From NCBI RefSeq assembly GCF_964204645.1, contig NC_134025.1, forward strand, positions 21,732,001-21,796,000: a stretch of DNA of 64,000 nt, in the 5' to 3' direction. A model generated the notes under the pieces. It was given only the letters and a program-made list of their open reading frames with translations. It made no database searches and was not told where the DNA came from. Positions 1 to 64,000 of the stretch are shown piece after piece; position 1 is the first letter of the stretch, and each line of letters starts with the position of its first letter. The stretch comes from Tubulanus polymorphus (taxonomy: Eukaryota; Nemertea; Palaeonemertea; Tubulaniformes; Tubulanidae). The translations under genes were made by a program, and so were the position numbers.

Positions 1-487
1 AAATGGTTTGCAAACATCTATACCAAGAAAAAAATTATTGCCGCTTTCTATCCTCTCCACTCCGTAATCTATTCATCTAACGATGGCCCTCATGTAGTCT
101 CAGGTGGTCTCAAGTATGTGAACATTTTTGACAACCGTTTTTATGGCGCAGTTTTGAGTGTAGGTTTTCCGTGATTCTTTCCATGATCACCAAGATAATG
201 TGCGTTCAGGATTTATCGAATACAATATAGAATAGATTTAAGTTTAAAAATTCTAACATATACAGAATTTGAATAAACGCCAAATTCAGGCAAGTTCGAC
301 AACAGCCACGGCTAACATGGTCGAAGGAAAAAGGATCGTCTCAGACGCAGGGGGTTCTGAAATCGAATCCTCGCATCGTGCACTCACGACACAAACGCAA
401 AGTAGCCGCAAAGCGGCAGTAACTGGTTTTAGGTTGGCGAACGTTAGCCACGAAGACGAAACCAAACTCGAAACGTCTGCTGAATAA
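1..487 (+). CDS. 3' end of an unrecognised multi-exon gene (partial)
   Basis: Two exon-like pieces join in phase. The frame is open from base 1 to 159 (53 codons, including KWFANIYTKKK near the start and IFDNRFYGAVLS at the end), followed by a GTAGGT donor. It resumes after an acceptor ending AAATTCAG at 290 and runs 65 codons to TAA at 485-487. The second exon is rich in Ser, Thr and Ala and ends in an acidic tail (HEDETKLETSAE). Both pieces have more balanced base composition than the flanks, and the junction is phase 0 on both sides. I do not recognise the family. The 5' part lies outside the window. The alternative is chance open frames; the in-phase junction argues mildly against that. 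Confidence 0.45.
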
Positions 488-3400
488 TTTACAATCTCGG
501 TGTCAAGTTGAGAATGAATGTTTTTCATTATGTATTATTACATCGAATTCACGATATTGTTCCTATAATCCTGCATCATCAAAATACTCTTCAGTCAGAA
601 CCTGTTTCTGACTGAGAGGGCAATTTCAATTGACAATACTACATTGTAATACACCAATAGAAATGCTTCATCTCCAGGAGAAAATCTATGGACTCTAAAA
701 CGAAGAGTTTTTAAGTCCCTGGTAACTACATGCTTAACTATTCAATCAAATATGATCAGCTATCACCGCAAATAAATTGATCTATTCCATCGTTTTTCTT
801 TCTTAATTTCAGAATTATATTGACATTGGCCAAAATAAACGAAGAACATTTTTCAAACTGGAAAATACCCCATATTACATCAAAAAAGAAATCACATAAA
901 TCTATATGGTATAATTTACAGAAACGTTTACGAGGTTATCGTCATTTCGTTCCAATAGATTACATGAAATGGAATAAAGTCGAGCAGTTTAGACTTATTT
1001 TCACTGGATAATATAGCTTAGAATGATATATCTTAATATGACTTAAAATAGACTTTTATGATAAGAATGACCAGATAAAAGCCCTTTACTTGAGTCGGGT
1101 AGGCACGAGCCCTGGATGTATTGTCGAATTGTGTAACGCCGAACAAATGCAAAAAACCATCCCATTACGATTTATTAACGATTGTGTGATGTACTAATTA
1201 ATTTATGATCGCCCTCGACTCAATTATGGGACCATATGCGATACGCCAACGTCGGATAACGGCAAAGAAAAACATGCTTGACTGGAAATAACCAATTTCG
1301 GTATAATAAGAAATTGTTATTGACGAGAGCGCATCTTTCCGGATCATAATAAGGAGAAGCCCGGGAGCTAAATGATCGAACGCGTAAAAAGAAGGACTCG
1401 GAAAAGTTGTAAACCTAATGTACGAATTCAGGGTTCGTGTCCCGAATTCACCGCGCGTGTTATACCCAGCACTTCGTCGTACGCGCGTTCAATAGAAAAC
1501 TTATTAAATCAATTCTCTCAAAACTGTGGCAGCAATAATAGGTTTATTACGTCACCGACGCGGCGAAAGCGGTCGACAATAATGCGGCTTGTTATTTAAT
1601 TTGCTGTGATGAAGATTGAATTTTGAAAGTTGTGTAAGCCACCGTCGACGCGGAACATACATACCGGGCCGCAACCGTAAATCTGTTTAACACTCTCGAA
1701 CACGTAGCAGACAAAACACGCCAGGACCGATTACGAAAATGCTTACGGATACGTTAATTTTGTTTTTCTCACTTTTTTTCTCCGCGACTACATAGGAAAT
1801 ACGATAAATGAGTGTCAAAAACGTGAGAGTTAAGCGCGGCGAAACTCATTCAGCGAACAGCGACTCGTAAAATGCGTAAAATGATGTCTAAGGTCATGGT
1901 ATCATTGAATAGATAAGACAATGCAGATGTGATAGCCCAACAAAATATTTAATTTGCCATGTAACAAATTGGGTTCTAGCATCAGAATTATGTTCGTCGT
2001 CATATTTATTGGTGGTTGCAAATTTTGTCAGGCAAAATACAAATCTATAGACATTTTCGTCAATTCCCATGTTCGCCAATCTTGAAGAATAATTTTTGTC
2101 ATAAGTCCGTATCATCCATTTTGACCCGAACATTTTCCGGTAACTACTGAACAATAGCAAGATACTAATATGTTCCGTAATAGAACCATGTTGATTCATA
2201 GAAAATCACCTCAATCTCCCTTGAAATGAATTGTATACATTTGCAAAAAAAACAAATAAAACGACATTCAGTGTACATATATGATAAGTATATAACCATC
2301 GAACCATCGAATTTACATGTAACGCCCATCCCTTTAAATGCTGGCGGATGGATGATCGTTTCTGAGCAAGATAGCTGTATTGCAGCTCCTATAGCCCATC
2401 ACGGAAAGAACAATGTTACATATAAAGGCGGTGCATATGGGTTACATCAAGCACATACAAAGTTGATTCGATAAAATTACCGATTCTTAAATTCAAATTC
2501 GAATTGGGAGGCCGATGACCAATACCTATTTATAATTTTCGATTTTCCATTTCGCACTCAGACGCTCGGATCTAACCGTTTTAAGATTTTGTCCGAGCCT
2601 TATTTATAATATACGAGACTTCTGATGTCTGAATAACTTGTTATTAGAATTATAGCAAATTAGAGTTAATAAGAAAAATCAATGTATCAGAACTATTGTT
2701 CGTATTTATTGCATATCGAATCCCATTTAGATTCGATTCCAGGGATTTCTGTTTTCTAGATGATGATGAATAATTGTATTCATGAATGTTCCACGTAGTT
2801 TTCACTGGTTTATAATTCACACTGGAAACATGAATACTTCGCTGTAATACCGTCAACATTTCTCTATTTAACCCGTATTACCGAAAGTCGTCGGCGGTCG
2901 CAGTGATTACCTCGTCACCATTTGGGAGGAAAACTGATACAAATAGGAAGAAAATAGCGGCAAAATTTGCTCTCTCCCGAGAAATCAACCGGACATTGAA
3001 AATATACATCGACTTCATACTCGAGCGTGGTCAGGCTATTCACGACAATGCACGGACACTAGCACTGGGCAATTTTTCGATAATTGACTTATCCGCTATA
3101 CACAACCCGGGCTCTTGACGTGACTAGTTTAAGAATAACGCTATAAGTCGAAGAACGTATCGCAGAAAATGACCACCGAGAGATTCACTTCAGATTCACT
3201 CGCCGTTCGGTCTGCGGTACACATGTATATAGCCAATTGCAACCGGCAGTTGTTCGCATAATGCCGAATAACCGAACACGCCCAAGCGTTTTGTGATAAA
3301 TAATTATTACGGCGCTATTAATTACGATAACATCATAATTATTTAAGGAGCAATGGGCCTGCGCGGCCGCGTTGTCACCGTTTATACCAACACACGCCAT

Positions 3401-6400
3401 ATGCTCATGGATGGGCTGCGTTATCCCCTTGTGGTTACGGCGAATATGGCGTTGCATACGACCGATTTTGTCCCCCAGTCTAGCCGACTCCATCTGTCCA
3501 TTTTTGATCGTGATTGTTCTTCGTTTTAACGAACTTTAATCAATCACGACACTAGATACACTCGCATATAATAAATCTAGGATATCATTATTTTCCGTAT
3601 ACCCAGACGCAATATATTGTGTAATCTTCAAAGCCAATGTACGTTTATATATCGTCGCTTTGAAAATTACGTATATTTCTATAATTCGGGAAGAATATCA
3701 GCAAATATATTGATTGGTTATACGTGAAAAATATACTTACTTTTTTTAAAAGCTTCACAACCAAATGCTAATTTTGCTAAAAAAAATGTCCCAGGGAAAA
3801 AATGTCCCTGGAGAATTGTCCCATTTGTAAAGTAGGAAAAAATGTCCCAGTTTATCATTAATAACTTGGTAATTTATTGAATTTCACATCAAAATAGCAC
3901 CAGAAATCAGTTACGGTAAATATGTTTACGTATTGATGTTTCTAATTCATAATACTCATACATATGACGAAGTGTATGTTTTATGTACACCACTCTAAAA
4001 CGCAGTACAAATAAATTGTACCATTATTACCATTATTTATGAATTCCATTGATACTTTTGACCATTTGGTTGTTAGTATTTTGCTTTATATCGTTAGCAT
4101 ATTCGTGTTATTGCCATCGAGGTCATCGCTCTTTGGTTATGTATAATACAAAAACTACCGGTAGAAATCTACAAACGATTATGATAAGAAAAAAAAACAT
4201 TACAAATTTCTTAGCTGCACGGACTTTCTTTTGTTTGAAAATGATTACAGATTAGAGAATTCACGGCAAGGATATCAATGAAAATTTGAAAAATACAAGA
4301 ACAACTGAATCTGTGAAAAATAAAGCTCTTGTCGGACGAATAAAATGCGATATATTGTAATAGATTTTCCCTTTCATCGTTTACAAACGTCTTTTATATT
4401 GAATGATATAGTATTTATCGATATGATCAAGTGAAGCGATATGTAAAATTAGAATCCATATTGCAAAATTGACGAGGGTTGGCATTTTAAAAAAAATCAA
4501 CGGAATAAAGTTCCCTGAGAGCATTTGACTTCGACGGATCCAAAGCTTTGAACGTGTCAAAGGGGAAGCCTTTGTTGATACAAGAATACAAAACCGCGCA
4601 CGCGGTTTGCCGGCCGCGGCACGTGTGGGCGATTGTGCATCAATTTCACGGACTGTCGCCGCACGATAGAATTTTCAATAAATAATGAAATACCGTTAGA
4701 AGTGTGATTCCGAGACTCTTAAAACCTGTCGCCGTATCATGATATCGAATAAACACGCCAGGTAGAAATGTTAGCTTTTATTTATCTTATACATATTGAT
4801 GGTGACAAATAAACTACTATACTATGTAACATTTCCGCGGCCGAATACCGAAGAATTCAAAGAATACGCACGTAGATATTTAAGTCTAAAATAGTAGAAA
4901 ATATATTCATATTCACTAAAGGTCCAGTTGCAATTGCGCTAAAGGAAATGTGAACACGATATCTGGAGGGTTTAACTCTGTAGGTGATAATGATTATATC
5001 GAAATACAGATTTCATGTTGCTACCGATATTGCATTTATTTCCTCGCGCAAGAATTATTTCAAAGATTATGGCACAGCAAATGAATTTTTGATTCGACGC
5101 TAAGAGTTATCCGAGGCAATAACGCGCTTACTTTCATCATCATTATCATTATTTTCGCCATCATCATTTTTCGATATAGTATTATTTCTATGCTGTACAA
5201 TGTTGTCGGTGATGTGGGCGAAACGAAATATTCGGCCGCAAGAAATATACTTACACCGCAGAGTAATGTTTGGAATTCCAACTTGAAAATAATGAAACAT
5301 GCATTTATCAAAATCTGTTCAAAATAAAATTTTACGTACGCTAGTTATTCCTGGTTCTATTACCGAATTCTTCTCTCCTATTGTATTTAGAATCTAAGAG
5401 TAATGATTGTTATTTGTTTTACACGATTTATGAATACAAAATGAATTATTGGAAGGAGCGTATTTTCCTCTCCCCTCTCTCCATCTCTCTATGATTTGGA
5501 ATTTAGACAATAGAAAAAGATACAAACAAATAAAATGTGCACCGATTTTTCATTCTAGTCTCAACAGAATTGAGCCATATTTTTGCTAGGTAGCCTATTC
5601 ACCGTATATTTGAATGGTGAATTGGGAGAAAAAACCGTATCAAATACATTCTGCTTGCGTGAATTATCTATTCGCGAAATCTAATATAAAGTTTAGCGTA
5701 AAAGATGACCGATTTCATACTGTCAGAAATATTGTCTGAAATATTGTAATACTGTCGAAAAAATTTCCCGGAAATGTGAGCATGTGATTGAGACCGCTGC
5801 GTGTGTAGGTCCAATCATTTTCCTTTAAGAAAACTGTGATGCTGTTGATAATGTGCTTACGAATGAATAAGATCGAAGTCATTAATAAAAAAAGCCTAAC
5901 ACTTAGATATATATAAAAACCAACGACTATTCGGCGGCCATGTTTTGATAAAAAATCTTTCTTGCCCTATATGATCGTATTCGTTGTCAATTATAGACCT
6001 GAATAAAAATGAAGATTTAGAACTTATGACAAAGATGTAATTCATTACCGGAAATAGTATTTTTTCAAGAAATGAAAGCATTTAGATAAATGTTATTTTT
6101 TTCAGTTAGAGTTATCATTTTGTTTCCCGACTATCAAAACCATCCAGATCAACAACAAATTCGAAATGAATGACGGCGAACTTACCGAAATCAGGAGGCG
6201 AGAACAACGGATGAAATGGCAACATAGTTCACTTTACGATTAATCCGGTATTCAGTGAAAACAAAAATATCCATAATCCTCCGAAAATATTTTTCTTGTT
6301 GAAAATAGCGCACACAAGTTGCAAATCCAACAAGAAACAGGACGAAGAACGCGGTCCGTGCGCGCTGCTGGCTTCTTTTCAAACCTATGTGATATACCCG

Positions 6401-6483
6401 TTGTCAAATTTGATCATATTACCAGCAGTAAATTATATAATTTTAATTAATGAAGTTATCTGGGGCGCCCGCGATGCGGTTAC
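488..6483. other. gene-poor AT-rich stretch, no supported gene
   Basis: Only short stop-to-stop frames occur here, none with paired splice sites and protein-like composition. At about 3,190-3,500 there is an island richer in GC than its surroundings, with homeobox-like ATTA/TAAT clusters beside it; it could be a regulatory element or an exon on the minus strand, but nothing decides this. A run of repeated ATGTCCC/GTCCC words at 3,785-3,855 looks like a small degenerate repeat. Confidence 0.5.
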
Positions 6484-7015
6484 ATGAGTTCAGCGGCCCG
6501 CACGGCGTGTTCGGAATGAAAGCCGGATCGGCGCAAATTGATGAAAGGCATAGGCCTATCTATCGGATAAATCAAGTCACTGGTGTCACCTTGTTGCTCG
6601 TTTGAAGAAAGTGAAATGCGGTTTTTTCCGATCGCGCCAATTTTGTCAACTGAAATCTTGCAACTGATGGCTTGTGTGTGTGTGTGTGTGAGTGTGAGAG
6701 CGATTCGCGAATAATCTCGCAAAATAAAATTATCGCGCTAAGTGAATTATTGTCGAGATAAAGTGACTACAATTATTTGTCAAATTGTACATGACGAAGG
6801 CGCATATATGAACTACCGACTGAGGAAATGCGTACGTAAAGAACTTTACAAAAATGAAATACACTAGATATAAAAAAGAGCTTACCCGTCGGGTCTGTGA
6901 GGCTTCTGGGGGCTGAAATGCTGGTATCCATTGGGTATAACGCTGTAAAATCGTCGCATTTACGTTTATGATCAGACGGGTCTCCAGACACAGGCACTCG
7001 CTGTTCCTCTGCCAT
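6484..7015 (-). CDS. first two coding exons of an unrecognised gene (partial)
   Basis: Reading the minus strand, an ATG at 7015-7013 opens a 130-nt coding exon (7015-6886; starts MAEEQRVPVSGDPSDHK) ending at a consensus donor, G|GTAAGC. An acceptor TTTCAG precedes 6649, and the frame continues in phase (VDKIGAIGKNRISLS...) to 6484, where AT|GTAACC can serve as donor. Joined, this is about 98 residues, hydrophilic, with several Asp/Pro/Ser stretches and no membrane segment. A further exon may lie at about 6,380-6,190, where one frame encodes a hydrophobic segment (TAFFVLFLVGFATC), but its phase does not fit a simple join. I do not recognise the protein. The support is two good splice signals, a good start and an uninterrupted phase. 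Confidence 0.45.
6673..6701 (+). repeat. TG microsatellite in intron
   Basis: A short (TG)n tract, about 11 units grading into GAGTGTGAGAG, just upstream (minus-strand sense) of the acceptor of the second exon of the gene at 6,484-7,015. Confidence 0.8.
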
Positions 7016-7588
7016 CCAAACTGAAAGTTCTTTACTTCTCGATACCTAATTCACAAAGTTGAAAGTATTTGCCCTTAGATTATCACTTCTGAAATTGAAA
7101 TGACTAATATCATTTAGGCAAATGTACATTTATACATCTCAGTTGCATCTTGCTATAAGAAATATAACAACCAATCAGCGACAAGCCTAATCTGTTATGC
7201 CGGAACTGCTCTCTAAGATAATTGAATGAGGCGTGCGCTGATTGGCTGTAAATCATAGTCGACCGATCAGTTCAAGTAAGCAGGGCAGGTTTCTTAGTGT
7301 TGGATAAATTCATTTCCAAATGATCCCATGATACCTTGTCTACGCTTTGTCGGCGACGGGCACGCATTGGAAATCGGAGCATCGCGACTGAATTGGAATT
7401 ACAGATTTAGAATTACTTCTAATTTCAGTAGACCTTAACAGGCGGCCGCAAACGCCTTTCCGTGTGCGTGCGCGTGGTTCTCTTTAAAAAAAACGAGATG
7501 ATACCAGAATGTAAGAACTGCGATTATGTTCACATAAGGCAATACTCAGAAATGTTTTAATGCTGCTAATACGTATTAGTTTTCTGTA

Positions 7589-8303
7589 CCATGCCAGGAG
7601 AGGGAGAGATGGCCAATGAATTTTGAAAATTCCACATACCCGCTAAGAGGTTTTTCTATGAAACGTGCCGATATAGATGTAAAATGTTCCCGAGGAAATC
7701 ATTATCGGTATCAGTCGAATTTTCACACTTTGTCAGCGTTGGTCGAAATGTTACTAAGAAACGTGTGTCTTTGAGTGCGTGATACTAATCAATTGAACTG
7801 ATGATAAATCACAAATACGTATATCATTGTAGGATTACCACTTCACTCAATAAAATCTTTAGTCGTGATTTCACTTAACTTCTATAATTGTTCAACTACG
7901 TCTATATGTATCCTGTCCCATGCCAGGGATGGTCATTAAATTTCGAAAATCCTCTTTCGAAGCACCTCTGATACGATGGATACACCTGAAGCAGGATCAT
8001 ATCGCTTGATTTTGTTTCAAGCGATAATGAATGCTACCGAGTATTCATTATCGGTAGTAGTCGAATATTTTGTCAGCGTCGGTCGAACTATTACTAAGAA
8101 AAGTGTGTCTTCATTATCAATTAAACTGTTCAACTGAAGTGATAAATCACACGTGACTATCATCGTTGCCAGTTACGTATTCCCTCACGAAGGGCACCGA
8201 GAACTGACAGTTATTATAAACGAAAAAAATGTGTGGATTACCACTTCACACCATCAAATCTTTCATCTTGATTTCATCGTAATTTCTATAATTGTTCAAT
8301 TGA
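7589..8303. repeat. diverged tandem duplication, about 312 and 385 bp
   Basis: Two consecutive diverged copies, 7589-7900 and 7919-8303. Both start with CCATGCCAGG and share, in the same order: AAATTTCGAAAAT/GAATTTTGAAAAT, CATTATCGGTA, TTTTGTCAGCGT, GGTCGAA, TTACTAAGAAA, GTGTGTCTT, TGATAAATCAC, GGATTACCACTTCAC, AAATCTTT and a final TTCTATAATTGTTCAA. The second copy is longer through insertions. No open frame is shared by both copies. Confidence 0.8.
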
Positions 8304-10518
8304 ACAATCACGCATCAGCGGGTATTGTGAACAAATGTTAGCTACCGTTGCGGATTGGCGAGCCTCATTACACGCGTGTGACCAACGTCCCGCCAACATG
8401 TACCATATGTCTTATATTTCAGCCTTCAAATGGTTTATATGTCGCTTTGTCGCCTTTGATAACGTCGCATCATAGTTCGCCTTCGAGGCAGAATCTCCTT
8501 GTTGTCCTCTTAAATTAGTTCTTTCCGCCATCCTTCCATTAGTACGCTCGTATAATGGACAGTGGCCGCCGATGCCCCGGTCAATCTGGTCGAACTCTAC
8601 CACGCGACGAGCCCGACTCTCGAGACAGATGGCACTAAATCGCGCACCTGTCTTCGTTTTGGCAGTCAGGTGTTCTAGCGAACGTGATATCGGGGGTATA
8701 AACGCTACAACCGATAATTATATTTCAACAAAACATACAAATTGCAGGTTTCAGATTTTGTATCGTTGTATTCGATTTCTTCTGCATCATAAAGTATCGG
8801 GCTTCGCGCAGCGACATTTTTCAAACGAAAAGAGACCATCAATACGCATGGAGATTGTAAATGAAGATGGAAGTAATCCTTTCTTAAAATCAGCGATTGT
8901 AAAAAATTGTATATAAACTTTCCACAGTCGGTTTTATATAGTTTTTACTTAATTCGTGGCTTAATTCAATAGCTAGTCAATCGAGCTAAAACTAAAACCG
9001 GTATTGTCATAAAGGCCTAGTTCGTTATATTTTCCGTCTACAAATTTTTCTAAAGCGATCTAGTATACGCAAATATTGTGCAGTCAGAAATAGAAAAGAA
9101 AGAAATGTCATCTGATTCCCGTTAAAGAACTTCGTCAGCTGTACATTTGTGTCTTGGAGTGTGGGTAATACATATATACGTAAAGCAAATAAGAACAGTG
9201 GCTGACTGTGATGGCACTTTAAAGTTGTGATTCATTGACGAGCAAAGCGTCATTGAAAATGACATTCTGTCGCTTTACCGTTGATCAAAATGCCGCTGAG
9301 TGAGCGAGGCTGCTCTTCGATCGAACCCAGCGTGTGGTATCCCGCCAAAGGAGTCTCGGAGCTTTTCTTTTCCGACATCCCACCGAAAGTGCCAATCGTA
9401 AAATGACAATTAATTACTATGTTTGCGCTTTTCATTCCAAGCCGGGGGTTATTATTAGTTGTGCCACGCGGGTGGAGGCAACAGAGACGTCATTCGTAAC
9501 CCCCCGCCTGCGCACAGCTGACGTACCCCTCGATTCGGTGGCTTCAGCGGTTTCGATTCAAACTCAAACCTATCCCTATGTATATACGTACATGTATAAA
9601 CTATGCCCATATGTACATGTACATATATACATTTTAATTTGATTTAATTGCTAACAGGAAGTTAGCAAATATGTATCATGAATCAAAAAATCTGATTTTG
9701 TCATTCTTAGCTTTTTCATCGATCGCTTACATCCGAATTCATTTTAGGTCTGTACATTATTCTTGCTCCGCCCCGTTATAATGTAACAGCACTCAAAAGA
9801 TTCAACAGCTCTAGTTTCGCAGAAGTAAATTGCGAAAATTGGTCAATATCGACAGCCTCCCTGTTTTTCAGGCGACTTCTATTTCATTAACATTATGTAA
9901 TCGATCTAATATTCATCATTGATTTTGCCATTTTATGTTTTCCTACGTCTGCTTGATAGATCCTTCGATATTGAATTGTGTTTGTAACTGCGGCATAAAA
10001 ACGTATGTTGTACCATGGACGTATCATTCGTCCCACGTATCATAGCTATGATTAGTGTAGCCTTTGATATCTTTGTTAGCGGTCAAATCTGTATGCCGCG
10101 AATGCGGCCATATTGTTCGCAAACGTAGGATAATCAAGCATCGGGCTCGCTCGCTTGAACTTTCTAACACCGGCGTTCTTTTTGATTTTAAAGGGCGCAT
10201 GTCGTTCGTCGGTATACGTATGTTCGTGAAAAGTTTTCACCCGCGAGACATGTATGGTCGTTCGTCGAGCAGCAGAAGTGTCTCTAGTAAGTGCTGAACG
10301 AGCTCACCTGAACGCGATTTGCATACCGACGACGAGGTATGAATATGCAAATCATCCCCAGGTGATACATTGAGAAGAATACAAGCCACGAGCCTAATGA
10401 GCGTACTTTTGAGGATCGACTAAAAATTCCAATTCCTTGCGGTTTTCTGAAGACATGCGTATATATACATCGCGCATAAGTGAATTATGTTATTATACTA
10501 CCTGGCGACGTAAAAGAT
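8304..10518. other. no supported gene
   Basis: I see only short chance open frames here. A stretch of TATATACGTACATG-like words at 9,575-9,635 is low complexity. Confidence 0.5.
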
Positions 10519-10585
10519 ATTAACTTTAACCCGGGGGCTAGCTCAATTCATTTTCAATTAAGTTAGCCCCGGGGTTGAAGTTAAT
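10519..10585. repeat. 30-bp-stem hairpin (foldback)
   Basis: Arm 10519-10548 (ATTAACTTTAACCCGGG...) and arm 10556-10585 are reverse complements at 26 of 30 positions, with a 7-base loop. The GC-rich core (CCCGGGGGCTA / TAGCCCCGGGG) sits between AT-rich ends. A diverged echo of the same words follows at 10,600-10,650. It is probably a degraded foldback element. Confidence 0.8.
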
Positions 10586-10815
10586 ACAGCCTATAAAACT
10601 GGGCCCAGTATCACCCTTAACAAGGATTGAGTTGACCCAGGGATGAAGTTGATAGTATGTATAAAAACGGGCACTGAATACTTCGTCACACTCCGTCATT
10701 AGACTATTAGCTAAATTACAGGTACCGTTATCTGTCCTTTTATCATAAAGGGTTTTGGCAGAAACATCGGGCAGAGTTTCCATAGACAAGTCTGTCTGAT
10801 ATCACTAAAGCGAAA

Positions 10816-10928
10816 AATTCACAATCAGATGGAAAAACTAGGAGAGAATCTGACGTTTCGACTCAATGGCTCGTAGATTTGAGTCGAAACGTCATATTCT
10901 CTCCTAATTTTGTTCATCTTATTGCGGG
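10816..10928. mobile_element. MITE, foldback family A, copy 1
   Basis: Arms of about 50 bp (10816-10865 and 10879-10928) are near-perfect reverse complements with a 13-base spacer. The core words GAGAGAATCTGACGTT and CGACTCAA reappear in the element at 17,653-17,822, so these are two members of one non-autonomous family. No coding capacity. Confidence 0.8.
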
Positions 10929-11394
10929 TTTGTCACTTTACCGTGCTATTGGAAGTCATAAAAGTCTCGATTCGAAAGAGATCTTGCCGCGAAGACCGAA
11001 AATGTTACGTTATAAAACGACCATCAGGTGTACTACGCGATTGCGTTGAAAATTACTATTTTTCACAATTCCAGAGAGTCTAAGCTCGCATGCACGCGAA
11101 TATTCCATCTCATTTCTATCGTATCGCGTACGAAGTGCCGCTAAGGGTTCTCGCCATTCATTCTCCAGTGATTACCCGAAATGGAATTATCACTGACTAT
11201 ACCAGGAGTTGCTCTTCTTGGTTTACAAGTTAATTGCCAAATTAATTGAAGGCTTAAGTAAGAACGCCGAACTCCGCCGAGCCTGTAATGGAAATGAAGA
11301 TGACGAGCAACATTTCAATTTCCACAGTTTTCTATTAGCTAAATTGGACGACTATTCGTCGCTAATTGTAAGATGCAACTTTAGATACGTCGCA

Positions 11395-11847
11395 TTTGTC
11401 GAGAGTCAATCTGTCAATCAATCTGATTCGATTGCAGGAGTCAAGCCTGTAGCTGATCGCCCGGAACTTCCATCTCGAGACGTCAGCGTTAACCAACAAC
11501 ACAGGTTGTCAAAGCGGATTAGCATAGTTATCATAAAATCATCATCTGATTATCCCTCGGACTGCTTCTTTTCTCACTTTGTACCAATATCTGGATTTGT
11601 TGAAATTCTTGGAGAACAATAATTGTTACGCCTTTGTGATTGTTTACTTCTTGGCTCATGCCCGTCCTAAGCTTAACAGCTCCACTTACGAACTCATTTA
11701 CTTTTCTTTAAAGCTACATTATGTGAGACAAATTTGTATAAACGATGCAATTTCAACAAATCTATATATTGGAGGTACTGGTCGATCGGCTACAGGTTTG
11801 ACTCTTGCAATCGAATCAGATTGATCGACAGATTGACTCCTTACAAA
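11395..11847. mobile_element. element with 78-bp inverted repeats
   Basis: Left arm 11395-11472 (containing CAATCTGATTCGATTGCA) and right arm 11770-11847 are reverse complements with few mismatches, enclosing about 300 bp. Arms of this length around a short non-coding core are the usual structure of a MITE. A 137-codon open frame (11,209-11,622) enters the left arm and is therefore not treated as a gene. I could not define a target duplication with confidence. Confidence 0.7.
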
Positions 11848-12618
11848 TCCATCCACACATGTAGCTTGATGAAAAAATAAATGCCTTCGTAAGTGCAGCT
11901 GTTAAGCAAGCGATGGGCATGCGCCACTTTATTAGAAGTAAACAATCAGAAAAGCGCAAAATGTTCTTCAAGAATCGCGTTTTCTTTTTATTATCGAATT
12001 TGAATTTATGCGTATTTGAACAAAGATCGAACGTAACATCCAACAGTATTCGACTGAACAGTTTTCTAAATTTGACTAAATAGTTTCGACAGATTTTATC
12101 ACCATCGGAGCACCCACTGGCAAGCGAGTACCACCCGCCAAAGCTCGGTCGCGCCTGCTTTCGCGTCCCCCTTTCTTTGGGGGAAAATTATGCACAGCTT
12201 GGCTAGAGTTCTCTGATCAATTGTGCAGTGAAAGTTTCCCCGCTGAAATGACTTTTCTTGATGTTGCAGTCGGTTCGATCAGGCGATACTAAAGAATCTA
12301 TTAAAGACTGATTACGATGCATGGTGTTTGGCGTACTTGCCGGTGGCGGTTCGCCTAGGTCACCCGATAAGTCGACGGCGTAATGAACCGTAATATTAAA
12401 CAGCCTTATTAGGAGTTGATTAAGACGTAAAACACAAAATTTTCCTCTTTGATCAACCGAAACGACGACGTGAAATGAGTTTCGATGAAACGAACAGTCG
12501 ATATATAAATATAGTATTTTCGGAAACATTTATTCGTCGGAAAACTAAAACCTTTTATATGGTGTACAAACAACCTCAAGCAGTCAATGAATAAAACAAT
12601 AAAATCATTCGGAACTCT

Positions 12619-12778
12619 ATACCCCCTCCCTCCATCCCTCCCTCCCTCTCTCCCTCCCTCCCTGCCTCCCTCTCTCCCTGCCTCCCTCCCTCCCTCTCTC
12701 CCTCTCTCCCTCCCTCCCTCCCTCCCTCCCCCTCCCTCCCTCCCTCCCCCTCCCTCCCTCCCTCCCTCCCCCTCTCCG
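12619..12778 (+). repeat. CCCT/CCTCCCTC polypyrimidine minisatellite
   Basis: About 160 bases of almost pure pyrimidine on the plus strand, made of CCCT and CCCTCCC units. It stays open in one frame (Ser-Leu-Pro-Pro repeats) only because the unit has no stop. The complementary strand has many runs of three or more G, so G-quadruplex or triplex formation is plausible. Confidence 0.9.
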
Positions 12779-15700
12779 TTATTTAATCATTTTATTATTA
12801 ATCATTTTATTGAATTGGATCAGGTTGGATGGAAGATTGTTTATCTGAACCGGAACCGAATTTCCAGTTTCTAAGGTCTAAATATAAAATCTACTTCAAT
12901 ATTTAAGCTCCCTGCTTCATTGTTTAGAGGTTTGGTGGAGTTGTAAGGAACGCATTTTAAATAAATAGGCTTATGATAGGAAAACAAACATACATCACAA
13001 TATCTCCGTGAAAAAAATGATACAATTCGTCGAAACACTATACTCTTCCATTCCCTGTCTGCAAACATATCGTTGATAAGTTTAAAATATTAAAAAACGA
13101 ATTCTATTTCCCAAGAATCAAAATCAAAATACACGACGTTTCGAACTTTCACATCATCGTCAGATGTAATAAACTTCGTTTACCTATCTTTTGAATTCTG
13201 TGATGGGTTTTAAACTTATACTTATCGTCTTCACGTCAGAGTGTGTCTTTTCTAACGGAGTATATGGTTCTTTATTGCCTACGTGTATATACTTCAATAG
13301 ACATTGATTTGAAAAAAGATTTTCAACAAGAGGCTGTGCATCGTGTTCGTCGATTTCAAGTAGATCTCGCGTCTACCCGTGATTGAAGGAAACTGTTCAG
13401 AGATTCGGTCTCTCAGAAAGCTAAGCGATTTTGAATCACGTGAAATAAGATTTTCGACGTTAAACGTAACGGGAATAATATCACCGTAATTGGACGCTGT
13501 CTTATCGTCTGTACTGAACGAGGTATATACATCGAGAGGCGCAGTTGATTATCAGACGCCTGCAGGGTAGGCCCGGGGAATGTTAACAGATCGAAGCCCG
13601 CAGGGTCACACTGTCACGACGGCGCCGAACGTGAATAAATGGTAATTCTATTTAGACAGTTTCTGAAATAATTGTAATCCCTAAATTAGCATGACGAAGT
13701 TTGGATCATTATGGTTTATTGCCCTTCGCTTAAGCCGATTTATTTCAAATTCATTCCAATCTGTCCATATAGTACAGGTTTTTGAGCGAATTTAAAGGGT
13801 CTCCAGGGGGCTTGGGCCCCATTTTTGCAAAGACAACATTATTGCATGGTAATTCTGTTTTAGAATCACTTTAAATGGCCAGCAAATAGTCACTTTTTCA
13901 CATTTTCTTGGAGAGGGTCCCAAATCCCCCTATTAGACTTCGCACCATCGGCACTCACTCTTCGTGTACTACGATGTATATGCACCTAGACTTAGGAAGT
14001 TTTGCCCCCTCCCTTCTAAATTCCTGGAGCTCTATATTTCTTTTGTAACTAGGGTGTTTCATTGATTGATTAATCACGATTTTATTTGAATATTGTGTCC
14101 CTTACAAACCCAGCACTCCTGCCAGCAGCGAAAGGGGGTTGTTTTTGACTCGCAAATCGATGTACAGGAGTTGTGTGATCGGCGGTCGAATTGACAGACT
14201 TTTTTGTTTGAATTTTAAGTACAGAACTGTGGAAATTTCGGTTCCAATTCACGTTAACAATCTTCCAACCAGCCTGAACCGGCAAGCGACTGGTAAGTAG
14301 GGGAGAAATGCTGCCTATAAATATTCTCTGTTGAACACAGTTTACAGTCGAAGCGTGGTGTATAAATGAATATACCCCTGCACCATGCAAGCGTTGTGGC
14401 AAAGGCAAAAACTATGACTACCATCCAGACGAAAACATTTCCGTCCACCGGAAAATAGGTAAATTCGTGACGTCTATACAAGCGGTATGAAACTGAATAC
14501 CAACTTTCGACCAACTCGAGATATTTGATTCCTCGAAATTCCTCGTATTTACCACGAAATTCTCGGATCAGCCCTAACTTTATCACACCGATAATGAATG
14601 CTTCCTTTCCTGCGTATCCTATATATTCGTTTTACCATCCATCGCTTAAGTGGAGGTCCGGAATCATTGGACAGATAGTAATGATAATGAAAAAATACCC
14701 ATCAATGATGAACACGACTTCCCTTTTGGGTGATATTTCGGGCCAGTTTTTAACTTATTGTAGTCACCAAAATATTAGAAATCTCCCGCCAAAACATTCT
14801 AGTTCTAAGTGTTCCTCGAGGTTGCGCACACGTTTCGGTGTTTGATTAAAGAAATTAATGAAATTACTGACAGTTTTTCTCGAACATTCAACGCGATAAT
14901 AAAAGTCAACGAAATGTATGTGTAAAATGTTCAGCCATGGCTTGGTGACACTTCCGATGGCATATACGTACGTAATCAATTCGCATCAGTGACTGGCGGC
15001 GATTCGTTAGGTTGCCGGTTAGTAATTAACGTTATTCCGCGTATTAGAGATGTATTTCTGATGGGGTTGACCTATTGTTTTATTGGGAGCAGTACCCACG
15101 TAACGCGAAAATCCATCGCCGGTCGACGGAAGATAAAAGATTTTCAGCCGCATCGTATCAGCGCCTCGCTTCACGGTATTTAATCAGCGCGCCATCGCTC
15201 GCTTGCGCTAAACGAATAAATAAGCCAGAATTCAATATATCGCCTATATTTATTGTGTTTAAAGTGTATCTTTATCAAATAAATTTCAGTGCAATTTAAT
15301 AGCGCCGACTCGTGTCGATGTTGTCTTATTTCCAGGCAGGCAGTCATTAATGACTGACTGCGTACCGTATCTCTGTCGCCGAAACTTACATCTTATATAC
15401 CGGTATAATGTAGTTGTTTCATGATTCGGATTTCTGGATTTTTCTCATCAGTATCCGTTGCATTGCCAGGTAAGTCATGAGATGCTGCTGTGTGAACGTC
15501 TTCAGGTGCGCAACCTGAGATTGAACCAAAATCACTTAGAGGCCTTCGGAATGAATTGACATGAAATTATTGTTTAATGAATAACTGGGAACTAAAATAC
15601 ATTTCGTCTGCATTAACAATTTATGAGGACTATACAGTCTTTATCGATTTTTTAATAGCAAAATGTACTATCAATGCGAGCTGATCTAATATTTCTGGAA

Positions 15701-16633
15701 AACACAACCTATGACATATTCTTCAATTGCTAAAAGAATCGGTTAATATCATTTCAATTTTCAACTGATTTTTACCAGGGACTAATCCTAGTATGGAGGA
15801 AACGTGAAAATCAAACCGAACAAAAAATTTCGTGTGGTCACCATTCTTCAGTGTCATTTTAGACCGAAGAAGGGTGACGAAGAAGGGTTCTATTTCCTTA
15901 TTTTTGGTTCAGTTCAGGATCTTCACGTTTTATTACTGCATCATGGATATGGTAACTTCAAAGTAATACATCTAGGTTTCCTGTTTTCACGTTTACTTTC
16001 GAACTATTCTCGCCTGTAATAATTTTTTTCTGCGCATTTTTAGTATTATATTTGAATTATTCTTCGCGTGTGTCCGAATTTACGTTATTTGTTAATTTAA
16101 AAAAGCATTTATAGTCGAGAGGTATTTTGATTTTGGTTTTCGTAGATAGGTGACTGTCTATAACTCAATTGAAGAAAATTTAAATTTATTTTTTTTTTAA
16201 AGGCACATAGAAAAGAGTCGGAAACTTAAGTTTTTCTTCGTAAATATAAGGTTTTCTCAGGTGCGACGTGGATGTGAATTTTATAAAGCTCACCCATCTC
16301 TTGATAAAACCCGCTCTTATCTGTTTTTACGATATATCATTGTAATTCCCAAGTGTGAGAGAATAACGAATTTACAAAATTTGAACTTCACATCTATTAG
16401 AGCAATGTATACCTGATGAAAATGGCTGTTAGACTACAGCTGAGAAAAACGACGTGCAAATTCAACATATTCTATAGTTTCATTTGTCTTTTTGATTTAT
16501 TATGGCGACTGACAACATGAAAATCCATATATAATGTTTGAATGGTCATGTAATGAACTCCTAAATATCATATTATAATCAAGTACTGGATATTGTCTGT
16601 TGTTTTAATTTTCCAATGTTGTTTTAATTATCC

Positions 16634-16682
16634 AAGTCGGATGTTCGGATTCTGGTATTGCAGCATCCGAACATCCAACTTT
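16634..16682. repeat. 15-bp hairpin arms
   Basis: AAGTCGGATGTTCGGA and its near-exact reverse complement TCCGAACATCCAACTT flank a 17-base loop. No T-run follows that would suggest a terminator, which would in any case be unexpected in an animal genome. It is probably a relic of a foldback element. Confidence 0.7.
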
Positions 16683-17652
16683 TTTCAATTATAATAAAAT
16701 TCGTCATATGACAATCGTCACTGTTAAGTTCAGAAGAAGAGTGCAGTAGGAAAATGCCCGAAGCTAGGTAAAAGTTAGTTATGACGTTGCAAGTCTTTGG
16801 GGACGTGATTTGAGTAGACGTGACTAAGGAAATGGCCGTGGGCAAACTGACAACCAATCGGAGTCTCTTCACCGAACCTCTGTTTACGGCCCACAGAGCT
16901 GATCCAATTCTATCTTGCTGTTCACCCCCAAATATTGCATCAATACGGATAATTGGAAATATTCCGACGGTTCACAGCCGGGTACATTAGCCGACCGAAT
17001 TTCAGCTGCATTCTTAAATGAAATTAGTTGGTAGGACACGATGTGCTGCGTTATGTCGTGTTATCGAATGTATCGGTGGCCAAATTTAATGAAACATTCA
17101 TTTGGTGTAAAATTACCGCTGATTACCGCTTACCAAGGAAGTATCGATCTCGGCGAATGTGGTAGTCCCTCCTCCGACCGGCAACTACTCGTCGGCACGG
17201 CGGTATCGTCTCAACTTCCAAAACTTTTCGAAAAAGTTTAACACATACAGTTGACGGATTTTCTCAATGTAACGTATACGTTATCAATTGGAGAAATGAT
17301 AATATCTGATTCAGAGGGATGATTCAAATACATATAAATAGTAATTAATTCAACTCAATATCCTGATAACTGTACAATTCACAATATTCATAGATATCAT
17401 GCACGTGTATTAATTCTATATTCGAACAGTACCCTGGACAATCCATGTAAGATACTTGACCTTTAATCATTGCCGCAATGGCCAGTAGCTTACCAGTGCC
17501 TATATAAGCGCATACGTATACTCTTCCATCCACTCTCTCCCTCTCCCTCTCTTATCTGGACATTCATAGAATAAAGATCAATCGTCATATCATACTGCAA
17601 TAGTTACAGTCATTTGATACATCTGAGCTGGGAAACTGACGATTGGCGAATA

Positions 17653-17822
17653 AAGTAAAAACCCACAATAAAATGGAAAAAAACTATATAAGAGAATCTG
17701 ACGTTGCGACTCAATTCTATGAGCCATTGTCATTAACATTTGTCTAAATGGCACACAGAATGGAGTCAAAACGTCAGATTCTCTTGAAATTTTTTTTTCC
17801 ATCTTATTGTGGGTTTTCACTT
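17653..17822. mobile_element. MITE, foldback family A, copy 2
   Basis: Outer ends AGTAAAAACCCACAATAA and TTATTGTGGGTTTTCACTT are reverse complements, continuing inward through ATGGAAAAAA and AGAGAATCTGACGTT to CGACTCAAT, giving arms of about 75-80 bp. The inner words match the copy at 10,816-10,928. No coding capacity. Confidence 0.85.
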
Positions 17823-18287
17823 AAATTGATATCAGACAATCACTTGCCTATGGAAGCCAATGATATTGGTAAATCCAAAATCAAAATACAAAGAAATAGA
17901 TTAAAATAATAAAAAAAAAGTGTCGCAGAACATTCATTGTGGTTTTATGATACATACATGTAACAAAAGCATCAATAATTCTACTTGTCTGAAGATTCAT
18001 AGAAAGTGAAGTGAAATACAAAAATCATTTGCCAAATTCGCATGGTTGCCCAAGAAGCGGGGCCGGACGTGGGGGCGGCGGCGGCGGTCGGCACGGATGT
18101 GGGTGCGGGGTTCACAAACAATAGCACTAGTTCACACAAGGTCTCATTTTCCTGTCATGTCAATTATCATACTGCGCCAATCCCTGATTATCACTTCACT
18201 CAAATATTAACTCAAAACAATAAACAACATTTTTCATACGAGAGATAAGGACAAACGACGAAATTGACAAAATCTTATTCGCACCCA

Positions 18288-18459
18288 GGGCCAACTTCGG
18301 TTATCGGAGAGTTAGTCGATTATAGTCGAACTAAGTGAAACCGAATGTTAATTAGTCGGAACTATATTCTGGAAATATTTCGGAAATTAAGCGCATTCGG
18401 TTATTAGTTCCTTCCACTAGCAGACTAGATACGAAAACCGAATTTGGCGAATTTGGCCC
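18288..18459. mobile_element. MITE family B, copy 1
   Basis: Begins GGGCCAACTTCGGTTAT and ends CGAATTTGGCCC, with shared words TTAGTCGATTATAGTCGAACTAA and GAAACCGAAT. The same words occur in reverse orientation at 20,436-20,671, so the two are inverted copies of one family. No coding capacity. Confidence 0.7.
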
Positions 18460-20435
18460 TATGGCTGTCGTATATGGCAATGCAATGGCAGCGCCCTGAT
18501 GTAAATACTTTTCGTATATATCTTTTCTTATTTTAGAGAAACGAATGCCATCATTTCGTCGTATTTCTCGCTAATGATTACACTACAATCTAATAAATAA
18601 GTTGCGTATCTTGAACCGAGATAAAATATTTCATATGTATAAGGCTAGTAAAATTGATACTTGTTTCTAATTTCTGCTGAGCTTGACCCGGTCGGCCGCC
18701 TGCTTTTTTAAAATCATGATCAAGTTAACCATAACACACCCGGCAGCTCTAAAGAAATGAACTAATTACAAATTTCATTGCAGTTTTCAATATAATAACC
18801 CAGCCTATAAGGAGAAACCACTTTTCCTTTTTTACCATTAGAAATGAGACTATTTCTCATCTTCAAAATTCCTCAGGCCACTGTGATCAGACCATAGAAA
18901 ATTCGGAACGTTGCAATAATTTTCTATTTACTGCAATATCAAGTTTGATTCACAAAAACAAGAAATAACCAATCGAAGTGACGGCATGACGTATTCTTTT
19001 ACGTGTTTCTTATACAATTAGGCCAGCCTACCTGTACACATGTATAAAAGTGGTCGGTCTCAACATCAAACAGATTTTCTTTTTATTTGGTCCTAAGTGT
19101 CAACATCAGAATCTCTTAGAATCTTTAAAAAAAGGCAATCATGTCGAGTGTTTCTGTAATGTTCATACAATCCCACAAAAAGGTTTGTTTAGATACTGCA
19201 TAGCTTTTGGTGAATCCATGGACTATAACACGTCTTAGAGACCATGGTGGAACGCTATGTCCGTGTTGAGACGATCCCACCCTGATATAACGAGAAAGAT
19301 GAAGTTTCCTTTAAGCTAATAATTCATTGATTTGAAGTTTCTACTGTAACCTAATAGTCATTATCAGGATTCTCGAAATCAACTTTTTGTCACATTAATG
19401 CGGAATTTTCTAAATTTCCTACTTCACAATTCATGCAGTATTATACATTTTTCTCTTTTATTGCACAATTTTGTTATAAACTCGATTGTCATAAATCTTT
19501 AAAATCATAGCTTTTTGTTATTCGACTAATACGTTCCGACGTAAACACATTTAGTTAGAAAAGTTAGCAGCTTTTTGTGCGCGCCGTGTTGGTGGTAATA
19601 ACTTTATAAGCAACGAATCAAGCGATACCATCAGCTAAGAGCCGAATGTTTTGAAGGATGCTAATTGCGTTAACTACAAAGCAAGTCATATCTCCAGCCG
19701 AATATGACCCTCGATTCGGATTGAGAACTAAACACGAAAAACAATCAACATCAAACGAAGATGATTCGATTGATTCATTCCTTATCATTATACCAAATTA
19801 TAAGCGTCGAGTGTGTACATTAGGTTTTAGGGTATAAGCGCAGCTTACGCGTAAACAAATCCGATCAGATTTCGTGCCGTATTCGATGTCAGTTTTGTAG
19901 GTAAGAATAGTCCTGGTAATGATGACCCATATCAGAACAGCGACAACAGGCCCGTGCCGAGCATCTTGAGGGGCGGGTCTATTTTAAGAAAATGGGCACT
20001 TTTTCACTGTAAAAAGGGGCACTTTCCTATTGAAAAAGGACAGACTGAAATATTTACCTGAACAAATCATTTGAGAACGGATTAATTTTCAAATTCGAAA
20101 AAAACATGAAAATTGTATCCAAACTTCGAAAAATCTTTACCCGAATTTGTTAACACTGACGTTTAGAAGGGCACTTTGAAAATTTCAGGGGCTTCGTTTG
20201 CTACCCCCGGACCCATATAAGACATAAGACTTCCCTCTAATTTCTCAGGTGATTCACATTATTATGTGTTAAGCATTATCTATCAGATCCTATTACCCGT
20301 GCGAGATAGGGTGCGTATAACAGAGATCATTTAGGGTTTTCTATTCATGTAACGATTTTATTAGAAGTGGCAGCGAGATTTACGCGCGCTCGCCGGGGTT
20401 CGAACCCCGGTCTCGTGAGCGTTAACCAGTAGACA

Positions 20436-20671
20436 AGGCCGACTTCGGTTTTCGTAGCTAGTCGACTAGTGGTCGGAACTAATAACCGAACACACTATAG
20501 TTCGGACGTAACGTATTTCACAGTGTCGGCCATCTTTAACCTAGGTCCGAACTGTAGCGACCGTGCTTAATTGCGTGGTCGACCATTTCCGGACTATAGT
20601 TCCGACTAACGGACATTCGGTTTCATTTAGTTCGACTATAATCGACTAACTCAGATAACCGAAGGTGGCCC
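20436..20671. mobile_element. MITE family B, copy 2 (inverted)
   Basis: Begins AAGGCCGACTTCGGTTTTCG and ends GATAACCGAAGGTGGCCC. The right half (TTTAGTTCGACTATAATCGACTAA) is the reverse complement of the left half of the copy at 18,288-18,459. A CCGGGGTTCGAACCCCGG palindrome, resembling a tRNA T-arm/B-box, lies just outside the left end at 20,394-20,411. Confidence 0.7.
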
Positions 20672-22785
20672 AAGTAGAACTGGTCGGCTCGGTCAGTGGT
20701 TATAAAGCTATTGGTCGTAATTGCGTAACAGCTGTTAACGCAAGCGAAATAATCGTTTAGATATAGATTTTTCGTCATTTTCTTTACGTGTATTATTACG
20801 TGTATCTATACGAAATCTTGTTCGACAACGGCATCTGCAACGGTTATCACTCCCCCGAGGCGCAAGAGACAATCATCTATCAAACCGCAACATAGCCGCG
20901 GAGAATCATTAGCCTTCCCTGTCATAACTACCGAATATTCCTGCTAACGTTATATCGCAAATTGTAAATTTAAACAACTTTGCGACGCCCGGTAATCGAA
21001 AGATATGCATAACAACGATGTCCCTGAGACACGATCCGCGATTATCATTTCATAATATACAATTGAGTTATCGGTTCATTATTTTTGATCTTCGCACGCG
21101 TAATGGAGTTTTACGTACGGTAAATCGTCCCATAGTTTAGCGAGCGGGCGATAGATATGATTCGGGGGCAATACGACACGGTGATAAATTGAAGGCGATT
21201 CGCTAACGGCGCTTAAATTCTACGCGGCGTGTCGATGCAGGGAGGTGCTGGAGAAAAACGACTTCGATATATGCTGACATGATAATATATTCACACCGTC
21301 GCCTTCCGGTAGAAGAACTACGCACGTGTTAGGAGGGCTCAATATTTTTCTACCCGAGTAGACGTTTATTTAGGATATGGGAAAAACAACAGGGGCGGAT
21401 ATAGGATTTCTTTAAAGGGGGTTGCAGAAAAAATGGGCAACCACTCTTAGCACAAAGGATTAGTCGGGGGTTCTTTGAAGAAACCTTGGGTTCTTGGGTC
21501 TCCAGCAATATATATAAGTTGTAGATTGGGGTTCTTCGAGACATTAAGGTTCTTGACAAAATCTCTTTCTATGGAATTGTTCTTCAAAGAACCTTTACCA
21601 GGAGGTCTTTAAGGAACCCTACATGGCCAAGATCCAAGCGACGTAAAGCCAAAACAATAGATAGAATGTTCATTGAAGTGCCTGCAAGGGTTCGCCCTGG
21701 GAAGCAAGCCGAAGAAGCCCTAAAGGTTCTACGGAAGAACCCTTTGTTCTGAGAGTGTACTTCATAACCAAAAATCCAGACTTATTTTGGTGTTTTTCAG
21801 CGCATTTGATCTCATTATCAACTTGCAAACTATAAAAAATGTATTAAAAACAAGAAAAAAGTTCAGAAATTTCAGTTGGTTCGCACCCCTCTTGATCCGT
21901 CCCTGAACAATGCACTTTTGAAGATCAATCAACAGGTCAAATGACAATCGTCTATATTTAGAAAATAGCGGTCTTTCTTCATTTTCATTTATCCCTTCTT
22001 GTTGTTTTCTCTTTCGGGACCGGGGCTCGAGAATATCATTGAAACGGCTTCTGATCGGGGTCCCATTCCCAAAATTGCTTCGTTGCGTTTCTTTCATCTA
22101 ATCTATATGTTCCACTGTTTTATCATTCGTTTTACATCGTGTATTGTGGTCGGTTCGTACAGCAGAAATAATTTGAAAAATTAGAATGATTTGAGAAAGA
22201 TTGCGGTAAACCTCGACTAACTCGGATAAATTTTCTGGATAAGTCGGTCCGAATTAAGCTAAATCCGACTTAGATATGAAAAAGACTCTAGGAAGTCAGA
22301 AAAAAATGATTTCGTTTTTGTACGAGTTAGTCAAAAGTCTCATTTGGCCATGTCCGCGAAGAAGATGTGGTTCGATGTAGTTGCAAGTTTGTTGATGATT
22401 GAATAATGACGCAGCGAAAGTACCTTTATCTCTCGTGAAATAAGCGTGTCACCACAGACCTCTTAAATTCAATATCTTGATAAATATCAGTGATGTTATT
22501 TGTCCTCCATTATATCTAATTCCGATTCGTTTTTTGTTTCTCCTCAAAAATTCACCGCCATTTCTCGTATCGCATCATTTTTACGATGGTACAATCGTTG
22601 GACATACGAACAATCAATTCGTGTAGTTTATCTACGTGATACCAGAATGAGCCGCCGCCTTTCCCATTAATCGTTGGACCTATTCTACGCGCTCGATTCC
22701 TCCTTAATTTCTAGTATATAATCGCAATCCTGTTCATAATCATGCGTACTATGAAAATTGTAAACAATTCTTAAAGTTTGGTTAC
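20672..22785. other. no supported gene
   Basis: 20,800-21,300 is relatively CpG-rich and GC-richer than its flanks but has no open exon I can support. At 21,540-21,750 the words AAGAACC/GGTTCTT recur many times, like a degenerate repeat. A minus-strand frame at 22,097-21,900 (MKETQRSNFGNG...) is basic and protein-like, but it runs into repeat sequence and has no clear splice boundary. Confidence 0.4.
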
Positions 22786-22965
22786 CTTACAGTTTGCGCC
22801 GTTCTGTTGCGAGAGAACGAAGTCGATGGAAGCGCCAACCGGAAATGGGACCGGAGATTCAGATGCGCTGATGACGCTGTTTATCGGGTGGTTGTCGACG
22901 TTTGGAAAAAGGGATTCGGTAACGAAGTTTTCATCATTAGGCAAATAGGTTATTGGCAATCTGTG
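22786..22965 (-). CDS. isolated 60-codon exon candidate
   Basis: On the minus strand an acceptor (AATTCCAG) precedes 22965 and a donor (TGTAAG|GTAACC) follows 22786. The 180-nt segment between is open in phase 0 and 60 codons long, with balanced composition: HRLPITYLPNDENF at the start and GASIDFVLSQQNGANCK at the end. It looks like an extracellular-type sequence with a single Cys, but I do not recognise a domain. Neighbouring exons were not found, so the parent gene is unknown. The alternative is a chance frame. Confidence 0.35.
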
Positions 22966-23416
22966 CTGGAATTACGGGTGTAATAGAGCGTTATAGACGG
23001 ATAGAGCGGTGGCCCGTAGCTGCGGGCTAAAATCAAAGCTGGGCTGGGCTAATATTATAACGTTCTCGCGGTGCCGTCGCATTGACGCTCGTGTTTGTTC
23101 AAATTACCCACATCAAACAAATCAGCGTCTCTCTACAAGTCGGCCGTCGTTGGCGAGCTTATCCAATTTGGCGAGAAATTTGAACTTAAATTGCAGAAAA
23201 TTGCCGCAATCAGAGAAATTGTGCTGGCCACGTACTCGTAATTACGACCGGGTAGAGTTTATTAGCGCGAAGAAAAGTTTTAATGCGCATCGGCCTGCTC
23301 TTCATTATGCCGGCCATTATTCCAACGTCGGTGTAGTACCCTCCTCGAGTTTGTATAAAATCTATCGTTCGGGCAGGTAATGCAAATAAGAGGATGGCAC
23401 GTATATATTACACGTG

Positions 23417-23697
23417 AGAAATCCGACAATAATCCAGCCAAAGATGTAGAGTTCCTTTAGTAACAGAGTATATATTTTTTTGAGGCTCAGCGTCTCGGCT
23501 AAGAATAGCCATCATCAGGCGTACTGATACAGAATAAGTTTACAGGATTCACATTCTTGAAAAAGTATCTTTTGAATCTATTCTGTACTCATGCGCCTGA
23601 TAATGGTTATTGTCTTTAGCCGATACGTTGAGCCTCAAAATATGCTCTTTTACCATTGAACTTTATATCTTTCGCTGATTTATTGCAGGATTTCTTT
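23417..23697. mobile_element. MITE/foldback with roughly 90-bp arms
   Basis: The left end AGAAATCCGACAATAATCC and the right end (reverse complement AAAGAAATCCTGCAATAAATC) match. The match continues inward through AAAGATGTAGAGTTC and TTTGAGGCTCA to CATCATCAGGCG, paired with CGCCTGATAATGG. The spacer is about 60-70 bp. No coding capacity. Confidence 0.8.
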
Positions 23698-24464
23698 GGT
23701 ATATTCGTATATTCATCTTACACGATATTGTGTAATTATCTCGACGTGTTTTCGTAATGGATTCTGTGTCTGTTGTCAATAATGTACATGATAAACTGTG
23801 AATGGACATATTATCATCTTTAGACAAAAAGGTAGACAAATAGTATTAATCTTAGCGACTCGCATATTGCACCCTAAGATTTACAAATTCTACACCTTAC
23901 CACGATAATCGAAATTCTACAAGATAAGAAAACAACGTCAGACACCCTGCGCATCCTAACCGTATTGAGGAGAGTATTAACGATATCTTAAAAAAAATAC
24001 CTCGTCAAAAACTTGACGTATAGGGAAAATAAAACAATTCATCAAAATGTGAACTAGTCATTCATTCAATCATTGAGAAGACATTCGTAACATGAACTTC
24101 TGGAATTTATCGTCAACAAAGAATTTGAAGTTTTCTACCATGTATACCAATCTCACTTCAGTGAAAAATAAATGTTTACCGGATATCTTAAAATATAGAC
24201 CTATTGTTCATGGGTAATCTGGTTTTTGGAGAGCCAGGGTCGATTGGCCATGAGGTGTGAGCTTCTAACACGTGTAGGCAACGAAAAAAGAAACATTTTT
24301 CCATGGCCCGAATCAGCCACCCACCATGAACTAAACGCCAGTTTATTGTTCACCACACATTCTTTGAGCGAAAGTGAAGTAATTGATTCGGGTTTTGGCA
24401 ATCAAACAAACATCCAGTTCTACGCTGCACCTATTCCCTCTTATTCCAAATATTAGCTCTAGTT

Positions 24465-24663
24465 ATGAATCTAGTTTTTCCATCGCGTCTAGGAATCCGA
24501 AGGCGACTTCGGAAACTGCGCCACCTCTTTGTAGTTGCATCCCTTGTTTCCATTCCGATTCTGCTGTCATCTAACGGCGAATCGACTCGAACGGCCGAGT
24601 CATTGTTGAGGCAGAGCGGCAGACGCGATCAATCGATACATCAGCTATAGCCCGGATGAAACG
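24465..24663 (+). other. possible upstream exon of MCFD2 (non-coding or uORF)
   Basis: A consensus donor (GATGAAACG|GTAAGC) stands at 24663, and the first MCFD2 coding exon begins directly after an acceptor at 25859, so an upstream exon is required. This segment is GC-richer than its flanks. It contains a 61-codon frame (24465-24650) with a basic start and a hydrophobic core, but the frame stops 13 bases before the donor, so it cannot be fused to MCFD2. Treat it as a candidate 5' UTR exon with an upstream ORF. Transcript data would decide. Confidence 0.3.
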
Positions 24664-25859
24664 GTAAGCATTTTTATCCTCTTCATCTCATGTTTCAGTT
24701 ATTATCGTAGCTAGCTGTACGTCATGGTTGAGCATTCGATTGAAAAAGTGTTGAGATTGAAAGATCGCAGCCGCATGAGAACCAATCGGACATCGAAATG
24801 CCACAGAGACAATGGTTGAATACAGCATATAACTGTAATCAGTTACTTATTCAATTCTTTTTGGAACATTGCGTATATTAATGTTTGAAAAATAATTCAA
24901 TTACTCGTTATGAATATTGAAAATTCATAACATGTTGAAGAAAATGTAAATTTACGACGAATGTATCAGTGACTATGATCACCAGACAAGGGAAAGCTAT
25001 CGATACAATCTAACCGAGAGGGTCGGCGCTTGTTGGCGAGATTTCTCTGAAAGAAAACGGGCAGGAATTGTCATTCAGTCCGACTTAAGAAGGATTTGGA
25101 GTTCGATTTATTTCAGCTTAAAACCTTACACTAATAAAGTAAGGCTCTAAGCCGAAATATTTACACTAAATGGCGATGACTTCAGAACGCGACGTGTAAA
25201 TAGAGTACACAACTCACAAGCCGTTTTAATGCTGATGATGTCCGTAACCATGGTTACGACGTATCCCGTGACGTTATCCGCGCAAATTGTATGCACGTTA
25301 GAACAACGTCTGACTTCAATTCAATCGGCATCGCTCTCGTGTAGCCGCGAGTAACTATTATCAGAAATATAAGCGAGGGACACGATATTAAATAGTCATA
25401 AGCGATAAAGAGGAGTTCAGATATTTCCATGCCAGAGAAACCCACCCATTCAATATTACGAGGATGAACTGAAGTCCGTACAAAATGAAACGAGGTGGCC
25501 ACCTTATCCCACCCCACCCCCCCCCCCCGTTTACAAATTCCCTGCCCTGAATCTTTAAGGTGAATGGAGAATTGTTTGGTTTAAAATATTACAATTCATT
25601 CGATCTTCATAAGTCACATATTGATAAATTAATGTCTTTTGAATATCCAAATTCCAATGCATATTCCATTTGCAATTCCCAGAGTTTCCCAGAGGTTTTT
25701 GCAAAAAAATTGTCAAATTCCGTCAAATTTTTCCCAGATCTGTTCTGATTCCCGAGTTTTCCAGGTTTTACAGGTCAATGGCCACCCGATGAAATACGAA
25801 GTACTAACTGAACGAAGTCAAAATCTAACTGCCCCTTTCACTTCTTACTTTGATCACAG

Positions 25860-28365
25860 ATGTGCATTCCGGGCGATAAGGGTTTCTATGTCGGAGTATT
25901 CGTGACCATACTACTAGCTACTTTGTGCATGGGACATTCCGGACACCACACTCGACGCCAAAGAGGTGAATCGTCGCAAGATAGAGATAACAAATTTCAT
26001 GACCCGAAAGTTATCAGAGATAAAGAGTAAGTCCGTTTTTTAAACGCTTTTCGAGCAAATTTGTGAATAGTCTAAAATCAAAGCCGTTTTTTGCCGCACA
26101 TTCATTTCTATCGAAAACAAGCTACCCCGGTAATGGGAATCTTTTTCTGAGCTGTTCGCGAGTACTTATTCAACTGTACTTTTCAGGCATATCCAAGAAC
26201 ACTACGATGGCAAAGCAGCCGTAAATACCAGCGAAATGACGGACGAAGAATTAGAATTTCATTACTTTAAGTAAGATTTAAATTTGAAAAGTGTCGAGTG
26301 ATTACCGAACCAGGTATCCTAAAATCACTGGTACGCGTCACCGCCAGACAACGTTGACTTTTTCGTCCGAATTCCGTCCAAATCCCACTCAACCGAATTC
26401 TATCCATCCTCTGCAGTTATATCGTTTGCTATACGGATTCCATCTGCCAAATAATTTTCCAATGGTCTGTCTAAAATTCTGATTGAGGAACCTTTGACAT
26501 TAGAAACCTATAATATGAATTTCAAAACCTTTTATTGTTTTTTGAATGAAAATTTTCCAAAAGGACTCCGAAGATGGGTGGAAGGATACCATCCGAAACG
26601 TTGAAAAAATTATGATAACATTTGTTTCAATTCGATATTGTGGGTTTCTCTCAATCATATTCATCAAGATTGGAAATAGCGTCAACTATTTACAACCCCT
26701 TGACGTGGTTGAATTATCCATTTTCAAAATTTCAAACAAAATCGGTTAATTTTGGTTAATTCAGGGCTGACAAGCTCTGAAAAGTGATATCAGTAACAAA
26801 CTGAATTTTTTCAGTAACATTTCATTGAAATATGAAAGATTAATCAGTAATCAACAGTAAGATCCGCAGTAACACCTTTCATATTTGGAACGCATCAAAA
26901 CAATCAAATAATAAGTATTTCTCGGGATAAAATAGTAACAAATACTGAAAATCAGGAACAGTTGATGACAGCTCCTGTTTATTGAACTTAAACCATAGTT
27001 CAGTTAGTTCATTGAACTTAAACCATAAATCATACTTCTGAACGCATCAAAACAGTCAAATAATAAGTATTTCTCAGGGAAAAAATAGTAACAAATACTA
27101 GAAATTAGGAACAGTTGATGGCAGCTCCTGTTTATTCAAAACTCATTGAACTTAACCCTTTCAGTGCGTCTACTCCGCAGTGCGGTGTATAAATCGGTGA
27201 TGAATTTTGCTAGTACACCGCACTGCGATGTATTGATGTCATTAGTAATTAGTCTTTATCTCTATTGAATATGGCAGCACCTGTCAAACATAGTGAAATA
27301 TCAGTAACTAACGATACACTGCACCACGGTGTAGACGCACTATAGTGGTATTCCCATTATTCAACACACTAGTGGAATTTTTCAAAATTTTCAAATTATC
27401 TCCAGCACTATAGGGTATTAATTAGTCAGCACTGAAAGAGTTAAAACCAAAAGGCTAGAAATTGGTAACAAAAGACTAGTACAAAGTGAACACATTCTGC
27501 TGAACTTCTATCAAACAAATACAAAATAATTTTCTTTCAGACTACATGACTTGGATAACAATACTAAACTGGATGGCTTAGAGATTCTGCACGCTATCAG
27601 TCACATGCTTCCCTACGACGAGGAGGTCGGGGCTAAGAAACCGGATCTGAAGGGCAAAACCGCCGAAGAAGTTCAAAAACTAATGGAAGAGCATAAAGAA
27701 CAAGAACTCAAGTATTACACAGGTCGGTAATGTCCATCGGTAAACAAATTTGATTACAGGACAAACAAGACGAAGGCTTATATAGCCCGTCTCAGTATCG
27801 CCTAAAACATTCAAATATAAACAAGTCATTTCCTTTGGAACTTTAAACGAAGCGAAAACATTTTCAAATATGCATGCATACATATTGCGATGTGACACTT
27901 TTGTTGAATATACAGTAGAACTTGCTTAATTCCGATTTTTCAATCCGGATTTTCGTTTAATTCGCCTGATTCATTTGGTCCGTTTAACCTTGAACCATGT
28001 AAACTATAGTTCATAATTTGGATTTTAAAACTAAGGACAAAACGGGGCTTTTCTAAGCCAAATTAATCAGAGCCGAATTGGTTTCTTGCTTTTTGAAATC
28101 TTAGCAAAAAAAATTCCGGACCTTTCTCGGAGGGCGCATTCGAATTTTGGAGGGGGTAAACCAATCAACCCCTAAATCTGCCCTGGATTCCTACATCCGA
28201 CGATCATTCCGAAGAATTCTTAAATATCCTTTTACAGATATCATAGACCGGGTATTAGAAGACGATGACATCGACAACGATGGTTACTTAACCTATTTGG
28301 AATATGTATTAGCGCGCAGGCGCGACGAAGCTCAACATCAAAAGGCGGAGCAGGGCAAACAATAA
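25860..28365 (+). CDS. MCFD2: MCFD2-like two-EF-hand secretory protein
   Basis: Four coding exons join in phase: 25860-26026, 26187-26270, 27541-27722, 28238-28365 (186 residues). The start ATG follows directly on an acceptor (GATCACAG). Residues 1-26 form a signal peptide (hydrophobic VGVFVTILLATLC). Two canonical EF-hand loops follow: residues 87-98 (DLDNNTKLDGLE) and 155-166 (DIDNDGYLTYLE), each with acidic ligands at positions 1, 3 and 12. HYFKLHDLDN and the DGLE motif match MCFD2, the luminal calcium-binding partner of the LMAN1/ERGIC-53 lectin that exports glycoproteins from the ER. It is about 40 residues longer than the human protein, through a basic segment after the signal peptide and a charged insert between the EF-hands. 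CGREF1 is the related alternative. There is no KDEL-type tail. Confidence 0.9.
27156..27440. mobile_element. piggyBac-like MITE, copy 1 (MCFD2 intron 2)
   Basis: Flanked by TTAA at 27152-27155 and 27441-27444, the target site typical of piggyBac elements. The ends are CCCTTTCAGTGC and GCACTGAAAGAG, 285 bp in all. Inside, ACTCCGCAGTGCGGTGTA and TACACCGCACTGCG form a second set of inverted words. Related copies lie at 35,434-35,692 and 50,543-50,762. Confidence 0.85.
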
Positions 28366-28466
28366 TAACGAAATATTCTCTGTTTTTTTTCGAATTTCAT
28401 GAATGTATGTATATTTTTGTAAAACCACTCCATCGTGTCTGTACAATAATAAGGTCAGTATTTTCT

Positions 28467-28472
28467 AATAAA
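28467..28472 (+). promoter_or_regulatory. polyadenylation signal of MCFD2
   Basis: AATAAA about 100 bases after the MCFD2 stop codon, followed by a T/GT-rich stretch. It is the only canonical hexamer close behind the gene. Confidence 0.6.
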
Positions 28473-29251
28473 TGTATGTATATATACATGCATACGAATA
28501 CAGCATAACAGCACATTATATTGTAGCGCTTTTACAAAACGAAATTACTTACGTTGCCATTTGTAAAGAACTCTCTGTCTCTCTCAATACAGAATTTTTA
28601 ACAAAATAATTTCAAAGTATATGTACAGCTTAAACGATTTTGGAGCCTTTTGACCATAAACAGTCAACCCCCCAATATGCCAACCCCACCCCCCAATCAA
28701 AAGCGCCAACCCCCCTAAGGCCAGGTTTTTTATTAGGATGGATCGTCTGTATTTTGTCTTGGAACTATTCAAAATGAACCCTTAAAATACTGTTGTACTC
28801 TCTATATCCTTAAAATCCTCAATCACCGACGTGGGCACTAAATCGAGGGTTGACTGTAAATTAAAACAAATACAGCAGAATCGGCTCAAGTAGAATCTGA
28901 CACCCAACTCCAATATTTCGAAAATATTTTTCGGACCCAATATACAAAATGCAAACTATCGAACTAAAATATCGCTCGCTATGAATAATATCGTAATGGT
29001 TCATAAAGAACCAATTTGAGCCTTAAGAAATCTGATGTACCATACAGTTATAACAAATGTATTCCCAGCTCCCCTAACGACCTTATACGCACGAAAGTGG
29101 CCAGGACGAGCGGATCAGATGGTATCCGTGGAATGTAGGTAACAGCCTTCAGAGTGAAAGTTAGCGACTTTCGATTACCGATACTAGCCGAGCACGCGAG
29201 GCACGAGATAAAGCGCAAAACATTCGAAATATTCGCGACAACGATTTTCCA

Positions 29252-32200
29252 TCATCGTAGTTTTACCGTGTTGTCGCCGACGTACTGCAAAAAATCCGTC
29301 CTCAGTAAATCCGATGATTTCGCCTCTTCATCCGTCACCCAGCGCCAACAAAAACGACTTTGCTTACCATCCCTGTAAAAAAAAAAACATTGACTTATCA
29401 ATATTTTCCCTACATTGGGCCGGTATCATTCATAGTATCAAATTTACTGTATATTTTCATCAAATGTACAGTCGAGCACACTTGGGTTGGATTTATAATG
29501 CCAAATTTCTGCATAACCATATGAACCATTTTCTATACGGTGCTTGCAATGTTATATTCGTCCACTAAGTCAGATTTGCAGACACTCGGACAAAAATCCT
29601 TCTTCCAAACAGATACGACCTACTTGAACAGGCTTTTTAATATATATTGCATTAACTAACGACAGGGTGGACACTCTCGACCCGTTTACAAATCCCCCCC
29701 GCCCCCCCCCCCCCAGTTCTCCCTGATTTCTCCATGCGATTACACAAAATTCCCAGAGTGAATGAATCATCAGAGAAATTTCTTGAGGTTTGAAATGTTA
29801 AGATTCATTCACTTATCATTGAATCACGTACTGAAACACGTGGTTGCTAGAATTATCCGAATTTCAGATTTTTGGTAAAATTTGTCGAATTCCCGAGTTT
29901 CCCTGACTTTTTCTAGACGTTTCGGCCCCACTCCGCGCGGTGGCGCCACCCCGCCAGCAGCAGAACACAAACACGGCCATTCTCTCAATTTTCAATGATA
30001 GAAATCGTGTGTGTATTTCAATTATTTCGGCTGTTAGGGTTTTAAGGCACAATATAAGTTGATGATGTGATATGGCGATGTTAATTAATGATAATTCCGC
30101 AGTGAAGCTGAACGGTGCCGATTGAGTGTACAGCTGCCGAAAACACTGAAATGTGCGTAGTTGAGTAACTATTTGCAGTGAATTGCAGACGAAACATGAA
30201 GCCTTAACGGCCGTTTAAAAAAAAATTATACCAATCGCAATTGTAAAATAAAAATGAGATAGAACCTAAGTTAAAATTCTGGCCATTTCTAAAATGTTAT
30301 TGATTATTATTACTAATTTTTAGTCAGTGCGGAACGTTTAGTTTTCCAACAATAATGAGGGGTGGTAGGTAGTCATGCGATTCAAGTCATCATTTATTAC
30401 GCGTTACTTCCGTGTTGTTGAAAATCTCGCGAGTCCTGGACTAAACCCCAATGAACAATGTGATCTGTGTGCTGGCCACCAAAATGCACACAGATCACAC
30501 TACACTACCCATTACACACTCCAGTACCCACAGCTTTCATATATCCTTCCAAATATTTAGTGGCTTTCTTCCTGGATTTTCCCCGATTCCCTGAGTTTTC
30601 CAGGCCAGTGGCCACCCTGTACCAATATCCACAAAGGTATCTTCAGCGACTGTTGTTCCGGTACCTACTTGTAAGAAGCAATACAGTCCTGTGGAGTTTC
30701 TTCCGTAGACTGGTGTGTTTTTTCGTTGTAGAAATATTTACGTAATCTCGACCTGCTCATTTGCATATGCCACGGAGCTTAAAACGGAAAGAAACAAAAA
30801 CATGATTCACACTAGGTCATTTAGAACGTTCTAGATTAAGTCAGTTCCAATCTAAAACGGACTAAGCGTTCACACTAGTGAAAATTCTGATTAGTCCATT
30901 TTTTGAATGGACAATTTAGACCAACCAAAGATGGGTCCGATCTAAACTTCAGAACGGACCATTTTTCTGTGTGTGAATAGAAGTTTTGCTTTGATTATCG
31001 CCTGTCAATCATTGCATTGCAACTAGCAGGACCAGCTGTGAATGCACAATCTGGTTTGCCCATTCTAAATTGGTCTGTTCCAGGTGTGTTGACCAAATTA
31101 GAATGGACTAACTAGCTACAGTGTGAACAAAGCTTTAACCTAGTCATAATATTAACTCAAAATTGACAAGTGCGTCTATCAACACAAACCTTTGACTGTT
31201 CCGATAAGAAGAATACTCTGAGGTAAATAATGCCGTCCCGTCAAGCTAATGTAGCACTCGCGAGGTAAATGGCCACGACCTTTCACAATTTTATTTGCAA
31301 CACTGAAATTTATTCAAAAATTTTTCGATGAAAACATCGCCACAACTAATGCGGTCTGAAATGCTCGACAATTTTGAGAATTTCAATATTCAATGCCCCC
31401 TGGCGAACATACATTACCTATGACAAAGCTAACAATTATCAAATATCATCACTATAAATTAAGTTGAAATTTTCCTCAAAATCCGTTCTCCAGATATCAA
31501 CAAGAACTGATCACACTTAGATCATCACTGACTGCATAACAATCAACTGATCCAAAACCCTGTCCAATATGTTAAAAGATCTCTTCCCATCACAGTATAC
31601 CCATCACAAATTCCAAAATAAAATGGCAAACCATGAAGAAGCTGGAAGCCTAAGAATTCAGACCAACAATGCACACTTGAGGAACGAAAAAGGTCACAAG
31701 GTCACTATATTGTTTCCGATCAACCCAATTTTCTTGTGGGGATAGGCCCTAGGGGGGACACGAACGGAGTAATAATCAAGAAAATTGATGGAAGCTTCTT
31801 CAAAAAAACTTAACTAAACATTAAAATAGGCAATTTTGCAAACCAACTACGGCCATAAATCAGTCATCTTGATTCCAATGAGGCCAATTTTTGGGCTGCA
31901 GATGCGTCTAGAGTAGGTACTTATAGGTATATAAACCAAATATCGAAACCATACGCATATCAAAGTGCATCAAAAATGTCTCAAGAAAACAAGATTCTGT
32001 TAACAAACAGATGGACAAAAGTGAACTTAGGACAAATGTGACCCCAGTGGACTAAAAGCTAATTTCAAAGGAACGCTCGACAATATAATATCTATATAAA
32101 TTCAATATCACTCACATGAATTCAATATCATGAGTGATAGCCTTATTAATTGAGGATATCCCTGAATTTGGACGCAGTTTAAGTCCAAATAAATCCAACT

Positions 32201-35200
32201 TAAACAGAGTTTTCAATGTAGGCCTACGTATATTAGATGAATTTTTCGAAAAAATTTACCGATCAAATATTTTCGCAGCATCTTCCAGTCGGTACACATC
32301 TTTACACCGTAGGGGAGCCAGGTCGGGTCGGCTGGCCTTGTTTACAGCTTTAATGAACTTTTGGATCTTCTCGATTCTAGAATTCAAGCAGTATGAACAT
32401 AGAGAAACCGTTGTTACTGTGGTATATATTGCTAAGGCAGATCAGGGAAAATTAAATGCACCATTGGGTATACCTGGCTGTAAAATGCAAGTGACGTAAA
32501 TCTTCACCAAACAGAACCAAAGCATCCAATACATGAATGCATGAGACTTTCTTTTGTCCTTTACCCTGAATGTGAAATAGAAAATTTAATCTTTAAAGCT
32601 TGTAAACATTGTAGGCCCTGAGTACTAACTAGGGGTCCAGGGACACCATGCCCACTTGGGAAGTGGTTTCAAATGCTCAACAATCTAACAATTTCAATAT
32701 TCAACGCCCTCTGGTGACCATATACAAAAACCAATGACATTGAAACTCAATACAATCATAAAACATGTCAGCAGCTACGATTTTGTAATTGATTGTGATA
32801 ACAAAAAATGCCTCGTTACCAATTTAATATGGAAATACTAAGTTATTCTACTATTCAACGCCCCCTGGTGACGATATTCAAAACCCAATAACCTTGTAAC
32901 TCACCATATTCATAGAACATGTCATGAACTACAACTTTGCAATTGATCATGGTAACAAAATATGCCTAGGTACCAATATAATAAGGAAATACCAGGTTAT
33001 TCTACTATTCAACGCCCCCTGGTGACCATATAGAATAACTTATTTCCTTAAAACTCACCACAATCATAGATGATGTCATGAGCCACAACTTTGCAATTGA
33101 TTGCGGTAACAAAATATGTATTGGTACGAATATAATATAGAAATACTAAGATATTGTATTATTCAACGCCCCCTGGTGGCCATATACAAAAAACAATGAA
33201 CTTGAAACTCACCCCAATCATAGAACATGTTATACGCTACAACTTTCTAATTCATTGTTGTAACAAAATATGCTTAGGTATCAATATAATGTTGAAAAAC
33301 TTTTTCCCACCTACGAATGAGTACTAATGACACCAAGATGGCCGCCAATTGCGTCATAATTGGCGGATCAAAAATACCTGTCTCAGGTATAAAACATCCC
33401 TTTACAAAGAATACCCATCACAAATTGCAATGAGAAATGGCAAACCAGTAGGAAGCTGCAGGACCTAGAATTCTGGCCAAAATTGACATTTTTGGGCACT
33501 AAAAAGGTCATAGGACGGCCATCTTGAGTCATATGGACCCAATTTTTCTTATGCTGATGGGCCCTTGGTAGATTCAAATATAATCGAAAGATCAATGTTG
33601 ATCAATTGATCAAAGCGTCTTCAAAATTTCCCTCGTAAACTTCGAAAATGTGTAAAAAGTGCTGATTTTGGCGAACAACAATGGCTGCCAGTCGGCCATC
33701 TTGATTCTGACAGGGCCATTTTTTGGGCTGAAGATGTGTCTAGGGTAGATGCATGTATAACCAAATATCAATACATTACCTTGAAGCGTCTTCAAAACTT
33801 CCCAAAATAACTGGATTCCGTCTACGAACGGACGGACGGACCACGGACGAAAAGTGAACGCAATAGCCCGCTGGGACTAAGTCCCAAGTGGGCTAAAAAG
33901 GTAACAGGGCCAAAAGTATTTCATAATGATGCTGTGTCCATACTAGGAATTTCAAAACCCAAGATGACCACGCACGTGAGAAGTTCAAATTGGGGTTTGA
34001 AATCAAAGTTGTTACACCATCAAACGCAATAATTTGTTGAGCTAAATCTGAGACGAAATATGCCCGGGTTAGAGAGTAACGTCGATTATTAGGTGCAATG
34101 TGTTGCAATGGTAGATGCTACATGCCATCTAGTTTGATGGCATCCTTCATGTCAAAGCCCTGCTTCACTTCCAGCAGGTGTGGTGGGTTTGCAAGGGACA
34201 CCGAATCAAAACGAATCCGACAAAATCTTCCAACCAAATAAATGACAGGGATAATCCCTATTTTAAGATCAACATTATTGAATATGATAGCATCGCACCT
34301 TTTTCGAAAAAAACCTCGGGTAAAATAACCCAAGTCGAAAAGTCATGGTCTGCATACCTCTCCAAACAGTTCCTGAACGATTTCCACTTCTAGGAGCGTG
34401 TCGCGGGGAATCTCTAACTTGACGTCATCGAATTTCATCCATTTGCTTCCGGGGACACCATTCCATCGGAACACATATGAACGCTGAATTTCCATTTAAG
34501 AAAAAAAAAACATTTTTTACTCGTTCAATTTTAATCATCCATCATATCCAACAACTTTTTCAAAAGGTCATCAATATCATCCTCCCTTGAACCTGATGGC
34601 GGTATCACGAGAATACCCCCGTATCAAGAAATCAAGTCATGGACAGGGTTCAGCGCTGAAGGGTTTTAAAAGAAAACTCTACTTACGCCCATGCCTAGAA
34701 AATAAGATATATTCTCAGAGCCACAAACTACACATCTATAATCGTAGACACTCTTGATTTTTTTCAAACAACCGGTCGTCAGTATTTCGGCGGGTTCGGA
34801 CATGTATCGATGGTTCACTTCATCCTACAGGCGAATGCACATATAAGTGTTCACCTCCAAGTAAATTCTAGCACCAAAGTACGATAAACTACGGCAAGCC
34901 ATTGCGGCCATAAGATTTTATTTTTCTAAGTTGAAATTCAAAATTCGAAAATTTCGACTTCCTTGCTCAAAATTTTGACAAACTCATAATTTTTGACTTA
35001 GTAAGTCGAAATTCTTTTTAAACTCAAAATTTAGATTTTATAAAATTTTGTGTTAAGAAGTTGAAATTTAAACTTAGAAAAAAAAACATGGCCGCAATGC
35101 TCTTAATAAACTAATCGGTCAATTTTACCTTCAGTAACTTCTGAAACTTGGTTTTTGGATCATCTTTGGTTTTTTCAGCTCTCACTTCATCCGGTACCTG

Positions 35201-38200
35201 CAAAAGGAAGCAAAAGACGGTTTGAAAATTTTATGGCTCCATCTTGCGCTACAGCATTTTTGAAAAATCATCACTAACAGTCGAGCTTATTGCATGAGAA
35301 ACCTGTCTACAGTACCTTCCACTTTTTGAAACATCTTTGTCTCATATCAGCCTGACGGCCTTCGTATAGATTCCTGAAAAGAAAAGATCGCCATATTGAA
35401 GATTCCAATAGGTGCTTCAGATTTGTATGCTTCACCCTTTCAGCGCATCTACACCGCAGTGCAGTGTATAAATCGGTAATGATTTTTGCTAGTACACCGC
35501 ACCATGGTGTATTGATGTAATTAGTTTTATTCTCTAACGAAAGATGGCAGCGCCCGTCAAACATAGTGAAATATTAGTAACTAATGACAGACACGCTATA
35601 GCAGTATGCATGGGGGTAGAATTTTTTTAAGATTTTCTTATCTCCAACATTTGTGGGTATCAATAAATCAGCTCTGAAAGGGTTTTAAATACAAAAGCTA
35701 CAATACATACATAAGTAACTGTACATCGTAGTTTGTGCCGGAGCAAATAAAACTTACGGATTTTGAGCGAACGCTTGTATTTTCTGGAGATTCGTTGCTT
35801 GAATGATACCAAGCCTAAAAGGCAAGAATTAAAACAGTACTGGTAATAGCATTATGAAACATATCTGCTAAACATGCACGATCAATGTTGGAAGATTCGA
35901 TTGATGGAACTAGTAAGCAGTGGCCAGGCATTGTCTGGGAAGCTGTTATTAGTCTGCAATTATTCTTAATATGGAACAATGAGCATCAAGGATGTTGTGA
36001 GTTCGGTCAATCTGTGTCATTCCAATTGCCAGATTATGTTAATGTTCAACGGTGAATAAGAGGATCAGCCATGAGTTAACTGGAAGTGGGAATGATGGAG
36101 GAACTAGGAGATACCCTACAGTTGGCAGGTTGTTGTGTTGAAGGTTGAGTGTGAAAGCAGCCGCTGCCTTTCAACCATAGTAGATTCGACCATTAGGTAC
36201 AGGGCCGTCGGAACAGGGGCAGCCAAAGCCGCCCCACTTTTTTGCTTAACAAAAATTTTTTTCAAAAGCACGCTGTACCGCGTAGCAGCTCGTCGTTCTC
36301 TGTACTAGGTGGTTGGCTCACGACTTCTCATGCTTCTGTGAATGAGACCGTGCAATGGCCCCAAAACGCATCTCCGGCGATTGAATTTTCAAAATTTTTC
36401 TAGGGGAGGGCCCCAGACCACCCTTCAGAAATAAGCCTCGCCACTGAAAAATTCCTTCCGACGGCTCTGAAGTACAAAAAAAAAACTTTCATGAACCGCC
36501 GATTTAAAGCTCAATTTTTGAGAATTTTATCAATTTTTCAAAACAGTGTAAAATGGATATAAAAACGATGATTTATCTGGACTGCACAACCCTAATGATT
36601 CGATTAAGACCTATTTGAGGTATGCACACCCAAAATTAAGTGAAATATCCCAAAAAGATCGTGGACAATAGAAAATGAATAGACTTTAGTATAAATACAA
36701 GACTTACTCTTCGTTAGAGTTATTTATATATTCGATGAATGGATGGTCCATTTGCAGTATGTGTAACGGCACAAGCTCTTCGACATCATTTTCAGAATGT
36801 TTCAAACTGTCCATTGAAATGTTCGCCTCAAACAAATAATCATGCACTCCATCGGCGTCCGGTTTCAACCATTTACATACGATATACCTACAAACGAAGA
36901 TTTTAAAAATATAACTTTCTTCGAAGATTCAGCTTAAACATCTTATAACACAGACATCTGACTCGGTACCGATTTACTAAAATCGATTTCGACAAACATT
37001 CAAATTCTCTGATTCTTCTGACGTCAATATCGTTGCGAAAGGTTAACAGTCCCAGCGCAACCGAGTAAGATGGAGTCAACTGTATTTAGGGTTTCTATCA
37101 ATATTGTCGACGACACTATAGCTGCTTTTATCTACAAACTTACAAACTTGGTCTGAAGTATTTTCGCATATACCAGAAAATGCTTGTTATCTTAATTTCC
37201 ACACCATTTTAAAGAAATGAAATTCAGATATTCGCCAGTGATTCTTGGGTTTTTATCAGAACGTACATTCAATAGATAAGCAGTGGACGCTATGCCAGTG
37301 CGTCACAGTAGTACTGAACATAGACGGATTCGACTATCAAAAAGAAACGTTTTAAGTAGTGTTTACCTTTCGGAGTTCGCTGGACGACTCGTGACTGGTT
37401 TGAATATAGCTACGTGCTCAAATATGAGATACATCAGATATATCAAACCAACACTGAACGAAGTGAATATATCGAATAATTTACACACAAAATGTCCACC
37501 TGCAAAAATCAAATCATAGCGATTTAGTACAGTGAGATTCACGAGAAAATTTTCAAAAGGCCATTGCAATGATCAGAAAAATTCATCAAAGCAGTACTCA
37601 AAAGGTTAAGATTTTCTTCTAATATAAAACAATCGCATTAGATACTTATTGATAAAGCAAATAAAGTGAAGATAAATACCAGTAATCAAACAATCCAATA
37701 ACCTACCTTCTCTTAATATTGAAAGCGCACATAAAAACTGGCATAGGTAAAGACGTTTTGACAAGATTTCTTGAATATTTTCGTGACCTTCAACAGAAAA
37801 TCCCTACAACAAATATCAGATAGAAGCGAATATGAGAACTTTTTGAAGTTGAAAATACGTATCAGATACTAAGAAGAAATTTGGAGATATTTCTTACGCC
37901 GTCTGCCATAACAAAATGAACACCTTTATCATCAGTGTTTTCCATTACAAATTTCCTGAATGCTATCAAATTCGCCGGGTTGTAAATATCACCATCACCT
38001 TCAACACCTTTAGCACCTTGAAACGAAAAAATAAGAAACCATACTAACAAGGAAACTACTATCAGAATGTACTAAATGAGTGATGACAATCAATCTAATA
38101 AGTATGAGTCAGTCTTATCAATTCAGGTTTTTGGACTTATTTTGGAGCGACGTGGATAAGCGGTTTGAGCATTCAACTCAGGGATGTGAGGTCACACATT

Positions 38201-41200
38201 CAAACCCTGTCCAGTACCGAGGTAAGACATTTATGGTACCCACATCACCTCTCCTCACCCAGGATCATGGGTATCTGGCCTGATGGCTGAATCCTGAGCG
38301 TAGTAGCTTGGATGTTTTTTCACCAGAGAGATAGACTGATGAGCAGTTAGTGATGCAGGCTAGGGGTAATTATACTCTAAAAATCATCATTACCGTAAAA
38401 TGGTTCAAACAGTTCACTGGGAGCTGCATGGAATTCCTCCAGTTTAAAATCGCACGGCCCACGCAGAGTCATTCCGAACCCTTTAGCCGTACACTGCCTC
38501 CTCCATAACACGTACTCGCTAAAACCACCAGGACCGGCGCAAATATCAGCAAAATATAACAGTTCACCTTTCTCAACCGAAGACATCTATAAGGAGAAAC
38601 AAACAGTGATTAAGGCTTCAAATAAACAGTTTTTCCATGAAGTTGCCAACAACCATCAACTCTGAAAACTATTTGTTATATGAAATCATAGTTATTTTAG
38701 TTATTTTTCAAGACTAAATTGGATATGAATGTCAACTTTTGCGAGCTATGAACTTTTTTGAAGTGATCTCCAATAAAATATTCTTTCGAAAAGAAAGTTA
38801 AGAAAAACTACCGGTACCATCCAACTTGATATCGGACAAAGTTCCTCCGAGAGAGCCTAGATATCACATCATCATTACAAAATTAGTTTTAAAGCGATAA
38901 GAATTTTCACTTAGCTACCGTAGATACTTTTAACACATCACCGTCAGAAAAATCAAATGACGGTTGTAGATACCAGATGCCAAGATTCTTCAGAATTTCT
39001 AACCAACAACTTATGTGATTTTCATAATTCAGTGAGTTCGTCCAAAAGACATAATTAAACCATTGGTTTCGGGTATTCAGTTATTGCAAAATGAATACTT
39101 TACTTACACCATCTTTATCTTTCGGATCGGTGAACATGAAATCTGATATAGCGTCCATATTGGCCATTTTCATAGCTGCTCTGAAAATCAATCAATAAAA
39201 TGAACAAATAATACACAAATCATAAACAGGAAACAGAGAGCTACGAACGATTTGAATTCAATCAAATTTGTATACCGGTACTTATTTTTAAGAATATCGT
39301 CGCATATTCAAATCTAATATTTGTTTTTGATATCAGGAACGGAATGATGATATCAAAGCCACGATCACATGGAAACAAATTGACGCGGGCCTAACTGGCA
39401 GAGATCAAATTTGGCCCGTGCCTAATAAGCTTAGAGAGCACGTTCACATTCAAACTAAACAATGCTTAAACAAAGTGAGTCACTTCCAGAACCAGTTGCA
39501 ATTCACATTAATAATTTAGTACGCAGCCTAATATGGCATGAGCCAAAAATGTTCGTGTGTTCCTCGCTAGTTTACTCTGCATGTTCTCAACGGGAACGAA
39601 TGAACCAGCATATCAAACAATGTCGGTTTACCTGTTCTGGAAAATACCGCCACGAATTGTTTCATATGGATTGGATCTTGTTCGTGCCCTTCTCATTTCA
39701 TCGCCTTCTAAGTTATCAAACACGCTCTGTTAACGAGTTTAAACAAGTTTTTAATTCAATATAATGATTCCCAGGAAATTGTATCCATCCTAAAGAAGAT
39801 TTAGTCTGGCCGCCTTTTTCCATGTCAAGTTGAACCGTGTTATAACAAGTTTATCACCTGATACAACTACCGTAACTAAAAATTGTGTTCCAAATAAGAA
39901 ATATGATTTATTTCATACTAAATATCATAACAAACTATTTAGTTGAATAACTAATACACTTCCTGGATCTTTTTGATGAGATTCTACTTAAGACTATCAA
40001 TTCCCTCACTTTTGATAAGAATTGACATTTGTTTTATCTTTTACCAACGAAAATGAGCAACCGCATAAGTTCAACTAGAACCTGTTGCAACCCCCATATA
40101 CTTCAACATTAAAAACCAAAAGATGTAACAGTTTAACATGAATTACTTTTGTATTAACTGCTTGGTATAAGAGGACGCTTTGGTCTACTAACCTTGCATT
40201 TCAGAACACTCTCTAAGGTTTCCTCACTGATGAAGTTCGTTTCATCATCAATACTCAACTTTTTCTACAATAGAGACATGGGGGAGATAATCAGATCTTC
40301 AGATCCAAAAAGCAAAATAACTTATCATAACTTATAATATCTGGTATCAAAATACAGTCAGCAGAGAACACTTGCTGATCAATGGTCGAATGCCTTGCTT
40401 AACAACTCTTGATGAAGGGACATCGGGACAATTCTATGAATCTATACTTACAGGCCCTTCTTTCATCCATTCTCTTAGTGTTTCAATATCAGGTATCGGC
40501 ATCGTGGCAGATGGAATCCATTCGATGATTTCATCTTCGGAAACCTATGAAAAAATGATGAAATATTAGCAGCAATCACACAAGCGTTTTGGGTCCCGGA
40601 ACAACCAATCACACAGGTGCTAAATGGGCCTGTGCCTGTTTGGCCCGACCGAAAACATCGGACCAGGCTCGAGCCAAATTTTAGCACAGGTAAAATTATT
40701 GCGTGTGAATTGCAACTGGATCTGGAAGTGTCTCACTACGATTTGTTTGAGCATTGTTCAGTAGCGAATGAGTGGTGAATACACTCTCTAATTAGGCACG
40801 GGCCAAATCTTATTCAGGCGACTAAATTTTAGTAAGGTCAAATTTCCAGTAATCAAACATTGGATACCATCAGATAGTAAATTTAAATGGAGTTTCCTTA
40901 AACCTGGATTTAATGAACAAAATTGAGGGATTAACCCTGCTTAAATCTAAAAGAGTATGTATGTGCCCCTCATACAAGTGCATAGATATGATTTATACTT
41001 AACTAAGCCTAGGAAATTGTAGCATTTCAACAGTCTAACTATAAACATTTTCACTTCTTAAATTCAGTACCTTCTCCGATTCAAAATCCCACTCCGTTTC
41101 CTTCGCCTCAAATCCTTTTATTGCCAAACCGAGACCTCGTCGACCCCTCTGCTTTGATGCTTCGACTATATCGACACGACCTTGTCCCCGTCTGCCGAGA

Positions 41201-41995
41201 CCAGTTCCTTCTTTATGACCCATCTTGGCCTAAAAATCATTCATCATGTACTGTACTTATATATGAATCATTCCACATTCTGGTAATTCGAAGCCTAAAA
41301 TTCGGATACAAACAAACTTATATTTGAACTCAATCTTACCATCATTTTAAACGCAAACTGGTTATAGTTCGATTTATCGATTTTTTTCTTTTTCGGAGAC
41401 GGTTCACCATCATCCGATTGCTCGTCATCTTCAGATGATTCGGTGGACTGCTGCCGAGTTGAGGAATTACCCATTTCTACGTGGTTGTGTTTAACACTTG
41501 ACGCTTTGTCGGCATTATCCTGGTATCAGATGTAGCATTACATAGGATGTATTGGTTATCGACAATCACATAACAATTTCGAACGAACAAAATTCAATAC
41601 CATAAACAAACATTTCATATTGGTATATGGCTTTCTAGTAAGCTAGACTACTCTGGAATACGCAGATCAGGAAAATAGCTTAAAAACAATTTTTGAAGTA
41701 TTATGTACCAGTGTTTTCTACATAGATTCATACTCTTCATAGGTTTTACTGGCCAAAAACAATAGATTGTTTAGGGAGTATTTTTGTAGTATCATTTGCA
41801 AGTTTTATATACTACCGACTATCAAGGCTAATGACAAAAATAGTTTGAAAAGAATTTCAATAAATTACGCATCTACCTTGACGTTCAAGATTTTGAGCCC
41901 ATCATCAGACTCATCAGAAGAGTCCGAGAGCGAACTCGTTCCAGCAAGAAACGTTTTAGAAGTTGCAGCTCCAAAACCAACATACTCTTCCACGT
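29252..41995 (-). CDS. CMTR1: cap-specific mRNA 2'-O-methyltransferase 1 (CMTR1)
   Basis: Methylates the first transcribed nucleotide of capped mRNA (cap 0 to cap 1) in the nucleus. I resolved 22 in-phase coding exons: 41995-41877, 41519-41340, 41229-41071, 40544-40452, 40264-40193, 39726-39632, 39180-39108, 38586-38394, 38016-37898, 37803-37707, 37499-37367, 36887-36708, 35814-35758, 35373-35316, 35197-35129, 34824-34687, 34483-34358, 32565-32474, 32376-32260, 31302-31190, 30777-30669, 29372-29252 (TGA). They give 836 residues, near the human length (835); the first exon with the start is not located. In order: Ser/Asp-rich N terminus, nuclear-localisation stretch PKKKKID, G-patch ([16 protein letters not shown]), RrmJ/FtsJ methyltransferase with [13 protein letters not shown] for S-adenosylmethionine, and tetrad Lys (AAMKMAN), Asp (VMADG), Lys (FVCKLFD), Glu (PANSER). 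A C-terminal guanylyltransferase-like region and a WW-type domain (APWHM...YFYNEKT) follow. No lesion seen. Confidence 0.95.
30800..31140. mobile_element. MITE-like element in CMTR1 intron
   Basis: The left end ATTCACACTAGGTC and the right end CTACAGTGTGAACAAA share a TTCACACT terminus in inverted orientation. Inside, diverged repeats of TCTAAAnnGGACTAA occur in both orientations. A similar composition (TTCACACGACGAAATTTAGAC...GGTCTAAA) occurs at 48,474-48,680. It lies between the last-but-two and last-but-one CMTR1 coding exons. Confidence 0.5.
32695..33310. repeat. 155-bp tandem repeat, about 4 units, in a CMTR1 intron
   Basis: The word TTCAACGCCC(C/T)CTGGTG recurs at about 32,701, 32,854, 33,009 and 33,166, a spacing of 153-157 bp. 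Each is followed by ACCATAT, AAACTCACC, CATAGAACATGTCAT and CTACAACTTT. A single relic (CAATGCCCCCTGGCG) lies at 31,391. The array sits in the intron between the exons ending at 34,358 and starting at 32,565. Confidence 0.85.
33830..33895. repeat. end of a dispersed repeat (GGACGGACGG motif)
   Basis: ACGGACGGACGGACCACGGACG followed by an inverted pair around AGCCCGCTGGGACTAAGTCCCAAGTGGGCT. The inverted CTGGGACT/AGTCCCA words and the tandem GGAC units suggest the terminus of an interspersed element. The surrounding 33,380-34,110 has repeat-like open frames only. Confidence 0.5.
35434..35692. mobile_element. piggyBac-like MITE, copy 2 (CMTR1 intron)
   Basis: Ends ACCCTTTCAGCGC and GCTCTGAAAGGGTT match the terminal words of the copy at 27,156-27,440, and the internal ACACCGCAGTGCAGTGTATAAATCGG is shared. 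The flanking TTAA is degraded on the left and survives within TTTTAAAT on the right. It lies in the intron between CMTR1 exons 35,814-35,758 and 35,373-35,316. Confidence 0.75.
38145..38340 (+). mobile_element. tRNA-derived SINE-like sequence
   Basis: GTGGATAAGCGGTTTGAGC resembles a pol III A-box region, and about 35 bases later GGTCACACATTCAAACCC resembles a B-box. A non-tRNA body (CACCTCTCCTCACCCAGGATCATGGGTA) follows. It sits in the CMTR1 intron between exons 38,586-38,394 and 38,016-37,898. A fold check and copy search are needed to confirm. Confidence 0.5.
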
Positions 41996-44900
41996 CTAAG
42001 GATAAAATAACATGGGTATTAAGACAAATCATCTATCATCTGTATCATATACAACGTAATAGACTTTGCATAGCTCAGATTTTGCAGCTGTCTCAGGTAT
42101 GCCACTCCCAAGATGGATGAGTGGCAATTTCTTTGGATTTACTCCTCTCCAAATGCAAGCAAGAGACTGTTGGTACTTCTAGTAGGCTAGTGGTACTATG
42201 ACCCTTAGTCTGGGCCACGTTTCAAAGATGTGATATTGCTGGAGCTGATTCAGGACCTAATTTTGAAGGTTTTGTGACACAAAGGGCACTTGTAATTCTT
42301 AAAAAGGCATATTGGAGATATGTTTAAAATTTAGGCATTGCCTCTGCAATCTCGTGGGCGAGACGCATTTTACAGCTTTTCCGAGTAGCAAGCTCTTAAT
42401 TATCCTAACAATTATGCAAGAAAAGTTTACAGGACTCCATAAGGCACTGAAAAGTTAAGAGTTAATTCAGAGAAGGGTTATCCAAAAGAGATAAGGGTGT
42501 TTGTTCAACGAGGCCCACAAGACACCCAGAATTGATAGAACTGGTGCATTCGTTCCTTGAGGTGTACGCACATCATACCCATTAGATATTGCTTACCTGA
42601 ATCACCACTGTTCATGATTCTAATGCTATTTCAATTCTTGTATTCTCCTGAAATTAGGGATTGACATTATAGCCTATTCCATACACATTTTACTCTCTCA
42701 TCTATCAGACTCGATTTACTGACTGAACAGGGAAGGGATTGCCTCTCAATGGCTGGGTTATGCCTCTCATCAGGGGCGGAACTAGGAAAAGGGATCTAAG
42801 GCAGAGATCCAGAAGAAAAGGCATTTCTTGGATGAAGCAGCCATGTCAAAGGCCACTAGCAGCGACTCATCCTCAGTGTTAATATATTTTTACGGTATCT
42901 AGGATACTCGGGTACAGATGCGGATTCCAGGGAGTTGCGCGAGGCGAAATGAAGTAAACTTGAAAATTTCCCTCTATTTCCGATAGCGCTTGCTTATCAA
43001 ATTGTTTATTATTGAGTGTCCTAGTGCGTAACTGTCCACTGCCCGACCCTTGATGATGGTAAGAAAATAAATTTGGATCTTCTAGCCCCGGTGACAGTGT
43101 TTTCTTCATGGCATGGGCAGTGACTCACAGAGTCAGTGCCATATGTAATATTTTCAGTGTAATAATAATTCTATCTCTGTCTTTGTATTAAAGATAGATG
43201 AGGCTGATTTCTCAGATTCCTGATTTCCCTGCAGGATATATTCCGATCTGCCCTGGAGACTAGAGATGAATCTTTTTCAATTTGTCCATTTCATCATCAA
43301 AATCAAAGGTGGACATGGGCAGGCCAGGCTAAACGCCCATTTGGTATTTAGCTCATTCTGATTGGTTGCGCTAATGATGCTGGACATCAGGATTTTCGTT
43401 TTTTCTGTGTAAATTTCAAAGTCCCAATCACGTTTTCTGAATTGAATTATTATTGAATCAAACTTCTACCACCGCAGATTTACGGATTAACAGTGTCGGA
43501 TTGGTGCACCTTTATTATACCTAGCATACCAAGTTTATATATGGTCCGTAAATCTGCGGTGGTAGAAGTTGGCAAACCGGGTGGAATTGAGGTCGGAGGA
43601 AGGAACCGTGGCGTTTTTTTTTCATTTTTTCCACCCTTTCTTACTATATACGATACGAAACGAAAAAGTTCCACTCATCGAAGAAGAAAGACTATTCTTA
43701 TCCATTATTCAATGAACAAATAATTAAAACACTCACAACAAAAGCAACGAAAGAACGCTTCGTTGTGTTCATTGGAATTATGATTGGGGCACCACCGATA
43801 ATGCGTATATGTGATCGAGAACGAAAGCTTGGGTTCCTTTTTCTTTCACTTTCATATTACCATAGATGGTAACGTTGTTTATTGTGGATGTAATGATTTG
43901 TAACTATTGGTTCGAATCCCTCCTTGTGGCGCACACAATTATTCATATACGCCTATAGTGCCCGCGAGATTTATCTTTTTGAGAATTATCTATGCAGAAT
44001 GAATAAGAATTTATAACCAACAGGCCAAAATGCCAAAATGCCTTGCGATTTTTATTAGGCAATGTTTCTTCTTTTATGCAAGGCGTCAAAAGATCAAAGT
44101 TTATAGTTTTCTTGTTAGTACTGTTGGCATGATGCCGCACCCGAAGGCCGACGCCGAAGCTGCTACCTATTAAATCATTTGTGAGAAGTGAAACGTGGGA
44201 AGCAAGTGGGCCTCGAAAATTAACAACAGAGGCCAGTGGTCCTTGACTTTTGTCGAGATGATGCGAATTTAGCGTAGCCACCGTGCAACAACTGCGCCGA
44301 CATGTCGCAGCTAAAACGCGATATAAACATGGGGGAGGGGGGTTTGAAGATGTCAGTGGTCAACAGTATTTCATTCGGAGGCGTTGACCCAGCGAGTTTT
44401 GTTTATATTGTTTACAGTATCACATCTGGACCATCCACCACAGAATTCAGAAAAACTACTTATTTTCGGCATATTACTTTAGAGCGACTTAAAACATAGT
44501 ATTCTTCTGGTTACATTTCACTGATTCCAGGTGTTTTATTCACGAAAAATGGACCAAAATAAAAAGATTTGGGTAGAAAAAAATTCTGCTCAAGACCAGA
44601 GAGATGGAAACCGAAAAACTCAAGAGATTGATTGATTGTACAATAAGCTAACATTATTTCTGCTATTCTTTTATCAATAAATGGCCAGGGGCAGATTCGA
44701 CCTACCACTAGTGTATCGAGGGGTACTCGTTGTGATTTTGACAGGCTCTTGCGCTAACATGAATGTTTAATTCCGGGCAAGTATTCTGGAAGTAGTAGAA
44801 ATGGTCAATTCGCCTCTAAACGAAAATAGTTAACTTCAAGCGGGGGGGGGTAGATTTTATGGCCCAAAGCTTGAATATTGCATCTCAGGGCCTTGAAAAA

Positions 44901-46113
44901 TCGAATATTTCTGGGGGTGTGCCCCCCCCCCGATCCCCCCTTTTGTGCAGTTGCCTGTATATTATCTACAGAGAAATTATTCAAATATGAGCTCTCATAG
45001 CCACCAGAACGCATCTCAGACGTTTTATTGTTCAAAATTTTCTTGGCTATACGCCCCTGATGAGAGCTATGAGCTTTGGAAGATCGAGATTCGGTCAGTT
45101 GAGTCGACCCGCTTTTCCCGCCTTTCTTAAGAACCAATTGAACGCGCGATACTGTAATATTTTAGCGGGTATCGATCTATTTGATTGGCTCAATGGATGG
45201 AGTCAATGGAAAGTGTCTTTTTGTATGCCCGTCTTGATTTTCAATCTAGTATCATGTAAACATCTCAATTTTCGAGAGATTTGCAAAAAGTTAGTTTCTT
45301 TCATTTCTTCCATCATTTAAATAAAATACAATTTTCTCAGGCTTTTTTATTTTTTATTTTTTGCAGTCCGTTCGAGGTTTTATGCAGAAAATACTCAAAT
45401 GATAATTCAAAAAAATTTTTTAATGCCTTTTTGTCCTTAAAACCAATAACCGAGCAACTTAAAAACCACGTCTGTGAAAAAAGAGTAAGAATAGTTTTTC
45501 GGTGATGAAAAACCTCGCCACCTGCTTGGTTGTTTGTTCATGTAAAAGATTCTGTCGCTGAAACTCCAACTGAAATAAGTTCAGTTTATCATAGTCTTGC
45601 TCTCTAATATTTGCATAGAATTAAACAAGGAAAAAACTTGCATTTTAATGGTATTTTGATGACTGCATTTGTTACGTTTATACGACGATTTTCTCATAAG
45701 GTTTCAACCACCGTCGTGATTAAAAGTGATATTCTGACATTGTGACATATACACCCGCTCCTCGTCGTTGAGGTCAGCTTTGCGCAGTGGCGGTTAGTAC
45801 CATAGTCAATGAAGTTAATCCGAGGCGTGGTTATTGCTAGTTGAAAACTATACCCAATACAATTTTTTAAATGAAAACAAACTTGAATCCCGTAGCCAGG
45901 ATTTTGAGAGGGGCGTTCTTAAATTATAAAATGGGTACTTTTGCATGTTCCGTATCCCAGGAAAGTGAGCATCGTATGCTTAAAACTAGAATTCTGTAGC
46001 TATTCCACAAACGATTAAACACAAATCGGAATTTCAGTAGTTTTGGCCAAGAGTTTGCCCTATTTGCGGGGCCCTTTCGGGGCGTTTAACTATAACGGAT
46101 AACCGACTGTTAC
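41996..46113. other. region upstream of CMTR1; no resolved exon
   Basis: The first CMTR1 exon must lie in or beyond this stretch and must end in phase 1. One ATG with a GTGAGT donor (minus strand, 43,772-43,737; MNTTKRSFVAFV) was considered, but its phase does not fit a direct join. A G-run at 44,840-44,850 and C-runs at 44,920-44,940 are present. A B-box-like GGTTCGAATCC lies at 43,910. Confidence 0.4.
43461..43570. repeat. perfect 26-bp inverted repeat
   Basis: 43461-43486 and 43545-43570 are exact reverse complements over 26 bases (core TACCACCGCAGATTTACGGA), with a 58-base spacer. No mismatch is visible, which implies recent origin, gene conversion or constraint. Short open frames on both strands run out of it, but none looks like a gene. 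Confidence 0.9.
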
Positions 46114-46305
46114 ATCTTTAGCAACCGTAATAACGAATGTTGGTTTGGCATTACAGTTAACTCCGCTGAGCTCGTAATTCTGGGGACCGGTGAATTCTGA
46201 GACCTGCACGAGAATCTCGGCCCGTGCCAGGATTCGACCTCGATTGAAACTCGATACAGACATTGTAGATTTTGATATGCGCGGCGGCGCGGGAATCTGA
46301 GACAC
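46114..46305 (-). CDS. isolated 64-codon exon candidate
   Basis: On the minus strand an acceptor (TGTCGATAG) precedes 46305 and a donor (AAAGAT|GTAACA) can follow 46114. The 192-nt segment is open in phase 0, with VSQIPAPPRISKSTM at the start and NYELSGVNCNAKPTFVITVAKD at the end. The beta-rich pattern (EILVQVSEFTG) and single Cys suggest an extracellular domain, but I cannot name it. The frame could also read through to TAG at 46,090 as a last exon. No partner exons were found. Confidence 0.35.
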
Positions 46306-47165
46306 CTATCGACAGGAAATATCAATATCAAAATGGCGCGCTTAACTAACGCGAAAAGCAAAAACCTCGCCTAATTTCAAACAAAGGCAGCCTCTTTAAG
46401 ACCCCAGAAATCAGTATTTCAATATTCGGTAAGTATTCGTAACATTAGTTGAAATGGTGGAAAATAATTCGTCTTAACTCTTAGATGTTGCGGGTAATCA
46501 TATTTCAGAGGTTAATCTAGAGGCGCACATGGTGAAAATCAGTCAAGCAAGACAAGTTGAAAAACTAAAAAGGGCCAATGGTGAATTTATTGCCCAGGGC
46601 TGATCGAGGAATTTAGAATATGCGGACCAAAACTTCAAGAGCTGCAGGTCATCTGACTCTGATATTTCTAGACCATATGGGCTTGGGTCTTGCCGTGTTA
46701 AGGGTTTCCAGCGGTTCTTCTTTAAAAGTCCTTCTTTAATCTTTGTCCTTCTTTTTGAAAAAGTTGGGACGAACATCCTCTTCGTCCTTCTTTTTTACTC
46801 TTAAGTCCTTCCTTTTGGTAAGAATGTCCTTCCAAATTTGATTTAAATGTATTATTTTTTGCATGCAATTTTATCGCCTATTCCGCTGTTGAAGTATTTT
46901 TAGTAAAGCCTGTTAACTCAATTGTCAGTAAGATTGAATATACAGGAAAGTGTTCTGGAAGAATTACCCTGAAATTGATGACTGGCCTAACATGTGACTA
47001 CTCCAGTGATGGGCATTGTGAAAGTGCGTCCTTATAGACCTTATTTTACTAGAAAGTTCTTCTTTCCAAGTCAAAAAGTCCCTCCTTTTGGGTATAAAAT
47101 TGCAGAAAAAGTCCTTCTTAGTACTCCTTTTCTTAGTAACAATCTTTGATTTGTCTATCGTAGGT

Positions 47166-47460
47166 CACTACAATGGGAACTTGGATTCAGTACAGGACAA
47201 CAAGGAATCAGTGCGTTACAAATAAGACTTTCTTGGAATCAGTGCAGGACAACCAGGAATCAGTGCTTTAAAGTAATACTTCGTTGGATTTAAGGACAAG
47301 GAATCGGTACTTTACAGGACTTTGTTGGATTCAATACAGGACAAAAGAAACAGTGCTTTACAATCAGACTTTCTTAGATTCTGCACCGGGACATCAGGAA
47401 TCCTTGTTTTACTAAAAGACTGTCTTGGATTCGGCACAGGATATCAGGATTCACTGAATG
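47166..47460 (+). repeat. about 60-bp tandem repeat, 5 diverged units
   Basis: The unit carries CTTGGATTCAGTACAGGACAACA-AGGAATCAGTGCTTTAC-AAAGACTTT, repeated at about 47,181, 47,232, 47,285, 47,325, 47,370 and 47,425 with substitutions and small indels. Confidence 0.8.
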
Positions 47461-47943
47461 GAAATTCAAGATAAGTTACATTTATCTCATTTATTATTTA
47501 TGTTGTTGGTTTGATTTTAAGGGACCAGTTTTATAGTGTTTGTTATAAACAATGTTTTGAAATGAAATCTGGGCTTGAATCCATTCAAATGTCTTTACAT
47601 CGGTGTATATTTGGTAAGGATTAGTTCATAGTTGGGTTTTCTAAATTGTGATCAACTTTGTTATTTCTAGTCAATATGAAACTGGTCCCTGATATCAATA
47701 ACTCAAGTGTTATCAATCACATTCCTTCATCACAATCAGGTGTGTTCACAATTTCTCTAGATTATACTACTGTAGATATTAGACTGATTGAATAGTTACA
47801 GATACATGTAACATTGTGTGCAGATACAGAATACAGATCACTGCATTACTTCATCCTGTGATTGAACAGTGATTTGTTCTCTCATTTTCACTATTCCCAT
47901 CCATCTAACTAAAACATAGTACCACTTCAACTCATCTAACCGC

Positions 47944-48190
47944 AGGGTTTGGGGAGGGTGGGTAGGGTTGGGGGAAGGCAGGGGTAGAGGGAGGGTGGGA
48001 GGGAAGGGGTCTGGGAGGGCGGGAGGGATGGGGTCTGGGAGGGATGGGGTCTAGGAGGGGGAGGGTTGGGCCTGGGAGGGTGGGAGGTATAGGGTTAGGG
48101 AGGGTGGTAGGGATAGGGTCTGGGGGTGTAGGTGGGTGGTGATGAAGGGTTTAGGTGGGTGGGGATTTGGGTGGGGTGGGGTGGGGATTA
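47944..48190 (+). repeat. G-rich minisatellite (GGGAGGG type), copy 1
   Basis: About 245 bases of GGGAGGGTGGGAGGG, GATGGGGTCTGGGAGGG and TAGGGTTAGGG-like units, strongly G-biased on the plus strand. Many closely spaced G3-4 runs predict G-quadruplexes. The GATGGGGTCTGGGAGGG word recurs at the right edge of the window. Confidence 0.9.
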
Positions 48191-48473
48191 GTTTTTTAGT
48201 TGAGATATATTTCAACAAAATCATTTACGATTGATAAATAGTTTTGCCGATTTCATGGTGAGTTATTATATATACGTAAATTCAGAAATTTTGTCTTTAA
48301 TTCAAAATTCGATTTTCCGTTGAGGTTCGCTGCCGACCTGGGGATATCATTTGTGAAAAATAAAAATTTTATTTATGTTTTCCCGATTTCATGTCGAATT
48401 ATTGTTGCGACATAAATTCAAATTTTTTTCATTCTTTGCAAATTATTTTATTTCGAGATAATAGGTGCGTTCA

Positions 48474-48680
48474 CACGACGAAATTTAGACTGGTCTAAGT
48501 TTGGTCCAGTCAAATATTGACCTAGCGTTCCCACAGAAAATACCTTTCCAAACTAGACCAGTCTTATTTGGCATGGTCTAAAAGAGCGAACCAGGTCCGG
48601 TCCAAATCTATGTATGTGGACTGAAACCGGTGCCAGGTCTGGTCTAAATCGTAATTCTGAATCTCTGTGGTAGAGTGTGA
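48474..48680. mobile_element. MITE-like element with TTCACAC ends
   Basis: The left end GTTCACACGACG and the right end GAGTGTGAGTCC are roughly inverted. Inside, TCTAnnTTTGGTCCAGT and CTAGACCAGTCTTA are inverted echoes. It is related in style to the element at 30,800-31,140; the boundaries are uncertain. Confidence 0.4.
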
Positions 48681-50149
48681 GTCCAGTTTATTAAGTTTTA
48701 AGTCCTTTCATTAATGTTTATGTAATTAATTAATTTTTGATACCATGGAAATGTTTGGAGTGTAGCAAATATTCGTATTCGTATGTCGCGATCATCGTCC
48801 GTTTTACTTCCGCATTATGAATCGTGTTAAAACGACATTTAAGAGTTTCAGCGTGATAAAATAGAATTTTTGTTTCTCGTAAACGATGTCCCCGGGACGT
48901 TTTCGTAGTAATCACTTTTATCAATTTTCAGATTCTCTTCATTTGCCTTCAGCAGTGTGCAGCACAGATAACATCACTTTTTGAAGATAAATAAATATCC
49001 TTAGTAGTTAGTTATCCTATCTTTGTTTTCACAAAAAGGGGACACATTTTCTGAAATAAACTGTGCAATTAATAGGTGGAACAATGATGACACGGATTGA
49101 CAAAGACAGACGGACTTGTTTTCTGAACAGAATTATTTAAAGGCACTGTGAACTAATTATACTTATATCAGGTAATATCTTTGAACCAGATGTAGTTTTA
49201 CCTCGAGTTTTCACAGTAGTTCCCACTACTTTGAGTGAGTAGTTCACGATGTGATAAAGTGAATTTATACATCTTAGTTACGGAGATAAAAATATAGCTG
49301 CAAAGCAGCGATAACGGGTTTCTACCTTGCTGGATCAGATTTCGTACTTGGAGGCATACAAAGGTTTTGTCAAAATCAGTTCATAAGAACAAACAAACGG
49401 CTCTTTTAAAAGGAGCGCCACCTAGGGGTCCGCTCACATACTGGAAGCACATTTACACATCGGATCTAAGATTATTTCTGTGATGAGAATTATTAAAGAT
49501 CTTAGCAATTTACTTGTATGAAATGCGTGAATTTCTTTATTAACTCCGTTTTAATGTAATTGTGTAATGTTGTAATTAATTGTAAATACTGTTTTTTCCT
49601 CCATATACCATGGAAATATTTGGAGTGTAATCAATATTCGTATTCATTCATAACAATGCAATCCAATGAATATTTATTGCTTCCAAGTTTACGAGCGGGC
49701 TTTCGAACACACGAGACGTACGTGTGAAATACGTTCCTTACGAAAAAAATATGATTCCGATAAAATCATCCGGATCCTAAAGATCTACGGATGCTGCGGC
49801 TGTATTTTGATGGATCACCGTTATGAAAGCGCTGTCGAGCCGTAAACATTTATCGTAAAGATTTATCGCTCCTGTGTTGAAGAAAAAATCCGCCTTGGAT
49901 TCAAACCATTCAAATTTGTACAGTTCATAAAATGCGCTCGTCCTCAAGCCCATGCTATGTCTATGGAAGCGCTAAAGCCAGACATGCCAGTTGCTAGTTG
50001 CCAGTTACGAATTGCCAATTGCTAGTTGCCAAATGCTTGGTGTCAAATTCTCATTGCCAGTGGAGCATTTTTTCAATCCGTACGCTAGCGCCACCTCAAT
50101 ATATATATATATGTATATTTTTTTACGGCACATCAAAGGTGAATTTCAA

Positions 50150-50430
50150 TAACATGATACTTACTTAATCCTCTTCATCCCTTCTGAGACATAAGGCCTA
50201 ACGAACTTCTTCCGCTTGGACCAGTCTTTAGCTGTGCGTTGAGCCTGGTCCCAGATAAGACCAGCTGAAGACGGTTCAGTGGTGATGGTGCGTCTCCGTG
50301 TGGTTTTGGGGCCCTCCTCTACCAGGAGTGGTCCATCTCGGTGCAAATTTTGGGATACGTGACTGGTTCATCCTTAGGATGTGTCCGAGCCAGTTCAGTC
50401 CTCTAGTACGCTTGATTTCAACTGCTAGGA
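50150..50430 (-). pseudogene. LINE reverse-transcriptase 3' remnant
   Basis: On the minus strand a frame starting near 50,415 reads KRTRGLNWLGHILRMNQSR, then IPKFAPRWTTPG, a pattern typical of the C-terminal part of non-LTR retrotransposon ORF2 (the WLGHxxRM motif after the RT domain). It runs only about 45 codons before breaking, and another frame takes over toward 50,161. It is a truncated, dead fragment. The exact clade cannot be told. Confidence 0.65.
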
Positions 50431-50542
50431 AAATTTAATTGAATACAGATTTTATCTCTTGCAAGTTGTTCAAGATCGCGGAATCATTAATGCAGAAAAC
50501 ATGTTATCGCTAGTTGTTCGAGATCGCAGAATCATTAATTAA

Positions 50543-50762
50543 CCCTTTCAGTGCTGACTAATCAATACCCTATAGTGCTGGAGATGATTTGAAAATTTTA
50601 ATGGTATATCGTTAGTTCCTAATATTTCACTATGTTTGACAGGTGCTGCCATCTTTCAATAGAGATAAAAACTGATTATTAATTACATCAATACACCGCA
50701 GTGCGAAGTACTAGCAAAATCCATCACCAATTCATACACCGCACACCGCACACCGCAAGGGT
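50543..50762. mobile_element. piggyBac-like MITE, copy 3 (inverted, degraded)
   Basis: Left flank TTAA (50539-50542) then CCCTTTCAGTGCTGACTAATCA, the reverse complement of the right end of the copy at 27,156-27,440. The internal words ACAGGTGCTGCCAT and CACCGCAGTGCG are shared in reverse order. The right end AAGGGTTGA has lost the TTAA. Confidence 0.75.
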
Positions 50763-51361
50763 TGAAGCAGAAGACCTGTTATCGTTGCTTTGCAGCTATA
50801 TTTTTCATTCCCTGAAAATGAATATTAGATGAGGAAACATTTTCAGACTTAACATTATTTTTTCGTTATTTATCATTGTGGGATTCTCTACGTGTTTTAC
50901 CATTGGTTAGTTTTATTTCTCTTTGTGACAGATTATTTTGCCATTTTTCACGATCAAATCAGTTCATTTGAAAGTTATTTCATCCTCCGCAGTTTAAGAA
51001 TTTGAAATTTTATCAGTGCTTCAATTTGTCAGTTTATATGACGTAGCTCTTCAGACGTTTGATCGATGCATTATTCCAGACTCTAATTAGTTCCTTATTT
51101 TTGACATTAATTAGTACAGATTGTGAACCCATTTAGGGTATAATCTTGAAGTGGGCTGCACATTAGCCGTGTGATCACGTGGGTGACCGTGTCTGATCAA
51201 TCCATTATGGCCAGTTTTCAAAACATGCAACACTCAATTTCATGTTATATGCATTTGTTCAGCAGTGACCATTTAAATTGTTTAACGGCTAAAAACAGCT
51301 CCGCATGTAATGTATCAAATATCTGAGTTATTCTTAGTTTAATGCCAACTTAGTATAGTAA

Positions 51362-53530
51362 CTGAACCAGGGTCATGAACCAAATACCAGGGCTGTGAAC
51401 CAGACTTTGACTCTCTGTTCACCAAACCAGGGCCGCGAACCAAATGTTGACTGTTTGGTGACCAAACCAGGGCCATGAACCAAAAGTTTGAATCTTTGGT
51501 CACCAAAACATGGCTGTGAACAAAACTTTGAATCTTCGGTCACCAAACCAGGGTCGTGACCAAACTTTGACTCTCAGGTCATCAAACCAGGACCAAGAAC
51601 CGAACATTGACTCTTTGGTCACCAAACCAGGGCCATGAACCAAAAGTTTGAATCTTTGGTCACCAAAACATGGCTGTGAACAAAACTTTGAATCTTCGGT
51701 CACCAAACCAGGGCCGTGACCAAACTTTGACTCTCAGGTCATCAAACCAGGACCAAGAACCAAACATTGACTCTTTGGTCACCAAACCAGGGCCATGAAC
51801 CAAAAGTTTGAATCTTTGGTCACCAAAACATGGTTGTGAACAAAACTTTGAATCTTCGGTCACCAAACCAGGGCCGTGACCAAACTTTGACTCTCAGGTC
51901 ATCAAACCAGGACCAAGAACCAAACATTGACTCTTTGGTCACCAAACAGGGCCATGAACCAAACATTTGAATCTTTGGTCACCAAAACATGGCTGTGAAC
52001 AAAACTTTGAATCTTCGGTCACCAAACCAGGGCCGTGACCAAACTTTGACTCTCATGTCATCAATCCAGGACCAAGAACCAAACATTGACTCTGGTCACC
52101 AAACCAGGGCCATGAACCAAAAGTTTGAATCTTTGGTCACCAAAACATGGCTGTGAACAAAACTTTGAATCTTCGTTCACCAAACCAGGGCCGTGACCAA
52201 ACTTTGACTCTGGTCACCAAACCAGGGCCATGATCCAAAAGTTAGAATCTTTGGTCACTAAAACATGGCTGTGAACAAAACTTTGAATCTTCGGTCACCG
52301 AAACATGGCTGTGAACAAAACTTTGACTCTCAGGTCATCAAACCAGGACCAAGAACCAAACATTGACTCTTTGGTCACCAAACCAGGGCCATGAACCAAA
52401 AGTTTGAATCTTTGGTCACCAAAACATGGCTGTGAACAAAACTTTGAATCTTCGGTCACCAAACCAGGGCCGTGACCAAACTTTGACTCTCAGGTCATCA
52501 AACCAGGACCAAGAACCAAACATTGACTCTTTGGTCACCAAACCAGGGCCATGAACCAAAAGTTTGAATCTTTGGTCACCAAAACATGGCTGTGAACAAA
52601 ACTTTGAATCTTCGGTCACCAAACCAGGGCCGTGACCAAACTTTGACTCTCAGGTCATCAAACCAGGACCAAGAACCAAACATTGACTCTTTGGTCACCA
52701 AACCAGGGCCATGAACCAAAAGTTTGAATCTTTGGTCACCAAAACATGGTTGTGAACAAAACTTTGAATCTTCGGTCACCAAACCAGGGCCGTGACCAAA
52801 CTTTGACTCTCAGGTCATCAAACCAGGACCAAGAACCAAACATTGACTCTTTGGTCACCAAACAGGGCCATGAACCAAACGTTTGAATCTTTGGTCACCA
52901 AAACATGGCTGTGAACAAAACTTTGAATCTTCGGTCACCAAACCAGGGCCGTGACCAAACTTTGACTCTCATGTCATCAAACCAGGACCAAGAACCAAAC
53001 ATTGACTCTGGTCACCAAACCAGGGCCATGAACCAAAACTTTGAATCTTTGGTCACCAAAACATGGCTGTGAACAAAACTTTGAATCTTCGGTCACCGAA
53101 ACATGGCTGTGAACAAAACTTTGACTCTCAGGTCATCAAACCAGGACCAAGAACCAAACATTGACTCTTTGGTCACCAAACCAGGGCCATGAACCAAAAG
53201 TTTGAATCTTTGGTCACCAAAACATGGCTGTGAACAAAACTTTGAATTTTCGGTCACCAAACCAGGGCCGTGACCAAACTTTGACTCTCATGTCATCAAA
53301 CCAGGACCAAGAACCAAACATTGACTCTGGTCACCAAACCAGGGCCTTGAACCAAAAGTTTGAATCTTTGGTCACCAAAAAATGGCTGTGAACAAAACTT
53401 TGAATCTTTGACCAAACTTTGACTCTCAGGTCATCAAACCAGGACCAAGAACCAAAAGTTTGAATCTTTGGTCACTAAAACATAGCTGTGAACCAAACTT
53501 TGAATCTTTGGTCACCTAACCAGGGCCATG
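51362..53530. repeat. hierarchical satellite: about 40, 160 and 915 bp
   Basis: The basic unit of about 40 bp alternates ACCAAACCAGGGCCATGAACCAAA, ACCAAAACATGGCTGTGAAC, ACCAAACCAGGGCCGTGACC and ATCAAACCAGGACCAAGAACC, each followed by a TTTGAATCTTTGGTC or TTTGACTCTCAGGTC linker. Four make a 160-bp higher-order unit. Rare variants repeat again: AACATGGTTGTGAAC at 51,827 and 52,742, and ACCAAACAGGGCC at 51,940 and 52,857, both about 915 bp apart, which marks a third-level duplication. The 68-codon minus-strand frames here are repeat artefacts. Confidence 0.95.
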
Positions 53531-53899
53531 AATGAATGTCCGAAGCTATAAAGTCTATAAGAACAAGTTATTTATGTTGTGTTCACGATTCTATTTGAGA
53601 ATGAAATGATTTACGTGGAAATAATGACGTTGATAATGTAAGAATCATTTGTATACAATATTGTATAACAAGTGCTGCAGCTGCTACTGGTTTTATTGGC
53701 AACCTGTGAGAGATTCTCTAAATCAACAAACATGTTTCTGTCATTGATTCATTGCTGCTTGTCTCTACAAGACGTATAAATTTGACATATAAACTTGATC
53801 CCAGTTGGAACCTATTAGTGCCAGTCAGAAGACAAATGATAAAATGAGAAAAGCCAATAAGAAAAAGCCATATGAAAAGAAAAAAAAATGAAGCGAATG
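53531..53899. other. flank between satellite and transposon
   Basis: About 370 bases of unique-looking AT-rich sequence with no gene that I can support. It ends at the left copy of the transposon's target duplication. Confidence 0.6.
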
Positions 53900-53905
53900 T
53901 AAAAC
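53900..53905. repeat. left target-site duplication TAAAAC
   Basis: TAAAAC directly abuts the first base of the left terminal inverted repeat and matches TAAAAC at 62,737-62,742. Confidence 0.85.
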
Positions 53906-54662
53906 TATGGTGGCTGATAAGGGCCATAGCGTAAAATTCCTGGTATGTAAATGAGGGCGCCAGAACGCCAGAACGCCAAAACGAAAAAAAACGTCAAATT
54001 TTCTCTGAAAGTTCGTTTTGGCGCGCCAAAACAAAGAAAATTCCGTTTTGGCGCCCCCGCCAAAACGAACTTTCATTTTGGCGCCCCCGCCAAAACAACG
54101 AAAAATGTCGAAATTTCTCTAAAAGTTCGTTTTGGCGCGCCAAAACAAAGAAAATTCCGTTTTGGCGCCCCCGCCAAAACGAACTTTCATTTTGGCGCCC
54201 CCGCCAAAACGAACTTTCGTTTTGGCGCCCCCGCCAAAACAACGAAAAACGTCGAAATTTCTCTAAAAGTTCGTTTTGGCGCGCCAAAACGGAGAATATT
54301 CCGTTTTGGCGCCCCCGCCAAAACGAACTTTCGTTTTGGCGCCCCCGCCAAAACGAACTTTCGTTTTGGCCCCCCCGCCAAAACAACGAAAAACGTCGAA
54401 ATTTCTCTAAAAGTTCGTTTTGGCGCGCCAAAACAAAGAAAATTCCGTTTTGGCGCCCCCGCCAAAACGAACTTTCATTTTGGCGCCCCCGCCAAAACGA
54501 ACTTTCGTTTTGGCGCCCCCGCCAAAACAACGAAAAACGTCGAAATTTCTCTAAAAGTTCGTTTTGGCGCGCCAAAACAAAGAAAATTCCGTTTTGGCGC
54601 CCCCGCCAAAACGAACTTTCATTTTGGCGCCCCCGCCAAAACGAACTTTCGTTTTGGCGCCC
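53906..54662. repeat. left terminal inverted repeat with 144-bp array
   Basis: 757 bp. After a unique outer part (to about 53,985, including GCGCCAGAACGCC) come about five units. The marker GTCGAAATTTCTCTAAAAG stands at 54,107, 54,251, 54,395 and 54,539, exactly 144 bp apart; the first unit is 29 bp short, missing one subrepeat. Each unit has TTTTGGCGCGCCAAAA (a perfect 16-bp palindrome) and two or three TTTTGGCGCCCCCGCCAAAA words separated by GAACTTTCGTT. As 144 is divisible by 3 and the unit has no stop in several frames, long false open frames appear on both strands. Confidence 0.95.
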
Positions 54663-54836
54663 CGGAAACGTGTCTACTCCAGATGCTGACATACAAATTA
54701 TGTACATACGCATACGTACTCGTGCACGACCGCTTAATTATAATGGACACCGTTCGGACTTGTATCCTTTTACGTAATAAAGACCAAGTTGCTCAACGGT
54801 CGATTTTGCTGTTGATCTTGTTGATGATCTTAACAG

Positions 54837-56875
54837 ATTCCTCTAGTTGATGATACTGTTAGGAAGCTTTTTGCAGATGGGTACACAAATGCAGAAATGA
54901 GGATTGCCATGTTATCTAACTTCGGAATAACTATTAGGTACGTATATATAAATTCCATGGCCTACATCAAGATGGTCTAAGAATAGATTTTAATTGTCTG
55001 CAGCTACGTATGGGCACTGCCATTTTTATTCAATATTACTCCTTATAATGATGTGATATAGTAGTTTAGTTCACAAACCGTCTTGTTTATTTTAAACTTT
55101 CAGTGAACGCCACCTCAAACGACAATTGAATAGGTTAGGTTTGAAAAGAAACAACAATTACGTTCTCAATGACGTAACCGCTGCAGTCGAGGAAAGTAAT
55201 CCGAATTTTTGAATTGATGCTTATATCTGATAGAAATTGAAAATGTCTTTTGGGTTTAAGATTATGTTCTCTGCATTATTACAGGTTGAGCTTGCTGGCA
55301 GCGGATGTTGCATGGGATATCGTGCTATGTCACAACGTCTCCGTCAACGCTACGGAATAAGAGCCCCTAGGTAAGATGTATGATCGGGTGGCTACCTACA
55401 CGGTTAATTCCTGACATGATAAATGAGGGCGCTAAAGTACCAAACACTTCACTCATGTGTTATATGATTGTTTACTTCTAGGTCTCTAGTTTCCAATATC
55501 CTTCAGAATTTAGACTTCGAAGGAGTACAGAATAGGACCCATGGAGTTTTAAGACGACGACGTTACTTTAACAAGGGTCCCAATTATCTTGTCCATCTCG
55601 ATGGTTATGACAAGCTCAAGCCTTTTGGTTTCCCGATTCATGGGTGTATAGATGGGTAAACATAATATATAATTGATATATCCATAAAGATATTATTTCC
55701 ACCTATCAACAGCAGTTGCTATAAGTTCAGAATTTGGTTTGTCGAACATGTTCATAAACACAGTCTATATTTAAAAGATTTTCCTGACGAATCCTTTGGT
55801 TAAGAGTTGGAAATACTAATAATGACCCAGAGGTGGTTGCGTGGTACTTTTTAGATTTCGTTCAGGACATTGAAGGTAGATAGAATTGTCATATATAAAT
55901 ACACAATGTGCCGAAATTATGCCTGGTAAAAATTATCTGTTATCAATCGTCGATTAAGATAATACTCTGACCGTCATCTTTATATCATCATTCAGCAGTT
56001 CCTCGCTGCATCCGTATGGACGCTGGAACCGAAAATGGCAGAATTGCAGCGATTCAGAAGGCCTTTAGAGCAGAATATGACGACGAAACGTGCGTTCTTG
56101 TGGGTAGATCTACGAGTAATCAGGTTCGTGGTGTCATTAATATGGGTAGATTTGGACAATCCCCATTTCTGCGCTAGAACCAACTTAAGATACTTCAAAA
56201 CTCACCAATTATTTTATTTTTCTTTGTTTTAAGCGCATTGAACGATGGTGGCGAAGTCTTCGAAACGAAGTTGTTCAGTTTTGGATGAACGTATTTAAAG
56301 ATATGGAGGAAAATGGAAGTCTATCTACCGCGGACGTTGTGCACATGTAGGTTAAATACCCGCCTTTAAAGCGCGTGGCGATTTTTTGTGATCCACGTAG
56401 TAATTTCCCTTTCTCCAATATTTTTCAGTCAAACCTTAAGATACTGTTTTTTTGATTTGATAAATGCCGATCTTCAGGATTTCGTGCAGGAGTGGAATAC
56501 ACATGCCATCAGGCCTCAACGAAATGTGGATGTTCCACCCGGAAAACCTGATCTATTATACTTCTCGCCGGAATATTACGGTACGAAATACGCTGTATAA
56601 AAATGAGCATAGGTTTCTAAGTTTACGATGTTTTTATCACTTCTTGATAATACGAAATAATATTTTCAGGCACGATAGACTACAAATTTCCAGTGGACGC
56701 TGGACTACTTCCGCAAATTCGAGAGGAATTTTGTAGTAAGCCGAATGAATCGAGAGGCTGTGATCCGGACTTTTCAGCGATGTGTGATCTTATAACGAGG
56801 CAGGGACAACAATCAAGACCGACATCAACCCCAGAAGCCGCTGCTTTGTATGACTGGCTATTAACTCAATTCTGA
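54837..56875 (+). pseudogene. integrase-fold DDE transposase, disrupted
   Basis: Exons: 54837-54937, 55104-55195, 55285-55370, 55482-55655, 55778-55875, 55996-56123, 56234-56346, 56429-56580, 56670-56875 (TGA). The N-terminal helix-turn-helix-like part (GYTNAEMRIAMLS...ERHLKRQLNRLGL) is followed by a basic ERxxxLRRRRY-like linker (RTHGVLRRRRYFNKGPNY) and a retroviral-integrase-type core. Candidate catalytic residues are Asp in HLDGYDKL, Asp in RMDAGTENG and Glu in NQRIERWWRS. Two defects: an in-frame TGA at 55785-55787 where relatives read Arg (GFS-stop-RILWL), most simply a CGA-to-TGA change; and a one-base phase conflict between exons 2 and 3, avoidable only with a weak donor at 55185. The first exon with the start is not located; the frame has TAA at 54831-54833. 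Confidence 0.85.
55785..55787 (+). other. premature TGA in the transposase
   Basis: Lies between codons for Phe-Ser and Arg-Ile-Leu-Trp, directly before the conserved loop after the first catalytic Asp. The next codon is CGA, and a single C-to-T change in a CGA codon would explain the stop. Confidence 0.8.
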
Positions 56876-57597
56876 GAGCATACATGTTAGAATCATTTTT
56901 ATACGTATCTGTCCTGCACGGTTTATGTGTTGTCTGTTCATGATGTATTTCGAAGATTCAAATATATCTATGATACACGTTACGCGTTGAAAAGAATATG
57001 ATTGTAATTTTTCATGGATTCATGCGACTGTTTGGGCTTAGTAATACATCATACTAACACTACCCATGTTTTAATTCGCTATCCAACCCCATCTTAAGTA
57101 GGTGTCTCAGAAATAGAATACGCGTGCCATCAATTTACATGGAGAATTATCTGCGAAAGCGTACTCCAGTATCCGCTATTCTCAAAACGCTTCAGAATAA
57201 ATTTGCGTATGGTTCAAAAAGATGTATTTTTGATTAAATTTATTTTGAGAAAGTTCTATGAAGCGGTTGTTTAAAAAGTGGTCTTATGGACAAGTCACAT
57301 ATCTTTCATCCTCGCATGCCAGGGGTCTGGTATCGCACCCCGAACTCGTTTCCACCACCCCCTGGCCTCACGACGCGTGATTTCATTACTGGTTGAAATA
57401 CCTCCTTGTACGTTGATTGGTCCATTTAACGGGAAAATCAACAGAAGCCTATAATATCGTTTGCTTAAAGCGCTGTGATTGGTACGACCGGATTCTGGTC
57501 GGCTAGTAACGACTCCAACGACTCGCGAGGTCAAGGGGTTCGGGGAACACGGCTTTAGCTTAGTGAATTCGATTCCCACGACAGGTGAAGATGCATA

Positions 57598-57771
57598 CAT
57601 TGGAACCTCGTTACAACGAACCTCTGGGGACCAGAAAATATTGTTCATTTTAACAGATATTTCGTCATATCCAGTGTGAAATTAATCAAATTGTCTAATG
57701 TGGGACACAATCTTGTATTTGTTATGTCCGATGAATCGTTGTATCCCAGTTAGTTATAACGAGTTCCACTG
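57598..57771. mobile_element. nested 174-bp TA-flanked MITE (mariner/pogo-like)
   Basis: Ends CATTGGAACCTCGTTACAAC and (reverse complement of the right end) CAGTGGAACTCGTTATAACT, flanked by TA at 57596-57597 and 57772-57773. A TA target and CAGTGGAACCTCGTTATAAC-type termini are typical of Tc1/mariner-pogo derived MITEs. It was inserted after the host transposon. Confidence 0.85.
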
Positions 57772-58168
57772 TATCTCTATATGAATGTGCAATTTTGACA
57801 GTATATAATTTAATCGTGTTCGAATACGTGCCAATGACACTTTCGTACTACGATATCATTTGCAGCTCGAGTGAAAGTGAGACACCATGAAAGAACGAAA
57901 ACGCAATGAAGTGAAGATATTTGAATATTTTAATCGAAGTTTCAAAGTTTCTCTTAAAAGCCTTAAAACATTATCTACGTTTTAATACCGTGTTGATACA
58001 ATATATCAATATGTACTTAAAGATGATTGTCTTACAATTTCGAGACAAAACATAACTTGACAGCAGAGAAGTGGCACCCCCAAATCGCCCTGTTTTCAAT
58101 ACAAACAAAAAACGTATTTGGTCATGATTGATTCCCTAATTTGAAACGACAAATATAAGGAGCAAGTT

Positions 58169-58265
58169 TAACAGCTCTCGGTAAGGTTTGACTCGAGAGT
58201 CAAGTCGGTTTTTTTCAATATTTCCAATGCTTTAACTCTAGAGTCAAACTTAACCGAGAACTGTA
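58169..58265. repeat. inverted repeat between the two transposon genes
   Basis: ACAGCTCTCGGTAAGGTTTGACTC-GAGAGT and, 36 bases on, AACTCTAGAGTCAAACTTAACCGAGAACTGT pair with few mismatches (arms of about 30 bp). It sits 200-300 bp beyond the HECT stop codon, in the convergent 3' region. Confidence 0.8.
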
Positions 58266-58480
58266 GAACCTGGTCAAAATGCACTGCATGAATAATTACT
58301 TCTATCATCAAAAAGATCGTCACTAAGTAATTCTATGATAAAAGAAACGACATCAGGGCTGGCAATATTAAAAATAAACACACCACTTTTGGCCTAAACA
58401 AAAGAACTTAAACACGTTTTGATCCAACTTTGAAAATATGAAACTTACGTGGATTACGTCATTTCGTTTCTAGAATAATT

Positions 58481-61083
58481 TTATACGACGTCCATAACCC
58501 AAACATTGCTCTGGAGAATATTATCGAATTCTTGTTTCAGTTCGACGTATTCGTCATATGTTTCTGGTAACTCCAATATCTGGGCACATGTTCGAGCAAC
58601 TGGAGCTCGTTGGAGACCGTCTACCTTAGTAAAGGTCACGTCAATCTTTTGGCAGTTACAGATGTCAGAACCAGTACAATAGCGGAGGAACTTAGACAAC
58701 ATGCTTTCATCCAATGATCTGACATATCTCTTCAGTAACGTAGCAACATTTGACTGAGGAGCTGACAAAACGTTTGGAAAAGAAAGTAATTCTACCACTT
58801 TGCGACAGGAGGGTTTAAGATCCGTACAAAGATCGAGGTACTGTTTATATGATATTGTTACATATTTCTGTATCATAGGTTTTATACAATCAACTATAAA
58901 TCTCGGCTTTTGCACCAATTCCTGGTGACTAATTTCCCGAATCAACATGGAGAAGTTCTCCTTCGTAGGAAGTTTCCGACATTCATATCCCCCCAGTATG
59001 TCTATTATCTCTTCGACGTCATTTGCTTCATCATCGAAATTAGCCAATGCGCGTCGAAATACCAGCTCCTCAGACGGAGAAACATATTTCAGGAATGATT
59101 CGACCAAGTCTACGCTATCATCCTGCTGGAAGAACAATTCGGAAACAAATGGCTGCGCGAGGAATATTGGGAAATATGATGTTTCCTGAAATCCTTTACT
59201 GATGATGCGTCCTACAGCCTCCCATTTCTCTGTGCCATAATCATGGCGTATGAGAGGGATCATCTGACTACTACCCGTCATACATTGCTTTCTAAACTCT
59301 GACCAAAATTCAGTAAGACACTCTCGAAAGACACCGTGTCCTTCTCCGGCTTCAACATTTCCATTAGGGAGTATCATTCGAGCATTTATTATTTTCCCCA
59401 TCACCGATGCATCACAAAAAGCGTTTATCATATCTTCGACCATGGCTGTTCTGCGAACCAGAAGGTTGTATTCTTCCCGTTCAATGCGATTAATCTCTTC
59501 TTGTGATAACTCGCCACTCGTCTGTACTCTGAATTGAATTGTAGGCGTATCAGGCTGTATCAATTCGAAATCATTAAAGTTGATATCTGCTATACCATCA
59601 CGGGAATGTGTATCATTTGCACCCGTATGTATGCCAACAGCACCGGTAGGCACATAACCAGACTGAATCCCGGCCGCAAATGGAGTTGAAAGTGTATGGG
59701 CAGATTGGGTATGCGTAGTTAAAACGATAGGTTGAATATCACTACTAGCCGAAATTGTAGATGAGGCTGCTGGCGTAAACGACAATGCCGGTTGCATCAA
59801 CGAAAACATAGGTAAAGTTGACTCAGAAATCGGTGGCTGGTGGGTATTAGCAAGAAAGGATGACATGGATGGCAAGGATGTTTCATCATCACTATCGTCA
59901 ACTAAAACAGTTGTGTGAAGATAGAGCCTAATAGGGTTTGTTTTATGTGCTGCGATGTAGGCCTCTAGACCAAAAACATTACCACACTCAAGATAATCAC
60001 ATAACCGATTACCATTGAAATTTGCTAAGTAATAGCTCACATCATTGATTTTTAGGTTCATCGCATTCGATTTGCCGTCTGGAAAAAATAGGTTTAAGAA
60101 CTCCATGGTTAAGGCCGACAAGTTCATTTCTTTTTTCAGGTCCAAAGTGTGTGTCCCCCCACCCTTGCTTGCAGTAACTAGTACAAAGGTCCCGCTTTTG
60201 ATGGCGTGTTTCCAACCTAGTTTTATTCGTCGTGTATCTTTCTCTGCATTTTTTGTCGTCATTGATTTCTTGGTGCCGGCCTTCCGTTTTTGAAATTGCG
60301 TTCTCAACCTGCACAAAACACTAGATGATCCTGAAAATGAAATAATAAAGGAAAGTGTTATATATTTCAAGTAAACAATTTACAAATTTGTAAAAAGATC
60401 CATTGATCGCAGACCCGTCGTAAGTCGAATCGCAAGGATAGAACAAGTTCTATTTCAGCGATGAGTTATGCGTCAAATGACCTTTGGACTCGGCGATGAT
60501 TGAATCGTTGTCGATCTGACTGTGACAAACGAATCGCCAATCGGCGGTCACGTGTTTACTACCGCTGTTTTTACGACGAGATGGTCGTCGTAAGTCGACC
60601 TCAGCTTAGCTTAATCACGAGAAATAGGCACAAGCCTTCATAACCTCTCTAAAAGTATAACCCTCTGATAGCACAATCTCATGGACAGAATTGAATTAGC
60701 GTAACGGTCAGTGACAACGGTCATGAAAGTTGGAATTAAGCACGTGATTTATCTTAAAACTCAAATTATTACCTGCACTAGACACATTTTCATCTTCTTT
60801 AGGCTGAGAATTTACTATCCTACACCTATTCCTTAGCCGGACTCTATCCCCGATAGCTGTAACTCCTGCTGCTTCAAAATCACTATCTGTCATGGTCGTG
60901 ACGTCACTAACACCTATCTGGATGAGAAATTAAAATATGATACATTTTCAGAAGTTATGGCCCTATAGCATTACCAATCGGGGCAAGTCTGTGTATACAT
61001 AAAGTATTGAAACACGGTACCTTATTTTCGAGAAACTTTGCAATGTATTGGCCTAATCCCAATTCTAGGAGTATGTTGTCCAT
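58481..61083 (-). CDS. SAM-HECT E3 ubiquitin-ligase-like protein of the transposon
   Basis: Three coding exons join in phase: 61083-61021, 60917-60773, 60330-58481, giving 685 residues. ATG 61083-61081 follows an acceptor-like TTCTTTACAG, so a 5' UTR intron is likely. Residues 1 to about 65 form a SAM domain (LLELGLGQYIAKFLENKIGV, then MTDSDFEAAGVTAIGDRVRL). Residues about 95-200 hold a GGGT...LFFPDGKS module seen in HECT proteins of fish and invertebrate genomes. A Ser/Thr/Pro-rich linker follows, then a HECT domain from about residue 360: NVEAGEGHGVFRE matches the N-lobe GxDxGGxxRE region, and APVARTCAQILELP matches the C-lobe active site, with Cys 651 as the thioester residue. HECT ligases take ubiquitin from an E2 and pass it to a substrate. 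No stop or frameshift. The substrate is unknown, and so is whether it helps transposition. Confidence 0.9.
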
Positions 61084-61779
61084 CTGTAAAGAAGACATTT
61101 ACGAATTAACGCCATTGAATGATTATAATTCATTAGTTTTCACTAATGCAGACCGAGCAAAATAATCGTCGCTTACAATGATTAGGCAGTACGAGAGAAA
61201 CGGCTCACGTCGAAAACTTAGAATACTACCAGTACGTGTTATATTGCCTGCGCATACCAGAGAACGACATCGGTTTTTTTAATATGTTTTCAGCGGCCGA
61301 AAATCAATCGATTTTTAAAATATATTGGCATATTAAAGAACAAAGTTTATGAATAGGCCTATGTGAGCTAAGCAATGCGAGGCAATGTATAGGATTTAAA
61401 TGATACCAGGGGCTGATCCAGCATTTTTTAAGGAGTGGGGGTCGAGGGGGTACGGTGGTGCTCTGCTGGTCATCCCGAGAAATCTTAAAAACTTAGTCCC
61501 ATTTTCATGAATTGTAAGCGTTTTTAGGCGCTACTTGATCATCTCATACATTTAAGATGTAGGCCTAACATGTCTACTTTGAAAAGTAGTTTTCCAAGTG
61601 GGAGGGGTTCTCGAGGACCCGAAGCAACCCCTGCATTTAACCCTGAATAGGCTACATACCTGTTCGTTAGTCCGTTAATGTATACACCACCACCATCGAC
61701 AACGATATGTATTATCACGTATACCTAGATCCGACTCGTAACAAAATCGAAGGGAGACGAATCGGATTTTCAAAGAAAG

Positions 61780-62736
61780 TTCGACGTTTTTCGCTGTTTG
61801 GCGGGGGGCGCCAAAACGAAAGTTCATTTTGGCGGGGGCGCCAAAATGAAAGTTCGTTTTGGCGGGGGCGCCAAAACGGAATATTCTCCGTTTTGGCGCG
61901 CCAAAACGAACTTTTAGAGAAATTTCGACGTTTTTCGTTGTTTTGGCGGGGGCGCCAAAACGAAAGTTCGTTTTGGCGGGGGCGCCAAAATGAAAGTTCG
62001 TTTTGGCGGGGGCGCCAAAACGGAATATTCTCCGTTTTGGCGCGCCAAAACGAACTTTTAGAGAAATTTCGACGTTTTTCGTTGTTTTGGCGGGGGCGCC
62101 AAAACGAAAGTTCGTTTTGGCGGGGGCGCCAAAATGAAAGTTCGTTTTGGCGGGGGCGCCAAAACGGAATTTTCTTTGTTTTGGCGCGCCAAAACGAACT
62201 TTTAGAGAAATTTCGACGTTTTTCGTTGTTTTGGCGGGGGCGCCAAAACGAAAGTTCGTTTTGGCGGGGGCGCCAAAATGAAAGTTCGTTTTGGCGGGGG
62301 CGCCAAAACGGAATATTCTCCGTTTTGGCGCGCCAAAACGAACTTTTAGAGAAATTTCGACGTTTTTCGTTGTTTTGGCAGGGGCGCCAAAACGAAAGTT
62401 CGTTTTGGCGGGGGCGCCAAAATGAAAGTTCGTTTTGGCGGGGGCGCCAAAACGGAATATTCTCCGTTTTGGCGCGCCAAAACGAACTTTTAGAGAAATT
62501 TCGACGTTTTTCGTTGTTTTGGCGGGGGCGCCAAAACGAAAGTTCGTTTTGGCGGGGGCGCCAAAATGAAAGTTCGTTTTGGCGGGGGCGCCAAAACGGA
62601 ATTTTCTTTGTTTTGGCGCGCCAAAACGAACTTTCAGAGAAAATTGGACGTTTTTTTTCGTTTTGGCGTTCTGGCGTTCTGGCGCCCTCATTTACATACC
62701 AGGAATTTTACGCTATGGCCCTTATCAGCCACCATA
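61780..62736. repeat. right terminal inverted repeat with 144-bp array
   Basis: About 955 bp, inverted relative to the left end. The marker GACGTTTTTCGTTGTTTTGG stands at 61,927, 62,071, 62,215, 62,359 and 62,503, exactly 144 bp apart, with partial units at both sides (about 6 units). Units come in two variants, GGAATATTCTCCG and GGAATTTTCTTTG, arranged in a mixed order. The outer 85 bp match the left end. The plus- and minus-strand frames of more than 330 codons here are repeat artefacts. Confidence 0.95.
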
Positions 62737-62742
62737 TAAAAC
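62737..62742. repeat. right target-site duplication TAAAAC
   Basis: TAAAAC directly after the last base of the right inverted repeat (GCCACCATA), identical to 53,900-53,905. Confidence 0.85.
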
Positions 62743-62757
62743 AGCATAAAATGCTGA

Positions 62758-62952
62758 TATAAAGAATGGGGTCCGAGAGCAATTCGAAGGTTTATTGTCC
62801 TGCTGGCCTAGATGGCGGGCAGGGGTCTATTCCTACCTCGACTCAAAAACACAGAGAAGAATATAAAGAGTGGGGTCTGAGAGCAATTCGAAGGTTTAGT
62901 GTCCTGCTGGCTTAGCGGGCTGGCAGGGGTCTATTCCTACCTCAACTCAAAA
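62758..62952 (+). repeat. diverged tandem duplication, about 105 bp x 2
   Basis: AAAGAATGGGGTCCGAGAGCAATTCGAAGG...CAGGGGTCTATTCCTACCTCGACTC is followed by a second copy from about 62,865 with a few changes (AAAGAGTGGGGTCTGAGAGC). It lies immediately outside the transposon. Confidence 0.85.
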
Positions 62953-63847
62953 TGATTCTGTGTGCTAAAACAAAAAAGAGTGAAAAAGAAAAACGGAAAA
63001 ATGGCAAATGGCAAATGGTAAATGATGAAATATGGCTGGAGTTTTATTCGTTCCACTGGGTTCAAGTGTAACTTAAAAAGACAATGGAAGAGCCTTGATT
63101 GGTAAATGTTATGAATAGAATTCCATAAAACAACTTGCTCGTGTAAAGCCTCTAGCAGTAGTAATAGTAGAGAGTACAGAAATGTCTAATCTGACTATCA
63201 ACTGTCATTGGTCCACGATGGTTTCATAATGAGAATGAAGACATGTTGAATTCGTGAAGCAACGTGAATAGCCTTGTTAGTTTTTGATCTATCCGAATCG
63301 GCCATCATTCTTGTCCTTGGTTTGTGTTTTGCCCTCCTCACACGATCGTGAGTAGCGGTTTGGTATGGTTCTGGTGAACCCTCCATACCATCCTCCCTTG
63401 AAAAAATGTTAGTTTAATTTCTTAGGTTTGGTTTGATGATTTAGAGATAAACACCTAGAAACTCACTCCATTCGATAAATGAAATCTATTTACAGCAACA
63501 TGCTGTAAACCTTAAATTGATATGAACAATCCGCAACATAATGCCGGTGGATTATGGTCACATAATTGTTAATTGGACGGCTTAAGAAAAATAGAAAGGG
63601 ATAATTTGAATAAATTCCTCAATTGATAAAGGAATCATCTATAAAAATGAGGCGCTGTGATTTTCAACATTATGATTGGTTTGTCAACTTGGTATTTGAT
63701 CATTTGAGTCTTGTGAATGATGCAATCGATTAAGTATTTCTATTTGTTAATTCAATTGATATGATTGTGAAAAATGGCAAATCCTTTTTGAGGTATTGTA
63801 CAGATGAGTGACACTATAGGGAGAGACGAAAGAGTTGAGGAGGCTTG
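62953..63847. other. no supported gene
   Basis: AT-rich sequence with short chance frames only. Confidence 0.5.
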
Positions 63848-64000
63848 ATGGGAGGGCATTAAGGGAGGGCTTGGTGGGTGGGCATTGTGGGAGGGATGGG
63901 GTCAGGGCGGGAGGGAGGGCGGGAGGGATGGTTCTTGGAGGGCGGGAAGGAAGGGGTCTGGGAGGGCGGGAGGGAAGGGGTCTGGGAGGGCGGGAGGGAA
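63848..64000 (+). repeat. G-rich minisatellite (GGGAGGG type), copy 2, cut by window end
   Basis: GGGAGGGCGGGAGGGA and AGGGGTCTGGGAGGGC units, G-rich on the plus strand, continuing past the end of the window. It shares the GGTCTGGGAGGG word with the array at 47,944-48,190. Confidence 0.9.

Follow-up and report, generated by a model that had tools for sequence, protein, structure and literature searches.

Why would a DNA transposon carry the gene for a ubiquitin ligase beside the gene for its own transposase? This question is raised by a locus in a 64,000-nucleotide stretch of the Tubulanus polymorphus genome (hereafter the window), where a sequence-only reading had proposed a single 8.83-kb unit with inverted ends, a 6-bp target duplication, a DDE integrase-fold gene and a SAM-HECT gene. 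Each of these components was recovered in the present analysis. We are highly confident that the locus is an IS3EU-type DNA transposon whose two convergent genes encode a DDE transposase and, with the HECT cysteine in place, a SAM-HECT protein, and that it has moved recently. The same confidence extends to the presence of the gene pair in several transposase lineages, and thus to its not being the product of a single capture by one copy.

Boundaries and genes of the element

The element occupies positions 53906-62736 of the window (8,831 bp; Table 1), and its outermost bases are TATGG..CCATA. The terminal inverted repeats (TIRs), of which the earlier reading had named the outer 85 bp, extend over 191 nt (53906-54096 and 62546-62736) with a single mismatch, and are continued inward by inverted tandem arrays of a 144-bp unit (4.3 and 6.2 copies). 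The sequence TAAAAC stands on both sides as the target site duplication (TSD). Joined to each other, the two flanks give unbroken alignments with six paralogs of the repeat in which the element sits, these being the best six matches after the window itself. Exactly one TAAAAC is present at five of these empty sites, and the sixth has a two-base difference from it.

The arrays are dense in short motifs. GTTTYNGCGC occurs 19 times in 53906-54663 and 24 times in 61761-62736, with no match in 54664-61760, while TTTSSCGC has 23 and 30 matches in the two arrays, none in the middle of the element and a single match in 13.8 kb of flanking host sequence. A reading of the arrays as E2F sites was dropped, because a second family of the element (family 2, below) is poor in TTTSSCGC relative to the wider GTTTYNGCGC (4 versus 18, 9 versus 38, and 20 versus 66 matches). 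The wider motif is instead taken as a putative, and likely, transposase site.

The transposase matches Pfam PF24764 (rva_4) with an E value of 2.3e-37. Residues D144, D203 and E240 (numbering of the NCBI model P0004) are invariant in alignments of 13 and 38 rows, and are taken as the catalytic triad from their motif and spacing. In a Pfam scan from block D to the C-terminus, rva_4 was the sole match over cut-off, with OTU and Ulp1 domains absent from the C-terminus; no HHCC zinc finger was seen before the core when P0004 was read by eye. Among the 14 transposase copies compared, four are open in all nine exon blocks. The in-frame stop of the window copy is absent from all 12 other copies that align across it. 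With this stop, the window copy probably lacks autonomy, even though it retains an open HECT exon.

The SAM-HECT gene lies on the minus strand, tail to tail with the plus-strand transposase gene, and encodes a protein of approximately 685 aa. Both domains score above the curated Pfam cut-offs (SAM_1, 2e-8; HECT, 7.3e-9), with the HECT score of 36.1 bits, against a cut-off of 23.9, covering the C-lobe part only, a mark of how diverged this family's HECT domain is. The putative catalytic cysteine aligns with the TC of UBE3C and is kept in six of seven aligned sequences, the exception being a decayed copy. Profile matches in the PDB include UBE3C (E 4.5e-5) and HUWE1 (E 0.005) for the HECT domain, and an AlphaFold2 model of the HECT exon, based on a 3-row alignment, has a mean pLDDT of 34. 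The SAM domain is nearest by sequence to those of Bicaudal-C and Caskin in the PDB, which form polymers. The protein thus shares a HECT C-lobe and catalytic cysteine with animal HECT ligases such as UBE3C and HUWE1, but differs from them in its SAM and GGGT/RxYLxT N-terminal domains, its hardly recognisable N-lobe and its location on a transposon. We take G2E3-like proteins to be among its nearest animal HECT ligases.

Table 1. Features of the transposon, in window positions.
Feature	Position	Strand	Remarks
TSD, left copy	53900..53905	.	TAAAAC; lone TAAAAC at 5/6 paralogous empty sites
Left TIR	53906..54096	+	191 nt; begins TATGGTGGCTGATAAGGGCC
Left subterminal array	54046..54663	+	4.3 copies of 144-bp unit; palindromic GTTTYNGCGC motifs abundant
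Transposase gene	54700..56875	+	DDE integrase-type, Pfam PF24764, multi-exon; first exon from NCBI model P0004
Transposase block A	54846..54935	+	conserved
Transposase block B	55102..55191	+	ambiguous splice donor
Transposase block C	55285..55371	+	
Transposase block D	55483..55656	+	first catalytic D
Transposase block E (fifth conserved block)	55776..55874	+	in-frame stop 55785-55787 in window copy
Transposase block F	55998..56123	+	second catalytic D
Transposase block G	56234..56347	+	catalytic E
Transposase block H	56430..56582	+	
Transposase block I	56672..56875	+	includes stop codon
SAM-HECT exon 3	58481..60330	-	conserved N-terminal domain, low-complexity linker, HECT domain, stop
HECT C-lobe region	58484..58759	-	conserved catalytic cysteine (ARTCAQILELPETY)
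Conserved N-terminal domain	59912..60232	-	107 residues, GWKH..GGGT..FFPDG..RLYLHT; common to diverged families and P0002
SAM-HECT exon 2	60773..60917	-	remainder of SAM domain; splice sites by reading
SAM-HECT exon 1	61021..61083	-	start of SAM domain; splice sites by reading
Right subterminal array	61774..62668	-	6.2 copies of 144-bp unit
Right TIR	62546..62736	-	191 nt
TSD, right copy	62737..62742	.	TAAAAC

Copies and linkage of the two genes

Two questions posed by the sequence-only reading were whether other copies of the termini hold the HECT gene, and whether that gene is single-copy and stands without them. Five further near-identical copies contain both genes, and the six together lie on five contigs (C1 twice, C4, C7, C8 and C10) with a fixed spacing of about 1.9 kb. 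Both ends were located in four of the five, and four have identical 6-bp flanks on both sides; in the C4 copy one end was found. The first 50 nt of the left TIR match 50/50 at nine of the ten ends sought in these five copies. Near-identical copies, together with the empty site, show recent movement.

Across the six copies, HECT exon 3 has eight variable sites, six of them synonymous (P = 0.007 against random mutation, a test of constraint that rests on these 8 sites). Variable sites make up 0.44% of the HECT exon (8/1,839), which is not lower than the 0.47% of the downstream sequence (7/1,496) but is below the 1.34% of the upstream sequence (20/1,495).

Family 2 has the same gene order and the same TATGG..CCATA outermost bases as the window element. 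One copy (C2:9566513-9579165; 12,653 bp) has TIRs that match at 30/30 positions and a CCGAAT duplication, and one end was found for another, on C6. Seven of the nine family-2 transposase blocks are 60-71% identical to those of the window and the remaining two 34% and 54%, with 46% identity in the SAM exon-2 block and 38-42% in the N-terminal domain. The family-2 HECT C-lobe is recognised at E 8.1e-12, and the SAM piece alone falls below the Pfam cut-off (18 versus 23 bits). BLAST with the HECT query of the window's family (family 1) missed the family-2 HECT, so that the ligase portion may have been swapped.

Linkage of the two genes extends across the genome. A transposase lies within 6 kb of 21 of the 47 HECT-domain loci, tail to tail in all 21, where chance would yield 0.0028 per locus or about 0.13 loci (transposase rows were 32/40 of one listing and 29/123 of another, with same-locus repeats dropped). 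A HECT-protein query, using all 57 HECT matches and about one row per locus from 123 transposase matches (exon repeats dropped), paired 23 of 35 loci within 12 kb, tail to tail in 23/23 (chance 0.0054 per locus); the other 12 loci had no transposase match within 12 kb. The union of both searches comprises 27 pairs, 14 of them in the window's own family, and the most distant paired transposases are only 30-35% identical to the window's. HECT is multi-copy, and stands beside the transposase in diverged families too. Neither of the two outcomes that the sequence-only reading had named as refuting was thus observed, and its interpretation is supported. Of the 59 transposase loci, 38 lack a HECT-domain match within 6 kb, and among them is a lineage with intact transposases of 400-401 aa; HECT is thus dispensable for some IS3EU-like elements of this genome.

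Comparison with known integrase-type transposons

IS3EU/GingerRoot elements are defined by TA..TA ends, a 6-bp TSD and a DDE transposase of the IS3/IS481/integrase group (PMC10045372), and the termini of fungal IS3EU read TAYGG..CCRTA (PMC12730594). The ends of both the window element and family 2 fit this consensus. TSDs of 6 bp flank the window copy, four further family-1 copies and one family-2 copy, and the integrase-related DDE transposase has its first catalytic D at residue 144, inside the IS3EU range of 100-300 residues from the N-terminus. Lack of an HHCC zinc finger before the core is a further IS3EU trait, and agrees with the reading of P0004 by eye. The window element differs in its SAM-HECT gene and long inverted subterminal arrays, although Repbase entries may include HECT. 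Fungal IS3EU carry TET/JBP and alpha-kinase genes, the kinase gene being oriented opposite to the transposase (PMC12730594). The window element likewise has an extra gene for a protein- or DNA-modifying enzyme beside the transposase, but its enzyme is a HECT ligase and its host an animal; Pfam scans found no TET/JBP or kinase domain in its two genes.

Ginger1 has an OTU or Ulp1 protease domain at the transposase C-terminus (PMC2836005) and a 4-bp TSD (PMC10045372). Both are integrase-type transposons with an enzyme of the ubiquitin/SUMO pathway, but the window element encodes its ligase in a separate gene, not as a C-terminal protease, and duplicates 6 bp. Neither the C-terminal domain nor the 4-bp TSD of Ginger1 was found in it. 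Among titles and abstract openings outside subscription journals and Repbase Reports, we found no report of HECT in IS3EU.

Candidate roles of the ligase

We propose that the transposase would bind the ends, perhaps at the palindromic arrays, before cutting and pasting the element. The SAM domain would self-associate, the conserved N-terminal domain would find a substrate, and the HECT domain would ubiquitinate it. The likeliest class of substrate would be nuclear proteins of the host that keep the element in check, such as silencing or chromatin factors, the removal of which would open an interval for transposition. We favour a host restraint factor as the target, followed by the transposase itself. 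If the ligase is a real helper, we give a host restraint factor about an even chance, the transposase or its complex an appreciably smaller one, and DNA-repair or replication factors a smaller one again.

The ligase might alternatively regulate its own element, acting on the transposase so as to cap its level or else to dismantle the stable strand-transfer complex after integration. Adjoining genes in constant order in all 27 pairs found would fit such a functional unit, and likeness of the SAM domain to the polymer-forming domains of Bicaudal-C and Caskin suggests that the ligase could gather on many sites. However, related transposase lineages exist without recognisable HECT, and we regard self-regulation as possible but rather unlikely.

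Far less probable is a host SAM-HECT gene that was captured once and is carried without use. HECT function is a prediction from sequence, the variability of the HECT exon is overall not below that downstream, and derivatives lacking HECT have spread. When terminal-repeat loci were clustered from 150 of 350 matches, HECT was present in five of the resulting 36 and absent from 31, among the matches listed; in 27 of these 31 the listed matches span less than 2 kb, as in short derivatives, and three of seven short derivatives checked have a 6-bp TSD. Unused cargo is nevertheless hard to reconcile with the pairing of HECT with such distant transposases, with substitutions in the HECT exon that are chiefly synonymous, or with a 613-residue stretch of this exon that is open in all six copies holding it whole, two of which have a broken transposase. 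That the genes are chance neighbours, through two independent insertions or a misassembly, can be dismissed with near certainty given six near-identical copies on five contigs with constant spacing, five of them with their own TSD read at both ends, and the empty sites that correspond to the window copy.

Returning to the preferred reading of a ligase that assists transposition, we see roughly equal chances for and against a broader proposition: that animal IS3EU have included the SAM-HECT ligase as a second gene since ancient times, that they are a two-gene, ubiquitin-assisted system, and that many multi-copy invertebrate HECT genes are transposon genes, not host genes. Deubiquitinases, SUMO proteases, kinases or DNA demethylases are already known as cargo of related transposons; with a ubiquitin ligase as a standing component, a writer would join these erasers. 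Such a ligase would make testable which host protein is tagged by a transposon, and whether tagging releases the element from silencing. For annotation, expansions of HECT genes in invertebrates should be treated with caution, as they may be transposon genes.

Profile searches found no relative of HECT or transposase in viral contigs, and no HECT relative in phage records. In the protein database, the transposase has 2,332 relatives, among them proteins of Asterias, Haliotis, Acropora and Lytechinus, and HECT has only three, from a search that requires shared exact words: P0001, which comes from this Tubulanus polymorphus genome, and two other HECT relatives, P0002 and P0003.

Structure, class and insertion of the element

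The sequence-only reading had described an 8.83-kb transposon that pairs a DDE integrase-type gene with a SAM-HECT gene, and direct reading and a repeat search confirmed it. By both methods its two arms form a 191-nt inverted repeat with a single mismatch, and TAAAAC stands on either side. Each arm contains part of a 144-bp tandem array that continues behind it, with 4.3 copies on one side and 6.2 on the other. By the criteria given in PMC10045372 and PMC12730594, the element fits IS3EU. A literature search, judged on titles and abstract openings, returned no report of HECT in a comparable DNA transposon, and PMC8195603, judged on passages, treats a different subject.

The left flank is a repeat with 58 genome matches, including itself. 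The six best left-flank paralogues were compared with the element's flanks joined at one TAAAAC, and all six align through the joint without the element. The anticipated single TAAAAC is exact in five; the remaining one differs by two bases. The element thus inserted with a 6-bp duplication. A 104-bp tandem repeat sits just right of the insertion and belongs to a dispersed repeat whose relatives occur on several chromosomes.

Both subterminal regions carry GTTTYNGCGC motifs, many as palindromic pairs, and none occurs in the middle of the element or in the examined bodies of either family. The subterminal arrays of family 2, a diverged relative with the same gene order, differ in sequence and build, yet the motif is dense there too. 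Many array motifs also fit the E2F consensus TTTSSCGC.

Positions of the element, its relatives and linked loci (unprefixed positions are in the window; C1-C12 are contigs of the Tubulanus polymorphus genome)
Feature	Position	Detail
Element	53906-62736	8,831 bp
Element with duplications	53900-62742	TAAAAC at 53900-53905 and 62737-62742
Terminal arms	53906-54096; 62546-62736	
Motif-bearing regions	53906-54663; 61761-62736	43 GTTTYNGCGC motifs
104-bp tandem repeat	62757-62952	1.9 copies
Family-2 element (L083)	C2:9566513-9579165	12,653 bp; 30/30 inverted ends; CCGAAT duplication
Second family-2 copy	C6:17.98 Mb	right end alone found
Third family-2 copy	C8:2.43 Mb	matches and one 3.6-kb locus
Most distant pairs	C1:17.44, C6:16.48, C6:16.90, C2:15.54, C2:16.14, C3:13.0, C4:18.04 Mb	
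Intron-free lineage (L039-L043)	C4:17.38, C3:15.41, C7:11.94, C1:20.20, C1:15.69 Mb	
Family-1 trio	C12:6.505, 6.528, 6.551 Mb	~23 kb apart
Decayed transposases (L057, L058)	C6:13.17, C6:13.98 Mb	~0.8 Mb apart, opposite strands

The two genes

Pfam PF24764 (rva_4) matches the joined core transposase exons (E 2.3e-37). Residues D144, D203 and E240, numbered on the NCBI transposase model P0004, are invariant in alignments of 13 and 38 sequences and are taken as the putative catalytic triad. An in-frame stop in exon block E interrupts the window copy's own transposase, so any mobilisation of that copy is likely to be in trans. All nine blocks are found and open in four of the 14 transposase copies compared; in the other ten, the window's among them, some blocks carry stops, are absent or are incomplete. 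About 160 bp of intron missing from the window copy is present in six of seven other copies tested, the seventh being unmeasurable. A transposase profile search of the protein database returned 2,332 proteins, the 120 listed including relatives from starfish, sea urchin, sea cucumber, clam, scallop, abalone and corals.

The SAM-HECT gene lies on the minus strand, with three exons (GT-AG borders assigned by reading) encoding ~685 aa in the order SAM, a conserved domain of ~107 residues, a low-complexity linker and HECT. Pfam recognises SAM (2e-8) and the C-lobe part of HECT (7.3e-9). A three-sequence HECT profile matches UBE3C (4.5e-5) and HUWE1 (0.005) in the PDB, and its alignment places the catalytic cysteine on that of UBE3C; the SAM part is nearest to Bicaudal-C and Caskin. 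The HECT profile search returned three proteins, one from the Tubulanus polymorphus genome, and the database relative P0002 retains the VWVMD tail and N-terminal domain of the window protein. Fish and coral annotations commonly include proteins that combine the GGGT/RxYLxT domain with a terminal HECT.

Six copies hold a 613-residue HECT-exon stretch whole and open, five of them with identical sequence, the SAM exons having been read in the window copy. In these six copies exon 3 has eight variable sites, six of them synonymous (P = 0.007 against random mutation, which predicts 72% nonsynonymous). This is modest evidence of constraint, yet overall the exon varies as much (0.44%) as the sequence downstream (0.47%), and only the upstream sequence is more variable (1.34%).

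Family 2 and the proposed role of the ligase

The family-2 element shares its first 13 bases and its gene order with the window element; its second copy is 98.6-98.7% identical to it in two main aligned blocks. Between families, identity is 60-71% in seven of the nine transposase blocks, 34% in the N-terminal block and 54% in the last. In the ligase gene, the SAM exon-2 block is 46% and the N-terminal domain 38-42% identical. The family-2 SAM piece alone falls below the Pfam cut-off; its HECT C-lobe match (8.1e-12) is stronger than the window's, and BLAST with the window HECT as query did not find it. With SAM and N-terminal domain alike and HECT not recognisable by BLAST, the ligase module may have been exchanged between families.

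The transposase probably acts on the element ends, with the ligase as a probable helper. Because the HECT part and linker vary but the N-terminal module and the catalytic cysteine are retained, the SAM-HECT protein would be expected to dock on a constant partner and to work as an enzyme. The main rival to a host restraint factor as the favoured target is that the ligase would act on the element's own transposase.

Extent of the pairing

A HECT gene that was single-copy, syntenic and conserved without the termini would have spoken against the proposed pairing; the gene is multi-copy, and a search with the window HECT gave 57 matches that group into 35 loci. At 23 of these a transposase match lies within 12 kb, always tail to tail; at 12 none does, and reading one of the 12 (C2:18.63 Mb) shows transposase blocks A-C beside SAM exons, tail to tail. 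By Pfam HECT (85 matches, 47 loci), 21 loci are paired within 6 kb, all tail to tail, against a chance expectation of 0.0028 per locus; the unpaired ones presumably include ordinary host ligases. The two counts together give 27 pairs, which are not independent, since 14 belong to the family of the window element. The transposases of the most distant pairs share 30-35% identity with the query, and at several of these loci the matches contain stops. Arguing against a universal pairing, the Pfam count leaves 38 of 59 transposase loci lacking a HECT-domain match inside 6 kb; six of these have a HECT-protein match in the first count, and a seventh (C8:2.448 Mb) merged there with a paired locus. The remaining unpaired loci include a second IS3EU-like lineage whose transposase lacks introns and shares 40-42% identity with the query; its five loci have no HECT match nearby, and three of them keep an intact 400-401-aa transposase ORF.

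The family's termini do recur with HECT: among 36 terminal loci clustered from 150 listed of 350 matches, five carry HECT and 31 do not, and the matched span is below 2 kb for 27 of these 31. Seven such short loci were read closely; three, 626-1,334 bp long, are complete at both termini and flanked by a 6-bp duplication, and a matching end pair was not found in the other four. Five other copies have the whole HECT exon. Both ends were located in four, each with identical 6-bp flanks (AATATG, GAAACT, TAAATC, ATATAT); the fifth, on C4, has its left end, the right not being found in the DNA fetched around it.

The three family-1 copies on C12 suggest a segmental duplication, not three insertions, because of their spacing and a stop in transposase block G of each. 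The two decayed transposases on C6, both 91.193% identical to the window's, are probably an inverted duplication.
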